A DNA stretch of 64,000 bases from assembly GCA_001586195.1 (NCBI GenBank), contig CP014609.1, positions 656,001-720,000 of the forward strand, written 5' to 3'. The DNA comes from Solibacillus silvestris. GTDB taxonomy: Bacteria; Bacillota; Bacilli; Bacillales_A; Planococcaceae. The position numbers were made by a program, and so were the translations under genes. The notes under the pieces are model-generated. The model was not told where the DNA came from and searched no databases. It saw nothing but the letters and a program-made list of their open reading frames with translations. This document shows, piece after piece, positions 1 to 64,000 of this stretch; within the stretch, counting starts at the first letter, position 1, and every line of letters starts with the position of its first letter.

Positions 1-405
1 ATATCGGCGATGAGCTCGGCAACGGTACCGAAAATTTCGGTTATCGTTCGTAAAGCGTATGGAGCTGGCCTTTATGCGATGTGCGGCCCGGCATTCGAAC
101 CGGATGCAGTCATTGCATTGCCGACTGCCCAAATTGCGGTAATGGGTCCGGAAGCAGCTGTAAATGCTGTTTATTCAAATAAGATCGAGGCGATTGAAGA
201 TCCGAAAGAGCGGATTCAATTTGTGAAACAAAAAATCGAGGAATACAAAGAAGAAATCGACTTATATAAACTGGCTTCCGAAATGGTAATTGATGATATT
301 GTCATGCCAAATCAACTGCGACATACATTAATTCAACGTTTTAATTACTATAATTCGAAACAAATTGCTTTACCATATCGAAAACATCCGGTATATCCAG
401 TATAA
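1..405 (+). CDS. acyl-CoA carboxylase, carboxyltransferase beta subunit (3' end only)
   Basis: This is the C-terminal 134 residues of a biotin-dependent carboxyltransferase subunit of the PccB/MmdA type; the gene starts before the window. The frame is open from base 1 to the TAA at 403-405. Family signatures seen are RKAYGAGLYAMCG and LPTAQIAVMGPEAAV, which belong to the crotonase-like C-terminal half that binds the acyl-CoA. Such enzymes move a carboxyl group from biotin to propionyl-CoA, acetyl-CoA or a related substrate. The substrate cannot be told from this piece. A hairpin terminator follows directly, so this is the last gene of its operon. Confidence 0.85.
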   Translation: MSAMSSATVPKISVIVRKAYGAGLYAMCGPAFEPDAVIALPTAQIAVMGPEAAVNAVYSNKIEAIEDPKERIQFVKQKIEEYKEEIDLYKLASEMVIDDIVMPNQLRHTLIQRFNYYNSKQIALPYRKHPVYPV

Positions 406-416
406 TAAATTTAGCT

Positions 417-446
417 AAAGGTCTGTCTTGAAGGCAGACCTTTTTA
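417..446 (+). terminator. Rho-independent terminator after the carboxyltransferase gene
   Basis: A 9-bp perfect stem (AAAGGTCTG at 417-425 with CAGACCTTT at 435-443) encloses a 9-nt loop and runs into a T stretch. It separates the upstream operon from the panE-like gene. Confidence 0.85.
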
Positions 447-474
447 ATTCGAAATAAATTTGAGGTATAATATA

Positions 475-1368
475 ATGCGAATTGAAATCATTGGTGCAGG
501 TGCAGTTGGTTTATTAGTAGCAAGCTATTTTGCTGAAAAGAATATGGATGTGTACATAGTCGGGAAACCTACGGGGGAAACAGTATGCGAGGACATACAG
601 ATTGAAAGGACGAATGTAAATCAATCTGTTACTTCCGTCAATGTGAAATATATTTCGGCGCTTTCAAATAAAGCGAATCTAATCATTGTAGCTGTAAAAT
701 ATGGACAACTTCATGAAGTGTATGCAAGTATGGAGCATGTAAAGGATTCTATTCCATTATTATTTTTGCAGAATGGTTTAGCCCATTATGAGGAAGCACT
801 TGCATTAAGTAAAGCGCATATTGCATTTTGCTCGATTCAATTCGGGGCACTTAAACTTTCGGAGCATCATGTCGCCCATAAAGGGGAAGGTGTGATGAAA
901 ATTGCGGTAGCAAAAGGAGCTAACGATGAGTTCAGTTTTTTAAACGGGCTTTCATCGGCTGGGCTTCCAATTGTATTCGAACAGGATGCCGAAAAAATGC
1001 TAATGGAGAAAGCACTGCTGAATTGTTTTATCAATCCGTTGACCGCGATTCTGCAAGTGAAAAATGGACAGCTAATTACACAAAGCCATACATTGCAATT
1101 ATTGAAAGATTTATACAACGAACTCATGACGGCATTTCCGCAATTTAAAGAAACATTCCATTTTAATCAGGTCATTGCACTTTGTGAAAAGACAGCGGAA
1201 AATACATCGTCTATGCTGGCTGATCGTCTTGCAAATCGCAAAACCGAGATTGATACAATAGCAGGTGCGATTTTGAAAAAAGCGGAGCAAAATGAGAAAA
1301 AATTGCCTGTTTTACAAACACTTTATTATTTAGTGAAAGCATTTGAAGAGAGCGGTGAACAAATGTGA
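475..1368 (+). CDS. panE: 2-dehydropantoate 2-reductase (ketopantoate reductase)
   Basis: This enzyme reduces 2-dehydropantoate to pantoate with NADPH in pantothenate and coenzyme A synthesis. The 297-residue protein opens with a Rossmann nucleotide-binding motif (IGAGAVGLL). The ApbA/PanE C-terminal domain carries the conserved lysine and asparagine region EKALLNCFINPLTAI near residue 180. The ATG at 475 is preferred over a TTG at 460, because GAGG at 462-465 then sits at normal distance. The next gene starts within its stop codon region, so the two are translationally coupled. The B. subtilis homologue ylbQ lies in the same place ahead of the bshC and division genes. Confidence 0.85.
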   Translation: MRIEIIGAGAVGLLVASYFAEKNMDVYIVGKPTGETVCEDIQIERTNVNQSVTSVNVKYISALSNKANLIIVAVKYGQLHEVYASMEHVKDSIPLLFLQNGLAHYEEALALSKAHIAFCSIQFGALKLSEHHVAHKGEGVMKIAVAKGANDEFSFLNGLSSAGLPIVFEQDAEKMLMEKALLNCFINPLTAILQVKNGQLITQSHTLQLLKDLYNELMTAFPQFKETFHFNQVIALCEKTAENTSSMLADRLANRKTEIDTIAGAILKKAEQNEKKLPVLQTLYYLVKAFEESGEQM

Positions 1369-1760
1369 TATTATTTTTTCAATATTTGGTGGCAACAATT
1401 ATTGTATGCCCGATTATTGCTTTTATCACTGTGCTGCTCATATGCCGTAAGCTTCGAATAAAAAAACATAAAGCGATTGGCTTGGCAGCGGATATTACAA
1501 CATTTCTTATGTTTTTTTCGATACCGATTGCGTTACAAGGACTATGGAATATTGGTATATTAATGCCGATGCTAATTGTTGTACTCGTAATCGCGATTGT
1601 TTTTACATATGTTGATTGGCGAACGAAAAAAGAAATTGAAGTAAAGCCATTACTAAAAAAAATTTGGCGCTTTTACTTTTTATTGTTCAGCATCACTTAT
1701 TTTATAATTTGGATTGTTGGAATTACCCATTCAGTTATGATGTTTATGATGGTTGATTAG
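1365..1760 (+). CDS. small integral membrane protein, DUF3397 type
   Basis: The 131-residue protein is mostly hydrophobic, with about four predicted membrane segments (roughly residues 3-25, 38-58, 63-82 and 103-128). Short basic loops such as CRKLRIKKHK separate them. The size, layout and position between panE and bshC match the DUF3397 family of Bacillales, whose function is unknown. The GTG start overlaps the panE TGA, and GGTG at 1355-1358 can serve as the ribosome binding site. No catalytic motif is visible and no function is proposed. Confidence 0.65.
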   Translation: MILFFQYLVATIIVCPIIAFITVLLICRKLRIKKHKAIGLAADITTFLMFFSIPIALQGLWNIGILMPMLIVVLVIAIVFTYVDWRTKKEIEVKPLLKKIWRFYFLLFSITYFIIWIVGITHSVMMFMMVD

Positions 1761-1830
1761 GTGGCTAAACTTTTCTTTTACTGTAAACTAGTATCCGGGA
1801 AAACATTAAGCTTTCAAGGCGGAAAATTAA

Positions 1831-1853
1831 TACCCGTTAATGTGGGATAAAAC
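1831..1853 (+). repeat. partial copy of the GC-rich element found at 43399-43510
   Basis: The 22-23 bases here (TACCCGTTAATG then a GGGATAAAA end) match the last part of the structured element downstream of pyrE (43489-43510), apart from one base inside. The copy lies in the 145-bp gap before bshC, upstream of its ribosome binding site. Two copies of so specific a string suggest a dispersed repeat. The rest of the element is not recognisable here. Confidence 0.45.
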
Positions 1854-1905
1854 AGTGATTAAGGTAATTTCAAAATTGAGTAAAGAGAAGTAGAGGAGAA
1901 TTTTC

Positions 1906-3522
1906 ATGGAGCTAGAACAAATAAATTCACCAGTAACGAATAAGCTATTAGCGGACTATTGGTCTGAGAATGCCGATATCCATTCGTTTTTTGAATATAA
2001 ATATACTAAGGAAGCTTTTGGACAACGATTTGCATATTTAAAAAATCGAACATATCGTTCGGAAGAGCTTGCAAAAATTATTCGCAGTTATATGGAGCGG
2101 TATGGCATCTCGGAAAAGACGGCGCACCATTTAGATGAACTTGAGCAAGGTGCAGTAGTCGTGGTGGGTGGTCAGCAAGCTGGTTTGCTGACGGGGCCTC
2201 TCTATTCTGTCCATAAAGCAATTTCGGTTATTCTACTGGCAGAACAACAACGAAAAATATTAAATGCACCGGTCGTACCAATGTTTTGGATTGCGGGTGA
2301 AGATCACGATATAGAAGAGATCAATCATACGTATTCAATGACAAATGGTGAAGTGAAAAAATGTGGTTACAGTGAACGTTCTAAGCTGAAGAAAATGGCT
2401 TCAACTACACAATTGAATAAAGAAGCACTACAACAGTTTATATTAAATGTATTTAAAGATTTTGGAGAAACAGAACATACAGCGGACTTATTGAATAGTG
2501 TTTTGAGTCATGCGGAAAATAGTGAAACTTTTACGGATTTCTTTACGTTGCTGATGAATGATTTATTTAAAAAGCATGGCTTATTAATGCTGGATGCTAC
2601 ATATGAACCGTTCAGGAAGTATGAAAAAAACTATTTTGTCCAATTGATCGAAAAGAACGAATCGATTGCAACGGGTGTTGTAGCGCAGGAAAGAAAGCTC
2701 GGCGAGAAAGGCTATGCAATGCCGATTGATGCTTCAGAGCAAAATGCCAATTTATTTTACATTAAAGAAGGCGAGCGTTTTCTGTTGGAGCGCAGTGGCG
2801 GCCATTTTAAAAATGTGACAGCCCATGCCAATTTTTCGAAAGAGGAATTAGTAGCTATTGCGAATGAGTCTCCTGAATGTTTAAGCAATAATGTCGTTAC
2901 CCGCCCATTAATGCAGGAAATGGCGCTTCCGGTACTGGCGTTTGTTGGTGGTCCTGGTGAACTGGCTTATTGGGCTACATTAAAACCTGCGTTTGATGAG
3001 CTGCAGCTGCAGATGCCGATATTTGCGCCAAGACTCAGCATAACGCTTGTTACCCGTCAAGTTGATGCATTATTAGAACAAAAAGAGCTGACTGTAACGG
3101 ATGTGCTAACAGGCAAAGTCGATGAACATTTAGCTCAATTTGTGGAAAGTGTAAAAGATGAGCAAGTAACGCGCGCAATTGAGCAGATGCAAAAACAGAT
3201 GGAAGAGCAGTATGAGCAACTGACGAGTTATCTGCAGCATGGCAACTATCATGTAGAAGATCTATTGGAGAAGAATAAAAATTACCATGAACGTCAATTC
3301 CAATATTTACGTTCGAAACTGGAGCAGCAAAATATAGAAAAGTATGAAGTCGCAATTCGCCAATATAAAACAATTCAGTCACTATTATATCCGAATGATA
3401 GCTACCAAGAGCGCTTGTACAATCCATATATGTTCCTAAATACCTATGGGGAAAAGCTGATTGATGATTTATTGGAGTTACCTATGAATATTTCCGTGAA
3501 ACACCAACTTATTACCTTATAA
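1906..3522 (+). CDS. bshC: bacillithiol biosynthesis cysteine-adding enzyme BshC
   Basis: BshC adds cysteine to glucosaminyl-malate in the last step of bacillithiol synthesis, the low-molecular-weight thiol of Bacillales. The 538-residue length is typical. The family core is visible: VVVVGGQQAGLLTGPLYS near residue 85, and PMFWIAGEDHDIEEINH near residue 125, a Rossmann-like region. The C-terminal third holds a long coiled-coil stretch (about residues 390-480), also usual for BshC. A strong GAGGAG site precedes the ATG. The gene sits directly upstream of mraZ, as in B. subtilis (yllA). A terminator follows, so it is separated from the division cluster. Confidence 0.93.
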   Translation: MELEQINSPVTNKLLADYWSENADIHSFFEYKYTKEAFGQRFAYLKNRTYRSEELAKIIRSYMERYGISEKTAHHLDELEQGAVVVVGGQQAGLLTGPLYSVHKAISVILLAEQQRKILNAPVVPMFWIAGEDHDIEEINHTYSMTNGEVKKCGYSERSKLKKMASTTQLNKEALQQFILNVFKDFGETEHTADLLNSVLSHAENSETFTDFFTLLMNDLFKKHGLLMLDATYEPFRKYEKNYFVQLIEKNESIATGVVAQERKLGEKGYAMPIDASEQNANLFYIKEGERFLLERSGGHFKNVTAHANFSKEELVAIANESPECLSNNVVTRPLMQEMALPVLAFVGGPGELAYWATLKPAFDELQLQMPIFAPRLSITLVTRQVDALLEQKELTVTDVLTGKVDEHLAQFVESVKDEQVTRAIEQMQKQMEEQYEQLTSYLQHGNYHVEDLLEKNKNYHERQFQYLRSKLEQQNIEKYEVAIRQYKTIQSLLYPNDSYQERLYNPYMFLNTYGEKLIDDLLELPMNISVKHQLITL

Positions 3523-3528
3523 GAAACA

Positions 3529-3560
3529 AGAGTTATCTCATATGCAGATAACTCTTTTTT
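3529..3560 (+). terminator. Rho-independent terminator after bshC
   Basis: A 9-bp perfect stem (GAGTTATCT at 3530-3538 with AGATAACTC at 3546-3554) is followed by six T. It ends bshC transcription before the division cluster. Confidence 0.92.
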
Positions 3561-3643
3561 GTGTCTTTTGGCACCGAACGTATGTGTGAGAATATGCTCA
3601 TTTACGTAATTTCGTTTTATTGTTATGAGAAGCAAGGAATTTG

Positions 3644-3687
3644 GTGGTAGAAAGTGGGGGGATGTGGTACATTATTTATTAAAGTGG
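3644..3687 (+). promoter_or_regulatory. probable MraZ operator: GTGG direct repeats spaced 10 bp
   Basis: GTGG occurs at 3644, 3654 and 3664, and again at 3684, always in 10-bp register (TGGTA, TGGGG, TGGTA, TGGGG). E. coli MraZ is known to bind TGGGN direct repeats separated by 5 nt, which is the same 10-bp period, just upstream of its own gene. The location 11-54 bases before the mraZ ATG fits autoregulation of the dcw cluster. The function here is inferred from this arrangement. Confidence 0.6.
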
Positions 3688-3697
3688 GGTGAGTAGC

Positions 3698-4129
3698 ATG
3701 TTCATGGGAGAATATCAACATTCTATTGATGCGAAAGGCCGTATGATTGTTCCTGCAAAGTTTCGAGAATCACTAGGAGAACACTTTGTAATAACACGCG
3801 GGCTAGATCAATGCATTTTTGGATATCCTATGGATGAATGGCGAAAACTCGAAGATAAATTAAAGGATTTACCGATGACCAAAAAAGATGCACGTGCATT
3901 TGCGCGGTTTTTCTTTTCGGGGGCAACAGAAGTAGAAGTGGACAAGCAAGGCCGAATTAATATTCCATCTACACTGATTGGATACGCTAATCTTGAAAAG
4001 GAATGCGTAATCTTAGGTGTATCGAGTAAAATAGAAATTTGGGCGAAAGAATCTTGGCAGCAATACTTCGAGCAATCGGCTGAATCATTTGATGAAATCG
4101 CAGAAAATCTGATTGGCTTTGATTTTTAG
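3698..4129 (+). CDS. mraZ: transcriptional regulator MraZ
   Basis: MraZ is the DNA-binding regulator encoded at the head of most division and cell-wall clusters; it binds as a ring of subunits to direct repeats in its own promoter. The 143-residue protein contains two AbrB-like SpoVT folds, each with the DxxGR signature: DAKGRMIVP near residue 10 and DKQGRINIP near residue 86. The ATG at 3698 is chosen because GGGGTGAG at 3686-3693 precedes it; the GTG at 3689 lies inside that site. A matching repeat operator is visible upstream. rsmH follows after 108 bases. Confidence 0.95.
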
Positions 4130-4151
4130 ATTTTTTTAAGTAAAAGATGAA

Positions 4152-4195
4152 ACTATTACATGTCCGACATGAACTTTTAATCCGGGTGTAATAGT
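4152..4195 (+). other. inverted repeat in the mraZ-rsmH gap
   Basis: ACTATTACA at 4152-4160 pairs perfectly with TGTAATAGT at 4187-4195 around a 26-nt interior. No T run follows, so it is not a standard terminator. It may be a leader structure or processing site in the mraZ-rsmH transcript. The function is unknown. Confidence 0.4.
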
Positions 4196-4237
4196 ACCGA
4201 CACGTAATTGAATTAATATTAAGAGGTGCTTCAAACT

Positions 4238-5188
4238 ATGTTCGATCATACAACCGTATTATTGAAAGAAACTGTTGATGGGTTGAACATCAATCCGGAT
4301 GGTATTTATGTAGACTGCACATTAGGTGGTGCAGGACATAGTGAGTACCTTGTACAACAATTGTCAGAAAAAGGCCGTTTAATTTGTTTTGATCAAGATA
4401 CAACGGCTATTGAAAATGCAAAAGTACGATTAGCCGATTATTTGGATCGCGTTATATTCGTACACTCAAATTTCCGCTATTTAAAAGAAGAGTTACACAA
4501 ACTGAACATTCATCAAATAGATGGAATTTTATATGATCTAGGTGTTTCGTCACCACAACTTGATACACCTGAACGCGGATTTAGTTACCACCATGATGCT
4601 CCGCTCGATATGCGAATGGATCAGACTGCAGAACTGAGCGCATATCATGTTGTGAATGAATGGTCATACGAAAATCTAGTACGTATTTTCTTCCGCTACG
4701 GCGAAGAAAAGTTTTCGAAACAAGTTGCGCGCAAAATTGAACAAGCCCGTGAAATTGCTCCTGTTGAAACGACAGGTCAATTAGTGGAGCTTATAAAAGA
4801 TGGTATTCCAGCCCCAGCACGTCGCAAAGGTGGACATCCTGCAAAACGAATTTTCCAGGCTATTCGAATTGCTGTAAATGATGAATTAGGCGCAGCGGAA
4901 GATTCTTTAGTAGATGCAATCGATTTATTGAAAATTGGTGGTCGTATAAGTGTGATTACATTCCACTCATTGGAAGACCGCTTAACAAAAACACTATTTA
5001 AAGAGGCTTCATCACTGCCGGATTTACCTCCCGGATTACCGGTTATTCCAGAGCATATGAAACCAATACTTAAATTAGTGTCAAGAAAACCGATTTTACC
5101 GTCAGACGAGGAGTTAGCTGCGAATAATCGTTCACGTTCAGCAAAATTGCGCATCGCTGAAAAAATTAACGATAAAGGACGTGGGTAA
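4238..5188 (+). CDS. rsmH: 16S rRNA (cytosine1402-N4)-methyltransferase
   Basis: RsmH (MraW) methylates N4 of C1402 in the 16S rRNA decoding centre using S-adenosylmethionine. The 316-residue protein carries the SAM-binding signature [14 protein letters not shown] near residue 20, and the family motifs [30 protein letters not shown] and ITFHSLEDR. The ATG at 4238, with AGAGGTG 10 bases upstream, is preferred to an in-frame TTG at 4226. ftsL starts 3 bases after the stop, which indicates one transcript. The full length matches the family. Confidence 0.96.
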
Positions 5189-5191
5189 AAA

Positions 5192-5572
5192 ATGGCAGTA
5201 AGAGCAAGACAAACTTATATACAGCAGCAGCCAGAACTACCTCAACATCAGCAGCAGGAACAAAGACTGCCGGTGCAGCCGAAAAAACGAAAAGCAAAGT
5301 ATTTTTCGGCCCAGGAAAAGTTTTTGTTCCTAGTATTTGCAATCGTAGTAGCATCTTTCGCTATTTCCATATTACATACTCAAGGAGAAATCCAAACACT
5401 CAGTATGGAAATCCAAAAAATCGAACGCGACATAACTGAAGTCAATAACAATAATACAGATTTAAAAGTACAAGTAAGTGAACGCTCCACTCACCAACGT
5501 ATTTGGGAAAAAGCGAAAGAACTCGGATTAACACTAAATGAGAAAAATGTGAAAGTAGTGCCGGGAGAATGA
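5192..5572 (+). CDS. ftsL: cell division protein FtsL
   Basis: FtsL is a small bitopic membrane protein of the divisome that works with DivIC and DivIB to activate septal wall synthesis. The 126-residue sequence has a basic, glutamine-rich cytoplasmic tail (residues 1-45), one membrane segment (about 46-66, FLFLVFAIVVASFAISIL) and an extracytoplasmic coiled coil (about 68-105). A conserved WEKAKELGL segment follows. It lies between rsmH and pbpB as in B. subtilis, and its last codon overlaps the pbpB start (ATGA). Confidence 0.9.
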   Translation: MAVRARQTYIQQQPELPQHQQQEQRLPVQPKKRKAKYFSAQEKFLFLVFAIVVASFAISILHTQGEIQTLSMEIQKIERDITEVNNNNTDLKVQVSERSTHQRIWEKAKELGLTLNEKNVKVVPGE

Positions 5573-7791
5573 AAAAGAGAAGATTTCGTTACCAGATAGG
5601 AGCCTTTCTAATGTTTATATTCTTTGGAGGGCTCTTTTTACTATTATATTGGCGTTTTGCATCAATTCAGGCGACAGGAATGGTAAAAGGGCATGAATTA
5701 GAAGAAGAAGCATTATCAAGGTACGAAACTGGTTATGTGTTATCGGCAGACCGTGGGAAGATTCTGGACCGCAATGCAAATGTAATTGCCGAAGATACAT
5801 TGAGTTACCGTCTTGTAGCGGTAATTAAAGAATCGGCAACAGAAAACAAAAAAAATCCAAGGCATGTCGTCGATAAAGCGGAAACAGCAAAATTATTGGC
5901 ACAATATATTCCGATGGATGAAGAGAAAATTTATGAACGGCTAAACCCTTCCAAAGATTTATATCAAGTCGAGTTTGGACTGGCAGGGCGCGGAATCAGT
6001 CATGAAGTGAAAAAGAAAATTGAAGAGCTGAAACTGCCTGGCATTCTATTATACAGCGACAAAAAACGCTATTATCCTAATGGTGCATTTGCCTCCCATC
6101 TTATTGGCTTTGCACTGCGTGAAACTGATGATGACGGAAATTCATCGGTTGTCGGGAAAATGGGGCTTGAATATATTTATGACAAGCAATTAACAGGGAC
6201 TGACGGGAAGTTAACATACCAGCGTGATGCCCGTAACTATTTATTGCCAAGCAGCGATAAAGTAATACAGGAAGCACAGGATGGAAATGATATTTATTTA
6301 ACAATTGATAAAACAATCCAAAACTTCCTGGAAGAAGCAATGACACGTGTCAATGACGAGTATAAGCCACAGTCTATGGTTGCTGTTGTTGCGAATCCGA
6401 AAACTGGAGAAATATTGGCGATGTCACAACGGCCAACATTCAATCCTGATACGCGTACAGGCTTAGATGGGAATTGGCTAAATGATGTCGTGGAAAATAC
6501 GATTGAACCAGGTTCTACATTTAAAACATTTACAGTAGCAGCCGCAATCGACTCCAATAACTGGCATCCGAATGCGACTTATCAATCTGGACAGTATAAA
6601 GTTTATAACGATACAATACGAGACCATAATCGATACGGCTGGGGGAGAATTTCCTATTTGGAAGGCATACAGCGTTCTTCAAATACGGCGATGACGAACT
6701 TGCTTGATATTATGGGATGGGAAACGTATGAAAGCTATTTAAAGGAATTTGGTTTCGGTCAAAAAACAGGCATCGATTTACCGAATGAAGCGAGCGGCAT
6801 TATTAACTCGCGTTATCCTTTAGAAAAGTATACGACAACATTCGGTCAAGGTTCGACTGTTACACCGATACAGTTAATTCAAGGAGTAACCGCAGTTGCA
6901 AATGACGGAAAAATGATGCAGCCATATGTAATCGATAAAATTGTTAATCCGAATACTGGTGAGGTTTTAGTAGATTCAGAACCTACTATAAAAGGTGAAC
7001 CGATTTCGGCAGAGACAGCACAGAAAACACGTGAAGTTCTAGCTTCTACTATTTACGGGGAAGCAGGGAATGCGAAACGTTTCGAAATTGAAGGCTATAA
7101 AGTAGCAGGGAAAACAGGGACTGCCCAAATGCCGAAAGCAAACGGTATCGGTTATGACTGGGGTAAAAATGAATTCCTTTATTCGTTTTTAGGAATGGCT
7201 CCCGCAGAAGATCCACAGCTGGCTGTATTTATCTCAGTTGCAAAGCCAAAACTAGGTGCAACCGAAATAGGTTCTGACCCAGTTTCGCAAGTGTTCAATT
7301 CAGTTGTTCTAAACAGTTTGAAGTATATGAATATCAATCCGTCGGACGTAGCGGAAGTCGAAACGACAAAGATTGACGATTATGTAGGTGAGCAGACAGA
7401 TACAGTCATGACTCAACTGGAGGCAGAAGGACTGATACCGGTAATAATTGGTCAAGACGGAGAAATTACAGAACAGTTCCCTGCAGCGGATTCATCATTA
7501 ACAAGTGGAAGTATCGTGTTCTTAAAGACCGATGGAGAAATTACATTACCATCGTTTAATAATTGGTCATTACGTAACTTACTTGTCTATAAGTCACTAT
7601 CTAAACTGCCGATTGAAATTGTTGGGGAAGGCTATGTTGAAAGCCAAAGTGTATCTCAAGGGACGCCGATAACGGATGATTCACCAATCGTTGTCAAGTT
7701 GAAAACCCCTGAGGAAATGCATTTGACTCCGCCGGCAGAGGATATGGAGCTGGAAGACGAAGAATTTAGTGAAGAACCGCCACAAGATTAG
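5569..7791 (+). CDS. pbpB: division transpeptidase PBP2B with two PASTA repeats
   Basis: This class B penicillin-binding protein cross-links septal peptidoglycan and is a core divisome member. The 740-residue protein has an N-terminal membrane anchor (about 10-30), a dimerisation domain (about 50-220) and a transpeptidase domain. The three active-site motifs are intact: S316-T-F-K319, S370-S-N372 and K515-T-G. Two PASTA-like repeats follow at about 595-720, then an acidic tail (EDMELEDEEF). The ATG overlaps the ftsL stop, so the two are coupled. The next PBP in the cluster is sporulation-specific; this is the vegetative one. Confidence 0.95.
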   Translation: MKKRRFRYQIGAFLMFIFFGGLFLLLYWRFASIQATGMVKGHELEEEALSRYETGYVLSADRGKILDRNANVIAEDTLSYRLVAVIKESATENKKNPRHVVDKAETAKLLAQYIPMDEEKIYERLNPSKDLYQVEFGLAGRGISHEVKKKIEELKLPGILLYSDKKRYYPNGAFASHLIGFALRETDDDGNSSVVGKMGLEYIYDKQLTGTDGKLTYQRDARNYLLPSSDKVIQEAQDGNDIYLTIDKTIQNFLEEAMTRVNDEYKPQSMVAVVANPKTGEILAMSQRPTFNPDTRTGLDGNWLNDVVENTIEPGSTFKTFTVAAAIDSNNWHPNATYQSGQYKVYNDTIRDHNRYGWGRISYLEGIQRSSNTAMTNLLDIMGWETYESYLKEFGFGQKTGIDLPNEASGIINSRYPLEKYTTTFGQGSTVTPIQLIQGVTAVANDGKMMQPYVIDKIVNPNTGEVLVDSEPTIKGEPISAETAQKTREVLASTIYGEAGNAKRFEIEGYKVAGKTGTAQMPKANGIGYDWGKNEFLYSFLGMAPAEDPQLAVFISVAKPKLGATEIGSDPVSQVFNSVVLNSLKYMNINPSDVAEVETTKIDDYVGEQTDTVMTQLEAEGLIPVIIGQDGEITEQFPAADSSLTSGSIVFLKTDGEITLPSFNNWSLRNLLVYKSLSKLPIEIVGEGYVESQSVSQGTPITDDSPIVVKLKTPEEMHLTPPAEDMELEDEEFSEEPPQD

Positions 7792-7799
7792 AGAGATTT

Positions 7800-7828
7800 G
7801 AATACAAACTTCATCTTTAACATACGTT
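7800..7828 (+). promoter_or_regulatory. candidate sigma-E promoter for spoVD
   Basis: GAATACA at 7800-7806 and CATACGTT at 7821-7828 are separated by 14 bases. This resembles the sigma-E consensus (KMATATT and CATACAMT), with two mismatches in each box. It lies 23 bases before the spoVD start. spoVD of B. subtilis is transcribed from a sigma-E promoter. The match is moderate. Confidence 0.35.
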
Positions 7829-7850
7829 GTTTTAGGTGAGGTGTCATATT

Positions 7851-9767
7851 ATGAAATGGGTAACTACAAAATCTAAAAAACGTTTAACATGGATCGCCAT
7901 CGCACTTGTACTATACGGCGTGGCGATTTTTGTTAAACTAGTATCCGTTCAAATTATTCAGTATGATGAGCTTTCAACGAAGGCAAAAGAAAATTGGGAC
8001 AGGGAAATTCCGTTCCATACACAGCGAGGCCAAATTACTGACCGTAACAACGAAGTAATCGTAACGAATAAACTTGCCCCGACTTTGTACTTCATGCCTT
8101 CACAAAACGAAGATAAAGAACAAGCAGCAGATGCCATTGCAAACGTAATCAATAAAGATCGAGCCAAAATATTGGAAAGACTGCAGCAACGGGTATCTCT
8201 AGTGAAAATTGCGCCAGAAGCAAAGAATATTACTTATGAGCAAGCGGAAAAAATTCAGCAGCTTCAAATTCCGGGCTTATACAGTGGTGTCGATTATGTA
8301 AGGTCTTATCCACACGGTAATTTGCTCGCACGCTTTTTAGGGTTTACAGGTGCCGATAACCAGGGTTTGGCAGGAATCGAGTACGAGTATGATGAATTAT
8401 TAAAAAGCTCGGATGCGGCCATTCGGTTATTTACTGATGCGAAAGGGAATGCATTGGAGCATGTAGATGATGAATGGAAAGACGGAAAAGATGGAGCGAC
8501 AATTCAGCTGACAATTGATTTAAAGCTTCAGAAAATTGTCGAACGAGAATTATCGCAGGCGATGCTGGAGTATGATGCAGATCAGGCATTGGCTATTGCC
8601 ATGAATCCAAACAGTGGTGAAATACTGGCACTTGCATCATTTCCGACATATGATCCCACGAAATTTTCGGAAGTGGAGCCAAGTATATATAACCGCAACC
8701 TTCCTGTATTTATGTCCTATGAGCCAGGTTCCACATTCAAAATTATTACACTCAGTGCTGCTATTGAAGAAGGTGTAGTCAATATGGAGGAAGAACACTT
8801 TCATGATCATGGCTATACAATGGTCGAGGGAGCACGATTACGCTGTTGGAAACGGGAAGGCCATAAAGACCAGACATTTTACGAAGTTGTACAAAATTCC
8901 TGTAACCCAGGATTTGTAGAGCTAGGGCAACGAGTAGGTTCAACAAAGTTACTTGAGTATATTCATAAATTTGGGTTCGGGAAAAAAACAGGCTCGAACA
9001 TTGCTGGAGAATCATCAGGCATTTTATTTTCGAAAGAAGCATTTGGCCCGGTAGAGCATGCTACGACCTCTTTTGGTCAAGGTGTGTCCGTTACGCCGAT
9101 TCAGCAGATGCAGGCGGTGTCAGCAGCAATTAATGGCGGTACATTATATACACCATATACGGTTTCGAAAATACTGGATTCCAAAACAAACGAAGTCATT
9201 ATGGAACAAGATCCGGAAGCGAAAGCCCAGGTCATCAGTGAAGAGACTTCGGAAAAAGTACGTCATGCATTGGAGCTTGTAGTTGCGAAAGGTTCTGGTC
9301 GCCAGGCATTTCGTGACGGCTTACGCATCGGGGGCAAAACAGGGACAGCTCAAAAGGTTGAAAACGGTCGCTATAAAGACGGAGACTACATTGTATCGTT
9401 TATCGGTTTTGCACCTGCCAATGACCCGGAAATTATTGTCTATGTTGCGATTGACAATCCAAAAAGTTCATTGCAATTCGGAAGTGTTATCGCTGCACCG
9501 ATTGTAGGCCGCATTATTGAAGATGCAGCACCACTGTACAATATCGAAAAGCAAAAAGATCAAATAGAACGGAATTACGTTTGGGGCGATGAATTGACGG
9601 AGCGTACACCAAACTTTATTGGAATGACCAAAGAAGAAGTAATTCCACACTTATATCCTTATAAAATCGAATGGCACGGAGAAGGTGATAAAGTGATTCA
9701 GCAAGTTCCGTCAGCTGATAGCCTCATTCACCAAAGTGGTAGTGTTCATTTATATTTAGGGAATTAA
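7851..9767 (+). CDS. spoVD: stage V sporulation PBP SpoVD
   Basis: SpoVD is the class B transpeptidase that acts with SpoVE to make spore cortex peptidoglycan. The 638-residue length matches B. subtilis SpoVD (about 645). It has a membrane segment near residues 10-30 and a dimerisation domain. The transpeptidase motifs are S294-T-F-K297, S350-C-N352 and K496-T-G. A single C-terminal PASTA repeat (about 580-638) separates it from the two-PASTA PBP2B upstream. The ATG at 7851 follows AGGTGAGGTG and is preferred to an upstream in-frame start at 7836. In B. subtilis murE follows; here a 141-base gap leads to mraY. Confidence 0.88.
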   Translation: MKWVTTKSKKRLTWIAIALVLYGVAIFVKLVSVQIIQYDELSTKAKENWDREIPFHTQRGQITDRNNEVIVTNKLAPTLYFMPSQNEDKEQAADAIANVINKDRAKILERLQQRVSLVKIAPEAKNITYEQAEKIQQLQIPGLYSGVDYVRSYPHGNLLARFLGFTGADNQGLAGIEYEYDELLKSSDAAIRLFTDAKGNALEHVDDEWKDGKDGATIQLTIDLKLQKIVERELSQAMLEYDADQALAIAMNPNSGEILALASFPTYDPTKFSEVEPSIYNRNLPVFMSYEPGSTFKIITLSAAIEEGVVNMEEEHFHDHGYTMVEGARLRCWKREGHKDQTFYEVVQNSCNPGFVELGQRVGSTKLLEYIHKFGFGKKTGSNIAGESSGILFSKEAFGPVEHATTSFGQGVSVTPIQQMQAVSAAINGGTLYTPYTVSKILDSKTNEVIMEQDPEAKAQVISEETSEKVRHALELVVAKGSGRQAFRDGLRIGGKTGTAQKVENGRYKDGDYIVSFIGFAPANDPEIIVYVAIDNPKSSLQFGSVIAAPIVGRIIEDAAPLYNIEKQKDQIERNYVWGDELTERTPNFIGMTKEEVIPHLYPYKIEWHGEGDKVIQQVPSADSLIHQSGSVHLYLGN

Positions 9768-9804
9768 TTTGAATTTCCATCTTTCAAAATGCAACTAAAA
9801 CAAC

Positions 9805-9837
9805 TATTATAGTGAAGGACGTTTTTTCACAATAATA
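9805..9837 (+). other. imperfect hairpin in the spoVD-mraY gap
   Basis: TATTAT-A-GTGAA (9805-9816) pairs with TTCAC-A-ATAATA (9826-9837) around a 9-nt loop, giving 11 pairs with one A:A mismatch. No T run follows. It lies where murE is found in B. subtilis. No remnant of murE coding sequence was seen in this 141-base gap. Confidence 0.35.
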
Positions 9838-9908
9838 ACTAGAGGTCGTAACCGTTGAAAATCAAACGTTCCACCATATTCAGACAGAAGTTTTAAAGGA
9901 GATATATT

Positions 9909-10883
9909 ATGACATTATCAACAACATTGACCATACTCTTTTCATCATTTTTAGTAACGGTCATTTTAGCACCAGTAGGAATCCCTCTTTTACGCCGATT
10001 GAAATTCGGGCAAAGCATACGTGAAGAAGGCCCTCAATCACATATGAAAAAAGCAGGAACACCTACAATGGGTGGATTAATTTTCTTGTTAGCCATTATT
10101 ATTTCGACAATTGTAGTCGCAATGATTTTCGACTTGTTTACAACACAAACGATAGTACTATTACTTGTTTTAGTTGGATTTGGCGTAATTGGCTTTTTAG
10201 ATGATGGGCTGAAAGTAATTTTTAAACGTAATTTAGGATTGACTTCCCTTCAAAAATTAATAGGTCAAATCGCAATTGCGATTGCAGCGTTTTTACTATT
10301 ACGTTTAGGTTCATTTGATACATCTATAGGAATTCCGTATACCGATGTATCGATTGATTTAGGAATCCTATATGTTGGGTTTTTAATTTTCTGGCTAGTA
10401 GGTTTTTCAAATGCAGTCAATTTAACAGATGGCTTGGATGGACTCGTATCAGGAACGGCTTCAATCGCATTTGCTGCATTCGGTGTTATTGCATTATTTA
10501 ACGAGCAAGCCGATATCGCCTTATTTGCATTTGCTGTAACTGGTGCATTACTAGGATTTTTGATCTTCAATGCAAACCCGGCAAAAGTGTTTATGGGAGA
10601 TACAGGTTCCCTTGCGCTTGGCGGTGCATTGGCAATGATTTCGGTATTGGTAAAACAAGAATTGCTGTTACTGTTGATCGGTCTTGTATTTGTTATTGAA
10701 ACATTATCCGTTATTTTACAAGTAGGAAGCTATAAACTGCGTAAAAAGCGTATATTCAAAATGAGTCCGATTCACCACCATTTTGAATTATCGGGCTGGT
10801 CAGAATGGAAAGTCGTACTTGTATTTTGGTCAACTGGATGTATCGTAGCACTTATAGCAGTATTAGCGGAGGCGTTATTATGA
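9909..10883 (+). CDS. mraY: phospho-MurNAc-pentapeptide transferase MraY
   Basis: MraY transfers phospho-MurNAc-pentapeptide to undecaprenyl phosphate to form lipid I at the cytoplasmic face of the membrane. The 324-residue, ten-helix protein shows the family motifs: GTPTMGG near residue 50, the catalytic aspartate regions FLDDGLK and [28 protein letters not shown], and the cytoplasmic MSPIHHHFE signature. A strong AAAGGAGA site precedes the ATG. Its stop overlaps the murD start, so the two are coupled. Confidence 0.97.
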
Positions 10884-12232
10884 TGGAATATGAAAGATTA
10901 CAAGCTAAAAAAGTACTCGTTTTAGGATTAGCAAAAAGTGGTGTAGCGGCTGCTGAGCTTTTGCATCGGTTGGGTGCATTTGTAACAGTCAATGATGCAA
11001 AACCATTTGATGCAAATTCTGAAGCACAGGAACTTTTATCGAAAGGAATTACCGTAATTTGTGGACGACATCCAGAAGATTTGCTTGACGAAGGTTTTGA
11101 GCTTGTCGTAAAAAACCCCGGGATACCATACACAAATCCGATCGTTGCCGATGCGATTGCAAAAGGTCTGCCTGTTATTACAGAAATAGAACTTGCCTAT
11201 TTAGTAAGTGAAGCGCCATTTATCGGTATTACCGGTTCGAATGGTAAAACAACAACGACAACTTTACTTTTCGAAATGCTTAAAGTCGGCCGTTTAAAAC
11301 CATTAATCGCCGGGAATATTGGAACCGTTGCTTGTGGTGTTGCAGCAGAAGCAAAAGCAGATGAAGTCATCGTTACGGAACTATCATCGTTCCAGTTAAT
11401 GGGGACACGTGAATTCAGACCCCATATTGCAATTTTGACAAATCTGTATGAAGCTCATTTAGATTACCATGGAACGTTTGAAGAATATGCGGAGGCTAAA
11501 TTTGGTGTCACACGCAACCAAACAGCTGACGATTATTTTATCTATAATGCCGATCAGGAAGTTGTCGCAAAATATGCTCAAAAATCAAATGCAAAACTCA
11601 TTCCATTTACGACAAAAGGTCATGCAAGTGAGGGAATCAGTGCAGATAAAGAAAACATTTATTGGCAAGGCGATGCAATCTTAAAACGTGATAATATTGT
11701 ATTGCCTGGAGAGCATAATTTAGAAAATATTTTATGTGCTGTGGCAGCGGCACTACTGCAGCAATGTCCCGTTGAAGCGATTGAAGAAGTTTTAGGAACA
11801 TTTGCAGGGGTGCGTCACCGTACGCAGTTTGTCCGTGAATGGCAAGGACGTAAAATTTACAATGATTCAAAAGCAACTAATGTACTGGCAACGAAAAGTG
11901 CCTTGGCTGCATTTGAACAACCGATCGTATTATTGGCCGGCGGATTGGATCGCGGGCATTCGTTTGAAGAGCTTCGTAAAGAAATGACACGTGTAAAAGC
12001 AGTTGTCGCGTTTGGCGAGACTGCACTTCGCTTTATCGAATTTGCAAAATCATGTGGCATTACGAATATTGTGCGTGCAATTGATGTTGAAGATGCAGTC
12101 GGTTACGGAGCAAAAATGTCGGAAGAAGGTGACATTATTTTACTGTCACCGGCATGTGCAAGCTGGGATCAACATGCGAGCTTTGAAATTCGAGGCGACT
12201 TATTTATTGATCGTGTCATGAAACTTTCATAA
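10880..12232 (+). CDS. murD: UDP-N-acetylmuramoylalanine--D-glutamate ligase
   Basis: MurD adds D-glutamate to UDP-MurNAc-L-alanine with ATP. The 450-residue protein has the three Mur-ligase domains: an N-terminal UDP-binding Rossmann fold ([17 protein letters not shown]), a central ATP-binding domain with P-loop [12 protein letters not shown] near residue 115, and a C-terminal domain ([15 protein letters not shown]). GCGGAGG at 10867-10873 fits the ATG at 10880; a second ATG lies at 10883. A longer reading frame that starts inside mraY is not credible. The gene overlaps the mraY stop. Confidence 0.95.
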
Positions 12233-12247
12233 GAAAGGATAGTTACA

Positions 12248-13333
12248 CTGTCGCAAAAAAATCAACAGTATTTCATGATCAGTGCGATTGTATTGTCGCT
12301 TATTGGCATTCTCTTTATTTTTTCTGCAGGTACATATTGGGGGAATGTTCACTATGATGGACAAACCCCGTTTTACCTGAAGCAGGCAATCTATTTCATC
12401 ATTGCACTTATCATTTGTGCAGCAATTATGAACTGGGAGTTTTTACAGCAACCGAAAGTGTGGAAAATTTTTTATATCATCTCACTTGGTTTACTTGTTG
12501 CTGTACTTATTCCGGGTATCGGGATTGTCCGAAACGGTTCGCAAAGTTGGATCGGAATCGGTCCTTTAACGATACAACCGGCTGAAATTGCGAAAGTTAC
12601 GACAATTATTTATATTAGTGCATTATTAACAGAGCGGAAATCGTATGAGCGCATTGTTCAAGTGAAGCATTTTCTCATATTGATTCTTCCCGCAGCCTTA
12701 ATTATGCTTCAGCCTGATTTCGGTGCTGTCTTTATTTTAGTTGTAGTTGTTTTAATTATATTATTTATTGCACAATATCCGTTGCGTTTATATGTAGTCC
12801 TTATCACGTTAGGAATTGGCGGTCTTGCAGGGTTAATTATTGCGGCTCCATATCGTCTTAAACGAATCGAAGCATTTATCAATCCTTGGGCAGACCCGCT
12901 AGGAAGTGGCTTCCAGGCAGTACAATCTTTATTTGCGATAGGTCCGGCTGGCTTGTTTGGACATGGATTATTAAAAAGTAGACAAAAGTATTTATACTTA
13001 CCGGAACCGCAGAACGATTTTATCTTTGCAATTATTTTAGAAGAAATCGGACTTGTCGGTGGAATGGGACTGCTGCTTATTTTTGCGTGCTTTTTAATTC
13101 TTGGCTATCGTTTGGCATTACAATGTAAGCATGTATTTCATTTTTATGCGATATGTGGACTTACAACGATGATTGCAGTACAGGCAGCACTGAATATAGG
13201 GGTGGTTATTAATTTATTGCCAGTAACCGGTGTAACACTGCCATTTATAAGCTATGGCGGAACATCGCTGGTAGTTGTCTGGGTAACAGTAGCCCTTATT
13301 TTAAATTTCTCTTATGAAAGAAGGAAGGAGTAG
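12248..13333 (+). CDS. spoVE: SEDS-family lipid II polymerase, SpoVE/FtsW type
   Basis: SEDS proteins polymerise lipid II into glycan strands and partner with a class B PBP. The 361-residue protein has about ten membrane segments. Family signatures are NGSQSWIGIGPLTIQPAEIAK, LLMLQPDFG-like LIMLQPDFGAV, NPWADPLGSGFQAVQS, PEPQNDFIFAIILEE and TLPFISYGGTSL. The position after murD and the adjacent spoVD suggest SpoVE rather than FtsW, but sequence alone does not prove it. The first in-frame ATG (12275) has no ribosome binding site. AAAGGA at 12234-12239 sits 8 bases before an in-frame CTG at 12248, and the eight codons between look coding (SQKNQQYF). CTG is therefore the likely start. Confidence 0.85.
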   Translation: MSQKNQQYFMISAIVLSLIGILFIFSAGTYWGNVHYDGQTPFYLKQAIYFIIALIICAAIMNWEFLQQPKVWKIFYIISLGLLVAVLIPGIGIVRNGSQSWIGIGPLTIQPAEIAKVTTIIYISALLTERKSYERIVQVKHFLILILPAALIMLQPDFGAVFILVVVVLIILFIAQYPLRLYVVLITLGIGGLAGLIIAAPYRLKRIEAFINPWADPLGSGFQAVQSLFAIGPAGLFGHGLLKSRQKYLYLPEPQNDFIFAIILEEIGLVGGMGLLLIFACFLILGYRLALQCKHVFHFYAICGLTTMIAVQAALNIGVVINLLPVTGVTLPFISYGGTSLVVVWVTVALILNFSYERRKE

Positions 13334-13338
13334 GGATA

Positions 13339-14205
13339 ATGGAAAAAGTAATCGATATTACAGAACGAGTACCCGCTATGAAAAAACGCAGAAGACGCCG
13401 TACAAATTTTAAATTTTTAGCACTAGTGACGATTTTTCTTTTTATCATTATCATCCTTCTTTATTTTCAATTACCTTATAGTGATATAAAGAAAATTGAT
13501 ATTAAAGGGGCAGCCCTTAAGGAAGATACGTATTACATCGATCAGTCAAATCTAAAAATCAATGATTCGTTATGGGGCTTTAAAATTTCGGAAGTGGAGC
13601 AGGCAATTGCACAGCATGAATGGGTAAAATCCGTTACTGTCGAAAGGAAATTCCTGAATGAAGTTCAAATTACAGTAGAAGAATGGCAAAAAGTGGCATA
13701 TATTTCACAAGACGGGGAATTTTACCCTATGCTCGATAATGGCATTGTATTTGAAGAATCCAATGAAATTGTCCCGATCGATGCACCGATTTTTCGGGAC
13801 TTTGAAAATGAGGCACTTCGTAAAAAGCTTTTAAAGGAACTTGCGAATCTAAAGCCGGAAGTGCTGTCGCTCATTTCACAAATTAATGCAAATCCTACAG
13901 AAGCGGACCCGTATTCAATTACGCTTTTCATGAATGATGGCTATGAAGTACGCGCTGATGCGAATACTTTAGCAGAAAAATTAAATTACTATCCATCAAT
14001 TATCGCCCAAATTGAAAGCGAGGACGTTTCTGAAAAAGGGATTGTAGATATTGAAGTTGGTTCATATTACCGACCTTTTTCAGATGAATATACACTCATA
14101 AAAGAAAACACTGAAAAAACTGAAGAGCCTGCAGAAGAAACAGAAAATGCGGATACTGAGGAAGGGGGGCAACTGGAAGAACAAAATGAAGAAGAGCCAG
14201 AATGA
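13339..14205 (+). CDS. divIB: cell division protein DivIB (FtsQ family)
   Basis: DivIB is a bitopic divisome protein that forms a complex with FtsL and DivIC and stabilises it. The 288-residue protein has a basic cytoplasmic tail (KKRRRRRTNFK), one membrane segment (about 28-47), and a POTRA domain beginning KKIDIKGAALKEDTYY near residue 52. A FtsQ beta domain follows, then an acidic low-complexity tail rich in E, T and N (about 262-288). The strong AAGGAGTAGGG site lies 6 bases after the spoVE stop. murG and murB, found between these two genes in B. subtilis, are missing. Confidence 0.92.
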   Translation: MEKVIDITERVPAMKKRRRRRTNFKFLALVTIFLFIIIILLYFQLPYSDIKKIDIKGAALKEDTYYIDQSNLKINDSLWGFKISEVEQAIAQHEWVKSVTVERKFLNEVQITVEEWQKVAYISQDGEFYPMLDNGIVFEESNEIVPIDAPIFRDFENEALRKKLLKELANLKPEVLSLISQINANPTEADPYSITLFMNDGYEVRADANTLAEKLNYYPSIIAQIESEDVSEKGIVDIEVGSYYRPFSDEYTLIKENTEKTEEPAEETENADTEEGGQLEEQNEEEPE

Positions 14206-14926
14206 TACCAGCAGGCAGCCGAAGAAAAAATCAACCTTAATTTCGAAAAAGTATGGCGCTATACTCATTGTATGCGTAATCACAGGATTTATTATCGGCT
14301 TTTCCTATAATTTATCAAAGGACAAGCGTACATTAAGTTCTGCCTCTCCCCAGTTTGAGCAGGAAAATCAGTACATGGAAGATTTGACTGGAAAACAGGA
14401 AAGAAATAAAGAGCTTGCAGATGAGTTGGCCCAATTAGAGGAGAAAATTCGGATGTATGAAAAGCAGTTTTCTTCGAACGAAACGCAATATGAACAGAAC
14501 CGTCAAGATGCTGAGCAATTGCGGCTGTTATTAGGACTAACAGATGGAATTGGACAAGGAATCACAATAACACTGCAAGATGGTGATTATAATCCGAAGA
14601 CGACCAACCCAAATGAGTATATTGTGCATGAAAGTCACATATTTAAAGTATTAAATGAATTAAAAATTGCAGGTGCCGAGGCAATTTCGATTAACGGGCA
14701 ACGTTTGAAACCAAACTCCTACATTGTCTGTAACGGTCCTGTCATTACAATTGATGGACAACAGTACCCTGCACCATTTGTAATCGAGGCGATAGGTAAT
14801 CAGGATGTACTTATTTCTTCGTTAGAATTAACAGGGGGAGTATTTGACCAATTATTAAATGAACAAATTGTCGTTACATTGGAAACAAACGATTTAATTG
14901 AAATGAAAACAGTCAGCGATGAATAA
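14186..14926 (+). CDS. ylxW: DUF881 family membrane protein YlxW
   Basis: The 246-residue protein has one N-terminal membrane segment (about residues 21-40), a coiled-coil stretch (about 50-100, rich in E, Q and K) and an extracytoplasmic DUF881 domain with GQGITITLQDGD and AEAISINGQRLKP. DUF881 proteins sit beside divIB and ftsA in many Firmicutes; their biochemical role is unknown. The start at 14186 lies 20 bases inside the end of divIB and has GGAAG about 7 bases upstream. The next gene is a paralogue, so the pair is a tandem duplication. Confidence 0.82.
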   Translation: MKKSQNDTSRQPKKKSTLISKKYGAILIVCVITGFIIGFSYNLSKDKRTLSSASPQFEQENQYMEDLTGKQERNKELADELAQLEEKIRMYEKQFSSNETQYEQNRQDAEQLRLLLGLTDGIGQGITITLQDGDYNPKTTNPNEYIVHESHIFKVLNELKIAGAEAISINGQRLKPNSYIVCNGPVITIDGQQYPAPFVIEAIGNQDVLISSLELTGGVFDQLLNEQIVVTLETNDLIEMKTVSDE

Positions 14927-14949
14927 GGCATAAGATCGGAGGGAAGATG

Positions 14950-15657
14950 ATGACGAAAAAAATGTACCGTAATATTACAATTATCTCGTTCATCATCGGC
15001 TTTATGCTCGCAGTGCAGTACAACACTGTTCAAAATCCGACCGAAAGAACGACAGTCGATATTTGGGAAATTCGTCAGCAATTATCTGAGGAACAGGAGC
15101 GGCATTCCGAACTGCTTACCGCAATAAGCGAATTGTCCGAAACAGTAAGTAAATATGAGGATGCAGAATTTGATAATCCGGAAGTACTATTGCAGCAAAC
15201 GGTTGATCAACTAAAAGAACGTGCAGGAATCTTGCCAGTTGAAGGGCCAGGATTAACATTAACAGTTGGCGCTTCGCCCGAATTAATGGGTTTAGGCTAT
15301 GAAATAAAGCCTGTATCCCCCGAACTGTTAATTCGGCTGATAAATGATTTAAATCGCTATAATGCCCGGGCGATTGAAGTGGATGACAAACGTTTAAGCT
15401 ACAATTCGGCCATTCGCGATATTAATGGAAAAACGACGATCAATAGTGAGCCGATTCAAAATACTGATATCGAAATAAATATTATTACGTATACGTATGA
15501 GCAAGCCGAAAAAATGAAAAACCATTTGCTTGCATCTTCATTCCAGGATGAGTTTTATATTGATAATCTAGTATTGACGATTCATGAAGCAGAGCAGAAT
15601 ATACAAATCGATTCAGTTGCATCTGTACCAAGAATTAAGTATTTATCAGAAAAGTAG
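14950..15657 (+). CDS. ylxX: DUF881 family membrane protein YlxX
   Basis: This is a 235-residue paralogue of the preceding protein: an N-terminal membrane segment (about 9-26), a short coiled coil and a DUF881 domain with EGPGLTLTVGASPE and ARAIEVDDKRLSYNSAIRDI. Two ATG codons lie in tandem (14947 and 14950). GGAGG at 14938-14942 is better spaced for the second. The function is unknown. Its place next to sbp and ftsA suggests a cell-envelope or division role, which is inference. Confidence 0.82.
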   Translation: MTKKMYRNITIISFIIGFMLAVQYNTVQNPTERTTVDIWEIRQQLSEEQERHSELLTAISELSETVSKYEDAEFDNPEVLLQQTVDQLKERAGILPVEGPGLTLTVGASPELMGLGYEIKPVSPELLIRLINDLNRYNARAIEVDDKRLSYNSAIRDINGKTTINSEPIQNTDIEINIITYTYEQAEKMKNHLLASSFQDEFYIDNLVLTIHEAEQNIQIDSVASVPRIKYLSEK

Positions 15658-15671
15658 AAGGGGATGCGAAT

Positions 15672-16037
15672 ATGTGGTTACCACTTTTAGGTCTAATATT
15701 AGGTGTGGTATTAGGAATTTTAACAGATATTCAAATTCCATCTGTTTATGAAAACTATTTATCCATTGCTGTGCTGGCGGCTCTCGATACAATGGTCGGC
15801 GGTATCCGTGCGTTATTGCAACAAGTTTACGATGACAAGGTATTTATTTCCGGATTTTTCTTTAATATAATTTTAGCAGCGGGACTGGCTTTTCTCGGTG
15901 TCCATATAGGGGTCGATCTGTATTTAGCCGCTATTTTTGCATTCGGAGTACGACTGTTTCAAAATATCGCAGTCATTCGTCGGCTATTATTGACAAAATA
16001 TGAGAACAGAAGATTGAAAAAGGAGGAAAACTCTTAA
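15672..16037 (+). CDS. sbp: small basic membrane protein Sbp (DUF1290)
   Basis: The 121-residue, strongly hydrophobic protein has about four membrane segments and a basic C-terminus (KYENRRLKKEE). The conserved core ALDTMVGGIRALLQQVYDD and the FNIILAAGLAFLGVHIGVDL region identify the DUF1290 family, named sbp in B. subtilis, always just upstream of ftsA. Its biochemical activity is unknown. GAAGGGGATG precedes the ATG. Confidence 0.88.
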   Translation: MWLPLLGLILGVVLGILTDIQIPSVYENYLSIAVLAALDTMVGGIRALLQQVYDDKVFISGFFFNIILAAGLAFLGVHIGVDLYLAAIFAFGVRLFQNIAVIRRLLLTKYENRRLKKEENS

Positions 16038-16139
16038 CAATCACGTTAAAATATCATTACAATTTATCGTTTTACTTAGACAATCAACGAAATTTACAAT
16101 AGAATGAACTATAGGAGTAATCGAAGGAGGTGCAGAAAG

Positions 16140-17435
16140 TTGAATCATCAAGAAATTTATGTTTCTCTCGATATTGGATCATCTTCAATAAAGGTCCTGA
16201 TCGGAGAAATGAACGGTGATCAATTGCACGTAATTGGTGTAGGTCATGTGAAATCAACAGGGATAAGAAAAGGTGCAATAGTTGATATAGATGCAACTGT
16301 ACAGTCCATAAAAAAAGCTGTAGATCAAGCAGAGCGAATGACTGGTATTAATATAGAAGAAGTGGTGCTTGGAGTTCCTGCAAACCAGACAGTTTTACAA
16401 CCTGTCAAAGGGGTTGTAGCGGTAAACGGTGAAGACCGGGAAATCACGGACGATGATTTAGCTAGAGTAATAGACTCTGCACAGGTAATGTCGATTCCAC
16501 CAGAGCGAGAGTTAGTAAATTTAATACCTAAACAATTTATCGTGGACAACCTAGATGAGATTAAAGACCCGCGTGGTATGATTGGCATTCGTTTAGAGAT
16601 GGATGCGACAATGATTACGACATCCAAGACGCTTGTACATAATGTTTTAAGATGTGTAGAACGTGCAGGCTTGCAAATTCGTGAGATTTATCTACAACCA
16701 TTAGCAGCAGGTAATTTTGCGCTGACGGAAGATGAAAAAAATCAAGGAACTGCTTATATCGATTTAGGCGGCGGCTCGACAACTGTTGCGGTATTCAAAG
16801 ATGGACTGCTGACAAATACAGCTGTGATCCCGGTAGGCGGAGATCATATTACGAAAGATTTATCGATCGTATTAAAAACACCGACTGAACAAGCCGAAAA
16901 AATCAAAAAGCAGTATGGACATGCCTTTTACGATGATGCTTCCGATGAACAAACATTTGACGTTCCTGTTGTTGGTACTGATACAACAGATCAATACAGT
17001 CAACGCTTCATATCAGAAATTATCGGAGTACGTTTAGAAGAGTTATTTGAATTAGTATTGGATGAACTAGCACGTATGGGGGTACAGGATTTACCAGGTG
17101 GTGTCGTCATTTCTGGCGGGGTAGCACAGCTGGAAGGAATTGCCCAGCTGGCGCGACAAGTAATGTTAACGCGTGTTCGCATTTATACACCGGATTACAT
17201 CGGTGTACGTGAACCGGCCTTTACAACGTCGGTAGGTTTAATTCGCTATGCAAATGCAGAAGACGAATTTTACGGAAGAAGCGAGCCGGTACCAGCTTCT
17301 TCATATGCAGCACCTTATCCTACTCAACCAACTCCTTCTAAAAAACAATCAAATGTGCCGGAGAGAGTAGAAAGCGCAAATAAAGTAAGTGTGATTGATC
17401 GCGCGAAAAACTTATTAAACAAATTTTTCGATTAA
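16140..17435 (+). CDS. ftsA: cell division protein FtsA
   Basis: FtsA is an actin-like ATPase that tethers FtsZ filaments to the membrane and recruits the divisome. The 431-residue protein shows the actin-fold phosphate motifs (SLDIGSSSIKVLIGE near residue 7, YIDLGGGSTTVAVF near 205, VVISGGVAQLEG near 323) and the SHS2 subdomain. A C-terminal amphipathic helix (VIDRAKNLLNKFF) is the membrane-targeting sequence. The TTG at 16140 is the start: a near-perfect AAGGAGGTG at 16124-16132 sits 7 bases upstream. ftsZ follows after 39 bases. Confidence 0.96.
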   Translation: MNHQEIYVSLDIGSSSIKVLIGEMNGDQLHVIGVGHVKSTGIRKGAIVDIDATVQSIKKAVDQAERMTGINIEEVVLGVPANQTVLQPVKGVVAVNGEDREITDDDLARVIDSAQVMSIPPERELVNLIPKQFIVDNLDEIKDPRGMIGIRLEMDATMITTSKTLVHNVLRCVERAGLQIREIYLQPLAAGNFALTEDEKNQGTAYIDLGGGSTTVAVFKDGLLTNTAVIPVGGDHITKDLSIVLKTPTEQAEKIKKQYGHAFYDDASDEQTFDVPVVGTDTTDQYSQRFISEIIGVRLEELFELVLDELARMGVQDLPGGVVISGGVAQLEGIAQLARQVMLTRVRIYTPDYIGVREPAFTTSVGLIRYANAEDEFYGRSEPVPASSYAAPYPTQPTPSKKQSNVPERVESANKVSVIDRAKNLLNKFFD

Positions 17436-17474
17436 TACGAAAATGAATGACGTGAACAATTAGGAGGAGAAGAG

Positions 17475-18638
17475 ATGTTAGAATTTGAAACGGATGTTGA
17501 ACAATTAGCCGTTATTAAAGTAATCGGCGTTGGCGGAGGCGGTAACAATGCCGTAAACCGAATGATTGAACATGGTGTACAAGGTGTAGACTTTATCGCT
17601 GTTAATACAGATGCGCAAGCTTTAAATCTATCAAAAGCTGAATATAAACTACAAATTGGCGGTAAATTAACACGTGGACTTGGTGCAGGGGCAAACCCTG
17701 AAGTAGGAAAAAAAGCTGCTGAAGAAAGTCGCGAACAATTGGAAGAAGTATTACGTGGTGCCGATATGGTATTCGTAACTGCCGGTATGGGCGGTGGTAC
17801 TGGTACAGGTGCAGCACCGGTAATCGCTTCAATCGCACGTGATTTAGGTGCATTGACAGTAGGTGTCGTAACACGTCCGTTTACATTTGAAGGCCGTAAA
17901 CGTCAAACTCAGGCAATCGGCGGTATTACTTCAATGAAGGAAGCGGTTGATACTTTAATCGTTATTCCAAATGATAAGTTACTGCAAATTGTAGATAAAT
18001 CAACACCGATGCTTGAAGCGTTCCGTGAAGCCGACAATGTATTGCGTCAAGGTGTACAAGGTATATCTGACTTAATCGCAACACCTGGTTTAATTAACCT
18101 GGACTTTGCCGATGTAAAAACAATTATGTCTGATAAAGGTTCTGCATTAATGGGTATCGGGATTGCAGCAGGTGAAAACCGTGCAGTAGAAGCAGCTAAA
18201 AAGGCAATTTCTTCTCCATTACTGGAAACATCTATCGATGGAGCAAAAGGTGTTATTATGAACATTACAGGCGGAACGAACTTAAGTTTATTTGAAGTTC
18301 AGGAAGCGGCCGATATTGTACAGCTTGCTTCAGATGAAGAAGTAAATATGATCTTCGGTTCGGTAATTAACGATAACTTAAATGATGAAATTATCGTAAC
18401 GGTAATTGCAACAGGTTTCTCGGATGACTTTATTATTCAAAAGCCACAGCCTGTACGTCCATCAATCGGTGCTCGTCAACAAGCTGCAACAAGCTCAACT
18501 CAACAGCAACAACAGCAGCCTGTACGTTCACAAGATCCAGTGCAGCAAGAAGCGCCACGTCAAACACAACAAACAAACTATCAGCAGGACGATGCATTGG
18601 ATATTCCGACATTTTTACGCAACCGTCGCAATCGCTAA
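17475..18638 (+). CDS. ftsZ: cell division protein FtsZ
   Basis: FtsZ is the tubulin-like GTPase that forms the division ring. The 387-residue protein contains the nucleotide-binding [15 protein letters not shown] near residue 16, the tubulin signature [13 protein letters not shown] near 106, and the catalytic loop [11 protein letters not shown] near 208. A glutamine-rich linker (about 325-372) follows, and the C-terminal peptide [12 protein letters not shown] binds FtsA, SepF and other partners. TTAGGAGGAG precedes the ATG. A strong terminator follows, which ends the dcw cluster. The bacillopeptidase genes found next in B. subtilis are absent. Confidence 0.98.
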
Positions 18639-18660
18639 TAGTACAAGTTTTCATAATATG

Positions 18661-18704
18661 AAAAACGATTATTTACATTTTTATGTGAATAATCGTTTTT
18701 TTTT
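18661..18704 (+). terminator. Rho-independent terminator after ftsZ
   Basis: An 11-bp perfect stem (AAACGATTATT at 18663-18673 with AATAATCGTTT at 18688-18698), with an inner ACAT/ATGT pairing, is followed by nine T. It closes the division cluster. Confidence 0.93.
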
Positions 18705-18837
18705 AGTGTAAGAGATTCTTAAGAAATGTGTTGCTTTGTGCATGTATTGGAGTGAAAAGAGCTGAATAAATTATGTGCATCTTATTGGAACTTCCTCATA
18801 TCCCCTTGTTACACCTTAACTTTCCTGCCACCAACTT

Positions 18838-18933
18838 TTTGTCGATTGGATTTGAATAGCGTAACTATATGTCATACGATTCTTCCAAATTTATGCAACG
18901 GTTAGACAAAAATCTCTAGGGAGCTTTGATAAT
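18838..18933 (+). promoter_or_regulatory. candidate Spo0A-controlled promoter for spoIIGA-sigE
   Basis: The 317-base gap after ftsZ holds the terminator, then this region; nothing else was recognised. TTTGTCGAT (18838-18846) matches 8 of 9 bases of a Spo0A box. TTAGACAAA (18902-18910) is a second, inverted box with one mismatch and overlaps a TAGACA -35. GATAAT (18928-18933) could be the -10, giving an over-long spacer of 19 bases. The spoIIG promoter of B. subtilis is Spo0A-activated and has an over-long spacer too, with 0A boxes near -90 and -45. The assignment is inference. Confidence 0.38.
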
Positions 18934-18955
18934 CTTATTTACAGGAGGACAATAC

Positions 18956-19777
18956 ATGTATGCAGAGTGGATTCTTTTAATGAACTTTTTAATGAATCTC
19001 GTACTACTAAAATTTACCGCAACTATAACATATACCATCATTCCAATTTGGAGATTACTATTAGGTGCCTTTTGTAGTGCACTGATCGCTGTGTTATTTA
19101 TAGGAAACATATTCATGTTGCTTGTAAGTTTCATCGTACTACTAGGGATTGCCTTTTCATTTAAATGGAAAATTTTTCGCGAACAAGGGAAGTGGATTGT
19201 AGTCGCTACTTTGCTCGCAGGTGGATTAATAACAGCAATACAACCATTTTTGCTTGCATCTCCGTTTTTCGTTTATATTTTTATATGTTTCGGCATAGTA
19301 TGTATTAGTTTGACAGTGATGAAACAAGGCTGGTTTCAAAAACTGCAGAATGTTGCACAAAGTCGTTATGTAACGACAAGCAAAGTAGAACTATTTGAAC
19401 ATCAAATGGAACTCGTAACATATATCGATACCGGAAATGAAGCTACCGAACCTTTGAGTCAAGCACCGGTCCATTTTATATCGTTTAAATCAGTTCAATC
19501 GATGTTACCAGATGAATTTAGTGAATGTCTGCTCAAATGGAATGAGCAGGAGCCTTACTCATTGACAATGTTTTCAAAGGAAATACAGAAAAGAATACGT
19601 ATTGTTCCTATTACAACGGTCCAAAAAGGCACATTACTCGTACCGGCCTTTCGTGCCACAATTGTCATTCAGAACAAGACGTATCCAAATCACTATGTTG
19701 TATTTACGAAAAATGATGCGCGATTTCCGCAAAATGCACAAATGATTGCACATGTGTTTGTCCTAACGAATTCATAA
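18956..19777 (+). CDS. spoIIGA: sporulation sigma-E factor processing peptidase SpoIIGA
   Basis: SpoIIGA is the membrane-embedded aspartic protease that cleaves pro-sigma-E in the mother cell after a signal from SpoIIR. The 273-residue protein has about five N-terminal membrane segments (residues 1-125), and a cytoplasmic C-terminal half with the catalytic aspartate in [20 protein letters not shown] near residue 161. It is shorter than B. subtilis SpoIIGA (about 309). The ATG at 18956 follows AGGAGG at 18943-18948; an in-frame TTG at 18926 overlaps the putative -10. sigE, its substrate gene, follows after 13 bases. Confidence 0.9.
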
Positions 19778-19790
19778 GGGAGGATCGATA

Positions 19791-20501
19791 TTGCTTAAAA
19801 AAATTCAATCGATAATTGTAAACATACTAAGCTACTTTAGAAGAAAAAAAGGGACATACTATATAGGGGGACATGATTCATTGCCTATTCCATTAACTAG
19901 AGAAGAAGAAGTTGTCGTAGTCGAAGCATTTATGAATGGTGACTTGCATGCCAGAGATATGTTAATTGAAAGAAATTTACGTTTAGTCGTTTATATTGCA
20001 AGACGTTTTGATAATACAAGCACGCCGATTGAGGATTTAATCAGCATCGGTTCAATTGGCCTTATTAAAGCGATTGAAACATTCAATTTGGATAAAAACA
20101 TTAAATTAGCGACATATGCATCACGCTGTATTGAAAATGAAATACTGATGCATTTACGAAAGACGAGCCGCATGAAAGGCGAGGTTTCCTTTGATGAACC
20201 GTTAAATGCGGATGCAGATGGCAATGAACTATTGCTTTCAGACATATTAGGGACAGAAGAACATATAATAACACTTGATGTGGAACGTAAAATTGAACGT
20301 CAGCATATGTTTAATGCCATTAATCAGCTGACACCTCGTGAAAAATATATTATGGAATGTCGTTTTGGTCTAAACGGAAAAGAAGAAATGACTCAAAAGG
20401 AAGTAGCGGACCATTTAGGTATTTCACAATCTTATATTTCAAGATTGGAGAAAAAAATTATTATGGATTTACGTGAATTCTTGAACGAACCAATTGCATA
20501 A
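19791..20501 (+). CDS. sigE: RNA polymerase sigma-E factor precursor (mother cell)
   Basis: Sigma-E drives early mother-cell transcription in sporulation. The 236-residue protein begins with an amphipathic pro-sequence ([20 protein letters not shown]) that keeps it inactive at the membrane. The conserved TYYIGG at residues 22-27 is the site region cut by SpoIIGA. Sigma region 2 ([33 protein letters not shown]) and region 4 helix-turn-helix ([20 protein letters not shown]) are complete. The TTG start has GGGAGGA about 6 bases upstream. It is co-transcribed with spoIIGA. Confidence 0.95.
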
Positions 20502-20519
20502 GATGGTTAAATTTGGCGC

Positions 20520-20547
20520 GCATAGCGATGACCATTTCGGACAAAAT
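20520..20547 (+). promoter_or_regulatory. candidate forespore (sigma-F/sigma-G) promoter of sigG
   Basis: GCATA at 20520-20524 and GGACAAAAT at 20539-20547, 14 bases apart, match the sigma-F consensus (GYATA and GGNNANAMT) at every fixed position. It lies in the 90-base gap between sigE and sigG, 44 bases before the sigG start. B. subtilis sigG has its own sigma-F promoter at this place. Confidence 0.6.
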
Positions 20548-20591
20548 GATTGAAAAGACAAAAGACAATCTAGTTCGGAAGGTGAAGTTGG

Positions 20592-21362
20592 ATGCGTACA
20601 AAAGTCGAATTATGTGGTGTGGATACATCTACATTACCAGTACTGAAGCCAGATGAAATGAAAGATTTATTTATACGATTACAGCAAGGAGAATGGATTG
20701 TTCGAGAGCAGTTAGTTTTCTGCAACTTACGATTAGTGCTCAGTATTGTCGGCCGTTATGCCTATCGTGGCGAACAGGCAGATGATTTATTCCAAGTAGG
20801 ATGTATTGGTTTATTAAAAGCGATTGATAATTTTGATTTAAAGCATAATGTTCGATTTTCAACATATGCTGTACCGATGATTATGGGAGAAATCCGCCGC
20901 CACCTGCGCGATCATCATGCATTGCGTGTGTCTCGTTCATTGCGTGATATTGCATATAAAGCGATGAAAGCGAAGGAGCAATTTATTGCGGAACATTTAA
21001 CAGAACCCACAATCGAACAATTGGCACAGGCAATAGAGATGAAAAAAGAGGATGTATTGTTTGCGCTTGATGCAATTCAAGACCCGATGTCACTGCAGGA
21101 ACCGATCTATTCCGATGGTGGCGATGCAATCTTTATGATTGACCAAATTAAAGATAAAGTAACAGAAGAGCATTGGGTCGGCTCGATTTCATTGCAAGAG
21201 AGTATGAAAAAGCTAAATAGCAGACAAAAAATGATTATAGAAAAGCGCTTTTTCCTAGGTGAAACTCAAACGGAAATTGCTCAGTCTTTAGGAATTTCAC
21301 AGGCTCAGATATCAAGATTGGAAAAGAGTGCGGTAGAATTGATGAAACGGGATTTCCGTTAA
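20592..21362 (+). CDS. sigG: RNA polymerase sigma-G factor (forespore)
   Basis: Sigma-G directs late forespore transcription, including spore germination and protection genes. The 256-residue protein (B. subtilis 260) has the conserved N-terminus KVELCGVDTSTLPVLK, region 2 (ADDLFQVGCIGLLKAIDNFD, VRFSTYAVPMIMGEIRRHLR), region 3 (EPTIEQLAQAIEM) and region 4 (TQTEIAQSLGISQAQISRLE). GGAAGGTGAAG precedes the ATG at 20592. A forespore-type promoter is visible just upstream, so it can be transcribed apart from spoIIGA-sigE. A weak terminator follows. Confidence 0.95.
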   Translation: MRTKVELCGVDTSTLPVLKPDEMKDLFIRLQQGEWIVREQLVFCNLRLVLSIVGRYAYRGEQADDLFQVGCIGLLKAIDNFDLKHNVRFSTYAVPMIMGEIRRHLRDHHALRVSRSLRDIAYKAMKAKEQFIAEHLTEPTIEQLAQAIEMKKEDVLFALDAIQDPMSLQEPIYSDGGDAIFMIDQIKDKVTEEHWVGSISLQESMKKLNSRQKMIIEKRFFLGETQTEIAQSLGISQAQISRLEKSAVELMKRDFR

Positions 21363-21378
21363 ATAGATAGAAATTCTG

Positions 21379-21410
21379 AGGGACTGTCCAACACGTAGGG
21401 CTGTCCCTTT
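21379..21410 (+). terminator. weak terminator after sigG
   Basis: AGGGAC (21379-21384) pairs with GTCCCT (21403-21408) and is followed by a short T run. The stem is only six perfect pairs with a long loop, so efficiency is uncertain. Confidence 0.45.
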
Positions 21411-21483
21411 CATCATAATTTCATGATGTTTAAATACTTATAATGAGGTAATTGTAATTAAATAATACAGAGAGGATGGAGGA

Positions 21484-21723
21484 ATGCGGTTTTCATCCGT
21501 TCAGGAAAAGGAAATCATTGAGGCGACAAGCGGAAAATTTATCGGTTATATTGTAGATGCGGAAGTGGACGAAAAAGAAGGTGCCATTACTGCATTTATA
21601 ATTTCCCCGCCCAAAAAGTTTTACCACTTATTTCAAGGGGAAGAATTAGTTAAGAAAATTCACTTTAGTAATATACTTACAGTCGGAAAAGATGTCATCT
21701 TAGTGAAGTCACCCGATGAATAG
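21484..21723 (+). CDS. ylmC: YlmC/YmxH family PRC-barrel protein
   Basis: The 79-residue protein has a PRC-barrel-like fold with the family sequence MRFSSVQEKEIIEATSGKF and GYIVDAEVDEKEG. It belongs to the YlmC/YmxH family restricted to spore-forming Firmicutes. Its function is unknown, although paralogues are expressed during sporulation. GGATGGAGG precedes the ATG. In B. subtilis ylmD follows; here the next gene is the ylmE homologue, and ylmD is not present in this window. Confidence 0.85.
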   Translation: MRFSSVQEKEIIEATSGKFIGYIVDAEVDEKEGAITAFIISPPKKFYHLFQGEELVKKIHFSNILTVGKDVILVKSPDE

Positions 21724-21798
21724 TTCACGCTATTCATTGAAAATTAAACTATCACTTGATACAATGAGAGAAACTATTGTTGTAAAGTTGGGAAAAAA

Positions 21799-22467
21799 GT
21801 GACGAAAATCATAGAAAACTTAAAACAGATTCAACATCAAATAGAAATTGCAAAACAACGTGTTAATGCACAACAGACAGTCGAAATTATTGCTGTGACA
21901 AAAGAAGTAGATGTTAACCGGACAGAAGAGGCAATAGAGGCGGGTCTCATCCATTTAGGAGAAAATCGTCCGGAAGGTTTATTAAATAAGCTAGATTCGA
22001 TTAACTCGGCTGTTTCCTGGCATTATATTGGTTCATTACAGACGAGAAAAGTAAAGCAAGTAATTGATCAGATTGACTATTTACATTCTCTTGATCGATT
22101 AAGCCTGGCAGAAGAAATTGAAAAAAGAGCAACAAAACGAGTGAAATGTTTCGTACAAGTAAATGTTTCCGGTGAAGAATCAAAACATGGCTTAACGAGA
22201 GAACAAGCGCTTGATTTTGTAAAGCAGCTTGAGCAATTTCCAAAAATTGAAGTAGTAGGTTTAATGACAATGGCTCCTTTTACAGAAGATGAAACGATGA
22301 TTAGACAAGTGTTTAAACAGTTAAAACAATTGCAACAAGAAGTGTCACAATTGAATATTCCAAATGTACCTTGTACTGAATTATCGATGGGCATGTCAAA
22401 TGACTACGAAATTGCAGTTGAAGAAGGGGCAACATTTGTTAGAATTGGAACAGCTCTTGTTGGTTAA
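21799..22467 (+). CDS. ylmE: pyridoxal phosphate homeostasis protein YlmE (YggS family)
   Basis: YggS/PLPBP proteins bind pyridoxal 5'-phosphate without a known catalytic reaction and keep vitamin B6 and amino-acid pools in balance. The 222-residue protein follows the alanine-racemase-like barrel fold. The PLP-binding lysine lies in EIIAVTKEV (about residue 35), with [24 protein letters not shown] and the C-terminal [19 protein letters not shown] phosphate-binding signature. The GTG start has only a weak GTTGGG upstream. It leads an operon with sepF and ylmG. Confidence 0.9.
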
Positions 22468-22478
22468 GGAGGATTAAT

Positions 22479-23015
22479 ATGAGCATTAAAAATATTTTTG
22501 ACAAGTTCTTTTATTTAGAAGAAATAGAAGAAGAATATGCTCCTGCCCAAACGCAAACAGCGCAAAAACAAGCACCAAAAGCAGTTCAAAATGAACCACA
22601 GCAATTTTACCAGGATTATGGACAAAAGCAGCAACCACAACTCATTCAAAATCGAATGAAGAAGGAGCGTAAAATGCAACAGCAACCACCACGCAATGAA
22701 GTCGTGATGCAAAATCATAACAATGTTGTGAGCCTTCAAGCTGCGTCTTCATCGAAGAATTCAAAATTAGTGTTATTAGAACCACGTGTATATGCAGAAG
22801 CACAGGATATCGCTGAACATTTAAAAAATAAACGTGCGACCGTTGTCAATTTACAGCGTATCGACCGAGATCAAGGGAAGCGAATAATCGATTTTTTGAG
22901 CGGAACAGTGTATGCTTTAGGTGGAGATATTCAGCGTATTGGAAATGATATTTTCTTATGTACACCAGAAAATGTAGAAGTATCAGGAGAAATTTCTAAT
23001 TTAACGTTCGAGTAA
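22479..23015 (+). CDS. sepF: cell division protein SepF
   Basis: SepF polymerises into rings that bundle FtsZ filaments and anchors them to the membrane. The 178-residue protein has an N-terminal amphipathic membrane helix ([15 protein letters not shown]), a glutamine-rich linker (about 20-85) and the C-terminal SepF fold from residue 90 ([53 protein letters not shown]). AAGGAGG precedes the ATG, 11 bases after ylmE. It is the second FtsZ membrane tether in the window besides FtsA. Confidence 0.95.
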
Positions 23016-23037
23016 TTAAATTTTGTGAGGTAAAAAC

Positions 23038-23298
23038 ATGATTCTATTTTCAATTGTATCAACAGCATTTCTTGTTTACCGTTTTATGCTGATTGGATAC
23101 ATATTAATGTCTTGGGTTCCGGCACTGCAAGAATCGGCTGTTGGTCGTTTCCTGGAAACAGTATGTGAACCGTATTTAGGATTCTTCCGTAAGTTCATTC
23201 CACCAATTGGTATGATTGATATTTCACCAATTGTCGGATTATTCGCGTTAGTATTTATCGAGCGAGGCGTCTATAGCGTCCTAGCATTTTTCTTATAA
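23038..23298 (+). CDS. ylmG: YggT family membrane protein YlmG
   Basis: The 86-residue protein has two membrane segments (about residues 4-24 and 60-84) flanking the conserved YLGFFRKFIPPIGMIDISPI signature of the YggT/YlmG family. Plastid and cyanobacterial homologues affect nucleoid and division-site organisation; the bacterial role is not settled. Its place between sepF and the ylmH-divIVA genes is conserved in Bacillales. A terminator follows. Confidence 0.88.
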   Translation: MILFSIVSTAFLVYRFMLIGYILMSWVPALQESAVGRFLETVCEPYLGFFRKFIPPIGMIDISPIVGLFALVFIERGVYSVLAFFL

Positions 23299-23306
23299 TC
23301 TAATTG

Positions 23307-23336
23307 AACTCCTGCAAATGTAGGAGTTTTCTTTAT
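23307..23336 (+). terminator. Rho-independent terminator after ylmG
   Basis: AACTCCT (23307-23313) pairs with AGGAGTT (23322-23328) and runs into TTTTCTTT. It separates ylmE-sepF-ylmG from ylmH. Confidence 0.82.
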
Positions 23337-23497
23337 TTACGTTTGTTTAGTTGTTATGGATTAAGGTTATTAATAATTAACGGACCTGTATGCATAACAG
23401 CATTAAAATGCAGGTTATTTATACATAAAATAAAAGTTTAATTTAATTGAAATATGGAGAAATTAGTAACACAGTTTAGAAGAAAGTAGGAATTGTG

Positions 23498-24286
23498 ATG
23501 GAGCATTTAATCCAACATTTTCGTAAAGATGAACAACCTTTTATTGAACAAGTCATTGGATGGCAACGTGAGGTAGAAGATCGCTATGCTCCAAAATTGA
23601 CCGATTTTTTAGATCCGAGACAGCGTTTTATTGTAGAGTCCATTGTTCAGCAATCAGATGACCTCCATGTATTCACAGAAGGGATATTTGAAGAGGCAGA
23701 GCGCAAACGCATGCTCATTGCCCCTTCCTATTACGAGCCGGCAGAAGCCGATTTTCAAATTGCCGTGTATTCATTGAATTACCCGACAAAATTTGTCCAG
23801 CTGCGCCATCCGGATGTTTTAGGTGCATTATTATCGATTGGGCTAGACCGCAGCAAGTTTGGGGATATACGACTTGCCGATAATACGGTTCAATTTGCAA
23901 TTGCATCGGAAATCTCGGATTATGTGCGGGCGAATTTAACGAGTATCGGCAAAGTAAAGGTAAGTGCTGAGGAAATGGATCCGAATACACCATTTATTCA
24001 AAACGAGGAGCAATGGGTCGAAAGCTCTCATACCGTTTCTTCAATGCGCCTGGATGTCGTCTTAGCGACAATCGTTAATATCTCCCGTCAAAAATCACAA
24101 AGCTTAATCAATGCCGGAAAAGTAAAAGTTAACTGGACTGTCAGGGAAGCAGTGGCGTTTGAATTGCAGGAGGGCGACATTATTTCTGCGCGAGGATACG
24201 GGCGGTTGAAAGTCATCCTGACAGAAGGGCGGACAAAAAAAGATAAGATTCGATTACAAGTAGGTCGTTTAGAGCAAAAAGTATAA
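23498..24286 (+). CDS. ylmH: S4-domain RNA-binding protein YlmH
   Basis: The 262-residue protein has an N-terminal YlmH domain and a C-terminal S4 RNA-binding domain (about residues 180-245: SMRLDVVLATIVNISRQKSQ, INAGKVKVNW, GDIISARGYGRLKV). B. subtilis YlmH has been linked to ribosome-associated quality control, a pathway that also involves RqcH, encoded at 49781-51463. The ATG at 23498 is favoured over GTG 23495 because AGTAGG at 23485-23490 then has normal spacing. It is preceded by a 196-base gap with a terminator and AT-rich sequence. Confidence 0.88.
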   Translation: MEHLIQHFRKDEQPFIEQVIGWQREVEDRYAPKLTDFLDPRQRFIVESIVQQSDDLHVFTEGIFEEAERKRMLIAPSYYEPAEADFQIAVYSLNYPTKFVQLRHPDVLGALLSIGLDRSKFGDIRLADNTVQFAIASEISDYVRANLTSIGKVKVSAEEMDPNTPFIQNEEQWVESSHTVSSMRLDVVLATIVNISRQKSQSLINAGKVKVNWTVREAVAFELQEGDIISARGYGRLKVILTEGRTKKDKIRLQVGRLEQKV

Positions 24287-24381
24287 TTTTCAACTGTTTT
24301 TTAGGAAAACATGATGTTATTCCCAAAAGAAACGTTTATAATACTTGTAAGAATGTACGTAAAAAAGGAGAGTAGAACGAT

Positions 24382-24927
24382 ATGCCATTATCACCTCTTG
24401 ATATACATAATAAGGAGTTTACACGTGGGTTCCGTGGATATGCAGAAGACGAAGTAAATGAATTTTTAGATCAGATTATAAAAGATTATGAGATTGTTTT
24501 ACGCGAGAAAAAAGAGCTTGAAGAAAAGATTAAGATGATGTCAGAACAGATGAATCATTACAATTCATTGGAAGACACATTACAGAAATCAATTGTTGTT
24601 GCTCAAGAGGCAGCTGGCGAAGTTCGTCGCAATTCCGAAAAAGAAGCAAAGCTCATCGTTAAAGAAGCTGAAAAAAATGCAGATCGTATTGTAAATGACG
24701 CATTGGCAAAAGCAAGAAAAATAACGATTGAGATTGACGAATTGAAAAAACAGTCGAAAGTATTCCGCAACAGATTTAAAATGTTGGTGGAAGCACAGCT
24801 TGATTTACTGAATACAGGCGATTGGGATCAGTTACTGGAATATGATGTGGACTTAACGGAAATTCAGGACCACAATCGTAAAGAAACCAATGAAGAGAAC
24901 CAAAATGACGAAAATGCCGTGTATTAG
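24382..24927 (+). CDS. divIVA: cell-pole and septum protein DivIVA
   Basis: DivIVA assembles on curved membranes at the septum and poles, and positions the Min system and sporulation factors. The 181-residue protein opens with the conserved membrane-binding domain (MPLSPLDIHNKEFTRGFRG, YAEDEVNEFLDQIIKDYE). Long coiled-coil segments follow (about 30-75 and 85-155), then a short acidic tail. AAAAGGAGAG precedes the ATG. A TATAAT at 24337-24342 may be its -10, but no good -35 was found. Confidence 0.95.
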   Translation: MPLSPLDIHNKEFTRGFRGYAEDEVNEFLDQIIKDYEIVLREKKELEEKIKMMSEQMNHYNSLEDTLQKSIVVAQEAAGEVRRNSEKEAKLIVKEAEKNADRIVNDALAKARKITIEIDELKKQSKVFRNRFKMLVEAQLDLLNTGDWDQLLEYDVDLTEIQDHNRKETNEENQNDENAVY

Positions 24928-24937
24928 TCAACGATAC

Positions 24938-24967
24938 TTGACATTATATACAGCCTTTTCATATACT
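24938..24967 (+). promoter_or_regulatory. sigma-A promoter of ileS
   Basis: TTGACA at 24938-24943 and TATACT at 24962-24967 are separated by 18 bases. It lies just after divIVA and directly before the T-box leader, so transcription should start near 24974. Confidence 0.8.
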
Positions 24968-24974
24968 GAAAAAT

Positions 24975-25241
24975 AATGAATAGGATGCACTTGCATCATG
25001 CTTTGACGGAGACAGTAAATTTGACATTGTGGGGTAGCGATTCGAGGATGGTGAGAGCTCGAACGAAGCAAGTTAAATCGAAAATCACTCCTGAGCTAAA
25101 TAACTGAAATTCAAGTAAGTTATTTCGTAGCACACGACGTTACAGTGTCTAATGAGGCTAATTTTATTTAGCGAATTTAGGGTGGTACCACGAGACTAAT
25201 GCTCCTCGTCCCTTTTTACAGGGATGGAGGGGCTTTTTTTG
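24975..25241 (+). promoter_or_regulatory. isoleucine-specific T-box leader
   Basis: T-box leaders sense uncharged tRNA and allow read-through into the synthetase gene. The invariant T-box (AGGGTGGTACCACG) lies at 25179-25192. The base of stem I pairs GGAG (25008-25011) with CTCC (25088-25091). The specifier codon just before CTCC is ATC (25084-25086), an isoleucine codon that fits the downstream ileS. The terminator helix is GCTCCTCGTCCCT (25201-25213) with AGGGATGGAGGGGC (25220-25233), ending in seven T. The mechanism is established knowledge for this element. Confidence 0.93.
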
Positions 25242-25316
25242 TTTAAAAGTTCCTAAACCCCTATTGGAGCATTAAAAGCATGACAATCGATGAATCGCGG
25301 TCATTTTTGCTGAAAC

Positions 25317-25424
25317 GTTGATTGGAATGGAGGGGAGGCGACTCCAGCGGGAATAGCGTGACGCCTGAGACTACAGGCTCAGGCCACGCCCGCGGAAAGC
25401 GTCCGCCCCGGAATGGAAATCAAC
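25317..25424 (+). repeat. 108-bp GC-rich dispersed repeat, copy A
   Basis: This element is about 62% GC in AT-rich surroundings and is bounded by GTTGATT and its complement AATCAAC. A second copy at 51599-51706 has the same length and three substitutions. Inside are GCCTGAG/CTCAGGC and GCGGA/TCCGC hairpins. The flanks extend the inverted ends (TTGCTGA before, TCAGCAA after). It lies between the T-box terminator and the ileS ribosome binding site, so it is within the read-through transcript. No open frame is convincing. The rest of the 220-base gap holds nothing recognised. Confidence 0.85.
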
Positions 25425-25461
25425 AATCAGCAATCGATAAGATCACTAGGAGGAATTTACA

Positions 25462-28227
25462 ATGGTAGAGTATAAAGACACATTATTAATGCCGAAAACC
25501 GACTTCCCTATGCGCGGCGGTTTACCAACAAAGGAACCGCAAGTTCAAGCACAATGGGATGAAATGGATATCAACAAGCTAGTACTGGAGCGTACAAAAG
25601 ATCGTCCTCACTACTTGTTGCATGATGGCCCTCCATATGCAAACGGAGACATCCATATCGGTCACGCATTAAACAAAGTTATCAAAGATATGATTAACCG
25701 CCAAAAATCAATGTCAGGATTCCATGTACCTTATATTCCAGGTTGGGATACACACGGTTTACCAATCGAGCAGGCACTGACAAATAAAGGTGTTAAACGC
25801 AAAGAAATGTCGGTTGCAGAATTCCGTGAACTTTGTGAGAAATATGCTTATGAACAAATTGAAAACCAAAAAAGCCAATTCCGTCGTCTAGGTGTACGTG
25901 GTGACTGGGCAAATCCATATATTACATTAAAACCTGAATTCGAAGCACGTCAAATCGAAGTATTCGGGAAAATGGCAGAGAAAGGCTATATTTATAAAGG
26001 CTTAAAACCAGTCTATTGGTCACCGTCTTCTGAATCTGCATTGGCAGAAGCGGAAATCGAGTATAAAGATGTTGAATCGTATTCAATTTATGTTGCATTC
26101 GGCATTAAAGACAGCAAAGGCGTAGTACCGGCAGATGCTAAATTTGTCATCTGGACAACAACGCCATGGACAATTCCAGCAAACTTAGGGATTTCAGTGA
26201 ACCCTGAATTCACTTATGTTGTCGTTGAAACAAACGGCAGCAAATATATCGTAGCAAAAGATTTACTTGAAAAGTTATCAGCAACATTTGGTTGGGAAGA
26301 TGTTCAAATCGTTCAGGAAGTACAAGGTGAACAGCTTGATATGATCGTTGCAGAACATCCTATTTACAAACGTGATTCATTAGTAATGGTTGGTGACCAC
26401 GTAACTGCTGATGCTGGTACGGGTTGTGTACACACAGCGCCGGGCCACGGTGAAGACGACTATCAGATCGGGAAACGCTATGGTCTTGACATTTTATCAC
26501 CAGTAGATAACGGTGGCTGCTATACAAATGAAGCACCTGGTTTTGAAGGATTATTCTACGAAAAGGCAAATCCGGTTGTTATTGAAAAATTAAAAGAAGA
26601 AAATGCATTATTGCATGTTTCTAAATTTACACACTCATACCCGCATGACTGGCGTACGAAAAAACCGGTAATTTACCGTGCAACACCACAATGGTTTGCA
26701 TCTGTTGAAATGTTCCGTGATGAATTATTAGATGCCGTAAAAGCGACAGAATTTACACCGGCATGGGGCGAAACTCGTCTTTACAATATGATCCGTGACC
26801 GCGGTGACTGGGTAATTTCTCGTCAGCGTGCATGGGGTGTGCCAATTCCGATTTTCTATGCGGAAGATGAAACACCGATCATCACACCAGAAACAATCGC
26901 ACATATTTCAAAATTGTTCCGTGAACACGGTTCGAATATTTGGTTCCAGCGTGAAGCGAAAGACTTGCTTCCAGAAGGCTTTACACATGAAGGTAGCCCG
27001 AACGGCAAGTTTACTAAAGAGAACGACATTATGGACGTATGGTTCGACTCAGGATCATCTCACCAAGGTGTGCTTGTAGAGCGCGGACTGAAATATCCTG
27101 CTGACCTTTATCTTGAAGGATCTGACCAACACCGCGGCTGGTTCAACTCATCATTAATTACATCTGTTGCAATTAATGGCCATGCACCATATAAAGGTTT
27201 ATTAACACATGGTTTCGTATTGGACGGTGAAGGACGCAAAATGTCTAAATCACTTGGCAACACGATTGACCCGATTAAAGTAATGAACCAATATGGTGCC
27301 GACATCATTCGTATGTGGGTAGCATCTGTCGACTATACAGGCGATGTTCGAATTTCAATGGATATGTTGAAGCAAGTTTCTGAAACATACCGTAAAGTGC
27401 GTAATACATTGCGCTTCCTGCACGGAAATGTGACTGACTTTAACGAAACAACTGACCGTGTAGCTTATGAAGAATTACGTGAAATGGATCAGTATATGTA
27501 CATGCGCTTACAGGATGTTGTAAAAACAATCCGTGAAGCTTATGACCGTTATGACTTCTCAACTGTATACACAACTGTAAATAACTTTGTAGCTATCGAG
27601 CTTTCTTCATTCTACTTGGATATCGCAAAGGATGTTGTATATATCGAAGGAACAGATAATAAAGACCGTCGTGCAATGCAAACGGTTATGTATGATACAT
27701 TAATGGCACTAGTAAAACTATTAACGCCAATTATTCCACATACGACTGAAGAGTTATGGAGCTACATCGAATTCGATGGTAAGCCACAATCTGTCCAATT
27801 AACAGATTTCCCTGAAGTAGTAGAACAGGCAAACTTTGCAGAACTACGTACGAAGTGGGTAAAAGTAATCGCAGTACGCAATGAAGTGTTAAAAGCATTG
27901 GAAGAAGCGCGTAATGCAAAAACAATCGGTAAATCACTGGAAGCAAAAATTTCGGTTTATGCAGATAGTGAAACAGTTGAGCTATTGAATGATGCAAACA
28001 TCGATTTTGCACAGCTTTCAATTGTATCTCAATTCGTTATCGCAGGCAGTAAGGAAAATGCACCTGCAGAAGCGTTGGTACTTGATAAAACAGCGTTAGT
28101 TGTTGAAAAAGCTGATGGTGAAAAATGTGAGCGTTGCTGGACAATTTCAGAAACAGTAGGCGCAAGCGAAAATCACCCTACATTATGTAAACGTTGCGCA
28201 GATGTTGTAGAAAACTATTACGTATAA
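25462..28227 (+). CDS. ileS: isoleucyl-tRNA synthetase
   Basis: IleS charges tRNA-Ile with isoleucine and edits misactivated valine. The 921-residue class I enzyme has the HIGH motif ([11 protein letters not shown] near residue 60), an editing domain with [13 protein letters not shown] near 230, the KMSKS loop ([10 protein letters not shown] near 596), an anticodon-binding domain and a C-terminal zinc site (CERCWTIS and CKRCADVV). AGGAGG precedes the ATG. Expression is controlled by the Ile T-box. The length and bacterial type-1 features are normal. Confidence 0.98.
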
Positions 28228-28233
28228 AAATCC

Positions 28234-28281
28234 GGAACGCTATTGCCATTTTGGCAATGGCGTTCCTTTATACCTTTTTTA
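28234..28281 (+). terminator. Rho-independent terminator after ileS
   Basis: A long stem (GGAACGC-T-ATTGCC, 28234-28247) pairs with GGCAAT-G-GCGTTCC (28253-28266), broken by one T:G. T-rich runs follow. It separates ileS from azlCD. Confidence 0.88.
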
Positions 28282-28318
28282 TTTTTTGAAAAAATAAATT
28301 ATTTAGGAGTTGTACATT

Positions 28319-29035
28319 TTGGAACGAATCGAACAGAAGCCATTAACTCCTGATACGTTTCTGCAGGGGGTAAAAGACTGTGTGCCGACATTGCTCGGCT
28401 ATATTAGCATCGGTCTTGCATTTGGTGTTGTCGGAATTGCTTCAGGAATTTCGGTATTGGAAGTATTTTTACTTTCGGTACTTGTATATGCAGGATCCGC
28501 CCAGTTTATCTTTTGTGGCCTGTATTTAGCCGGTGCCCCTGTAACGGCGGTCATTGCTACCATTTTTATCGTCAATTTACGGCACTTGCTTATGTCTTTG
28601 ACTATTGCCCCGTATTTCACAAAGTATTCCACGCTGCGTAATATCGGGTTCGGGACATTGCTGACAGATGAAACATTTGGTGTTTCTGTCGTTAGTGCCG
28701 GAAAAGAAGGACGTCTTGGCGGGAAGTGGATGGACGGTTTAAACATTACAGCGTATACGACTTGGATTGCGGCATGCTCGATAGGCGGCATTATCGGGCA
28801 ATGGCTGCCGGACCCGGAAAAGTGGGGACTGGACTATGCTTTGGTGGCAATGTTTGTCGCACTGCTTGTTCTGACACTTGCGAGCATACCAAAAGAAAAA
28901 TTAATGCATTACATAAAACTAATCCTCATTATGGTTATCAGCATGTACGGGATGCTTTACTTTATGCCCGGGCATTTAGCCGTCCTGTTATCAACCGTAA
29001 TTGTTGCAACGATTGGGGTGGCATTGGAAAAATGA
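28319..29035 (+). CDS. azlC: branched-chain amino acid exporter, large subunit AzlC
   Basis: AzlC with AzlD forms a membrane exporter for branched-chain amino acids and analogues. The 238-residue protein has about seven membrane segments and the family core ISIGLAFGVVGIASGISVLE, YAGSAQFIFCGLYLAG, NLRHLLMS and LLTDETFGVS. The TTG at 28319 is chosen because AGGAG at 28305-28309 sits 9 bases upstream; an in-frame TTG at 28310 overlaps that site. The stop overlaps the azlD ATG. Its place after ileS links it by substrate, although B. subtilis has other genes here. Confidence 0.9.
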   Translation: MERIEQKPLTPDTFLQGVKDCVPTLLGYISIGLAFGVVGIASGISVLEVFLLSVLVYAGSAQFIFCGLYLAGAPVTAVIATIFIVNLRHLLMSLTIAPYFTKYSTLRNIGFGTLLTDETFGVSVVSAGKEGRLGGKWMDGLNITAYTTWIAACSIGGIIGQWLPDPEKWGLDYALVAMFVALLVLTLASIPKEKLMHYIKLILIMVISMYGMLYFMPGHLAVLLSTVIVATIGVALEK

Positions 29036-29358
29036 CAACCTCGGTAGCGATGGTATTACTAATTATAGGCTGCGCCCTAGTAACGTGGATTCCTAGAATA
29101 TTGCCGTTTATATTAGTGAAAAATATGAAGATGCCGAAAATCGTGCTGCGATGGCTTGCCTACATACCTGTTTGTATATTGTCTGCCCTTGTAATTGAAG
29201 GTTTCTTCGAGAAAGAAGAAGCAATCGTTACGGTTCATTGGCTTAATGTGATGGCGTTTATCCCTACATTATTTATTGCTTTACTTACAAAAAGTTTATC
29301 GAAAACAGTCATTGCCGGAGTATTGACAATGGCAGGATTGCGATTATTTTTTGGTTGA
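29032..29358 (+). CDS. azlD: branched-chain amino acid exporter, small subunit AzlD
   Basis: The 108-residue protein has three or four membrane segments and the AzlD signature TWIPRILPFILVKNMKMP with WLAYIPVCILSALV. It partners with AzlC. The true start is the ATG at 29032, in an ATGA overlap with the azlC stop; a longer frame that begins inside azlC is a shadow. A terminator follows 18 bases after the stop. Confidence 0.9.
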   Translation: MTTSVAMVLLIIGCALVTWIPRILPFILVKNMKMPKIVLRWLAYIPVCILSALVIEGFFEKEEAIVTVHWLNVMAFIPTLFIALLTKSLSKTVIAGVLTMAGLRLFFG

Positions 29359-29373
29359 AGGTTTAGAGGGTTT

Positions 29374-29413
29374 TGAGCTTGTTTAGTTGAATGTGACTAA
29401 ACAAGCTTTTTTT
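29374..29413 (+). terminator. Rho-independent terminator after azlCD
   Basis: A 10-bp perfect stem (GCTTGTTTAG at 29377-29386 with CTAAACAAGC at 29397-29406) is followed by seven T. Confidence 0.93.
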
Positions 29414-29440
29414 ATATGAAATGTAGTGGCCGCACTTTTA

Positions 29441-29530
29441 TTAGCTAATGTAGATTCGAATGTAGAAACTTGATCACCGAAAGTAGAATCTTTAGTATGA
29501 AAAGTAGATCTTTCACCTAAAAAGTAGAAG
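29441..29530 (+). repeat. 21-bp phased array, family B (GTAGAA core)
   Basis: Cores TTAGCT, GTAGAA, GTAGAA, GTAGAT and GTAGAA start at 29441, 29462, 29483, 29504 and 29524, so the steps are 21, 21, 21 and 20 bases. The units share an approximate form: GTAGAA, a CTT-like step, seven variable bases, then an A-rich end. It lies between the azlCD terminator and the lspA promoter region, where no gene is present. A related array with a TTAGAA core lies at 31119-31440. The function is unknown. Confidence 0.65.
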
Positions 29531-29564
29531 CTGCTGCTTTTATTGTCACTTTTCACACATTAAA

Positions 29565-29585
29565 AATATCAGATGGTCTGATATT
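29565..29585 (+). promoter_or_regulatory. perfect 21-bp palindrome upstream of lspA
   Basis: AATATCAGA (29565-29573) and TCTGATATT (29577-29585) form a perfect inverted repeat around TGG, 43 bases before the lspA start and just upstream of TAAAAT (29590-29595), a possible -10. The form suits a dimeric repressor operator; a short RNA hairpin is an alternative. No regulator can be named. Confidence 0.45.
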
Positions 29586-29627
29586 ATGTTAAAATAGGTA
29601 AGATATATCGTAAACGGAGGATTTGCT

Positions 29628-30104
29628 GTGTATAAATATTACGGAATCGCAATAATTGCAGTCATTTTGGATCAATGGACAAAGTGGCTCATTGTTAAAA
29701 ATATGGAATTAGGGGAACGCATCAGTGTATGGGATCCTTGGTTTGGCATTTTATCGCATCGTAACCGTGGTGCGGCATGGGGCATGTTGGAAGGACAAAT
29801 GTGGTTGTTCTCAGTTGTTACAGTTGCTGTCATTATCGCCATTATTTATTTTAATCATACAGAAGCAAAAGGGAAGCCACTTTTTCATGTAAGCTTAATG
29901 CTGTTATTAGGTGGCGCGGTTGGTAACTTTATTGACCGATTATTCCGTGGAGAAGTAGTTGATTTTGTCGATGTTTATATACCGGTAATCAATTATCATT
30001 TCCCAATCTTCAATATAGCGGACGCAGCTTTGACAATTGCTGTTGTAATGCTTTTCATTACGATCATACTAGAAGAAAAAAAGGATAAGAAAAAGGTGAA
30101 ATAA
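29628..30104 (+). CDS. lspA: lipoprotein signal peptidase II
   Basis: LspA cleaves the signal peptide of diacylglyceryl-modified prolipoproteins in the membrane. The 158-residue protein has four membrane segments and both catalytic aspartate regions: [18 protein letters not shown] and [13 protein letters not shown]. The conserved DQWTKW and NRGAAWGML motifs are also present. It starts at GTG with GGAGG about 8 bases upstream. Its stop shares one base with the start of the pseudouridine synthase gene. A likely client, the OppA lipoprotein, is encoded at 47901. Confidence 0.96.
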
Positions 30105-31006
30105 TGACAGTAGTCACATTAACAATAGAAGAATTTGCAGGGGAACGTATCGATAAGGCACTTTCACAAATGGAAGAATCTTGGTCACGTTCGCAAATTA
30201 GTAACTGGCTGGATGAAGAACGTATTTTAGTAAACGGTGCAGCCGTAAAAGCAAAATATAAAGTGAAGCAAGGCGACGTTATTGAAGTAACGGTTCCAGA
30301 AGTAGAAGATTTGGAAATTATTCCAGAAGATTTAAATTTGGAAATCGTTTACGAAGATGCGGACGTTTTAGTTGTGAATAAACCGCGCGGAATGGTTGTT
30401 CACCCGGCACCAGGCCATGCAACCGGCACATTAGTAAATGGTTTAATGCATCATTGCAAAGACTTATCCGGCATTAACGGTGTGGCACGTCCAGGTATTG
30501 TACACCGTATTGATAAGGATACGTCCGGTTTATTAATGGTTGCAAAAAATGATGTTGCCCATGAAAGTCTTGTTAATCAGCTTGTTGAAAAATCGGTAAC
30601 ACGTAAGTATACGGCTTTAGTACATGGTCATATTGCTCATGAAAAAGGAACAATTGATGCTCCAATCGGCCGTGACCAGAAAGACCGTCAAAAGCAGGCA
30701 GTTGTCGATAAAGGCAAGCATGCGGTTACACATTTCCAAGTGATCGAGCGTTTCGGTGAGTTTACTTTAGTGGAGTGCCGTCTTGAAACAGGCCGTACAC
30801 ACCAAATTCGTGTGCATATGAACTATATCGGTTTCCCGTTAGCAGGAGATCCGAAATACGGTCCAAGAAAAACAATCGATTTCGGCGGCCAAGTATTACA
30901 TGCAGGTGTATTAGGATTTATCCATCCTGTAACAAAAGAATATTTAGAGTTTGAATCACCGCTACCGGAAGATTTCAAACAATTAATAGAAGAATTACGC
31001 GGGTAA
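30104..31006 (+). CDS. ylyB: RluD-family 23S rRNA pseudouridine synthase (YlyB)
   Basis: The 300-residue enzyme should convert specific uridines of 23S rRNA to pseudouridine. It has an N-terminal S4 RNA-binding domain (about residues 12-75: RIDKALSQMEESWSRSQISN) and a catalytic domain. The active-site aspartate lies in HRIDKDTSGLLMVAKN near residue 138, and GRTHQIRVHMNYIGFPLAGD is conserved. It is directly coupled to lspA. RluD is the closest family, but the exact target uridines are not known from sequence. Confidence 0.92.
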   Translation: MTVVTLTIEEFAGERIDKALSQMEESWSRSQISNWLDEERILVNGAAVKAKYKVKQGDVIEVTVPEVEDLEIIPEDLNLEIVYEDADVLVVNKPRGMVVHPAPGHATGTLVNGLMHHCKDLSGINGVARPGIVHRIDKDTSGLLMVAKNDVAHESLVNQLVEKSVTRKYTALVHGHIAHEKGTIDAPIGRDQKDRQKQAVVDKGKHAVTHFQVIERFGEFTLVECRLETGRTHQIRVHMNYIGFPLAGDPKYGPRKTIDFGGQVLHAGVLGFIHPVTKEYLEFESPLPEDFKQLIEELRG

Positions 31007-31011
31007 TCGCG

Positions 31012-31047
31012 AACAGCCGTCTCCTTTTTGGAGGCGGTTGTTTTTTG
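31012..31047 (+). terminator. Rho-independent terminator after the lspA operon
   Basis: AACAGCCGTCTCC (31012-31024) pairs with GGAGGCGGTTGTT (31030-31042), with small mismatches, and ends in a T run. Confidence 0.88.
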
Positions 31048-31118
31048 TTTCGGGAGTTTTCGGCTGGAACCATTATATACTGCGTGTTGTGGCATTCAGG
31101 TAGCCTGTAGTGATATTA

Positions 31119-31440
31119 TTAGAACATTTGAAGTAGATATTAGAAAAAGTTGCGGTGATATTAGAAGATCTGTGGCTTTAATTAGAAAACGGGTGGGAAT
31201 GGTTTCGGTTTGAGTCATTATTTTCTGCATGTATTGATGTTCTGACAGCCTAAAATCTTTTTATTAGAACATTTAAAGTAGATATTAGAAAAAGCTCAGT
31301 ACATATTAGCACATTGGGGAGCTATATTAGAAAATCACGCATACTTATTTGAACAATGCGCCAATATATTAGAAGATACAGCATTTATTAGAAGATTTAA
31401 AAATATATTAGAAAATACAGCACACTTATTAGAAAATCAC
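31119..31440 (+). repeat. 21-bp phased array, family A (TTAGAA core), 13 cores
   Basis: Cores start at 31119, 31140, 31161, 31182, then 31264, 31285, 31306, 31327, 31348, 31369, 31388, 31408 and 31429. Eleven are exact TTAGAA; 31306 is TTAGCA and 31348 is TTTGAA. Nine of the twelve steps are exactly 21 bases; the others are 82, 19 and 20. Bases just before the core are usually ATA or TTA; the rest varies. The array lies between the lspA-operon terminator and the pyr promoter, in a gap of over 800 bases with no gene. One frame reads as IRK heptads but is broken by stops. The function is unknown. Confidence 0.8.
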
Positions 31441-31516
31441 TACCAAGACCAAATATAAAATAAAATTCACACTTTTCTAACATTAAATTTTAGTTGTCTG
31501 ACCTTCACTAAGTTAG

Positions 31517-31545
31517 TTGACTTATTAAATAATCAAGCCTATACT
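31517..31545 (+). promoter_or_regulatory. sigma-A promoter of the pyr operon
   Basis: TTGACT at 31517-31522 and TATACT at 31540-31545 are separated by 17 bases. It starts the leader that carries the first PyrR attenuator, with transcription expected near 31552. Confidence 0.8.
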
Positions 31546-31632
31546 GACAACAGTGAACTACAGAACTTGACGAGAGCAAGCAGGTAGTCACAGCAAATCA
31601 AATCAATCTGAATATTGTTCACCTTTAATGGC

Positions 31633-32354
<722 letters not shown>

Positions 32355-32376
32355 GTGAATACAGGGAGAGAACATC

Positions 32377-33675
32377 ATGACAAAAGCAGTATTGGATATT
32401 CATGAAAAACCTACAGTAGGGCAGCTGATTACATTTAGTTTCCAGCACATGTTTGCCATGTTCGGATCAACAATTTTAGTACCAAAATTAGTCGGGTTAA
32501 GCCCATCCATTGCACTTTTAACAAGCGGAATTGCGACAATTATCTTTTTGATCATTACACAGTTTAAAGTACCGGCTTACTTAGGTTCATCATTTGCCTT
32601 TATCTCTCCGATTATATTAGTAGCAGGCTTATCGGAAGCAGGTGTTGCGATCAACCCTGGAAATGCAATGATCGGGGCTATGATGGTCGGCGTTGTATAC
32701 GCAATCGTAGCATTATTAATCTGGAAAACAGGCTACAAATGGCTGATGAATATTTTACCGCCGATCGTCGTTGCACCAGTAATTATCGTTATCGGATTAG
32801 GGTTATCTGGCACGGCAGTCGATATGGCGATGAATGTAGACGGCGAATATAGCGGCCTTCACTTCTCGGCGGCATTGGTAACGTTAGCTACTGCGATTAT
32901 TTTCACAGTATTCTTTAAAAACATTTTAAGTGCAATGCCAATTTTAATGGGGATTATCGTTGGTTATATTTATTCGGTCATCATCGGAATCGTTGACTTC
33001 ACAGCTGTCAAAAATGCAAAGTTCTTCGCATTGCCGGACTTTTTAATCCCTGGTGTACACTATGACTTCCAACTGACAGGCGCAATTTTTATCGGAATGG
33101 TGCCGATTGTCATTGTGACGATTTCAGAACATATCGGCCACCAGCTAGTATTAGGGAAAGTTGTAAACCGCAACTTCATTAAAGACCCGGGCTTACATCG
33201 TTCGCTGTTAGGTGATGGCCTTGGAACATTTGCTTCAGCTTTGATCGGCGGTCCCCCAAAAACAACATACGGCGAAAACATCGGGGTTCTTGCTATCACA
33301 CGTGTATATTCAGTGTATGTAATTTTAGGAGCAGCAGTTGTGGCCATTGTCGTATCATTTTCGGGTCAGCTGATGGCACTGATTGAAACAATCCCGACAG
33401 CAGTACTTGGCGGTATTTCAATCCTGTTATTCGGGATTATTGCAGCAAGTGGTTTACGTATGTTAGTGGAGAGCAAAGTAGACTTCGGAAATAACCGTAA
33501 CATGGTCATTGCATCGGTAATATTAGTAGTCGGAATTGGCGGGGCGGCAATGCGCTTTACGGAAAGCTTTGCGATTGAAGGAATGGCATTAGCGTCGATT
33601 ATCGGTGTCATCTTGAACCTCGTATTGCCAGGTCGTGAAGTAACAGAAAAAGATATTTACGAAACAGAAGAATAA
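32377..33675 (+). CDS. pyrP: uracil permease
   Basis: PyrP is a proton-coupled uracil importer of the nucleobase:cation symporter 2 family. The 432-residue protein has about 12-14 membrane segments. Family signatures are FQHMFAMFGSTILVP near residue 21, GSSFAFISPIILV, the glutamate-containing TISEHIGHQLVLG near 250 and GGPPKTTYGENIGVLAITRV near 290. The start has GGGAGAG upstream, 22 bases after pyrR. No attenuator lies between pyrR and pyrP, unlike B. subtilis. Confidence 0.95.
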   Translation: MTKAVLDIHEKPTVGQLITFSFQHMFAMFGSTILVPKLVGLSPSIALLTSGIATIIFLIITQFKVPAYLGSSFAFISPIILVAGLSEAGVAINPGNAMIGAMMVGVVYAIVALLIWKTGYKWLMNILPPIVVAPVIIVIGLGLSGTAVDMAMNVDGEYSGLHFSAALVTLATAIIFTVFFKNILSAMPILMGIIVGYIYSVIIGIVDFTAVKNAKFFALPDFLIPGVHYDFQLTGAIFIGMVPIVIVTISEHIGHQLVLGKVVNRNFIKDPGLHRSLLGDGLGTFASALIGGPPKTTYGENIGVLAITRVYSVYVILGAAVVAIVVSFSGQLMALIETIPTAVLGGISILLFGIIAASGLRMLVESKVDFGNNRNMVIASVILVVGIGGAAMRFTESFAIEGMALASIIGVILNLVLPGREVTEKDIYETEE

Positions 33676-33696
33676 AAGAAATACCTTTTAAAGATT

Positions 33697-33809
33697 GTCC
33701 AGAGAGGCAAGGAAGGGTATGACATGCATGAAAGGATCATTTTTAGAATGATACCTTACCTTGTCACACCCTCCAAGCCTCGCTAATGATGATAGCGAGG
33801 CTTATTTAT
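33697..33809 (+). promoter_or_regulatory. PyrR attenuator 2, between pyrP and pyrB
   Basis: A second PyrR-binding sequence, GTCCAGAGAGGCAAGGAAGGG, spans 33697-33717 and has the same core as the first. GGGT-A-TGACA (33715-33724) can pair with TGTCA-C-ACCC (33762-33771). A terminator stem AAGCCTCGCTA (33775-33785) with TAGCGAGGCTT (33793-33803) follows, but with an interrupted T tract. It gives separate control of the biosynthetic genes. Confidence 0.9.
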
Positions 33810-33922
33810 GACAAGGTATTGTATATTTAAACAAAAAGTAGATTAAATATTCATAATGTAATAAAATAATATCAAGCTAGCATTTGCGCCGGGGCGTAAT
33901 TGATATAAGCGGAGGCACTCAC

Positions 33923-34840
33923 ATGAAAAATTTATTATCGATGGAACATTTGTCAAATGAAGAAATAATGATGATTTTAAATCGAGCACAGCATTTCGAA
34001 AATGGGGGAAACCCTGTGTTACAACGCGAATTTCATGTAGCAAACCTTTTCTTTGAGCCAAGTACACGTACAAAAACGAGCTTTGAAATGGCGGAGCGTC
34101 GACTAGGATGTACAGTTATACCGTTTGATGCCGAGTTTTCCAGCACGACAAAGGGAGAAACGCTGTACGATACAGTCAAAACGTTGGAAATGATCGGTAT
34201 CGATGCTGTCGTTATTCGAGATAAGGAAGATGAATATTACAACGAGCTTCTAGAAGGCATCGGGTGTGCGGTCATTAATGCAGGTGATGGCGCTGGCCAA
34301 CATCCTTCCCAGTCATTGCTGGATTTATATACGATCCAAAAAGAGTTCGGTCGATTTGAAGACTTGAATATTACGATCGTCGGTGATATTTCACATAGCC
34401 GTGTCGCAAAATCAAATGCGACAGCACTTACTCGATTAGGGGCAAATGTTCGATTCCTTTGTCCGTCGGCATGGGCAGGCAATTTCGAAGCGGCACATAG
34501 CTGGGATGAAGTGCTGGAAGACAGCGATGTCATTATGCTGCTGCGAATCCAGCATGAACGTCACTCCGTAAGTAAAAACTTTTCAAAAGAAAGCTACCAT
34601 GAAGAGTATGGTTTAACGATTGAACGTGAACAGCGGATGAAAGAGAGGGCCATCATTATGCACCCGGCACCGGTAAACCGCGATGTGGAAATTGCGGATG
34701 CCCTTGTAGAATGCAGTCGTTCCCGCATTTTTGAACAAGTGCGGAACGGTGTATTTACACGAATGGCCATTTTAGAAACGATTTTGAAAGGAAGAGATCA
34801 ATATGACAACAGTTATACAAAATGTGAAGCTACTCAATGA
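33923..34840 (+). CDS. pyrB: aspartate carbamoyltransferase catalytic subunit
   Basis: PyrB condenses carbamoyl phosphate with aspartate, the first committed pyrimidine step. The 305-residue protein has the carbamoyl-phosphate motif [20 protein letters not shown] near residue 44, the [12 protein letters not shown] region near 127, and [12 protein letters not shown] near 255. The ATG at 33923 has GGAGG at 33911-33915. No regulatory PyrI subunit is encoded next to it, which is usual in Bacillus. Its end overlaps pyrC by 38 bases. Confidence 0.96.
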
Positions 34841-36077
34841 GGAAGGCGAATTAGTAGTTTCTACTATTGTAATAGAAAACGGCAAAATCGCTTCAATTAA
34901 TGGAGACATTCCAGCTGGCGCTACGGTGATTGACGGGAATGGCCATTTCGCATCACCCGGTTTTGTCGATGTACATACCCATTTACGTGAGCCTGGCTTT
35001 GAACATAAAGAAACGATTGCAACAGGTTCTGCATCTGCAGCAAAAGGCGGTTTCACAACAATTTGTGCGATGCCAAATACAAAGCCGGTACCGGATTCAG
35101 TAGAAAATATGCAGCTCATTAACGGATTGATCAAAGAAAGTGCAGTAATCCGCGTTTTACCATATGGCTCATTAACGAAAGATATTTCCGGAGAAGTTCG
35201 CACGAATATGCAAGAGTTAAAAGAACAGGGGGCAGTCGCTTTCTCGGATGACGGCATCGGTATTCAGCTAGCGTCGACCATGTATGAGCAAATGCAGCAG
35301 GCAGCAAAGCTCGATGCGGTTGTCGTAGCACACTGTGAAGATAATTCCCTTATTTACGATGGGGTTATGCATGAAGGAAAGCGAAATAAAGAACTTGGTT
35401 TACCAGGGATTCCTTCAATTTGCGAGTCCGTACAGATTGCTCGAGATGTACTGCTGGCTGAAGCGGCTGGTGCACGATACCATGTATGTCATGTATCGAC
35501 GAAAGAATCCGTACGCGCTGTAAGGGATGCAAAAGCAGCAGGAATTAAAGTGACAGCGGAAGTTTGTCCACACCATCTATTGTTAGAAGAAATGGATATC
35601 CCATCTGATGATGCCAACTGGAAGATGAACCCGCCATTACGTGCTGCAGACGATAAAGATTCACTGCATGCAGCACTGCTTGACGGTACGATCGACTGTA
35701 TCGCAACAGACCATGCACCGCATACAGCAGAAGAAAAATGCTGCGGTATGGTTGGGGCACCATTCGGTATTGTTGGTTTTGAGACAGCATTCCCGTTATT
35801 GTATACAAATTTTGTAGAGACAGGGAAATGGACATTGAAGCAATTAGTCGACTGGATGAGTGTAAAGGCAGCCCAAATTTTCGATCTCCCATACGGAACA
35901 TTGGAAGTAGGCGCTTCGGCGGATCTTGTACTAATCGATTTGGATAAAGAACAGACAATTGATGCAGAAGGGTTTGTCTCAAAAGGACGTAACACACCAT
36001 TTAACGGATGGACTGCAAAAGGATGGCCGGTAGTAACGATGTTTGAAGGCAATATTGTATATCAGGAGGCAGAATAA
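34803..36077 (+). CDS. pyrC: dihydroorotase
   Basis: PyrC cyclises carbamoyl-aspartate to dihydroorotate at a two-metal centre. The 424-residue amidohydrolase shows the metal ligands in [10 protein letters not shown] near residue 58, [11 protein letters not shown] near 176, HVCHVST near 229 and [10 protein letters not shown] near 300. AAAGGAAGAG precedes the ATG, which lies inside the 3' end of pyrB. The final base of its stop is the first base of carA. Confidence 0.96.
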
Positions 36078-37177
36078 TGAAGAAGCGTTTACTAATCTTA
36101 GAAGATGGCACTGTATTTACAGGTACTGCATTTGGAAGCGACAAAGCGAGTCAAGGAGAAGTTGTATTTACAACAGGGATGACAGGCTACCAGGAAACTA
36201 TTTCAGACCCATCATTTTACGGGCAAATTGTTACATTAACATACCCGTTAGTCGGAAATTACGGCATTAACCGTGATGACTTTGAAGCAATTACTCCTGC
36301 AATCCGCGGTTTTGTCGTACGTGAATTGGCAGAGCAGCCATCAAACTGGCGCTCGGATATGTCTTTAGGGGATTACTTGGCAACACAAGATATCCCTGGC
36401 ATAGAAGGAATCGATACAAGAAAATTAACGCGCATTATTCGTACAAAAGGAGCTGTACGAGCGATTTTAACTGAAGCGAATGCCGAAGTGGATATCGCAA
36501 AGATCGTAGCTCAATTACAGGAGACACCTTATATTACACACCATGTGCGCGAAGTATCGCCAAAAGCGGCATATCCGTCACCAGGACGCGGAAAACGTGT
36601 CGTGCTGATCGACTTCGGAATGAAGCACGGTATTTTACGCGAATTAAACAAGCGTGACTGTGATGTACTGGTCGTACCTTATAACACGACAGCCGAGCAA
36701 ATTTTAGCAATGCATCCGGATGGCATCATGCTTTCGAACGGTCCAGGAAACCCGGAAGATGTAACAGAAGGAATCGAAACAATTAAAGGACTAATCGGAA
36801 AAGTGCCAATCTTCGGTATTTGTTTAGGGCATCAACTGTTTTCACTAGCTTGTGGCGCAAAATCGTTTAAACTACCATTCGGTCACCGAGGCGGAAATCA
36901 TCCGGTTAAAAACCTTCGTACTGGTCGCACGGATTTAACGAGCCAAAACCATGGCTATGCAATCGATATTGAATCGTTAAAGGATACAGATCTAGAGTTA
37001 ACACATGTCGCTTTAAATGATGGTACTTGTGAAGGGGTTCGCCATAAGAATTATCCGATTTTCACTGTGCAGTATCACCCGGAAGCATCACCAGGTCCTG
37101 AAGATTCAAACTACCTATTTGACGAATTTATCGAAATGATGGAAATCGAAGCAGCAAAGGAGAACCAATATGCCTAA
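36077..37177 (+). CDS. carA: carbamoyl-phosphate synthase small (glutaminase) subunit
   Basis: CarA releases ammonia from glutamine for carbamoyl phosphate synthesis by CarB. The 366-residue protein has an N-terminal CPSase domain ([19 protein letters not shown]) and a C-terminal class I glutamine amidotransferase with the catalytic cysteine in [13 protein letters not shown] near residue 247, and histidine and glutamate in [12 protein letters not shown] near 335. It starts one base inside the pyrC stop and overlaps carB by 8 bases. Called pyrAA in B. subtilis. Confidence 0.96.
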
Positions 37178-40100
37178 ACGTACAGATATAAATACAATTT
37201 TAGTAATCGGCTCAGGTCCGATCGTAATCGGTCAAGCAGCAGAATTTGACTATGCAGGGACACAAGCATGTCTATCATTAAAAGAAGAGGGCTATAAAGT
37301 AATCTTAATCAACTCGAACCCGGCGACAATTATGACGGATACTGAGATCGCAGACAAAGTATATATCGAGCCAATCAGCCTTGAATTTGTATCGCGAATT
37401 TTACGAAAAGAGCGTCCGGATGCAATTCTTTCTACATTAGGTGGTCAAACAGGGTTAAATATGGCAATCGAGCTTGATGAGTCTGGAATTTTAGATGAAC
37501 TAGGAATTGAAATTCTTGGTACAAAACTGGATGCGATTCATAAAGCTGAAGACCGTGATTTATTCCGAAACTTAATGTATGAACTTGGTGCACCGGTTCC
37601 GGAGTCTGATATTATCCATAACATGGAAGAAGCGAAAGCGTTCGTTGCGAAAATCGGTTATCCGGTAATCGTCCGTCCGGCATTCACACTTGGCGGAACA
37701 GGCGGCGGAATTTGCTACAACGATCAGGACTTACAGGAAATTGTAACGTCTGGTTTAAAATACTCGCCTGTAACGCAATGTTTACTGGAAAAATCAATCG
37801 CAGGCTTTAAAGAGATTGAATATGAAGTAATGCGTGATGCGGCAGATAATGCGATCGTTGTATGTAACATGGAAAACTTTGACCCAGTCGGTATCCATAC
37901 AGGTGACTCAATTGTTGTGGCGCCAACACAAACATTATCAGACCGTGAAAACCAAATGCTGCGTAACATTTCACTTGATATTATTCGCGCATTAAAAATC
38001 GAAGGTGGCTGTAACGTACAGCTTGCATTAGACCCGTACTCATTCCAGTACTATGTAATTGAAGTAAACCCTCGTGTATCGCGTTCATCTGCGTTAGCAT
38101 CAAAAGCGACAGGCTACCCGATCGCGAAGCTTGCAGCAAAAATTGCTGTAGGGCTTACACTGGATGAGATTAAAAATCCTGTTACAGGTTCAACATTCGC
38201 GTGCTTCGAGCCGGCACTTGACTACATTGTGGCAAAAATTCCGCGTTGGCCATTTGATAAATTTGAATCGGCAAAACGTAACCTTGGTACACAAATGAAG
38301 GCGACTGGGGAAGTTATGGCACTTGGTCGTACATTTGAAGAAGCGATTTTAAAGGCTGTCCGTTCATTGGAAACTGGCCATGTGCATATTGAAATGAAAC
38401 ATGCAGATGAATTAACAGATACATGGATAGAAAAGCGCATTAAAAAAGCAGGGGATGAGCGTCTATTCTTTATAGGTGAAGCAATACGACGTGGTGTTAC
38501 TGTGGAAAAAATCCATGAATGGTCTGCAATTGACATGTTCTTCTTAACGAAGCTGAAAAAAATTGTAGATATGGAAACAACATTGGCAGAGAACAAAGGC
38601 AATCAGGAAGTTTTACGCACAGCGAAACGTTTAGGCTTTGCAGATAAAAAAATTGCACAGCTTTGGGAAATGGAAGAGCAAGCGGTTTATGATTTCCGTA
38701 AAGAGCATGGCATTATTCCAGTATATAAAATGGTTGATACATGTGCGGCGGAATTCGAATCGAATACACCATACTTCTACGGTACTTACGAGGAAGAAAA
38801 TGAATCGATCCGAACTGACAAACCTTCAGTTGTAGTACTCGGCTCAGGTCCGATCCGTATCGGTCAAGGCGTAGAGTTCGACTATGCAACAGTTCACTCA
38901 GTATGGGCAATTCAAGAAGCGGGCTATGAAGCGATCATCATTAACTCAAATCCAGAAACAGTGTCGACGGACTTCTCGATTTCGGATAAATTATACTTCG
39001 AGCCGTTAACAATTGAAGATGTGATGCACATTATTGATCTGGAGCAGCCAATCGGCGTAGTCGTACAGTTCGGCGGGCAAACAGCGATCAATTTAGCGGA
39101 TAAGCTTGAAGCGAATGGTGTGAAAATTTTAGGGACGACACTTGAAGATATCGACCGTGCTGAAAACCGTAACAAGTTCGAAACGGCATTACAAGAACTG
39201 AAAATTCCGCAACCTCCTGGCGATACAGCAACATCAGCTGAAGGTGCGATGAAAATTGCAGAAGGTTTAGGCTTCCCTGTATTAGTTCGCCCGTCATATG
39301 TACTAGGCGGCCGTGCAATGGAAATTGTTTATAACATGGAAGAGCTTGCTCACTATATGACAAACGCGGTTGAAGCATCACCGGATCACCCTGTATTAGT
39401 AGACCGTTACTTAACGGGACAGGAAATTGAAGTCGATGCAATTTGCGACGGTGAGAATGTATTAATTCCAGGAATTATGGAACATGTTGAACGAGCAGGT
39501 GTGCACTCAGGTGACTCAATCAGTGTATATCCACCACAAAAGTTAACAGATGCTCAGAAAGAAACATTAGTAGACTATACGACTCGCCTGGCAAAAGGCC
39601 TTGGTATTGTCGGCTTAATGAATATCCAATATGTAATGAGTGAAGGTGAAATTTATGTCATCGAAGTAAATCCTCGCTCAAGTCGTACTGTACCGTTTTT
39701 AAGTAAAATTACAAACATCCCAATGGCAAATATCGCAACAAAAGCGATTCTTGGTCAATCGATTATTGAACAAGGCTATCCAACAGGGCTGGCACAAGAA
39801 CAGAAAGGCGTATTCGTAAAAGTACCGGTATTCTCATTCGCAAAATTACGCCGTGTCGACATTACATTAGGACCTGAAATGAAATCAACAGGGGAAGTAA
39901 TGGGGAAAGACGCTACTTACGAAAAAGCATTATATAAAGGTTTCGTAGCAGCAGGAATGGAAATTAAAACACATGGTACAATCCTGTTCACTGTATCGGA
40001 TAAAGATAAAGATGAAGCAATCAGTCTGGCGAAACGCTTCTCGACAGTCGGCTACCGTATCGTAGCGACAGAAGGTACAGCAAAAACATTTGAAGCAAAG

Positions 40101-40367
40101 GGTATTAAAACTGACGTCGTAGAGAAAATCGGCGGTAAAGGGAAGACATTGATCGATATGATTCAAAATGGTGAAGCCCAATTAGTTGTCAATACATTAA
40201 CAAAAGGGAAACAGCCTGCACGTGATGGTTTCCGTATTCGTCGAGAATCCGTTGAAAACGGTGTACCATGCCTAACTTCATTAGATACAGCAGAAGCAAT
40301 GCTGCGCGTAATCGAATCAATGACATTTACAGCAGAAGAAATGCCGAAAGCGGAGGTAGTACACTAA
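37170..40367 (+). CDS. carB: carbamoyl-phosphate synthase large subunit
   Basis: CarB makes carbamoyl phosphate from ammonia, bicarbonate and two ATP. The 1065-residue protein has the two homologous ATP-grasp halves: [20 protein letters not shown] at about residue 14, and the second repeat [20 protein letters not shown] near 559. An oligomerisation segment (about 400-550) and a C-terminal MGS-like regulatory domain (about 930-1065, [20 protein letters not shown]) complete it. Called pyrAB in B. subtilis. Confidence 0.97.
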
Positions 40368-40368
40368 A

Positions 40369-42050
<1,682 letters not shown>

Positions 42051-42051
42051 T

Positions 42052-42759
42052 ATGAATACAAAACCAATTATTGCTTTAGATTTTCCTGGTGAGAAAGAAG
42101 TTATGGGCTTTTTAGGACAATTTGAAGAAAAACTTTTCGTTAAAATTGGGATGGAACTGTATATGCAGGAAGGCCCAACTATTGTCCGAAAAGTAAAAGA
42201 ACAAGGACATGATATATTTTTAGACTTAAAGCTTCATGATATCCCGAACACAGTGAAATCAGCAATGAAGGGCTTAGCAGGGCTAGGTGTGGATTTAGTG
42301 AATGTTCATGCAGCAGGTGGACGGATGATGATGGAAGGTGCATTGGAAGGCTTGGAGGCGGGTACACCAGCAGGAGCTAAAAGAGCGGCGTTAATTGCCG
42401 TTACACAACTGACTTCTACGACAGAACAGCGTATGCATGATGAGCAAAAAGTTGCCCTATCTTTGAAAGAATCCGTCTTACATTATGCACAGCTGACAAA
42501 ACAAGCAGGTCTTCACGGTGTTGTCTGTTCTGTTCATGAGGCACAGGCTATTCGTGAAGCATGCGGAGATGACTTTTTACGGGTAACACCGGGAATCCGT
42601 ATGCTTGGTGGGGAGGCACATGATCAACAGCGTATTGCAACCCCTGATGGTGCTAAAAAAGACGGCTCATCACTAATTGTTGTAGGACGTGCCATTACAG
42701 GTGCCGTCAATCCGGTGAAAGCATATCAAGAAGTTTGTAACTTATGGGAGGCTAATTAA
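42052..42759 (+). CDS. pyrF: orotidine 5'-phosphate decarboxylase
   Basis: PyrF decarboxylates OMP to UMP. The 235-residue barrel has the catalytic lysine and aspartate cluster DIFLDLKLHDIPNTVKSA near residue 55, with KIGMELYMQEGP before it and VTPGIRM plus IVVGRAITGA at the end. It starts one base after pyrD, and a GGAAGGAG-like site lies within pyrD. Confidence 0.96.
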   Translation: MNTKPIIALDFPGEKEVMGFLGQFEEKLFVKIGMELYMQEGPTIVRKVKEQGHDIFLDLKLHDIPNTVKSAMKGLAGLGVDLVNVHAAGGRMMMEGALEGLEAGTPAGAKRAALIAVTQLTSTTEQRMHDEQKVALSLKESVLHYAQLTKQAGLHGVVCSVHEAQAIREACGDDFLRVTPGIRMLGGEAHDQQRIATPDGAKKDGSSLIVVGRAITGAVNPVKAYQEVCNLWEAN

Positions 42760-42760
42760 A

Positions 42761-43393
42761 ATGTCATTACAAAACGAAATTGCACACGCAATGCTAAAAG
42801 TAGGAGCGGTGGAATTAAATCCGACCGATTTATTTACATGGGCTTCAGGAATTCAGTCACCAATTTACTGCGATACACGTTTAACTATTTCAGATCCAGT
42901 TATTCGCAAGCAGCTTGCCAACGGACTTTCCTCATTAATTAAAGATCATTTTTCTGACTGTGAAGTAGTGGCGGGTACTGCAACTGCGGGGATTCCTCAT
43001 GCTGCATGGGTAGCGGATATTATGCAATTGCCGATGGTTTATGTGCGTTCAAAAGCAAAAGAGCACGGCCGCGGAAATCAAATTGAAGGAAAATATGCAA
43101 AAGGTCAAAAAGTCGTTGTAATCGAGGATATCATTTCAACAGGAGGTTCATCCATTACTGCTGTTGAAGCATTACGAAATGCAGGTTGTGAAGTGTTAGG
43201 GGTCGTATGTGTGTATACATATAATTTGCCTAAAGCGGATCAGGCGTTTGATGAAGCTGGCGTGAAATTTGTTTCATTAACAAATTTTGATTACTTAATC
43301 GATGCAGCAAAAGAGGCATCAGCCATTCAGGAAAAGGACATTCCTTTCTTAAAAAATTGGCATCAAGATTTAAAAACAGGTAAATTGAGATAA
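42761..43393 (+). CDS. pyrE: orotate phosphoribosyltransferase
   Basis: PyrE joins orotate to PRPP to give OMP. The 210-residue protein has the PRPP-binding motif KVVVIEDIISTGGSSITAVE near residue 116, the flexible loop KAKEHGRGNQIEG, and FTWASGIQSPIYCDTRL near the N-terminus. It is the last gene of the operon, one base after pyrF. A structured GC-rich element and a strong terminator follow. Confidence 0.96.
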   Translation: MSLQNEIAHAMLKVGAVELNPTDLFTWASGIQSPIYCDTRLTISDPVIRKQLANGLSSLIKDHFSDCEVVAGTATAGIPHAAWVADIMQLPMVYVRSKAKEHGRGNQIEGKYAKGQKVVVIEDIISTGGSSITAVEALRNAGCEVLGVVCVYTYNLPKADQAFDEAGVKFVSLTNFDYLIDAAKEASAIQEKDIPFLKNWHQDLKTGKLR

Positions 43394-43398
43394 AGTAA

Positions 43399-43510
43399 AA
43401 CTTCAATCCGGGGGCTCATCACCCACGGATTGTTAGTTGCACCAATCGGGCTTTTACGGGTAGTTGGTCATCCGCCTGGGTGTCTTACTACCCGTTAATG
43501 CGGGATAAAA
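43399..43510 (+). other. structured GC-rich element at the 3' end of the pyr operon
   Basis: Two strong hairpins stand out in AT-rich sequence. The first pairs CAATCCG (43404-43410) with CGGATTG (43426-43432), and GGG/CCC extends it inside. The second pairs ACGGGTAGT (43456-43464) with ACTACCCGT (43487-43495), with an inner CATCC/GGGTG stem. CCCG (43491-43494) could instead pair with CGGG (43501-43504), so the two folds compete. The last 22 bases recur upstream of bshC (1831-1853). It is probably transcribed, since the terminator lies downstream. The function is unknown. Confidence 0.6.
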
Positions 43511-43526
43511 AATATTAAAAATATTC

Positions 43527-43568
43527 AAAAACGTGTGAAGTTATCAAAAATATACTTTACACGTTTTT
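43527..43568 (+). terminator. Rho-independent terminator of the pyr operon
   Basis: A 15-bp stem with one G:T (AAAAACGTGTGAAGT at 43527-43541 with ACTTTACACGTTTTT at 43554-43568) surrounds a 12-nt loop and ends in T. Confidence 0.9.
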
Positions 43569-43724
43569 GTTATAGTTATATAATTCCATTATGTGAAATA
43601 TCAGTTTTTTTAATAATGAAGTTTAATGAAATGCTTTTTTATTAAACAAAGCCTAAAAGTAATTCTCGTTGTTTTATGTTGGAAAAGCGATAAATTTAAT
43701 CATTAAACGTTAATTTTTAAATCA

Positions 43725-43739
43725 AATTATCGGAAAATT
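43725..43739 (+). promoter_or_regulatory. candidate CodY box upstream of the opp operon
   Basis: AATTATCGGAAAATT matches 13 of 15 bases of the CodY consensus AATTTTCWGAAAATT and lies about 70 bases before the opp -35. CodY represses peptide transport genes in many Firmicutes. The surrounding gap is very AT-rich, so chance matches are possible. Confidence 0.3.
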
Positions 43740-43810
43740 TAAACTTAAAAGAATAGTTTGCTATTGATAAATTTAAAATGTTAAATTAGAATAGTTAGAA
43801 AGTTTAATAA

Positions 43811-43839
43811 TTGACATGTAAATATGTTTTATGGATAAT
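43811..43839 (+). promoter_or_regulatory. sigma-A promoter of the opp operon
   Basis: TTGACA at 43811-43816 and GATAAT at 43834-43839 are 17 bases apart. This predicts a leader of about 165 bases before oppD, in which nothing further was recognised. Confidence 0.7.
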
Positions 43840-44009
43840 TTACAATGTAATACAAAAATTAACAAATAATTAATATTTTAAAAAGACTGAGTATTAGCAA
43901 GGTTTAAATTTTTTTGATAAGGGTATTTTATTCTATTTGGAAAAATTTAATTATAGAACGAGTTTAGCAGAGTCGAAGGTATGTTTAAGGAGAAAGGAGC
44001 GGTTATATA

Positions 44010-45020
44010 GTGTCTACGAATGAATTATTAGAAATCCGAAATTTACGTACGAGTTTCCGAATTAAAGATACATACTACCCAGCTGTAGACAATGTTTCGT
44101 TAACGCTTCGCAAAAATGAGATTTTAGCAATTGTTGGTGAATCAGGTTGTGGGAAAAGTACTTTGGCAACATCAGTGGTTGGGTTGCACAATTCTGTTAC
44201 TACAAAAGTTGAAGGGGAAATTCTTTACAACAATCAAAACTTAGTTAAATTGACAGATGAACAGTTTAATAAGTTAAGAGGAAATGACATCGGTTTCATT
44301 TTCCAAGATCCACTTTCTGCATTAAACCCATTAATGCGTATCGGTGAGCAAATTGAGGAAGGGTTAATTTATCATACAAAATTAACTAAAGAACAACGTG
44401 AAAAACGTGTTATTGAATTATTGGATCAAGTAGGGATTGCGAATATGCAACGTGTTGCAAGTCAATTCCCGCATCAGTTATCTGGTGGTATGCGTCAGCG
44501 TGTCATGATCGCCATCGCATTATCAGGAAAGCCTGCAATCATTATTGCGGATGAACCGACAACAGCGCTTGATGTAACAATCCAAGCGCAAATTTTAGAC
44601 TTATTAAAGTCACTACAAGATGAAATTCAATCAGGCATTATTTTAATTACACATGACTTAGGGGTTGTTGCTGAAGTAGCGGACCGAGTAGCTGTAATGT
44701 ATGCCGGAGAAGTAATAGAGGAAGCACCTGTTGTGGAATTATTCAGAAATCCGAAGCACCCGTATACAAGATCTTTACTGAAATCAATTCCTCAAACAAA
44801 CAGTGAGAATGAAAAATTAGAAATAATTCAAGGGATGGTTCCTTCTTTAATGAAGTTACCACGCCAAGGCTGCCGTTTCTCATCACGTATCCCTTGGATT
44901 CCGCAATCAGCACATGAAGCAAATCCACAGCTTCATGAAGTTGCTCCTGGCCACCTTGTACGCTGTACATGTTGGAAAGATTTCCATTTTGAGGATGAGG
45001 AAGGGAGCGTAAATCAATGA
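44010..45020 (+). CDS. oppD: oligopeptide ABC transporter ATP-binding protein OppD
   Basis: OppD is one of the two ATPases that power oligopeptide import. The 336-residue protein has Walker [10 protein letters not shown] near residue 45, the ABC signature LSGGMRQR near 158, Walker [15 protein letters not shown] near 180 and the switch histidine in LITHDLGVV. The C-terminal oligo/dipeptide transport domain keeps GCRFSSR, but the usual second cysteine (RCP) is RIP here. GAAAGGAGCG precedes the GTG start. Its stop overlaps the oppF ATG. Confidence 0.93.
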
Positions 45021-45964
45021 GTTTCATGCAAGTAGAAGATTTAAAAGTTCACTATCCGATCCGAGGTGGATTTTTTAACACAGTAGTTGACCATGTTTAC
45101 GCAGTAGATGGTGTAACGATGGAATTTGACCGAGGGAAAACTTACGGTCTTGTAGGGGAATCGGGCTCAGGTAAATCGACTACCGGTAAAGCAATTATCG
45201 GGTTGGAAAAAATTACATCAGGCCGTATTCTTTATGAAGGTGAAGATGTAACAAATGCACGCCGTAAACGTGATTCAGCCTATAACCGAGATATCCAGAT
45301 GATATTCCAGGATTCACATTCCAGTATGAACCCGCGTAAACGTGTATTAGATATTTTAGCAGAGCCAATTCGTAATTTCCTGAAGTTGTCTCCGCAAGAA
45401 GAGCGCAAACGTATTAATGAGCTACTGGCAATTGTAGGGATGTCAGAGGACGTACTACTTAAATATCCGCACGAATTTTCTGGTGGACAAAAGCAACGTT
45501 TAGGGATTGCCCGTGCTGTTGCATGTAACCCAAAAATGATTATTGCTGATGAGCCCGTTTCGGCACTTGATTTATCCGTACAGGCACAAGTTTTAAACTT
45601 TATGAAGGATATTCAAGAACAATATGGAATTAGTTATTTATTCATCTCTCACGATTTAGGTGTTGTTCGCCATATGTGTGACCACATTTCTATTATGTAT
45701 AAAGGTAGATTCGTAGAAACAGGTAAGCGTGAAGATATTTACACAAATCCGCAGCATATTTATACAAATCGTCTGCTTTCTGCAATTCCTGATATTGAGC
45801 CTGAAACTCGAATTGAACGTAAGCTTGAACGTCAGCAAGTTGAAGCAGCATATCGCCAGGAACAACATAAATATTACGATAAGGATGGAAAAGTATATCC
45901 TTTAAAATCGATTTCAGACTCACATAGAGTAGCAATGTCTGAAGATGAAAAGGAGCGTGTATAG
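45017..45964 (+). CDS. oppF: oligopeptide ABC transporter ATP-binding protein OppF
   Basis: OppF is the partner ATPase of OppD. The 315-residue protein contains Walker A GESGSGKSTTGKAI near residue 49, the family-typical QMIFQDSHSSMNPRKRV, the signature FSGGQKQRLGIARA near 155, Walker B MIIADEPVSALDLSVQAQ and the switch LFISHDLGVVRHM. The C-terminus (YYDKDGKVYPLKSISDSHRV) is longer than the core domain. It overlaps oppD by 4 bases, and the permease gene follows at once. Confidence 0.92.
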   Translation: MSFMQVEDLKVHYPIRGGFFNTVVDHVYAVDGVTMEFDRGKTYGLVGESGSGKSTTGKAIIGLEKITSGRILYEGEDVTNARRKRDSAYNRDIQMIFQDSHSSMNPRKRVLDILAEPIRNFLKLSPQEERKRINELLAIVGMSEDVLLKYPHEFSGGQKQRLGIARAVACNPKMIIADEPVSALDLSVQAQVLNFMKDIQEQYGISYLFISHDLGVVRHMCDHISIMYKGRFVETGKREDIYTNPQHIYTNRLLSAIPDIEPETRIERKLERQQVEAAYRQEQHKYYDKDGKVYPLKSISDSHRVAMSEDEKERV

Positions 45965-45965
45965 T

Positions 45966-46928
45966 ATGTGGAAAACGATAGTTCGCCGTGTATTAATAAT
46001 GATTCCGCAGCTATTTATTTTAAGTCTCCTAATTTTCATATTAGCGAAACAAATGCCAGGGGATCCATTTACAGGATTAATTACTCCTGAAACAGATCCG
46101 AATGTTATTGAAGAATTACGTGTTAAAGCAGGTTTTTATGATCCATGGTATGTACAGTACTATAACTGGATAACAAATGCAGCACAAGGTGACTTCGGTC
46201 AAAGTTATACATTTAAAAAGCCGGTTGCAGATATTATTGGGGATCGTGCTATGAACACATTATTACTTTCATTGCTTAGTGTAATTTTCCTTTATGTGCT
46301 GGCAATTCCTCTAGGAGTACTGGCTGGACGTTACCACGATTCATTTTTAGATAAGTCTATTGTACTTTACAGCTTTATCTCTTATGCAATACCTGCATTC
46401 GTACTGTATTTAATTTTCGTATTCATTTTCGGTTACCGACTAATGTGGTTCCCGACAAGTGGTACGGTGGAAATAGGGGTAGATCCAGGAACCTGGAGTT
46501 ATTATTGGAGTAAATTCTACCATTTATTGTTACCTGCAGCCAGCTATGCACTGCTAGGTACGACGGGTGTCATTCAATATTTACGTTCGGAAATTATTGA
46601 TGCAAAAACAATGGATTATGTTAAAACAGCACGCAGTAAAGGGATACCGATGAAGAAAGTATATTCACGTCATATCTTCCGTAACTCTTTGTTACCGATT
46701 GCAGCGTTCTTAGGATTCACGATTACCGGTTTACTCGGTGGATCGATTTTCATTGAAACTGTATTCGCTTATCCGGGAATGGGTAAATTGTTTGTCGAGT
46801 CCATTTCAAGTCGTGACTATAGTGTAATAACGGCATTAGTAATGTTATACGGCTTCTTAGCATTATTAGGTAGTCTATTATCCGATATTATCTTAAGTAT
46901 AGTGGATCCGCGAATTCGCATAGACTAA
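45966..46928 (+). CDS. oppB: oligopeptide ABC transporter permease OppB
   Basis: OppB is one half of the membrane channel. The 320-residue protein has six membrane segments and the permease coupling motif region YVKTARSKGIPMKKVYSRHI (EAA loop) near residue 218. The N-terminal segment contains LLIFILAKQMPGDPF, typical of this family. AAGGAGCG precedes the ATG at 45966, one base after the oppF stop; the frame from 45945 lies within oppF. Confidence 0.92.
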   Translation: MWKTIVRRVLIMIPQLFILSLLIFILAKQMPGDPFTGLITPETDPNVIEELRVKAGFYDPWYVQYYNWITNAAQGDFGQSYTFKKPVADIIGDRAMNTLLLSLLSVIFLYVLAIPLGVLAGRYHDSFLDKSIVLYSFISYAIPAFVLYLIFVFIFGYRLMWFPTSGTVEIGVDPGTWSYYWSKFYHLLLPAASYALLGTTGVIQYLRSEIIDAKTMDYVKTARSKGIPMKKVYSRHIFRNSLLPIAAFLGFTITGLLGGSIFIETVFAYPGMGKLFVESISSRDYSVITALVMLYGFLALLGSLLSDIILSIVDPRIRID

Positions 46929-46968
46929 TCAATCAATTAATAATGACTAAGGAGAGGTGATTTTAATC

Positions 46969-47883
46969 ATGGAAAACAAAAATGAACAGACAGTAGAAAA
47001 ATTAGAATCTCAAAGCTCTCCACCAACTGGTATTCAAGTAATATGGCGAGAGTTTAAAAAAGATAAATTAGCAATGTTCTCATTAATAGGAAGTATTCTG
47101 CTAATGATTGCGATTATGATTATGGCATTCTTCACTATTGATCAGACTGAAGTAATGAAAATTCAATTATTGGAGCGCTTCACTGAACCTGGTGTCCGAG
47201 GTTATCTCCTTGGCGCCGACGAAGCCGGACGGGATATGTTTGGGCAGCTGATCATTGGCGCTAAAAACTCAATCTTGATTGCAATTGCTATTACAATTAT
47301 TGCAAATGTAGTAGGTATCGGTCTTGGTATTATTATGGGGTATTACGGTGGTTTCATCGATAATTTCTTCATGCGTATTATTGATTTCTTTATCACTCTA
47401 CCAACTACTATGATCATCATCGTAGTCGTAACAATCATTCCATCATACGGAATATTGGATTTAATCTTAATTATTGCAGCATTTCAGTGGATGTCGACGG
47501 CCAGACTTGTGCGATCAAAAGCACTTTCTGAAGCACGACGCGATTACATTAGTGCCTCCAAAACAATGGGTACAAGTGATTTCGCGATCATGTTTAAAGG
47601 ATTATTGCCAAACTTAAGCTCGCTCTTAATTGTCGAAGTGACATTAAGCTTTGCGGGAAATGTAGGGATTGAAACAGGTCTTTCGTTCTTAGGTTTCGGT
47701 TTACCACCGTCAACACCAAGTTTAGGAACTTTAGTAAGTTATGCTATGAACCCGATAATTTTATCGAGTAAATGGTGGGTATGGTTGCCTGCATCAATAT
47801 TAATCTTAGTAATGATGCTTGGTATAAATTACGTTGGTCAAGCGTTACGACGCTCTGCTGACGCAAAACAACGTTTAGGATAA
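46969..47883 (+). CDS. oppC: oligopeptide ABC transporter permease OppC
   Basis: OppC is the second permease. The 304-residue protein has a cytoplasmic N-terminus with WREFKKDKLAMFSLIGS, six membrane segments, LLGADEAGRDMFGQLIIGAK near residue 82, and the EAA loop DYISASKTMGTSDFAIMFKG near 193. AAGGAGAGGTGA at 46949-46960 fits the ATG at 46969 with 8-base spacing. It is followed directly by the binding-protein gene. Confidence 0.92.
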   Translation: MENKNEQTVEKLESQSSPPTGIQVIWREFKKDKLAMFSLIGSILLMIAIMIMAFFTIDQTEVMKIQLLERFTEPGVRGYLLGADEAGRDMFGQLIIGAKNSILIAIAITIIANVVGIGLGIIMGYYGGFIDNFFMRIIDFFITLPTTMIIIVVVTIIPSYGILDLILIIAAFQWMSTARLVRSKALSEARRDYISASKTMGTSDFAIMFKGLLPNLSSLLIVEVTLSFAGNVGIETGLSFLGFGLPPSTPSLGTLVSYAMNPIILSSKWWVWLPASILILVMMLGINYVGQALRRSADAKQRLG

Positions 47884-47900
47884 TAAGGGAGGAAAAACAG

Positions 47901-49730
47901 ATGAAGAAAAAGAAAGGTTTAATGCTGTCATCAGTATTTGCTACGGCACTAGTATTAGCAGCTTGTGGAGGCGATGACGAAACAACAACTGAAAAACCAG
48001 CTGAAAATACAGATGGTACAAAGACAGAAGAAAACACAAATGACGGCGGTTCTACTGCAGAATCTCCAACATTACCATCTGACGTTACAAATGATGGAGA
48101 TGTAATCGAAGGCGGTACATTACAATTCGCTTTAGTAACAGATTCTCCTTTCCAAGGTGTATTCTCGTATGAATTATATGAAGACGGTTATGATTCAGAC
48201 ATTTTAGATTTCATGACAAACTCAATTTTCGAAACAGATGGTGACTTCCTTGTAACGGATGAAGGGATTGCGAAGTTAGATGTAGATGCAGATAACAACA
48301 AAGTAACAATCACTATCCAACCTGATGAAGTGAAATGGTCTGATGGTACGCCAATGACTGTTGAAGATATCATTTATGCATATGAAATTATCGGTCACCC
48401 TGACTATACAGGTATCCGTTATGATGATGATTTCAAAAACATTATCGGTGCTGCTGAATATAAAGCAGGTACTGCAGATACAATCTCTGGTATTAAAAAG
48501 ATCGATGACAAAACAGTTGAAATTTCTATGACTAAAGTTTCTCCGGCTATCTACTCTTTAGGTGACGGCTTATGGGGTTATGCAGCGCCGAAACATGTGC
48601 TGAAGGATATTCCTGTTAAGGACTTAATCTCTTCAGATGCGGTACGTAAATCTCCTGTAACTTTAGGACCATTTAAATTAGATAAATTAGTTGACGGTGA
48701 ATCTGTTCAGTTCGTAGCGAACGAGCACTACTGGAAAGGTAAACCGAAGTTAGACAAAGTAGTATTACAAGTAGTACCTTCATCTTCTATCGGTGAAGCA
48801 TTACGTACAGGTAAATACGATATGGCATCTGCATATCCGACAAACCAGTATGATGGCGTTAAAGATCTTGAAAACTTAACAGTATTAGCTCGTCCGGAGT
48901 TAGCATACTCTTACCTTGGCTTCAAGCTTGGTAAATGGGATGCAACTGCAAGTGTAAACATTACAGATGAAAACGCAAAAATGAATGATGCTAATTTACG
49001 TAAGGCAATCGCTTACGCAATGGATATCGAGCAAGTTGGTGAGCGTTTCTACCAAGGTTTACGTTCACGTGCAACTTCATTAATTCCGCCAGCGTTCGCT
49101 TCATTCCATGACAATTCTTTAGAAGGATTCAACTATGATCCGGAAAAAGCAAAAGCATTATTAGATGAAGCTGGATACAAAGATGTTGACGGCGACGGAA
49201 TCCGTGAAGATAAAAACGGTGAAAAATTCGAAATCCGTATGGCAGGTATGTCAGGTTCTGATACTGACGAAGCAATCGTTGAATACTACCGTCAAAACTG
49301 GAAAGATGTTGGTTTAGATGTACAGTTAACAACTGGCCGTTTAATCGAGTTCAACAGCTTCTACGACAAAGTAAAAGCGGATGATCCAGAAATCGATATG
49401 TTCATGGCTGCATGGGGTACTGGTACAAACCCATCTCCACTTGGTTTATACGGTGAAGGAGCTTCATTCAACTATAGCCGTTTCGTAACACCGGAATTAC
49501 AAACATTATTAGCTGATATCGACTCTAAAGAAGCGGTTGACGCAGAATACCGTGCTGATGCATTCCGTAAGTGGGAAGAGTACATGTTCGAACAAGCAAC
49601 AACAGTTCCAACATACTTCCGTACAGAAATCATTCCAGTTAACAAACGTGTGAAAAACTACAATGTTGACTATGGAAATGCAACTGAATTACATGAAATT
49701 GAATTAACAGCTGACGCACCAATTAAATAA
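47901..49730 (+). CDS. oppA: oligopeptide-binding lipoprotein OppA
   Basis: OppA captures peptides outside the membrane and delivers them to OppBC. The 609-residue protein has a lipoprotein signal peptide with lipobox LAAC (cysteine at residue 22), then an acidic, threonine-rich linker (about 25-60) and a solute-binding family 5 domain (WSDGTPMTVEDIIYAYEI near 145; NDANLRKAIAYAMDIEQV near 357). The D-F-B-C-A gene order places it last. It is larger than many homologues (about 545) because of the linker and insertions. Confidence 0.92.
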   Translation: MKKKKGLMLSSVFATALVLAACGGDDETTTEKPAENTDGTKTEENTNDGGSTAESPTLPSDVTNDGDVIEGGTLQFALVTDSPFQGVFSYELYEDGYDSDILDFMTNSIFETDGDFLVTDEGIAKLDVDADNNKVTITIQPDEVKWSDGTPMTVEDIIYAYEIIGHPDYTGIRYDDDFKNIIGAAEYKAGTADTISGIKKIDDKTVEISMTKVSPAIYSLGDGLWGYAAPKHVLKDIPVKDLISSDAVRKSPVTLGPFKLDKLVDGESVQFVANEHYWKGKPKLDKVVLQVVPSSSIGEALRTGKYDMASAYPTNQYDGVKDLENLTVLARPELAYSYLGFKLGKWDATASVNITDENAKMNDANLRKAIAYAMDIEQVGERFYQGLRSRATSLIPPAFASFHDNSLEGFNYDPEKAKALLDEAGYKDVDGDGIREDKNGEKFEIRMAGMSGSDTDEAIVEYYRQNWKDVGLDVQLTTGRLIEFNSFYDKVKADDPEIDMFMAAWGTGTNPSPLGLYGEGASFNYSRFVTPELQTLLADIDSKEAVDAEYRADAFRKWEEYMFEQATTVPTYFRTEIIPVNKRVKNYNVDYGNATELHEIELTADAPIK

Positions 49731-49740
49731 TTATTAACAA

Positions 49741-49775
49741 AAAAGCCGCTTAGAAATTTTCTAAGCGGTTTTTTC
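49741..49775. terminator. bidirectional terminator between oppA and rqcH
   Basis: A near-perfect 12-bp stem (GCCGCTTAGAAA at 49745-49756 with TTTCTAAGCGGT at 49758-49769) has A run before and T run after. It can stop oppA transcription on + and rqcH transcription on -. Confidence 0.92.
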
Positions 49776-49780
49776 AATGT

Positions 49781-51463
49781 TTATTTTTTCAATTGCATCA
49801 CAATCGCTTCATCCGGTGTTACATAAAGCGTTTTTTGCTCAAAATAAATGACAAATCCTGGTTTTGCACCATTCGGTTTTTTCACATGGCGAATTTCCGT
49901 ATAGTCGACCGGAACCGATGAAGAGTCGCGTGCTTTGGAAAAATAAGCACATAATACGGCGGCTTCCGTTAATGTCTGCTCATCCGGGTTTTCCGAATGG
50001 ATGACAACGTGCGAGCCCGGAATATCTTTCGTATGCAGCCATACTTCGTTACGTTTTCCAATTTTGAATGTCAAATAATCATTTTGTTTATTGTTTTTGC
50101 CGACCGAAATTGAAATACCTGAAGTAGATACAAATTTTTCAGGTTCGGGTTTTGTCGGTTTCTTTTTTCGTTTAGCCTGGCGAATTCGCAGTAAACCTTG
50201 TTCTGCCAGTTCTTCACGGATTTCTTCAATATCTTTAGTGGAGGCTTGCTGTACTTGCTGTGTAAGCATTTCCAAATAGTTGATATCTTCCGTTGCTTTA
50301 TGTTTCTGTTCTTCAATCATAATTAACGCAGTTTTTGCTTTATTGTACTTTGTGTAATAGCTTTGCGCATTTTCGATCGGTGTTTTTCTCGGGCTAATCG
50401 GTATTCTTACTGTTTCGGCATTTTCACTGTAATAGTTTTCAACATCTACAAATTCTGCACCTTTTTCGAAATTATAAAGATTGGCCATCAAAAGCTCACC
50501 GTAAAGTTGGAACTGCTCCAGATTTTGAGCACGTTCGAAATCTTTTTGAAGCTTTTTTTGTTTCAGCTTTAATTTATTCAATTCATTTTGCAGCCAGCGT
50601 TCAAGATCACCCGCTTGCTGTTTTACCCGGTCCCGTTTTGCACGGGCAAAAAATACACGGTCAAGCAGTTCACCAAGTGTTCCATAGTTTGTAACAGCAC
50701 CTGATAAATGAGTTAGCGCTGTTGGCGAGAAGTAGATTTTTCCTTCCTGCTCAACATAGGTCGGGTTTGCACTCGTTGCAATTTCATTCATCAGCTGTCT
50801 GCAAGCAGTAACAGCATCAGTTGTTGTGATACGGTGCAGCAATTCATTTGCATGCAATGGAGAAAAACCGGCAAACTGTTCGACAATGTCTTTAGCGGTT
50901 AGTTGTTTGGAGAAAACCTCTTTCAACTCAACATCCGATAAACTTGTCAGGGCAATTTTTTGTTGTTGGGGCGGTGCGACATACTGCTGCCCCGGTAAAA
51001 CAGTCCGGAAGCTGTTCATCGATGGTGGCAGATGTTTTATGCTATCGATAATTACATCGTTTTTAGCATCGATTAACAGCAAGTTACTATGACGCCCCAT
51101 AATTTCAATGACGAGTTTTCGCTTTACCGCATCGCCGATTTCATTTTTACTGTCAATTTCAAAAGTGATTACCCGTTCAAAGCCGTCCTGAATGACAGAG
51201 GAAATAAAGCCTCCTTCAATATGTTTGCGTAACAGCATACAAAACATTGGCGGATCTGCCGGATTTTCAATCGATTGATCTGTTATGTGAACACGGGAAT
51301 ATGAAGGGTGAATAGAAAATAATAGTTTACTATTTTGGCCTGCTGCACGAATTTGCAATACAACTTCAAGTGCATTCGGCTGATAAATTTTTGTAATACG
51401 TCCGGAAGTCAAGCTTTGTAGTTCCTTGCTCATCGAACGAGTAAATAGTCCGTCAAATGCCAT
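49781..51463 (-). CDS. rqcH: ribosome quality control factor RqcH (NFACT/Rqc2 family)
   Basis: RqcH binds stalled 50S subunits and adds alanine tails that mark the nascent chain for degradation; older annotations call it fibronectin-binding protein. The 560-residue protein has the NFACT-N domain (FDGLFTRSM, PPMFCMLLRKHIEGGF near residue 71, KLVIEIMGRHSNLLLID), a long coiled coil (about 285-430) and NFACT-R near the C-terminus (NEVWLHTKDIPGSHVVI). At the position of the tRNA-binding Asp-Arg pair, the sequence reads Glu96-Arg97. The start is the ATG at 51461-51463, with AGAGG upstream; an extension to 51508 is unlikely. It is the only clear - strand gene here. Confidence 0.93.
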   Translation of the reverse strand: MAFDGLFTRSMSKELQSLTSGRITKIYQPNALEVVLQIRAAGQNSKLLFSIHPSYSRVHITDQSIENPADPPMFCMLLRKHIEGGFISSVIQDGFERVITFEIDSKNEIGDAVKRKLVIEIMGRHSNLLLIDAKNDVIIDSIKHLPPSMNSFRTVLPGQQYVAPPQQQKIALTSLSDVELKEVFSKQLTAKDIVEQFAGFSPLHANELLHRITTTDAVTACRQLMNEIATSANPTYVEQEGKIYFSPTALTHLSGAVTNYGTLGELLDRVFFARAKRDRVKQQAGDLERWLQNELNKLKLKQKKLQKDFERAQNLEQFQLYGELLMANLYNFEKGAEFVDVENYYSENAETVRIPISPRKTPIENAQSYYTKYNKAKTALIMIEEQKHKATEDINYLEMLTQQVQQASTKDIEEIREELAEQGLLRIRQAKRKKKPTKPEPEKFVSTSGISISVGKNNKQNDYLTFKIGKRNEVWLHTKDIPGSHVVIHSENPDEQTLTEAAVLCAYFSKARDSSSVPVDYTEIRHVKKPNGAKPGFVIYFEQKTLYVTPDEAIVMQLKK

Positions 51464-51598
51464 CTTTATGCCTCTTTCATTAAATAAGTTCTTTGATTGT
51501 TTTATCATACCATTTTTTCGTTCAAACCTGTAGTTATCGTAAATTACTATATATTAAGGAAACGTATTATTTATATGAGGGAAATATGATTAAAGCCT

Positions 51599-51706
51599 GT
51601 TGATTGGAATGGAGGGGTGGCGACTCCAGCGGGAGCAGCGTGACGCCTGAGACTACAGGCTCAGGCCACGCCCGCGGAAAGCGTCCGCCCCGGAATGGAA
51701 ATCAAC
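51599..51706 (+). repeat. 108-bp GC-rich dispersed repeat, copy B
   Basis: The element is identical in length to copy A at 25317-25424, with three substitutions and the same GTTGATT/AATCAAC ends. It lies in the 409-base gap between the divergent rqcH and yloC genes. The rest of that gap holds only the yloC -10 region and unremarkable AT-rich sequence. An apparent open frame across it (51604-51837) is not credible as a gene. Confidence 0.85.
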
Positions 51707-51829
51707 TCCCTAATTATAGGAAGCCAATTCCTTCCTTCTTACATAAAATAAAAAGTATTTTATTACATCCTATCTATGATAAAATATATATTTGGATAAT
51801 AGACGTTAAAGCAAAATCGATAACACATA

Positions 51830-51838
51830 TGCTATAAT
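51830..51838 (+). promoter_or_regulatory. extended -10 promoter for the yloC operon
   Basis: TGCTATAAT at 51830-51838 is an extended -10 (TGN followed by TATAAT). No convincing -35 was found at 17 bases, which extended -10 promoters tolerate. It lies 35 bases before the yloC start. Confidence 0.5.
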
Positions 51839-51872
51839 TGAAACAATTAAGTAAAGAAGGATGTGACGAACC

Positions 51873-53382
<1,510 letters not shown>

Positions 53383-53386
53383 AACC

Positions 53387-53611
53387 ATGTTATATCCATC
53401 AGTAGATAAGTTAAAAAAACAAATTGATTCTAAGTATTCTTTAGTGAGCTTAGCTTCAAAACGCGCGCGCCAAATGCAAGAAGAGGGCGGCGAGCACTTA
53501 AGCTCATACGTTTCTTACAAACCAGTAGGAAAAGCATTGGAAGAAGTAGCTGCCGGAAAGCTTCGCAAAGTTCAACAAGACGCTTCAACTGTTTACGAAG
53601 ACGAAATCTAG
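53387..53611 (+). CDS. rpoZ: RNA polymerase omega subunit
   Basis: Omega helps assembly and stability of RNA polymerase. The 74-residue protein has the conserved KYSLVSLASKRARQM motif near residue 16 and PVGKALEEVAAGKL near 46. GAGAGGAG lies within the end of gmk. An inverted repeat follows before coaC. Confidence 0.93.
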   Translation: MLYPSVDKLKKQIDSKYSLVSLASKRARQMQEEGGEHLSSYVSYKPVGKALEEVAAGKLRKVQQDASTVYEDEI

Positions 53612-53645
53612 TTGGTAATTTACTAAAAGAATACTCCCTGAGTAG

Positions 53646-53676
53646 AAGCTCCCTAAGAATTTTTCTTTGGGAGCTT
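53646..53676 (+). other. inverted repeat between rpoZ and coaC
   Basis: AAGCTCCC (53646-53653), extended by AAGAA/TTCTT-like pairing, matches GGGAGCTT (53669-53676). No long T run follows, so it may be a weak or partial terminator inside the operon. Confidence 0.4.
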
Positions 53677-53700
53677 ATCCTTTGAAAGGACGGTAAAATA

Positions 53701-54264
53701 ATGAAAAAAAACAATATACTATTGTGTGTGTCGGGTGGAATTGCTGTATATAAAGCGGTAGCGTTAGTAAGCAAACTGTCTCAGGCAGGCTTCAATGTAA
53801 AAGTGATCATGACAGCTTCAGCACAAAAGTTCGTTACCCCTTTAAGCTTCCAGGTGATGTCTAAAAATGATGTGTTTTTTGATACGTTCGATGAAAAAGA
53901 TTCCAATGTCATTGCCCATATTGATCTGGCGGATTGGGCAGATTTAATTATCGTAGCTCCTGCAACAGCCAATATGATTGCCAAAATGGCACATGGAATG
54001 GCGGATGATATGGTAACAACAACATTACTTGCAACGACTGCACCTGTTTGGGTGGCACCGGCGATGAATGTACATATGTATGAACATCCGGCCGTTTTAC
54101 GGAATATTGCACAACTTCACGAAGATGGCATCCGCTTTATCGAACCGTCTGAAGGATTTTTGGCATGCGGCTATGTAGGGAAAGGTCGTCTGGAAGAGCC
54201 GGAAAAAATTACTGCACTCGTAGAAAAGCATTTCCGTGAGCAATCAGGAAGCGATGGACAATGA
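53701..54264 (+). CDS. coaC: phosphopantothenoylcysteine decarboxylase, CoaC domain only
   Basis: CoaC is an FMN enzyme that decarboxylates phosphopantothenoylcysteine in coenzyme A synthesis. The 187-residue protein matches the N-terminal half of the usual bifunctional CoaBC (about 400 residues): SGGIAVYKAV near residue 11, the catalytic histidine in IAHIDLADWADLI near 76, PAMNVHMYEHPA near 120 and the substrate-clamp ACGYVGKGRLEEP near 157. The frame then ends with REQSGSDGQ and a stop, and priA starts 4 bases inside it. No CoaB ligase domain is present in any frame. The catalytic residues look intact, so this is a functional stand-alone CoaC or a recent truncation. Confidence 0.88.
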   Translation: MKKNNILLCVSGGIAVYKAVALVSKLSQAGFNVKVIMTASAQKFVTPLSFQVMSKNDVFFDTFDEKDSNVIAHIDLADWADLIIVAPATANMIAKMAHGMADDMVTTTLLATTAPVWVAPAMNVHMYEHPAVLRNIAQLHEDGIRFIEPSEGFLACGYVGKGRLEEPEKITALVEKHFREQSGSDGQ

Positions 54265-56669
54265 GATTTGCACAAGTAATCGTCGATGTTTCCGCATATC
54301 CGGTTGACCGTCCTTTCGACTATTTAATACCGGAAGATTGGGAAGAGCTGATTGACATAGGATGCCGTGTAAAAGTCCCATTCGGACCGCGCAATGTGCT
54401 TGGTTTTGTCGTCGGAATTGTAGCCGAATCAGACGTTCCGGTTGAAAAAATAAAGCCGATTTCAGAAATACTCGATTTGGAATCCATTTTGACTGAGGAA
54501 ATGCTGAGCTTGGCAAAATGGCTGAAGCATCAAACAATCTGTTATGAAATTGATGCATTACAAGTAATGCTACCGGGTGCTTTGCGGGCCAAGTATGAGA
54601 AGTATGCTGTCCTGCTAGGCGAAGTGCCGCAATTACCGCAAATGCTGCAGCCTTACTTCGAGAAAGCCGAAAAAGTGAATTTAGCCCAATTTGAAAAGGC
54701 AAATTTATTAAAACCATTAAAACGGGCAGTAAAAGACGGTCTTGTCAATATTGAAAATGAAGTGAAACAAAAAGGCCAAGTGAAACAAGTACGTAAAGTG
54801 CAAATTTATTCCCGTGAACAAATAGAAGAAGTGATAGGACAAATGGGAAAACGGGCACCAAAGCAGCTGGCATTGATGGAATGGATGCAAGACCATGCTG
54901 GAGCCATCGTTTTACCGGAACAAATATATGAAGCTGTTCAAGTGACAAGCAGTGTATTAAACAGTGTCATTGAAAAAGGGGCAGCAACGTATATACAAGA
55001 GGAAGTTTACCGTGATCCGTTTACAAAGGAAGTCGTAAAAACAGACTTTTTACAATTAACAGATGAGCAAGACAAGGCACTGAAAAAAATTACGGAAGCC
55101 ATAGATGAAAAACGTCAAGAGACCTTTCTTCTTCACGGCATTACAGGCAGCGGCAAAACAGAAGTGTATCTACAGGCAATTCAGCGCACAATTGCAGACG
55201 GGAAAGAAGCGATTGTACTCGTACCTGAAATATCATTGACACCACAAATGACGGAGCGTTTTAAATCGCGTTTTGGTGACGAAGTGGCAGTTATGCATAG
55301 CGGATTGTCTGTCGGTGAAAAGTATGATGAATGGCGGAAAGTGCAGCAAGGAAAAGTAAAGGTAGTAGTAGGTGCACGGTCAGCTGTTTTTGCTCCGTTT
55401 AAAAATCTCGGTCTGCTTATTTTGGATGAGGAACATGAGTCAACATACAAGCAGGAAGATTCGCCTCGCTACCATGCACGGGATGTCGCGATATGGCGCG
55501 GAAATTATTATAATTGTCCGGTTATTTTAGGAAGTGCGACACCTGCATTAGAATCGTTTGCACGTGCGAAAAAAGGTGTGTATACGTTACTGACATTGTC
55601 ACAGCGGGCAAAAAATCAGGCATTGCCGACCGTTCAGATTATCGATATGCGGGAACAGCTGCAGGCAGGAAACCGTTCGATGTTTTCTGAACCGCTTATG
55701 GAAGCATTAAGGGATCGTCTCGATAAAAAAGAACAGACCGTCCTATTTTTAAATCGCCGCGGCTACTCATCGTTTGTATTATGCAGGGATTGCGGGACAA
55801 CAGTGCAATGTCCGAACTGTGATATTTCGTTGACGTACCACCGTTATCAGGAAAAGCTGAAATGCCATTATTGCGGTCACGATGAATATATACCGGAAAC
55901 ATGTCCTGAATGCCTAAGTGAAAACATCCGTTATTTCGGTACCGGTACACAAAAGGTTGAAGAAGAGATTCATAAGCTGTTCCCGGAAGCACGTGTTATG
56001 CGGATGGATGTCGATACGACAAAACAAAAAGGGGCACATGAAAAAATGCTCGATGCGTTCGGCCGAGGGGAAGCGGATATTCTGCTCGGGACGCAAATGA
56101 TTGCAAAAGGACTTGATTTCCCGAATATTACATTAGTCGGGGTATTGAGCGCCGATACCTCGCTTCATTTACCGGACTACCGTGCAGCGGAAAAAACATT
56201 CCAGCTCATGACGCAAGTAAGTGGTCGAGCAGGACGCCACAATAAGCTGGGCGAAGTATATATCCAAACTTATACACCGGAGCATTATGCAATCCAGCTA
56301 TCAAAAGATCAGCATTATACTCCGTTTTACGAACGCGAAATGCATGCAAGACACATTGCAGGATATCCGCCATATTATTATATTGCGATTATTCAAGTGT
56401 CGCATGAAGACGTCATGTTTGCTGCTGAATATGCTGGCCGTGTTGCCGAGTATTTGCGGTCCAATTTATCATTTAATGTTTCCGTTATCGGACCGACCAC
56501 TGCCAGCATCGCTCGTCTCCAAAATAGATATCGTTATCAATGTTTGATAAAATATAAAGTAGAGCCAAATTTGATTCCGGTTCTTTTACAGCTAATAAAA
56601 CTGTATCGTTCGGAATGGATAAAAAAAGGCATTGTGTTAACAGTTGATTTAGATCCGACAATGATCTAA
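54261..56669 (+). CDS. priA: primosomal protein N' (replication restart helicase)
   Basis: PriA recognises stalled forks and reloads the replicative helicase. The 802-residue protein has an N-terminal DNA-binding domain (VDVSAYPVDRPFDYLIP), Walker A LLHGITGSGKTEVYLQAI near residue 296, the DEEH box LLILDEEHESTYKQED near 390, and a zinc-binding insertion with paired cysteines (CRDCGTTVQCPNCDISL and CHYCGHDEYIPETCPEC). The helicase C-terminal motifs are LLGTQMIAKGLDFPNITLVG and QVSGRAGR. The ATG overlaps the coaC stop. Confidence 0.96.
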   Translation: MRFAQVIVDVSAYPVDRPFDYLIPEDWEELIDIGCRVKVPFGPRNVLGFVVGIVAESDVPVEKIKPISEILDLESILTEEMLSLAKWLKHQTICYEIDALQVMLPGALRAKYEKYAVLLGEVPQLPQMLQPYFEKAEKVNLAQFEKANLLKPLKRAVKDGLVNIENEVKQKGQVKQVRKVQIYSREQIEEVIGQMGKRAPKQLALMEWMQDHAGAIVLPEQIYEAVQVTSSVLNSVIEKGAATYIQEEVYRDPFTKEVVKTDFLQLTDEQDKALKKITEAIDEKRQETFLLHGITGSGKTEVYLQAIQRTIADGKEAIVLVPEISLTPQMTERFKSRFGDEVAVMHSGLSVGEKYDEWRKVQQGKVKVVVGARSAVFAPFKNLGLLILDEEHESTYKQEDSPRYHARDVAIWRGNYYNCPVILGSATPALESFARAKKGVYTLLTLSQRAKNQALPTVQIIDMREQLQAGNRSMFSEPLMEALRDRLDKKEQTVLFLNRRGYSSFVLCRDCGTTVQCPNCDISLTYHRYQEKLKCHYCGHDEYIPETCPECLSENIRYFGTGTQKVEEEIHKLFPEARVMRMDVDTTKQKGAHEKMLDAFGRGEADILLGTQMIAKGLDFPNITLVGVLSADTSLHLPDYRAAEKTFQLMTQVSGRAGRHNKLGEVYIQTYTPEHYAIQLSKDQHYTPFYEREMHARHIAGYPPYYYIAIIQVSHEDVMFAAEYAGRVAEYLRSNLSFNVSVIGPTTASIARLQNRYRYQCLIKYKVEPNLIPVLLQLIKLYRSEWIKKGIVLTVDLDPTMI

Positions 56670-56692
56670 TGCATATAGAAAGAGGTATTGAA

Positions 56693-57184
56693 ATGGCAAT
56701 TAAAGAAGTTGTAAAAAACCCGGCGAATATACTATCAAAAAAAACAAGAGAAGTTGAAGTAATCGATGAAAATATCATTCAACTTTTAGATGATTTATAT
56801 GACACGATGGTAGAAAATGATGGTGTAGGAATTGCTGCACCTCAAATTAATGTTGATTTACGTGTAGCAATCGTAGAATTAGGTGAAGATATTTTAGAAA
56901 TGATCAACCCGATTGTACTTGAAACACGTGGAGAAGAAGAAGATGTGGAAGGCTGTTTAAGTTTCCCGGACTTATTTGGCATGGTAAAGCGCCCAACATA
57001 CGTAAAAATCGAAGCCTCAGATCGTGAAGGACGTATTTATGAACTTGAAGCTGAAGACTTTGAAGCACGCTGCATTTTGCATGAAATCGATCATTTAGAT
57101 GGCGTTTTATTTGATTCGAAAATGACGCGTGTATTAACAGAGGAAGAATTAGAAGAGCTATACGCGGACGTTGAGGAGGAATAA
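56693..57184 (+). CDS. def: peptide deformylase
   Basis: Def removes the formyl group from the initiator methionine of new proteins. The 163-residue enzyme has all three metal motifs: GVGIAAPQI near residue 43, EGCLSFPD near 88 and HEIDHLDGV near 131. It resembles type 1 enzymes. The ATG at 56693 follows AAAGAGGT; the frame from 56669 starts in the priA stop. fmt, which adds the formyl group, follows after 3 bases. Confidence 0.96.
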   Translation: MAIKEVVKNPANILSKKTREVEVIDENIIQLLDDLYDTMVENDGVGIAAPQINVDLRVAIVELGEDILEMINPIVLETRGEEEDVEGCLSFPDLFGMVKRPTYVKIEASDREGRIYELEAEDFEARCILHEIDHLDGVLFDSKMTRVLTEEELEELYADVEEE

Positions 57185-57187
57185 TCG

Positions 57188-58129
57188 ATGACAAAAATCG
57201 TATTTATGGGAACACCTGCCTTTTCAGCGCCAATTTTGCGTATGCTTCATGAAGAAGGCTATGACATTGCAGCGGTTGTTACACAGCCGGATCGTCCAGT
57301 TGGGCGTAAAAAAGTATTAACACCGCCACCTGTAAAAGAAGAAGCACTACGACTAGGCTTATCGGTTATTCAACCTGAAAAGCTGCGCGGTTCACAGGAG
57401 CTGGAAGAAATTTTAGCATTAAATGCGGACATTGTCGTAACGGCGGCATTTGGACAGATTTTGCCGAAAGAACTGCTTGAAGCACCTCGACTAGGTTGTA
57501 TTAATGTCCATGCATCATTATTACCTGAATATCGAGGAGGTGCACCAATTCATCAGGCAATTATCGATGGACAGGCATCAACCGGTGTAACGATTATGTA
57601 TATGGCGGAAAAACTGGATGCCGGGGATATTATTTCACAACGGGAAATTGCCATTGAAGATACAGACAATACAGGTACAATGTTTGATAAATTAAGTGCA
57701 GTAGGTCGTGAACTATTAAAAGAAACAATGCCATCGATTATCGACGGAACAAATGCCCGCATTCCACAGGATGAATCACTCGTAACATTTGCGCGAAATA
57801 TTAGCCGTGAGCAGGAGTTGATTGATTGGAATAATGAAGCGCGTGCATTGTATAATCAAGTGCGCGGACTACACCCTTGGCCTGTTGCCTATACGACATT
57901 TGAAGGGGCTAACTTTAAAGTCTGGGCAGCAAAGGTTGGGGAAACTGCAACAAATGCTGCACCGGGAGAAGTCGTGAAAATTGAAAAAGATCATTTTGAA
58001 GTAGCGACAGGCGATGGCAGTACATTGGCGCTGTATGATGTACAACCAGCAGGGAAGAAACGCATGACAGCAGAAGAGTTTTTACGTGGTACGGGCTCGA
58101 AATTACAGATTGGGGACCGTTTTGAATGA
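57188..58129 (+). CDS. fmt: methionyl-tRNA formyltransferase
   Basis: Fmt formylates initiator Met-tRNA using 10-formyltetrahydrofolate. The 313-residue protein has the formyltransferase fold ([15 protein letters not shown]), the catalytic asparagine and histidine in [20 protein letters not shown] near residue 107, and a C-terminal OB-like tRNA-binding domain. It overlaps rsmB by 4 bases. Paired with def, it completes the formyl-methionine cycle. Confidence 0.96.
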
Positions 58130-59487
58130 GTAAAAAGAAACAAGTAATTTGGGACGGTAATGTGCGGGATGCCGCTTTAACGATTTTACTGACGGTCGAT
58201 AAAAGCCAGGCATACAGTAATTTATTATTACACCAAACGATTGAAAAATATAAAATCGATGCGAAAGATCGTGGCCTGTTAACAGAGCTCACATATGGAA
58301 CATTGCAGCATAAACTGACACTGGATTATTATCTGGAGCCATTTATTCGCGGAAAAGTGGATATTTGGGTGCGCTGGCTGTTGCGTATGTCGCTCTATCA
58401 AATGCAGTATTTAACACGTATTCCTGCACACGCCGCTGTCAATGAAGCAGTGGAAATTGCAAAACGCCGAGGCCATAAAGGGATTGCCTCAATGGTAAAC
58501 GGTATTTTACGTTCGATTTTACGTGAAGGTGTTCGTTCAACCGATTTAATAGAAGATGCAAATGAGCGTCTGGCAATCGAAACAAGTCACCCGCAATGGC
58601 TGGTCGATCGCTGGGTTGAAAGCTACGGCTATGATAAAACACGTGAAATGCTGCTTGAAAATAATATTGCACCATTGCAGACAGTACGTGTCAACACGAC
58701 GAAAGCAACTGTTGAACAAGTATTGACAACACTTGAACGTGAAGGTGTAAAAGCGCGCCGCAGTGAATATATACCTGAATGTCTGCATCTTGAAAGCGGG
58801 CAGGCCGCACGTACGGGAGCGTTCCGAAATGGGCTTATTACGATTCAGGATGAAAGTTCGATGCTGCCGGCAAAAGTGCTGAATCCGCAACCAGGTATGA
58901 AAGTACTTGATATGTGTGCAGCACCAGGAGGGAAAACAACGCATCTTGCTGAAGTTATGAAAAACGAAGGCTCGATTTTAGCGACCGATCTTCATCCGAA
59001 AAAATTGGATTTAATCGAAGAGAATGTCGCGCGTCTAGGATTGAATATTATCGAAACAGCTCCTCTTGACGGAAGAAAAGCAGCAGGCTTTTTACAAAAG
59101 GAAGGCTATGATGCGATTCTGGTTGACGCACCTTGCTCAGGTTTGGGCGTAATGCGACGCAAGCCGGATATTAAATATACAAAGCGAGAAGAAGATTTAG
59201 AGAGCCTGCAAACAATTCAGCTTTCGATTTTGAATAATGCAGTCCAGCTATTAAAACAAGACGGACGATTAGTGTATTCAACATGCACAGTAGACCGTAG
59301 TGAAAATGAAGGTACGGTACAAGCCTTCTTAAAAGAGCACCCTGAAATGAACTTGGTGCCGATTGAAAATTTACCAACACAACTAGAAGCGAAGCAACAG
59401 GACGGGATGCTACAAGTATTCCCGCAAGATATAGGCAGTGACGGATTTTTCGTAGCTGCATTCGTAAAAAAAGGAGCGTCCAATTAA
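58126..59487 (+). CDS. rsmB: 16S rRNA (cytosine967-C5)-methyltransferase
   Basis: RsmB methylates C5 of C967 in 16S rRNA. The 453-residue protein has an N-terminal NusB-like RNA-binding domain ([20 protein letters not shown]) and a SAM-dependent C-terminal domain with [17 protein letters not shown] near residue 262. The two catalytic cysteine motifs are [17 protein letters not shown] near 330 and [13 protein letters not shown] near 385. GAATGAG overlaps the fmt stop. rlmN follows after 3 bases. Confidence 0.95.
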
Positions 59488-59490
59488 CTA

Positions 59491-60639
59491 ATGGAGCAAG
59501 AACAATTAAAACAATTTGATGAACGAATTCAGGATTTAGTGGAAGAAACAGCAGATAAACCGGTACGTCGTGCGAAGAAAGAAAAGCCACAGTTAAAACC
59601 TTCTGTCTACTCATTACGTCTAGATGAAATGAAGGAATGGCTGACAGCAAATGGAGAAAAGGCTTTCCGGGCAGCGCAAATTTATGAATGGCTTTATGAA
59701 AAGCGTGTCCAAACATTTGAAGAAATGTCAAACTTGCCGAAAGCATTGCGTGAAAAACTTGAGGCCGAGTTTGCATTAACGACACTATCGACAATTATAA
59801 AACAAGAATCAAAAGACGGCACGATCAAGTTTTTATTCCAGCTGCAAGACGGCTATTCAATTGAAACTGTATTGATGCGTCATGATTACGGTAATTCAAT
59901 TTGTGTAACGACACAAGTAGGCTGCCGTATCGGTTGTACATTCTGTGCATCTACGTTAGGTGGCTTGAAGCGTCATTTAATGGCAGGTGAAATTGTTGAG
60001 CAGGTCGTAAAAGTTCAGCAACAGCTTGACGAAACAGAAGAGCGTGTATCTTCAATTGTTATCATGGGAATCGGTGAGCCGTTTGACAACTACGATGCGA
60101 TGATGAACTTCCTTAAAATTATGAACGATGACAAAGGATTAAATATCGGTGCCCGTCATATTACGGTTTCGACTTCGGGAATTGTACCGAAAATCTATGA
60201 ATTCGCAGATGAAGGCATGCAAATTAACTTTGCGGTTTCTCTTCACGCACCGAACCAAGAGGCACGTCAGAAATTAATGCCGATTGCCAAAGCATATAAA
60301 TTAGAAGAGTTGATGGAAGCAGTAAAATACTATACGAAGAAAACAGGGCGTCGTGTTACATTTGAATACGGTTTAATGTCAGGTCAAAATGATACAGAAG
60401 AAGTAGCAATGGAACTGGCGAAGCTGATCAAAAATATTAAATGTCATGTTAACTTAATTCCGATTAACTACGTGCCGGAACGTGATTATATTCGTACATC
60501 ACGCAGTAAAATTTTTGCTTTTGAAAGAACGCTTAAGGAGCAAGGTATTAACGTAACAATCCGCCGTGAGCAAGGTGCAGATATTGCAGCTGCATGTGGC
60601 CAGTTACGTGCACAAGAACGATCACACGAAACAAAGTAG
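59491..60639 (+). CDS. rlmN: dual-specificity rRNA/tRNA (adenine-C2) methyltransferase RlmN
   Basis: RlmN is a radical-SAM enzyme that methylates A2503 of 23S rRNA and A37 of some tRNAs. The 382-residue protein has the [4Fe-4S] motif [11 protein letters not shown] near residue 147, the [14 protein letters not shown] motif, and two catalytic cysteines (one in AAACGQL near the C-terminus). Residues 1-30 form a charged extension not seen in the 363-residue B. subtilis protein. AAGGAG at 59470-59475 is about 15 bases from this ATG, which is long, so the exact start is less certain. Confidence 0.92.
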
Positions 60640-60649
60640 GTGGACTATA

Positions 60650-61396
60650 GTGAACTTTACAGTGGAAAGTGATATTGGGTTAAAGCGAAAAATAAATGAA
60701 GATCGGGCCGCGTTTTTTGAGCGCCCCGATCATTTTAAGCTTGCGATTTTAGCAGATGGTATGGGTGGTCATAATGCTGGTGATGTAGCGAGTGAAATGG
60801 TTATTACCGAAATGCATGCACTCTTTAAACAGGAAAATGCAGAAAATTTTGCAACTAAACAGTTAAAGCTGGAATGGTTGCGTAACGCGGTGTCACATAT
60901 TAATCAAAAAATATATCATTACTCATTAACACATGAAAATTGTCAAGGTATGGGTACGACAATGATCGCTGTGTTGCTTGATAGGAATGATTGCACGATA
61001 AGCCATGTCGGCGACAGTCGTGTATACCATATTACAAATGAAACAGTAAAGTTAGTAACAAGAGATCATTCTTATGTAAATATTTTATTGGAAAATGGAG
61101 AAATTAGTGAAGAAGAGGCACAAAATCATCCTCAACGGAACTTTATTTTAAAAGCACTCGGTACAGAAATTTCGATTGAACCTGATTTTTATGAAATCAC
61201 CCTATCAAATGAGGCCTTTTTACTCATTTGTTCCGACGGGTTAAGTAATAAACTGTCTACAGAGGAAATAGGCAAAATTATTACTACACAGGTTTCCGTT
61301 CAGGAAAAAGGAAAAAAATTAGTTCAATTAGCAAATGAGCGTGGTGGAGAAGATAATATTTCCCTTATCTTAATGACAACGGTGCAGGAGGTGTAA
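60650..61396 (+). CDS. prpC: PP2C-type protein phosphatase PrpC
   Basis: PrpC dephosphorylates PrkC and its targets. The 248-residue PP2C enzyme has the metal-binding motifs RKINEDRA near residue 13, ILADGMGGHNAGDVASEM near 33, GMGTTMIAVLL, SHVGDSRVY near 116 and LLICSDGLSNKL near 189, with GGEDNISLIL at the end. The GTG at 60650 has AGTAGGTGG 8 bases upstream; the longer frame from 60566 lies in rlmN. prkC follows after 2 bases, an arrangement conserved across Firmicutes. Confidence 0.95.
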   Translation: MNFTVESDIGLKRKINEDRAAFFERPDHFKLAILADGMGGHNAGDVASEMVITEMHALFKQENAENFATKQLKLEWLRNAVSHINQKIYHYSLTHENCQGMGTTMIAVLLDRNDCTISHVGDSRVYHITNETVKLVTRDHSYVNILLENGEISEEEAQNHPQRNFILKALGTEISIEPDFYEITLSNEAFLLICSDGLSNKLSTEEIGKIITTQVSVQEKGKKLVQLANERGGEDNISLILMTTVQEV

Positions 61397-61398
61397 CA

Positions 61399-63366
61399 AT
61401 GCTAGTAGGAAAACATATAAGTGGCCGTTATAAAATTTTAAAATTAATTGGCGGAGGCGGTATGTCAAATGTATATTTGGCACACGACATTATTTTAAGC
61501 CGTGACGTCGCAATCAAAATATTGCGTTATGATTTATCGAATGAAGAAGAATTGCACCGTCGTTTCCAGCGTGAAGCATTGTCTGCAACAAGTTTGACTA
61601 ATCCTAATATTGTAAGCATCTATGATGTTGGCGAAGATGGGGATATGCACTATATTGTCATGGAATACATTAAAGGGAAAACATTAAAACAATACATACA
61701 AGAGTTTTCACCTTTATCTGCAGCGCGTAGTGCCCATATAATGAAGCAGCTTACATCGGCAATTGCCCATGCACATGAAAACGGCATTATCCATCGAGAT
61801 ATAAAGCCTCAAAATATATTGATGGACGAAGAAGGAAATGTGAAAATCACTGATTTCGGGATTGCGACATCGCTTGGAGCAACAAGCTTCACGCAAACGA
61901 ACTCAGTCATCGGAACAGTCCATTATTTATCGCCGGAGCAGGCACGCGGCGGTGTAGCAACGATGAAGTCCGATATATATGCACTTGGAATCGTTTTTTA
62001 TGAGCTTTTAACAGGTGAATTGCCATTTTCAGGGGAATCTGCTGTATCTATTGCGTTAAAGCATCTGCAGGCGGAAACACCTTCCGTACGTGAATTTGAT
62101 GCAAGCATTCCGCAAAGCGTGGAAAATATTGTATTAAAGGCAACAGCAAAAGATCAAAATCACCGTTATAGCAATGCAGAAGAGATGGAAGAAGATTTAA
62201 ATACATGTTTATCATTACAACGGGTGAATGAACCTAAATTTATGCCGCCGGTTGATAATGGCGCGACAAAGCTAATGCCGATTATAAAAGATCCGAAGCC
62301 TGTACCTGTCCCGGTTCAGGAGCCATCTACCGGCATTACGGAACAGACAGTCCGGATCGATTCAAAACCGCCTGCAGAGGAAGAACCGAAGCCGTTAAAG
62401 CCAAAAAAGAAAAAGAAAAAATGGCCGCTTATCGTTGGTCTATTAGTTCTTTTAGCAATTGGTGCAGTAGTAGCAGCTGTTCTTTTAACTCCAAATAGAG
62501 TAGTCATAGAAGATGTGACAGATATGACGGTTGAAGAAGCGATTCGAATTTTAGAAGAGCAAGGTTTCGTTATTGGCGAACAAGAGGAACGCAACAATGA
62601 AGAAATTGAATCCGGAAATATCATTGAAACGAATCCGCAAGCAGGTCGGGAACGTGATAAAGGCACTACGGTGGATTTAATCGTCAGTATCGGTAAGGAA
62701 TTGACAAAGATGGAGGATTTCGTCGGTAAACAGCGTGATGAAGTAATCGATGAGTTAGAAGAATATAATAGCTATGATTTTAGAGAGGAATATTCTTCTG
62801 AGCATGCAGCGGGTGAGATTATCGGTCAAACACCGGAAGCCGGAGAGGAAATTCACGTCAATGAGACAGATGTTGTATTAACAGTTAGTAGAGGACAGGA
62901 ACAAGTAACGGTGCGGGACTTGATGGCGTTTAATGATGCAAACCGTTCAGAATATGAAAAAAGCTCAGGTTTTAAAGTGAATGTAACTGGTGAAGAATAT
63001 TCGGATAAACCGGCAGGTGAAGTAATCAGTCAAACACCAAAAGCAGGCACGAAGCTTGAAAAAGGTGGCACAATTAATGTCGTCATCTCGAAAGGACCAA
63101 AAGCAAAACAGGAAAAGTTCTATACAAAAACAATTGAAATTCCGTACGAGCCTTTTGAAGAAGGGATCGAGCAAGAGGTCTCCATTTACATTCAGGACAA
63201 AACACGTACAATGGCAGAGCCTGTAGAAAAGTTAACAATTAATGAAGATACTTTATATACAATTAAGCTGGTCATCGTTGAAGGGGACAAAGCAGCCTAT
63301 CAGATTGTACGGGATAACAATGTAATCGAAAATAAAACAATTACGTATGAAGAATTGGCGGAATAA
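61399..63366 (+). CDS. prkC: eukaryotic-type Ser/Thr kinase PrkC with three PASTA domains
   Basis: PrkC senses muropeptides or lipid II through PASTA domains, and controls wall metabolism and spore germination. The 655-residue protein has a cytoplasmic kinase domain (GGGGMSNVYLA at residue 18, catalytic HRDIKPQNIL near 132, DFG near 152, SPEQARGG near 177). A basic juxtamembrane segment (KPKKKKKKW) precedes one membrane helix near 350. Three extracellular PASTA repeats follow (about 370-433, 434-500 and 501-570), then a C-terminal beta-rich domain. GGAGGTG precedes the ATG. It is paired with its phosphatase. Confidence 0.96.
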   Translation: MLVGKHISGRYKILKLIGGGGMSNVYLAHDIILSRDVAIKILRYDLSNEEELHRRFQREALSATSLTNPNIVSIYDVGEDGDMHYIVMEYIKGKTLKQYIQEFSPLSAARSAHIMKQLTSAIAHAHENGIIHRDIKPQNILMDEEGNVKITDFGIATSLGATSFTQTNSVIGTVHYLSPEQARGGVATMKSDIYALGIVFYELLTGELPFSGESAVSIALKHLQAETPSVREFDASIPQSVENIVLKATAKDQNHRYSNAEEMEEDLNTCLSLQRVNEPKFMPPVDNGATKLMPIIKDPKPVPVPVQEPSTGITEQTVRIDSKPPAEEEPKPLKPKKKKKKWPLIVGLLVLLAIGAVVAAVLLTPNRVVIEDVTDMTVEEAIRILEEQGFVIGEQEERNNEEIESGNIIETNPQAGRERDKGTTVDLIVSIGKELTKMEDFVGKQRDEVIDELEEYNSYDFREEYSSEHAAGEIIGQTPEAGEEIHVNETDVVLTVSRGQEQVTVRDLMAFNDANRSEYEKSSGFKVNVTGEEYSDKPAGEVISQTPKAGTKLEKGGTINVVISKGPKAKQEKFYTKTIEIPYEPFEEGIEQEVSIYIQDKTRTMAEPVEKLTINEDTLYTIKLVIVEGDKAAYQIVRDNNVIENKTITYEELAE

Positions 63367-63377
63367 GGAGGAATTGG

Positions 63378-64000
63378 ATGGCGCAAGCCCAAATTCGAAA
63401 AGCATTAAGCGGTTATTATTATGTTGAAAAAGACGGCAATTTAATTCAATGTCGCGCTCGTGGGATTTTCCGTAATCGCGGAGAATCACCACTAGTCGGC
63501 GATTTTGTGGAATATTCCTATGATGGGGAATCGGATGGTTCCATCGATAAAATACTGGAACGTCACAACGAACTCGTCCGACCACCGATTGCGAATGTGG
63601 ATCAGGCATTACTTGTGTTTTCCGCAAAAGAACCGGATTTTAATACAGTACTGCTCGACCGTTTTTTAGTCGTGCTCGAGTCGTTCCATGTTCAGCCGAT
63701 CATTATTTTAACGAAGATGGATTTATTAAATGATGCAGAACGTGCACATTTACAAACATACATTGACGACTATAAAGAAATCGGCTATGACATTATCGAA
63801 ACATACATTGATGATCCAACATTGCTGGAGAAAATTGAACCATACTTGCAAGAAAAAACATCGGTGCTTGCTGGCCAGTCAGGTGTAGGGAAGTCAACAT
63901 TATTAAATACATTGCTTCCTGAGCTTGATTTAAAAACAGGTATTATTTCAAAAAGTTTAGGGCGCGGGAAACATACAACTCGCCACGTCGAGCTGATTGA
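63378..64000 (+). CDS. rsgA: ribosome small subunit-dependent GTPase RsgA (5' part)
   Basis: RsgA (CpgA in B. subtilis) is a circularly permuted GTPase that acts late in 30S assembly. The window holds 207 codons. An N-terminal OB fold (CRARGIFRNRGESPLVGDFVE) is followed by the permuted GTPase order: G4 ILTKMDLL near residue 112, then the P-loop LAGQSGVGKSTLLN near 170 and the switch region GRGKHTTRHVEL. The ATG at 63378 has AAGGAGG upstream, 11 bases after prkC. The end, including the zinc domain, lies beyond the window. Confidence 0.93.
   Translation, partial: MAQAQIRKALSGYYYVEKDGNLIQCRARGIFRNRGESPLVGDFVEYSYDGESDGSIDKILERHNELVRPPIANVDQALLVFSAKEPDFNTVLLDRFLVVLESFHVQPIIILTKMDLLNDAERAHLQTYIDDYKEIGYDIIETYIDDPTLLEKIEPYLQEKTSVLAGQSGVGKSTLLNTLLPELDLKTGIISKSLGRGKHTTRHVELI

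Follow-up and report, generated by a model that had tools for sequence, protein, structure and literature searches.

What is the array of TTAGAA cores that lies outside any gene in front of the pyr operon of Solibacillus silvestris, and does it stand alone? In the window, by which we mean the whole stretch of 64,000 nucleotides analysed (contig CP014609.1, positions 656,001 to 720,000), direct reading of the sequence reproduced to the base what a preliminary description had reported, namely thirteen cores with core-to-core steps of 21, 21, 21, 82, 21, 21, 21, 21, 21, 19, 20 and 21 bp. Eleven of them are exact TTAGAA, starting at 31119, 31140, 31161, 31182, 31264, 31285, 31327, 31369, 31388, 31408 and 31429, and two depart from it by one base while keeping the register, namely TTAGCA at 31306 and TTTGAA at 31348. 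The cores form two blocks, which we call A and B, in the following setting:

30104-31006, upstream of the array: rluD-like ORF (name from reading the sequence)
31011..31043, + strand: intrinsic-terminator-like hairpin of the upstream rluD-like gene (sequence scan)
31119..31187, + strand: block A, four exact TTAGAA (31119, 31140, 31161, 31182) at a 21-bp period
31188..31263, + strand: inter-block gap, 82 bp from core to core
31264..31434, + strand: block B, nine slots with steps of 21 (five times), 19, 20 and 21 bp
31517..31545, + strand: pyr promoter-like site, TTGACT-17-TATACT, 3' of the array
31618..31756, + strand: PyrR binding site/attenuator, RF00515 (Rfam covariance-model match)
31812..32354, + strand: pyrR coding region (start codon by eye; name from sequence and leader)

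The slots of block B start at 31264, 31285, 31306 (TTAGCA), 31327, 31348 (TTTGAA), 31369, 31388, 31408 and 31429, and by eye the sequence of the gap resembles the stretch preceding block A. As described earlier, the array is intergenic and sits between the terminator-like hairpin and the promoter-like site. Since three promoter-like sites were found and shuffles give 2.8, the promoter-like call at 31517-31545 was made for its position ahead of the leader and not for its score. Exact TTAGAA-N15-TTAGAA pairs occur five times in the window (100 shuffles: mean 0.03, maximum 1), and a core-blind self-match scan of all 64 kb (lags 12-40, at least 50% match across 126 bases) returned the pyr array, at lag 21, as its sole match. 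An Rfam scan of 30900-32400 gave no match on the array; its reports were limited to the PyrR site and a trpB motif that overlaps this site below threshold (30.1 bits, gathering 59).

A dispersed family in intergenic positions

The pyr array is one member of a dispersed family. The organism's own genome (G000; 3,991,226 bases) contains 58 copies of the exact triple TTAGAA-N15-TTAGAA-N15-TTAGAA, overlapping ones included, and 172 of the pair, compared with 0 triples and 6 pairs for the reversed-pattern controls. A genome scan against chance had been set beforehand as the refutation test, and its outcome speaks strongly for the array. From stretches around the listed places we parsed 40 elements, each holding four or more exact cores. 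This number is a lower bound, because places with fewer exact cores were omitted (e.g. C1:2736850 and C1:1802926) and the matches were taken from those listed.

None of the 40 elements lies inside an ORF of more than 143 codons as defined by a simple caller, and in four cases the element shares 6-20 bases with the end of an adjacent ORF. Their flanking genes are tandem in 26 cases, convergent in 12 and divergent in 2. Background gaps of at least 150 bp in 344 kb of the same genome gave 79, 6 and 15 (n=100) with the 110-codon ORF cut-off that was also used for the elements, and 75, 7 and 16 (n=98) with a 90-codon cut-off. The arrays are therefore located mainly at gene 3' ends. On the earlier question of whether copies are confined to inter-operon gaps, all 40 parsed elements are intergenic. 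The position upstream of a promoter is not a common feature, because the copies prefer gene 3' ends, convergent gaps included.

We also considered a KOPS-like signal of replication polarity. Taking the replication direction from the skew switch points at about 3.75 and 1.75 Mb, a hand count found 22 of the 40 arrays running with replication, which is no bias, and this candidate was rejected. An origin at coordinate 1 was looked for as well, and no DnaA-like frame was seen among + strand frames of at least 300 codons in the first 6 kb. The terminus side appears thinly populated, with 5 of the 40 arrays in C1:1.2-2.4 Mb (400-kb bins).

Block plan, helical phase and what they suggest

The copies follow a common layout with differing spacers: block B consists of six slots at 21 bp, followed by steps of 19, 20, and 20 or 21 bp. 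Across a gap, a further block precedes it in 21 of the 40 elements, typically with four cores at 21 bp, so that the full plan reads block A (four cores, 21 bp), a gap of mostly about 82 bp, and block B. An exact 19-bp step is present in 32 elements; most of the remaining eight have lost one core there, which leaves a step of 39 or 40 bp. When the 32 elements are aligned on the 19-bp step, an alignment that fixes slots 6 and 7 as TTAGAA, this core stands at slot 1 in 23 elements, with a one-base variant in five more, and at the preceding slot 0 in none of the 32. Individual slots have characters of their own: slot 4 is TTTGAA in 14 of the 32, and slots 6 and 7 carry their own spacer letters.

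Spacer identity between different loci of these 32 blocks amounts to 43%, compared with 27% expected from composition, and reaches 67% in the best pair; for slots 1-4, the agreement is 0.388 in register and 0.344 when shifted by one slot. Because of this residual identity and the low best pair, the copies seem to share a common old origin, with none of the 32 being recent. A simple tandem repeat, in which the whole unit is alike and the copy number is free, would look different, as the mid-spacers differ and both the number of slots and the 19/20/20 end recur from copy to copy, although local gain of units does occur in G008. Among two loci of that genome (L324, L325) and the pyr locus of G012 (L377), we noticed an apparent recent gain of 20-bp units or of whole blocks and a deletion by which the beginning of block A is fused in register with the end of block B.

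The two-turn phase of the cores claimed for the pyr array extends to the family. Among 109 elements from G000, G008, G012, G007 and six single loci, a set whose counts are not independent because orthologues are included, core steps of 19 bp occur 75 times, of 20 bp 135 times and of 21 bp, the commonest, 430 times, with none at 22 or 23 and four at 17-18 bp; a single step of 22 is seen in the recA-rny array of G006. The long steps of the same 109 elements cluster at 70-73 (17), 79-83 (44), 90-93 (8) and 102-103 bp (4), and others fall between these classes, at 58-61 bp (15) and a few at 67, 75, 84-85, 95 and 108 bp.

The gaps, too, differ by mostly whole helix turns. In 22 G000 elements we could measure how far slot 2 of block B lies from the last core upstream; 21 of these distances lie within 70-140 bp, and one, at 57 bp, was set aside from the phase test. 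Twelve of the 21 measure 102-103 bp, and the other nine (82, 89, 91, 92, 111, 112, 113, 114 and 123 bp) agree with offsets from 102.5 bp, in either direction, by multiples of 10.5 bp (P about 0.0006 against random phase by simulation), in line with a period scan of these nine values that peaks at 10.5. The same distances in G008 peak at a period of 10.8 and not 10.5, which counts against this phasing. Between orthologues, 13 of 20 comparisons changed the gap distance by no more than 3 bp, five changed it by nearly whole turns (+21, -21, +10, -23 and -33), and three were off whole turns (-7, +45 and +29); some of these values are blurred by lost cores.

These steps bear directly on the idea, raised in the preliminary description, that the array is a decayed coding repeat. 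A period of 21 nt equals seven codons, short open stretches read as IRK or LLE heptads, and 6 of the 40 elements contain a fully open frame. However, the frame is broken by 19- and 20-bp steps that recur at different loci, 34 of the 40 elements are not fully open in any of the six frames, and conservation, judged by eye, is highest at the core and declines into the mid-spacer with no three-base rhythm. We therefore regard a coding origin as extremely improbable.

An element acting at the RNA level, in which the array would be transcribed by read-through out of the upstream gene or from a promoter of its own and the cores would be bound by an RNA-binding protein, fits somewhat better, as in tandem gaps the orientation of the array follows the direction of the flanking genes in 19 of 26 cases and the 5' units of the arrays are G-rich, unlike their tail. 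On the other hand, gap steps of helix turns have no reason in RNA, the pyr array lies 3' of a terminator-like hairpin, and the 1.5-kb Rfam scan was silent on it. Nor do the arrays form a stable fold: in 34 of the 40 elements (six of more than 330 bases were left out), the folding energy was not below that of spacer-shuffled controls (mean z +0.75; one of 34 below -2), and no common shape was visible by eye among five folds compared. RNA structure as the basis of the arrays was rejected for this lack of a folding signal over shuffled spacers, and the RNA-level explanation as a whole appears improbable to us.

We consider it moderately probable that the array is a DNA-level docking element for a putative sequence-specific DNA-binding protein. 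Each asymmetric core (approximately TATTAGAA, 8 bp) would be the contact site of one subunit, and cores in the same orientation about two turns apart would place the subunits head-to-tail on one face of the helix, where they might bind cooperatively. The plan would then provide nine sites with a tightened 19/20/20-bp end, preceded in about half of the copies by four sites and about eight turns of free DNA. A plan as fixed as this speaks for a nucleoprotein complex of set size and against an open-ended tandem repeat. A complex of this kind at gene 3' ends could separate neighbouring transcription units or hold the local DNA topology, and it is the placement of the arrays at gene ends that suggests such a boundary or topology role.

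Bacterial non-coding DNA is compact, and promoters, terminators, riboswitches or palindromic repeats as a rule account for it. Dispersed arrays that combine a rigid plan, phasing on one face and near-perfect conservation of the cores imply that both a DNA-binding system and a chromosomal function have to be added to this list, and they offer a way of finding out directly whether operon ends in bacteria carry boundary complexes. More tentatively, the arrays may represent a new class of bacterial chromosome element, i.e. phased docking arrays of fixed stoichiometry at operon ends which swap core dialects and serve a fast-changing binder family that organises the boundaries of transcription units. 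This broader reading would include the genus of S. silvestris together with further Bacillales that carry other cores.

Core retention, core swaps and distribution

Orthologous loci, paired by both flanks, support the initial view of a constant core and free spacers. Between G000 and G008, for which 25 of the 40 elements could be paired, 1401 of 1433 core positions are identical (0.978), compared with 0.671 in the mid-spacer and 0.58-0.61 in the flanks, and core identity exceeds mid-spacer identity in 24 of the 25 pairs; the average spacer identity at these orthologues is 79%. For G012 (13 pairs), the values are 0.942 for the core and 0.706 for the mid-spacer, with the core higher in 13 of 13, and for G007 (8 pairs) they are 0.923 and 0.497, with the core higher in all seven pairs that have mid-spacer data. 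Gap-aligned positions were excluded from these identities (55, 170 and 102 core bases for G008, G012 and G007, respectively), and cores were chosen as exact in G000 and not in the partner genome. Because the partner loci, the pyr loci excepted, were fetched for holding a triple, core retention is favoured to some degree. Along the unit, conservation peaks at the eight bases TATTAGAA and reaches its minimum at offsets of about 11-15. Besides selection, a process that copies the core could also produce such conservation.

At the level of whole sites, arrays come and go and exchange their cores within the genus. Judged by eye, the rluD-pyrR site carries an array in G000, G001, G004, G006 and G008 and a shortened one in G012, no array in G002, G003, G009-G011 and G013-G015, and a coding stretch in its place in G005 and G007, two genomes that look closely related by appearance rather than from a tree. 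The rpsA-der site holds TTAGAA arrays in G000, G001 and G012 (5, 7 and 3 exact cores), TTTAGYCAA at 21 bp in G004, G006 and G008 (four each; L418, L416 and L417), and neither of the two in the other ten congeners. At the recA-rny site, TTAGAA is found in G000, G001, G004, G005, G006, G008 and G012, TGRCGAAT in G007 (seven copies, L435) and CGYAAATA in G013 and G015 (six and three), and arrays of these three types are absent from the other six congeners. Loci L437 and L440 likewise show another array core with a period of about 21 bp at the same intergenic site in congeners.

The most plausible explanation is that the specificity of the putative binder differs between lineages. A swap of the core at one site between related species is in effect a natural experiment for finding the binder, which should track the dialect.

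The alternative core types are far rarer than TTAGAA. Pairs of TTTAGYCAA at 21 bp occur in 5 of 61 related genomes (three in G000, five in G001, eight in G004, four in G006 and four in G008), and pairs of CGCAAATA and of ATGAGCGAA in three of the 61 each; the reversed controls for the three types gave 0, 2 and 0 in total. In G032, eight CGCAAATA pairs within 600 bp (C1:3157628-3158224) look like a recent expansion. GTAGAA is a second core type in G000 (C1 near 96.1, 412.8, 423.0 and 2055 kb), and GTAGAA arrays of G000 and G008 carry TTAG-type cores at some slots (G000: L056 4833, L057 1015, L052 6089 and L542 near 4967; G008: L336 3102 and L342 196).

This variability could also come from a mobile repeat, either domesticated or still selfish and similar to REP/RAYT in its population behaviour, whose copies would have been spread by a transposase-like protein binding the core, with different core dialects carried by the lineages. 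Several core types, even at one site in different congeners, the variable presence of arrays among congeners, their niche in intergenic DNA at 3' ends and the slot-specific spacer remnants common to dispersed copies (again 43% against 27%) all agree with this explanation. However, recent copies are missing from the 32 G000 blocks, where even the best pair is less alike in its spacers than the average G008 orthologue (67% versus 79%), and 98% core identity at fixed loci amid spacer drift is not expected of dead copies. Moreover, the arrays show no hairpin signal, and the pyr array has no match among plasmid or phage records (blastn, E 0.01). Taken together, we consider a mobile origin of this kind unlikely, though it deserves more weight than an RNA-level element, and continue to favour the docking element.

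With regard to the range of the family, the exact TTAGAA triple is present in 14 of the 61 related genomes. Within the genus, these are 11 of 16 genomes with 8-133 triples each, some of the listed triples in the low-count genomes looking coding; outside the genus, three genomes have one triple each. Since five of the 16 congeners (G003, G009, G010, G011 and G014) lack the exact triple, the array element is dispensable on the scale of the genus; G000, G001, G004, G006 and G008 are rich in arrays. Among 398 genomes sampled from the class, with G000 as the one member of the genus, 16 contain the triple and none but G000 exceeds four. Look-alikes in intergenic positions were seen in Ureibacillus manganicus (TATTAGAA and CGYAAATA), Bacillus tianshenii (GTTAGAATG and CGATAGA), Alteribacter natronophilus (GTTAGAATAA) and Rossellomorea aquimaris (TTTTAGAAAA). 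The CGYAAATA array of U. manganicus lies on the reverse strand of L163 near 6646.

Self-matching of the congener loci (721,797 bases) gave 113 matches, 100 of them at lag 21, three at lag 20 and ten at other lags, nine of which look coding by eye; the density of these matches is uninformative, because the loci were mostly chosen for arrays. For a more general view, ten 20-kb stretches each of G009, G011, G033 and G140 were scanned. G011 gave one lag-21 match, ATGAGCGAA, which lies within a 104-codon stop-to-stop frame and is non-coding by eye. In G009 the lag-21 matches fall within frames of 91 and 176 codons, which is at the threshold, and in G140 within frames of 217 and 1340 codons; we took all of these for coding. 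The stretches of G033 gave no self-match at lags 20-21. With lag-21 matches this sparse, the array class is not found everywhere. A repeat at lag 22 (TATATTTACCGTAGA-like) in G011 (L463 18420), where no frame is open, possibly represents another type.

Among 120 loci listed from a three-core scan of viral contigs, 88 matches lie within frames of at least 100 codons, and the other 32 contain no fixed-plan array by eye; one contig (L309) has steps of 21 and 81 bp but near-identical units, and another (L243) carries the TTTTAGAAAA type at its end. The scan of GTDB gave at least 115 stretches; of those listed, 22 lie within frames of at least 200 codons, and tandem repeats with a unit of 7 bp or a near-exact one of 21 bp account for many of the rest. 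Among the matches listed, the Bacillales ones named above alone resembled the TTAGAA array element by eye.

Known systems and candidate binders

A search of open-access literature gave no published description of the array element. As a population, REP/BIME sequences with their RAYT proteins offer what we would call the closest analogue, since they likewise occur in many intergenic copies per genome, form lineage-specific types and persist over the divergence of species. REP units, however, are palindromes of 20-40 bp, in contrast to the direct, non-palindromic and helically phased TTAGAA cores, which give no hairpin signal. Directly repeated asymmetric sites in helical phase are known from plasmid iterons and ParR/parC-type centromeres. 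These adjoin their own rep or par gene, and parC has two blocks with a gap. The arrays resemble parC in having two blocks and a gap, but differ from both in that their 40 chromosomal copies lie beside unrelated genes; reading of the flanking ORFs at the 40 loci met no adjacent rep or par gene.

LytTR operators come close in geometry, as a repeat length of 9 bp together with a separation of 12 bp gives a period of 21 bp. Their direct repeats are mostly 12 bp apart and in a minority 11 or 13 bp, and the sequence of the repeats varies among systems with length and spacing kept (PMC6193735). The 19-21-bp steps of the arrays match this period of about 21 bp; however, a LytTR operator consists of two repeats just upstream of the -35 box (PMC6193735), unlike the arrays, whose 9 or 13 sites follow a fixed plan and lie mainly at gene ends, 12 of 40 in convergent gaps. 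LytTR protein matches number 4-6 per genome in all 16 congeners regardless of arrays (counts pooled over orthologue groups). By number, LytTR proteins thus do not track the arrays, the counts showing no difference between array-rich and array-free congeners. With the REP palindrome, the replicon gene of iterons and the promoter pair of LytTR each looked for and not found, we rate the array element as outside the known kinds.

No more than a lead to a candidate binder is an orphan HTH_Tnp_1/homeodomain-like protein of 106 aa that adjoins the core-richest element (15 cores) at G000 3008431, encoded in L074 near 2619 in G000 and in L330 near 1547 in G008.
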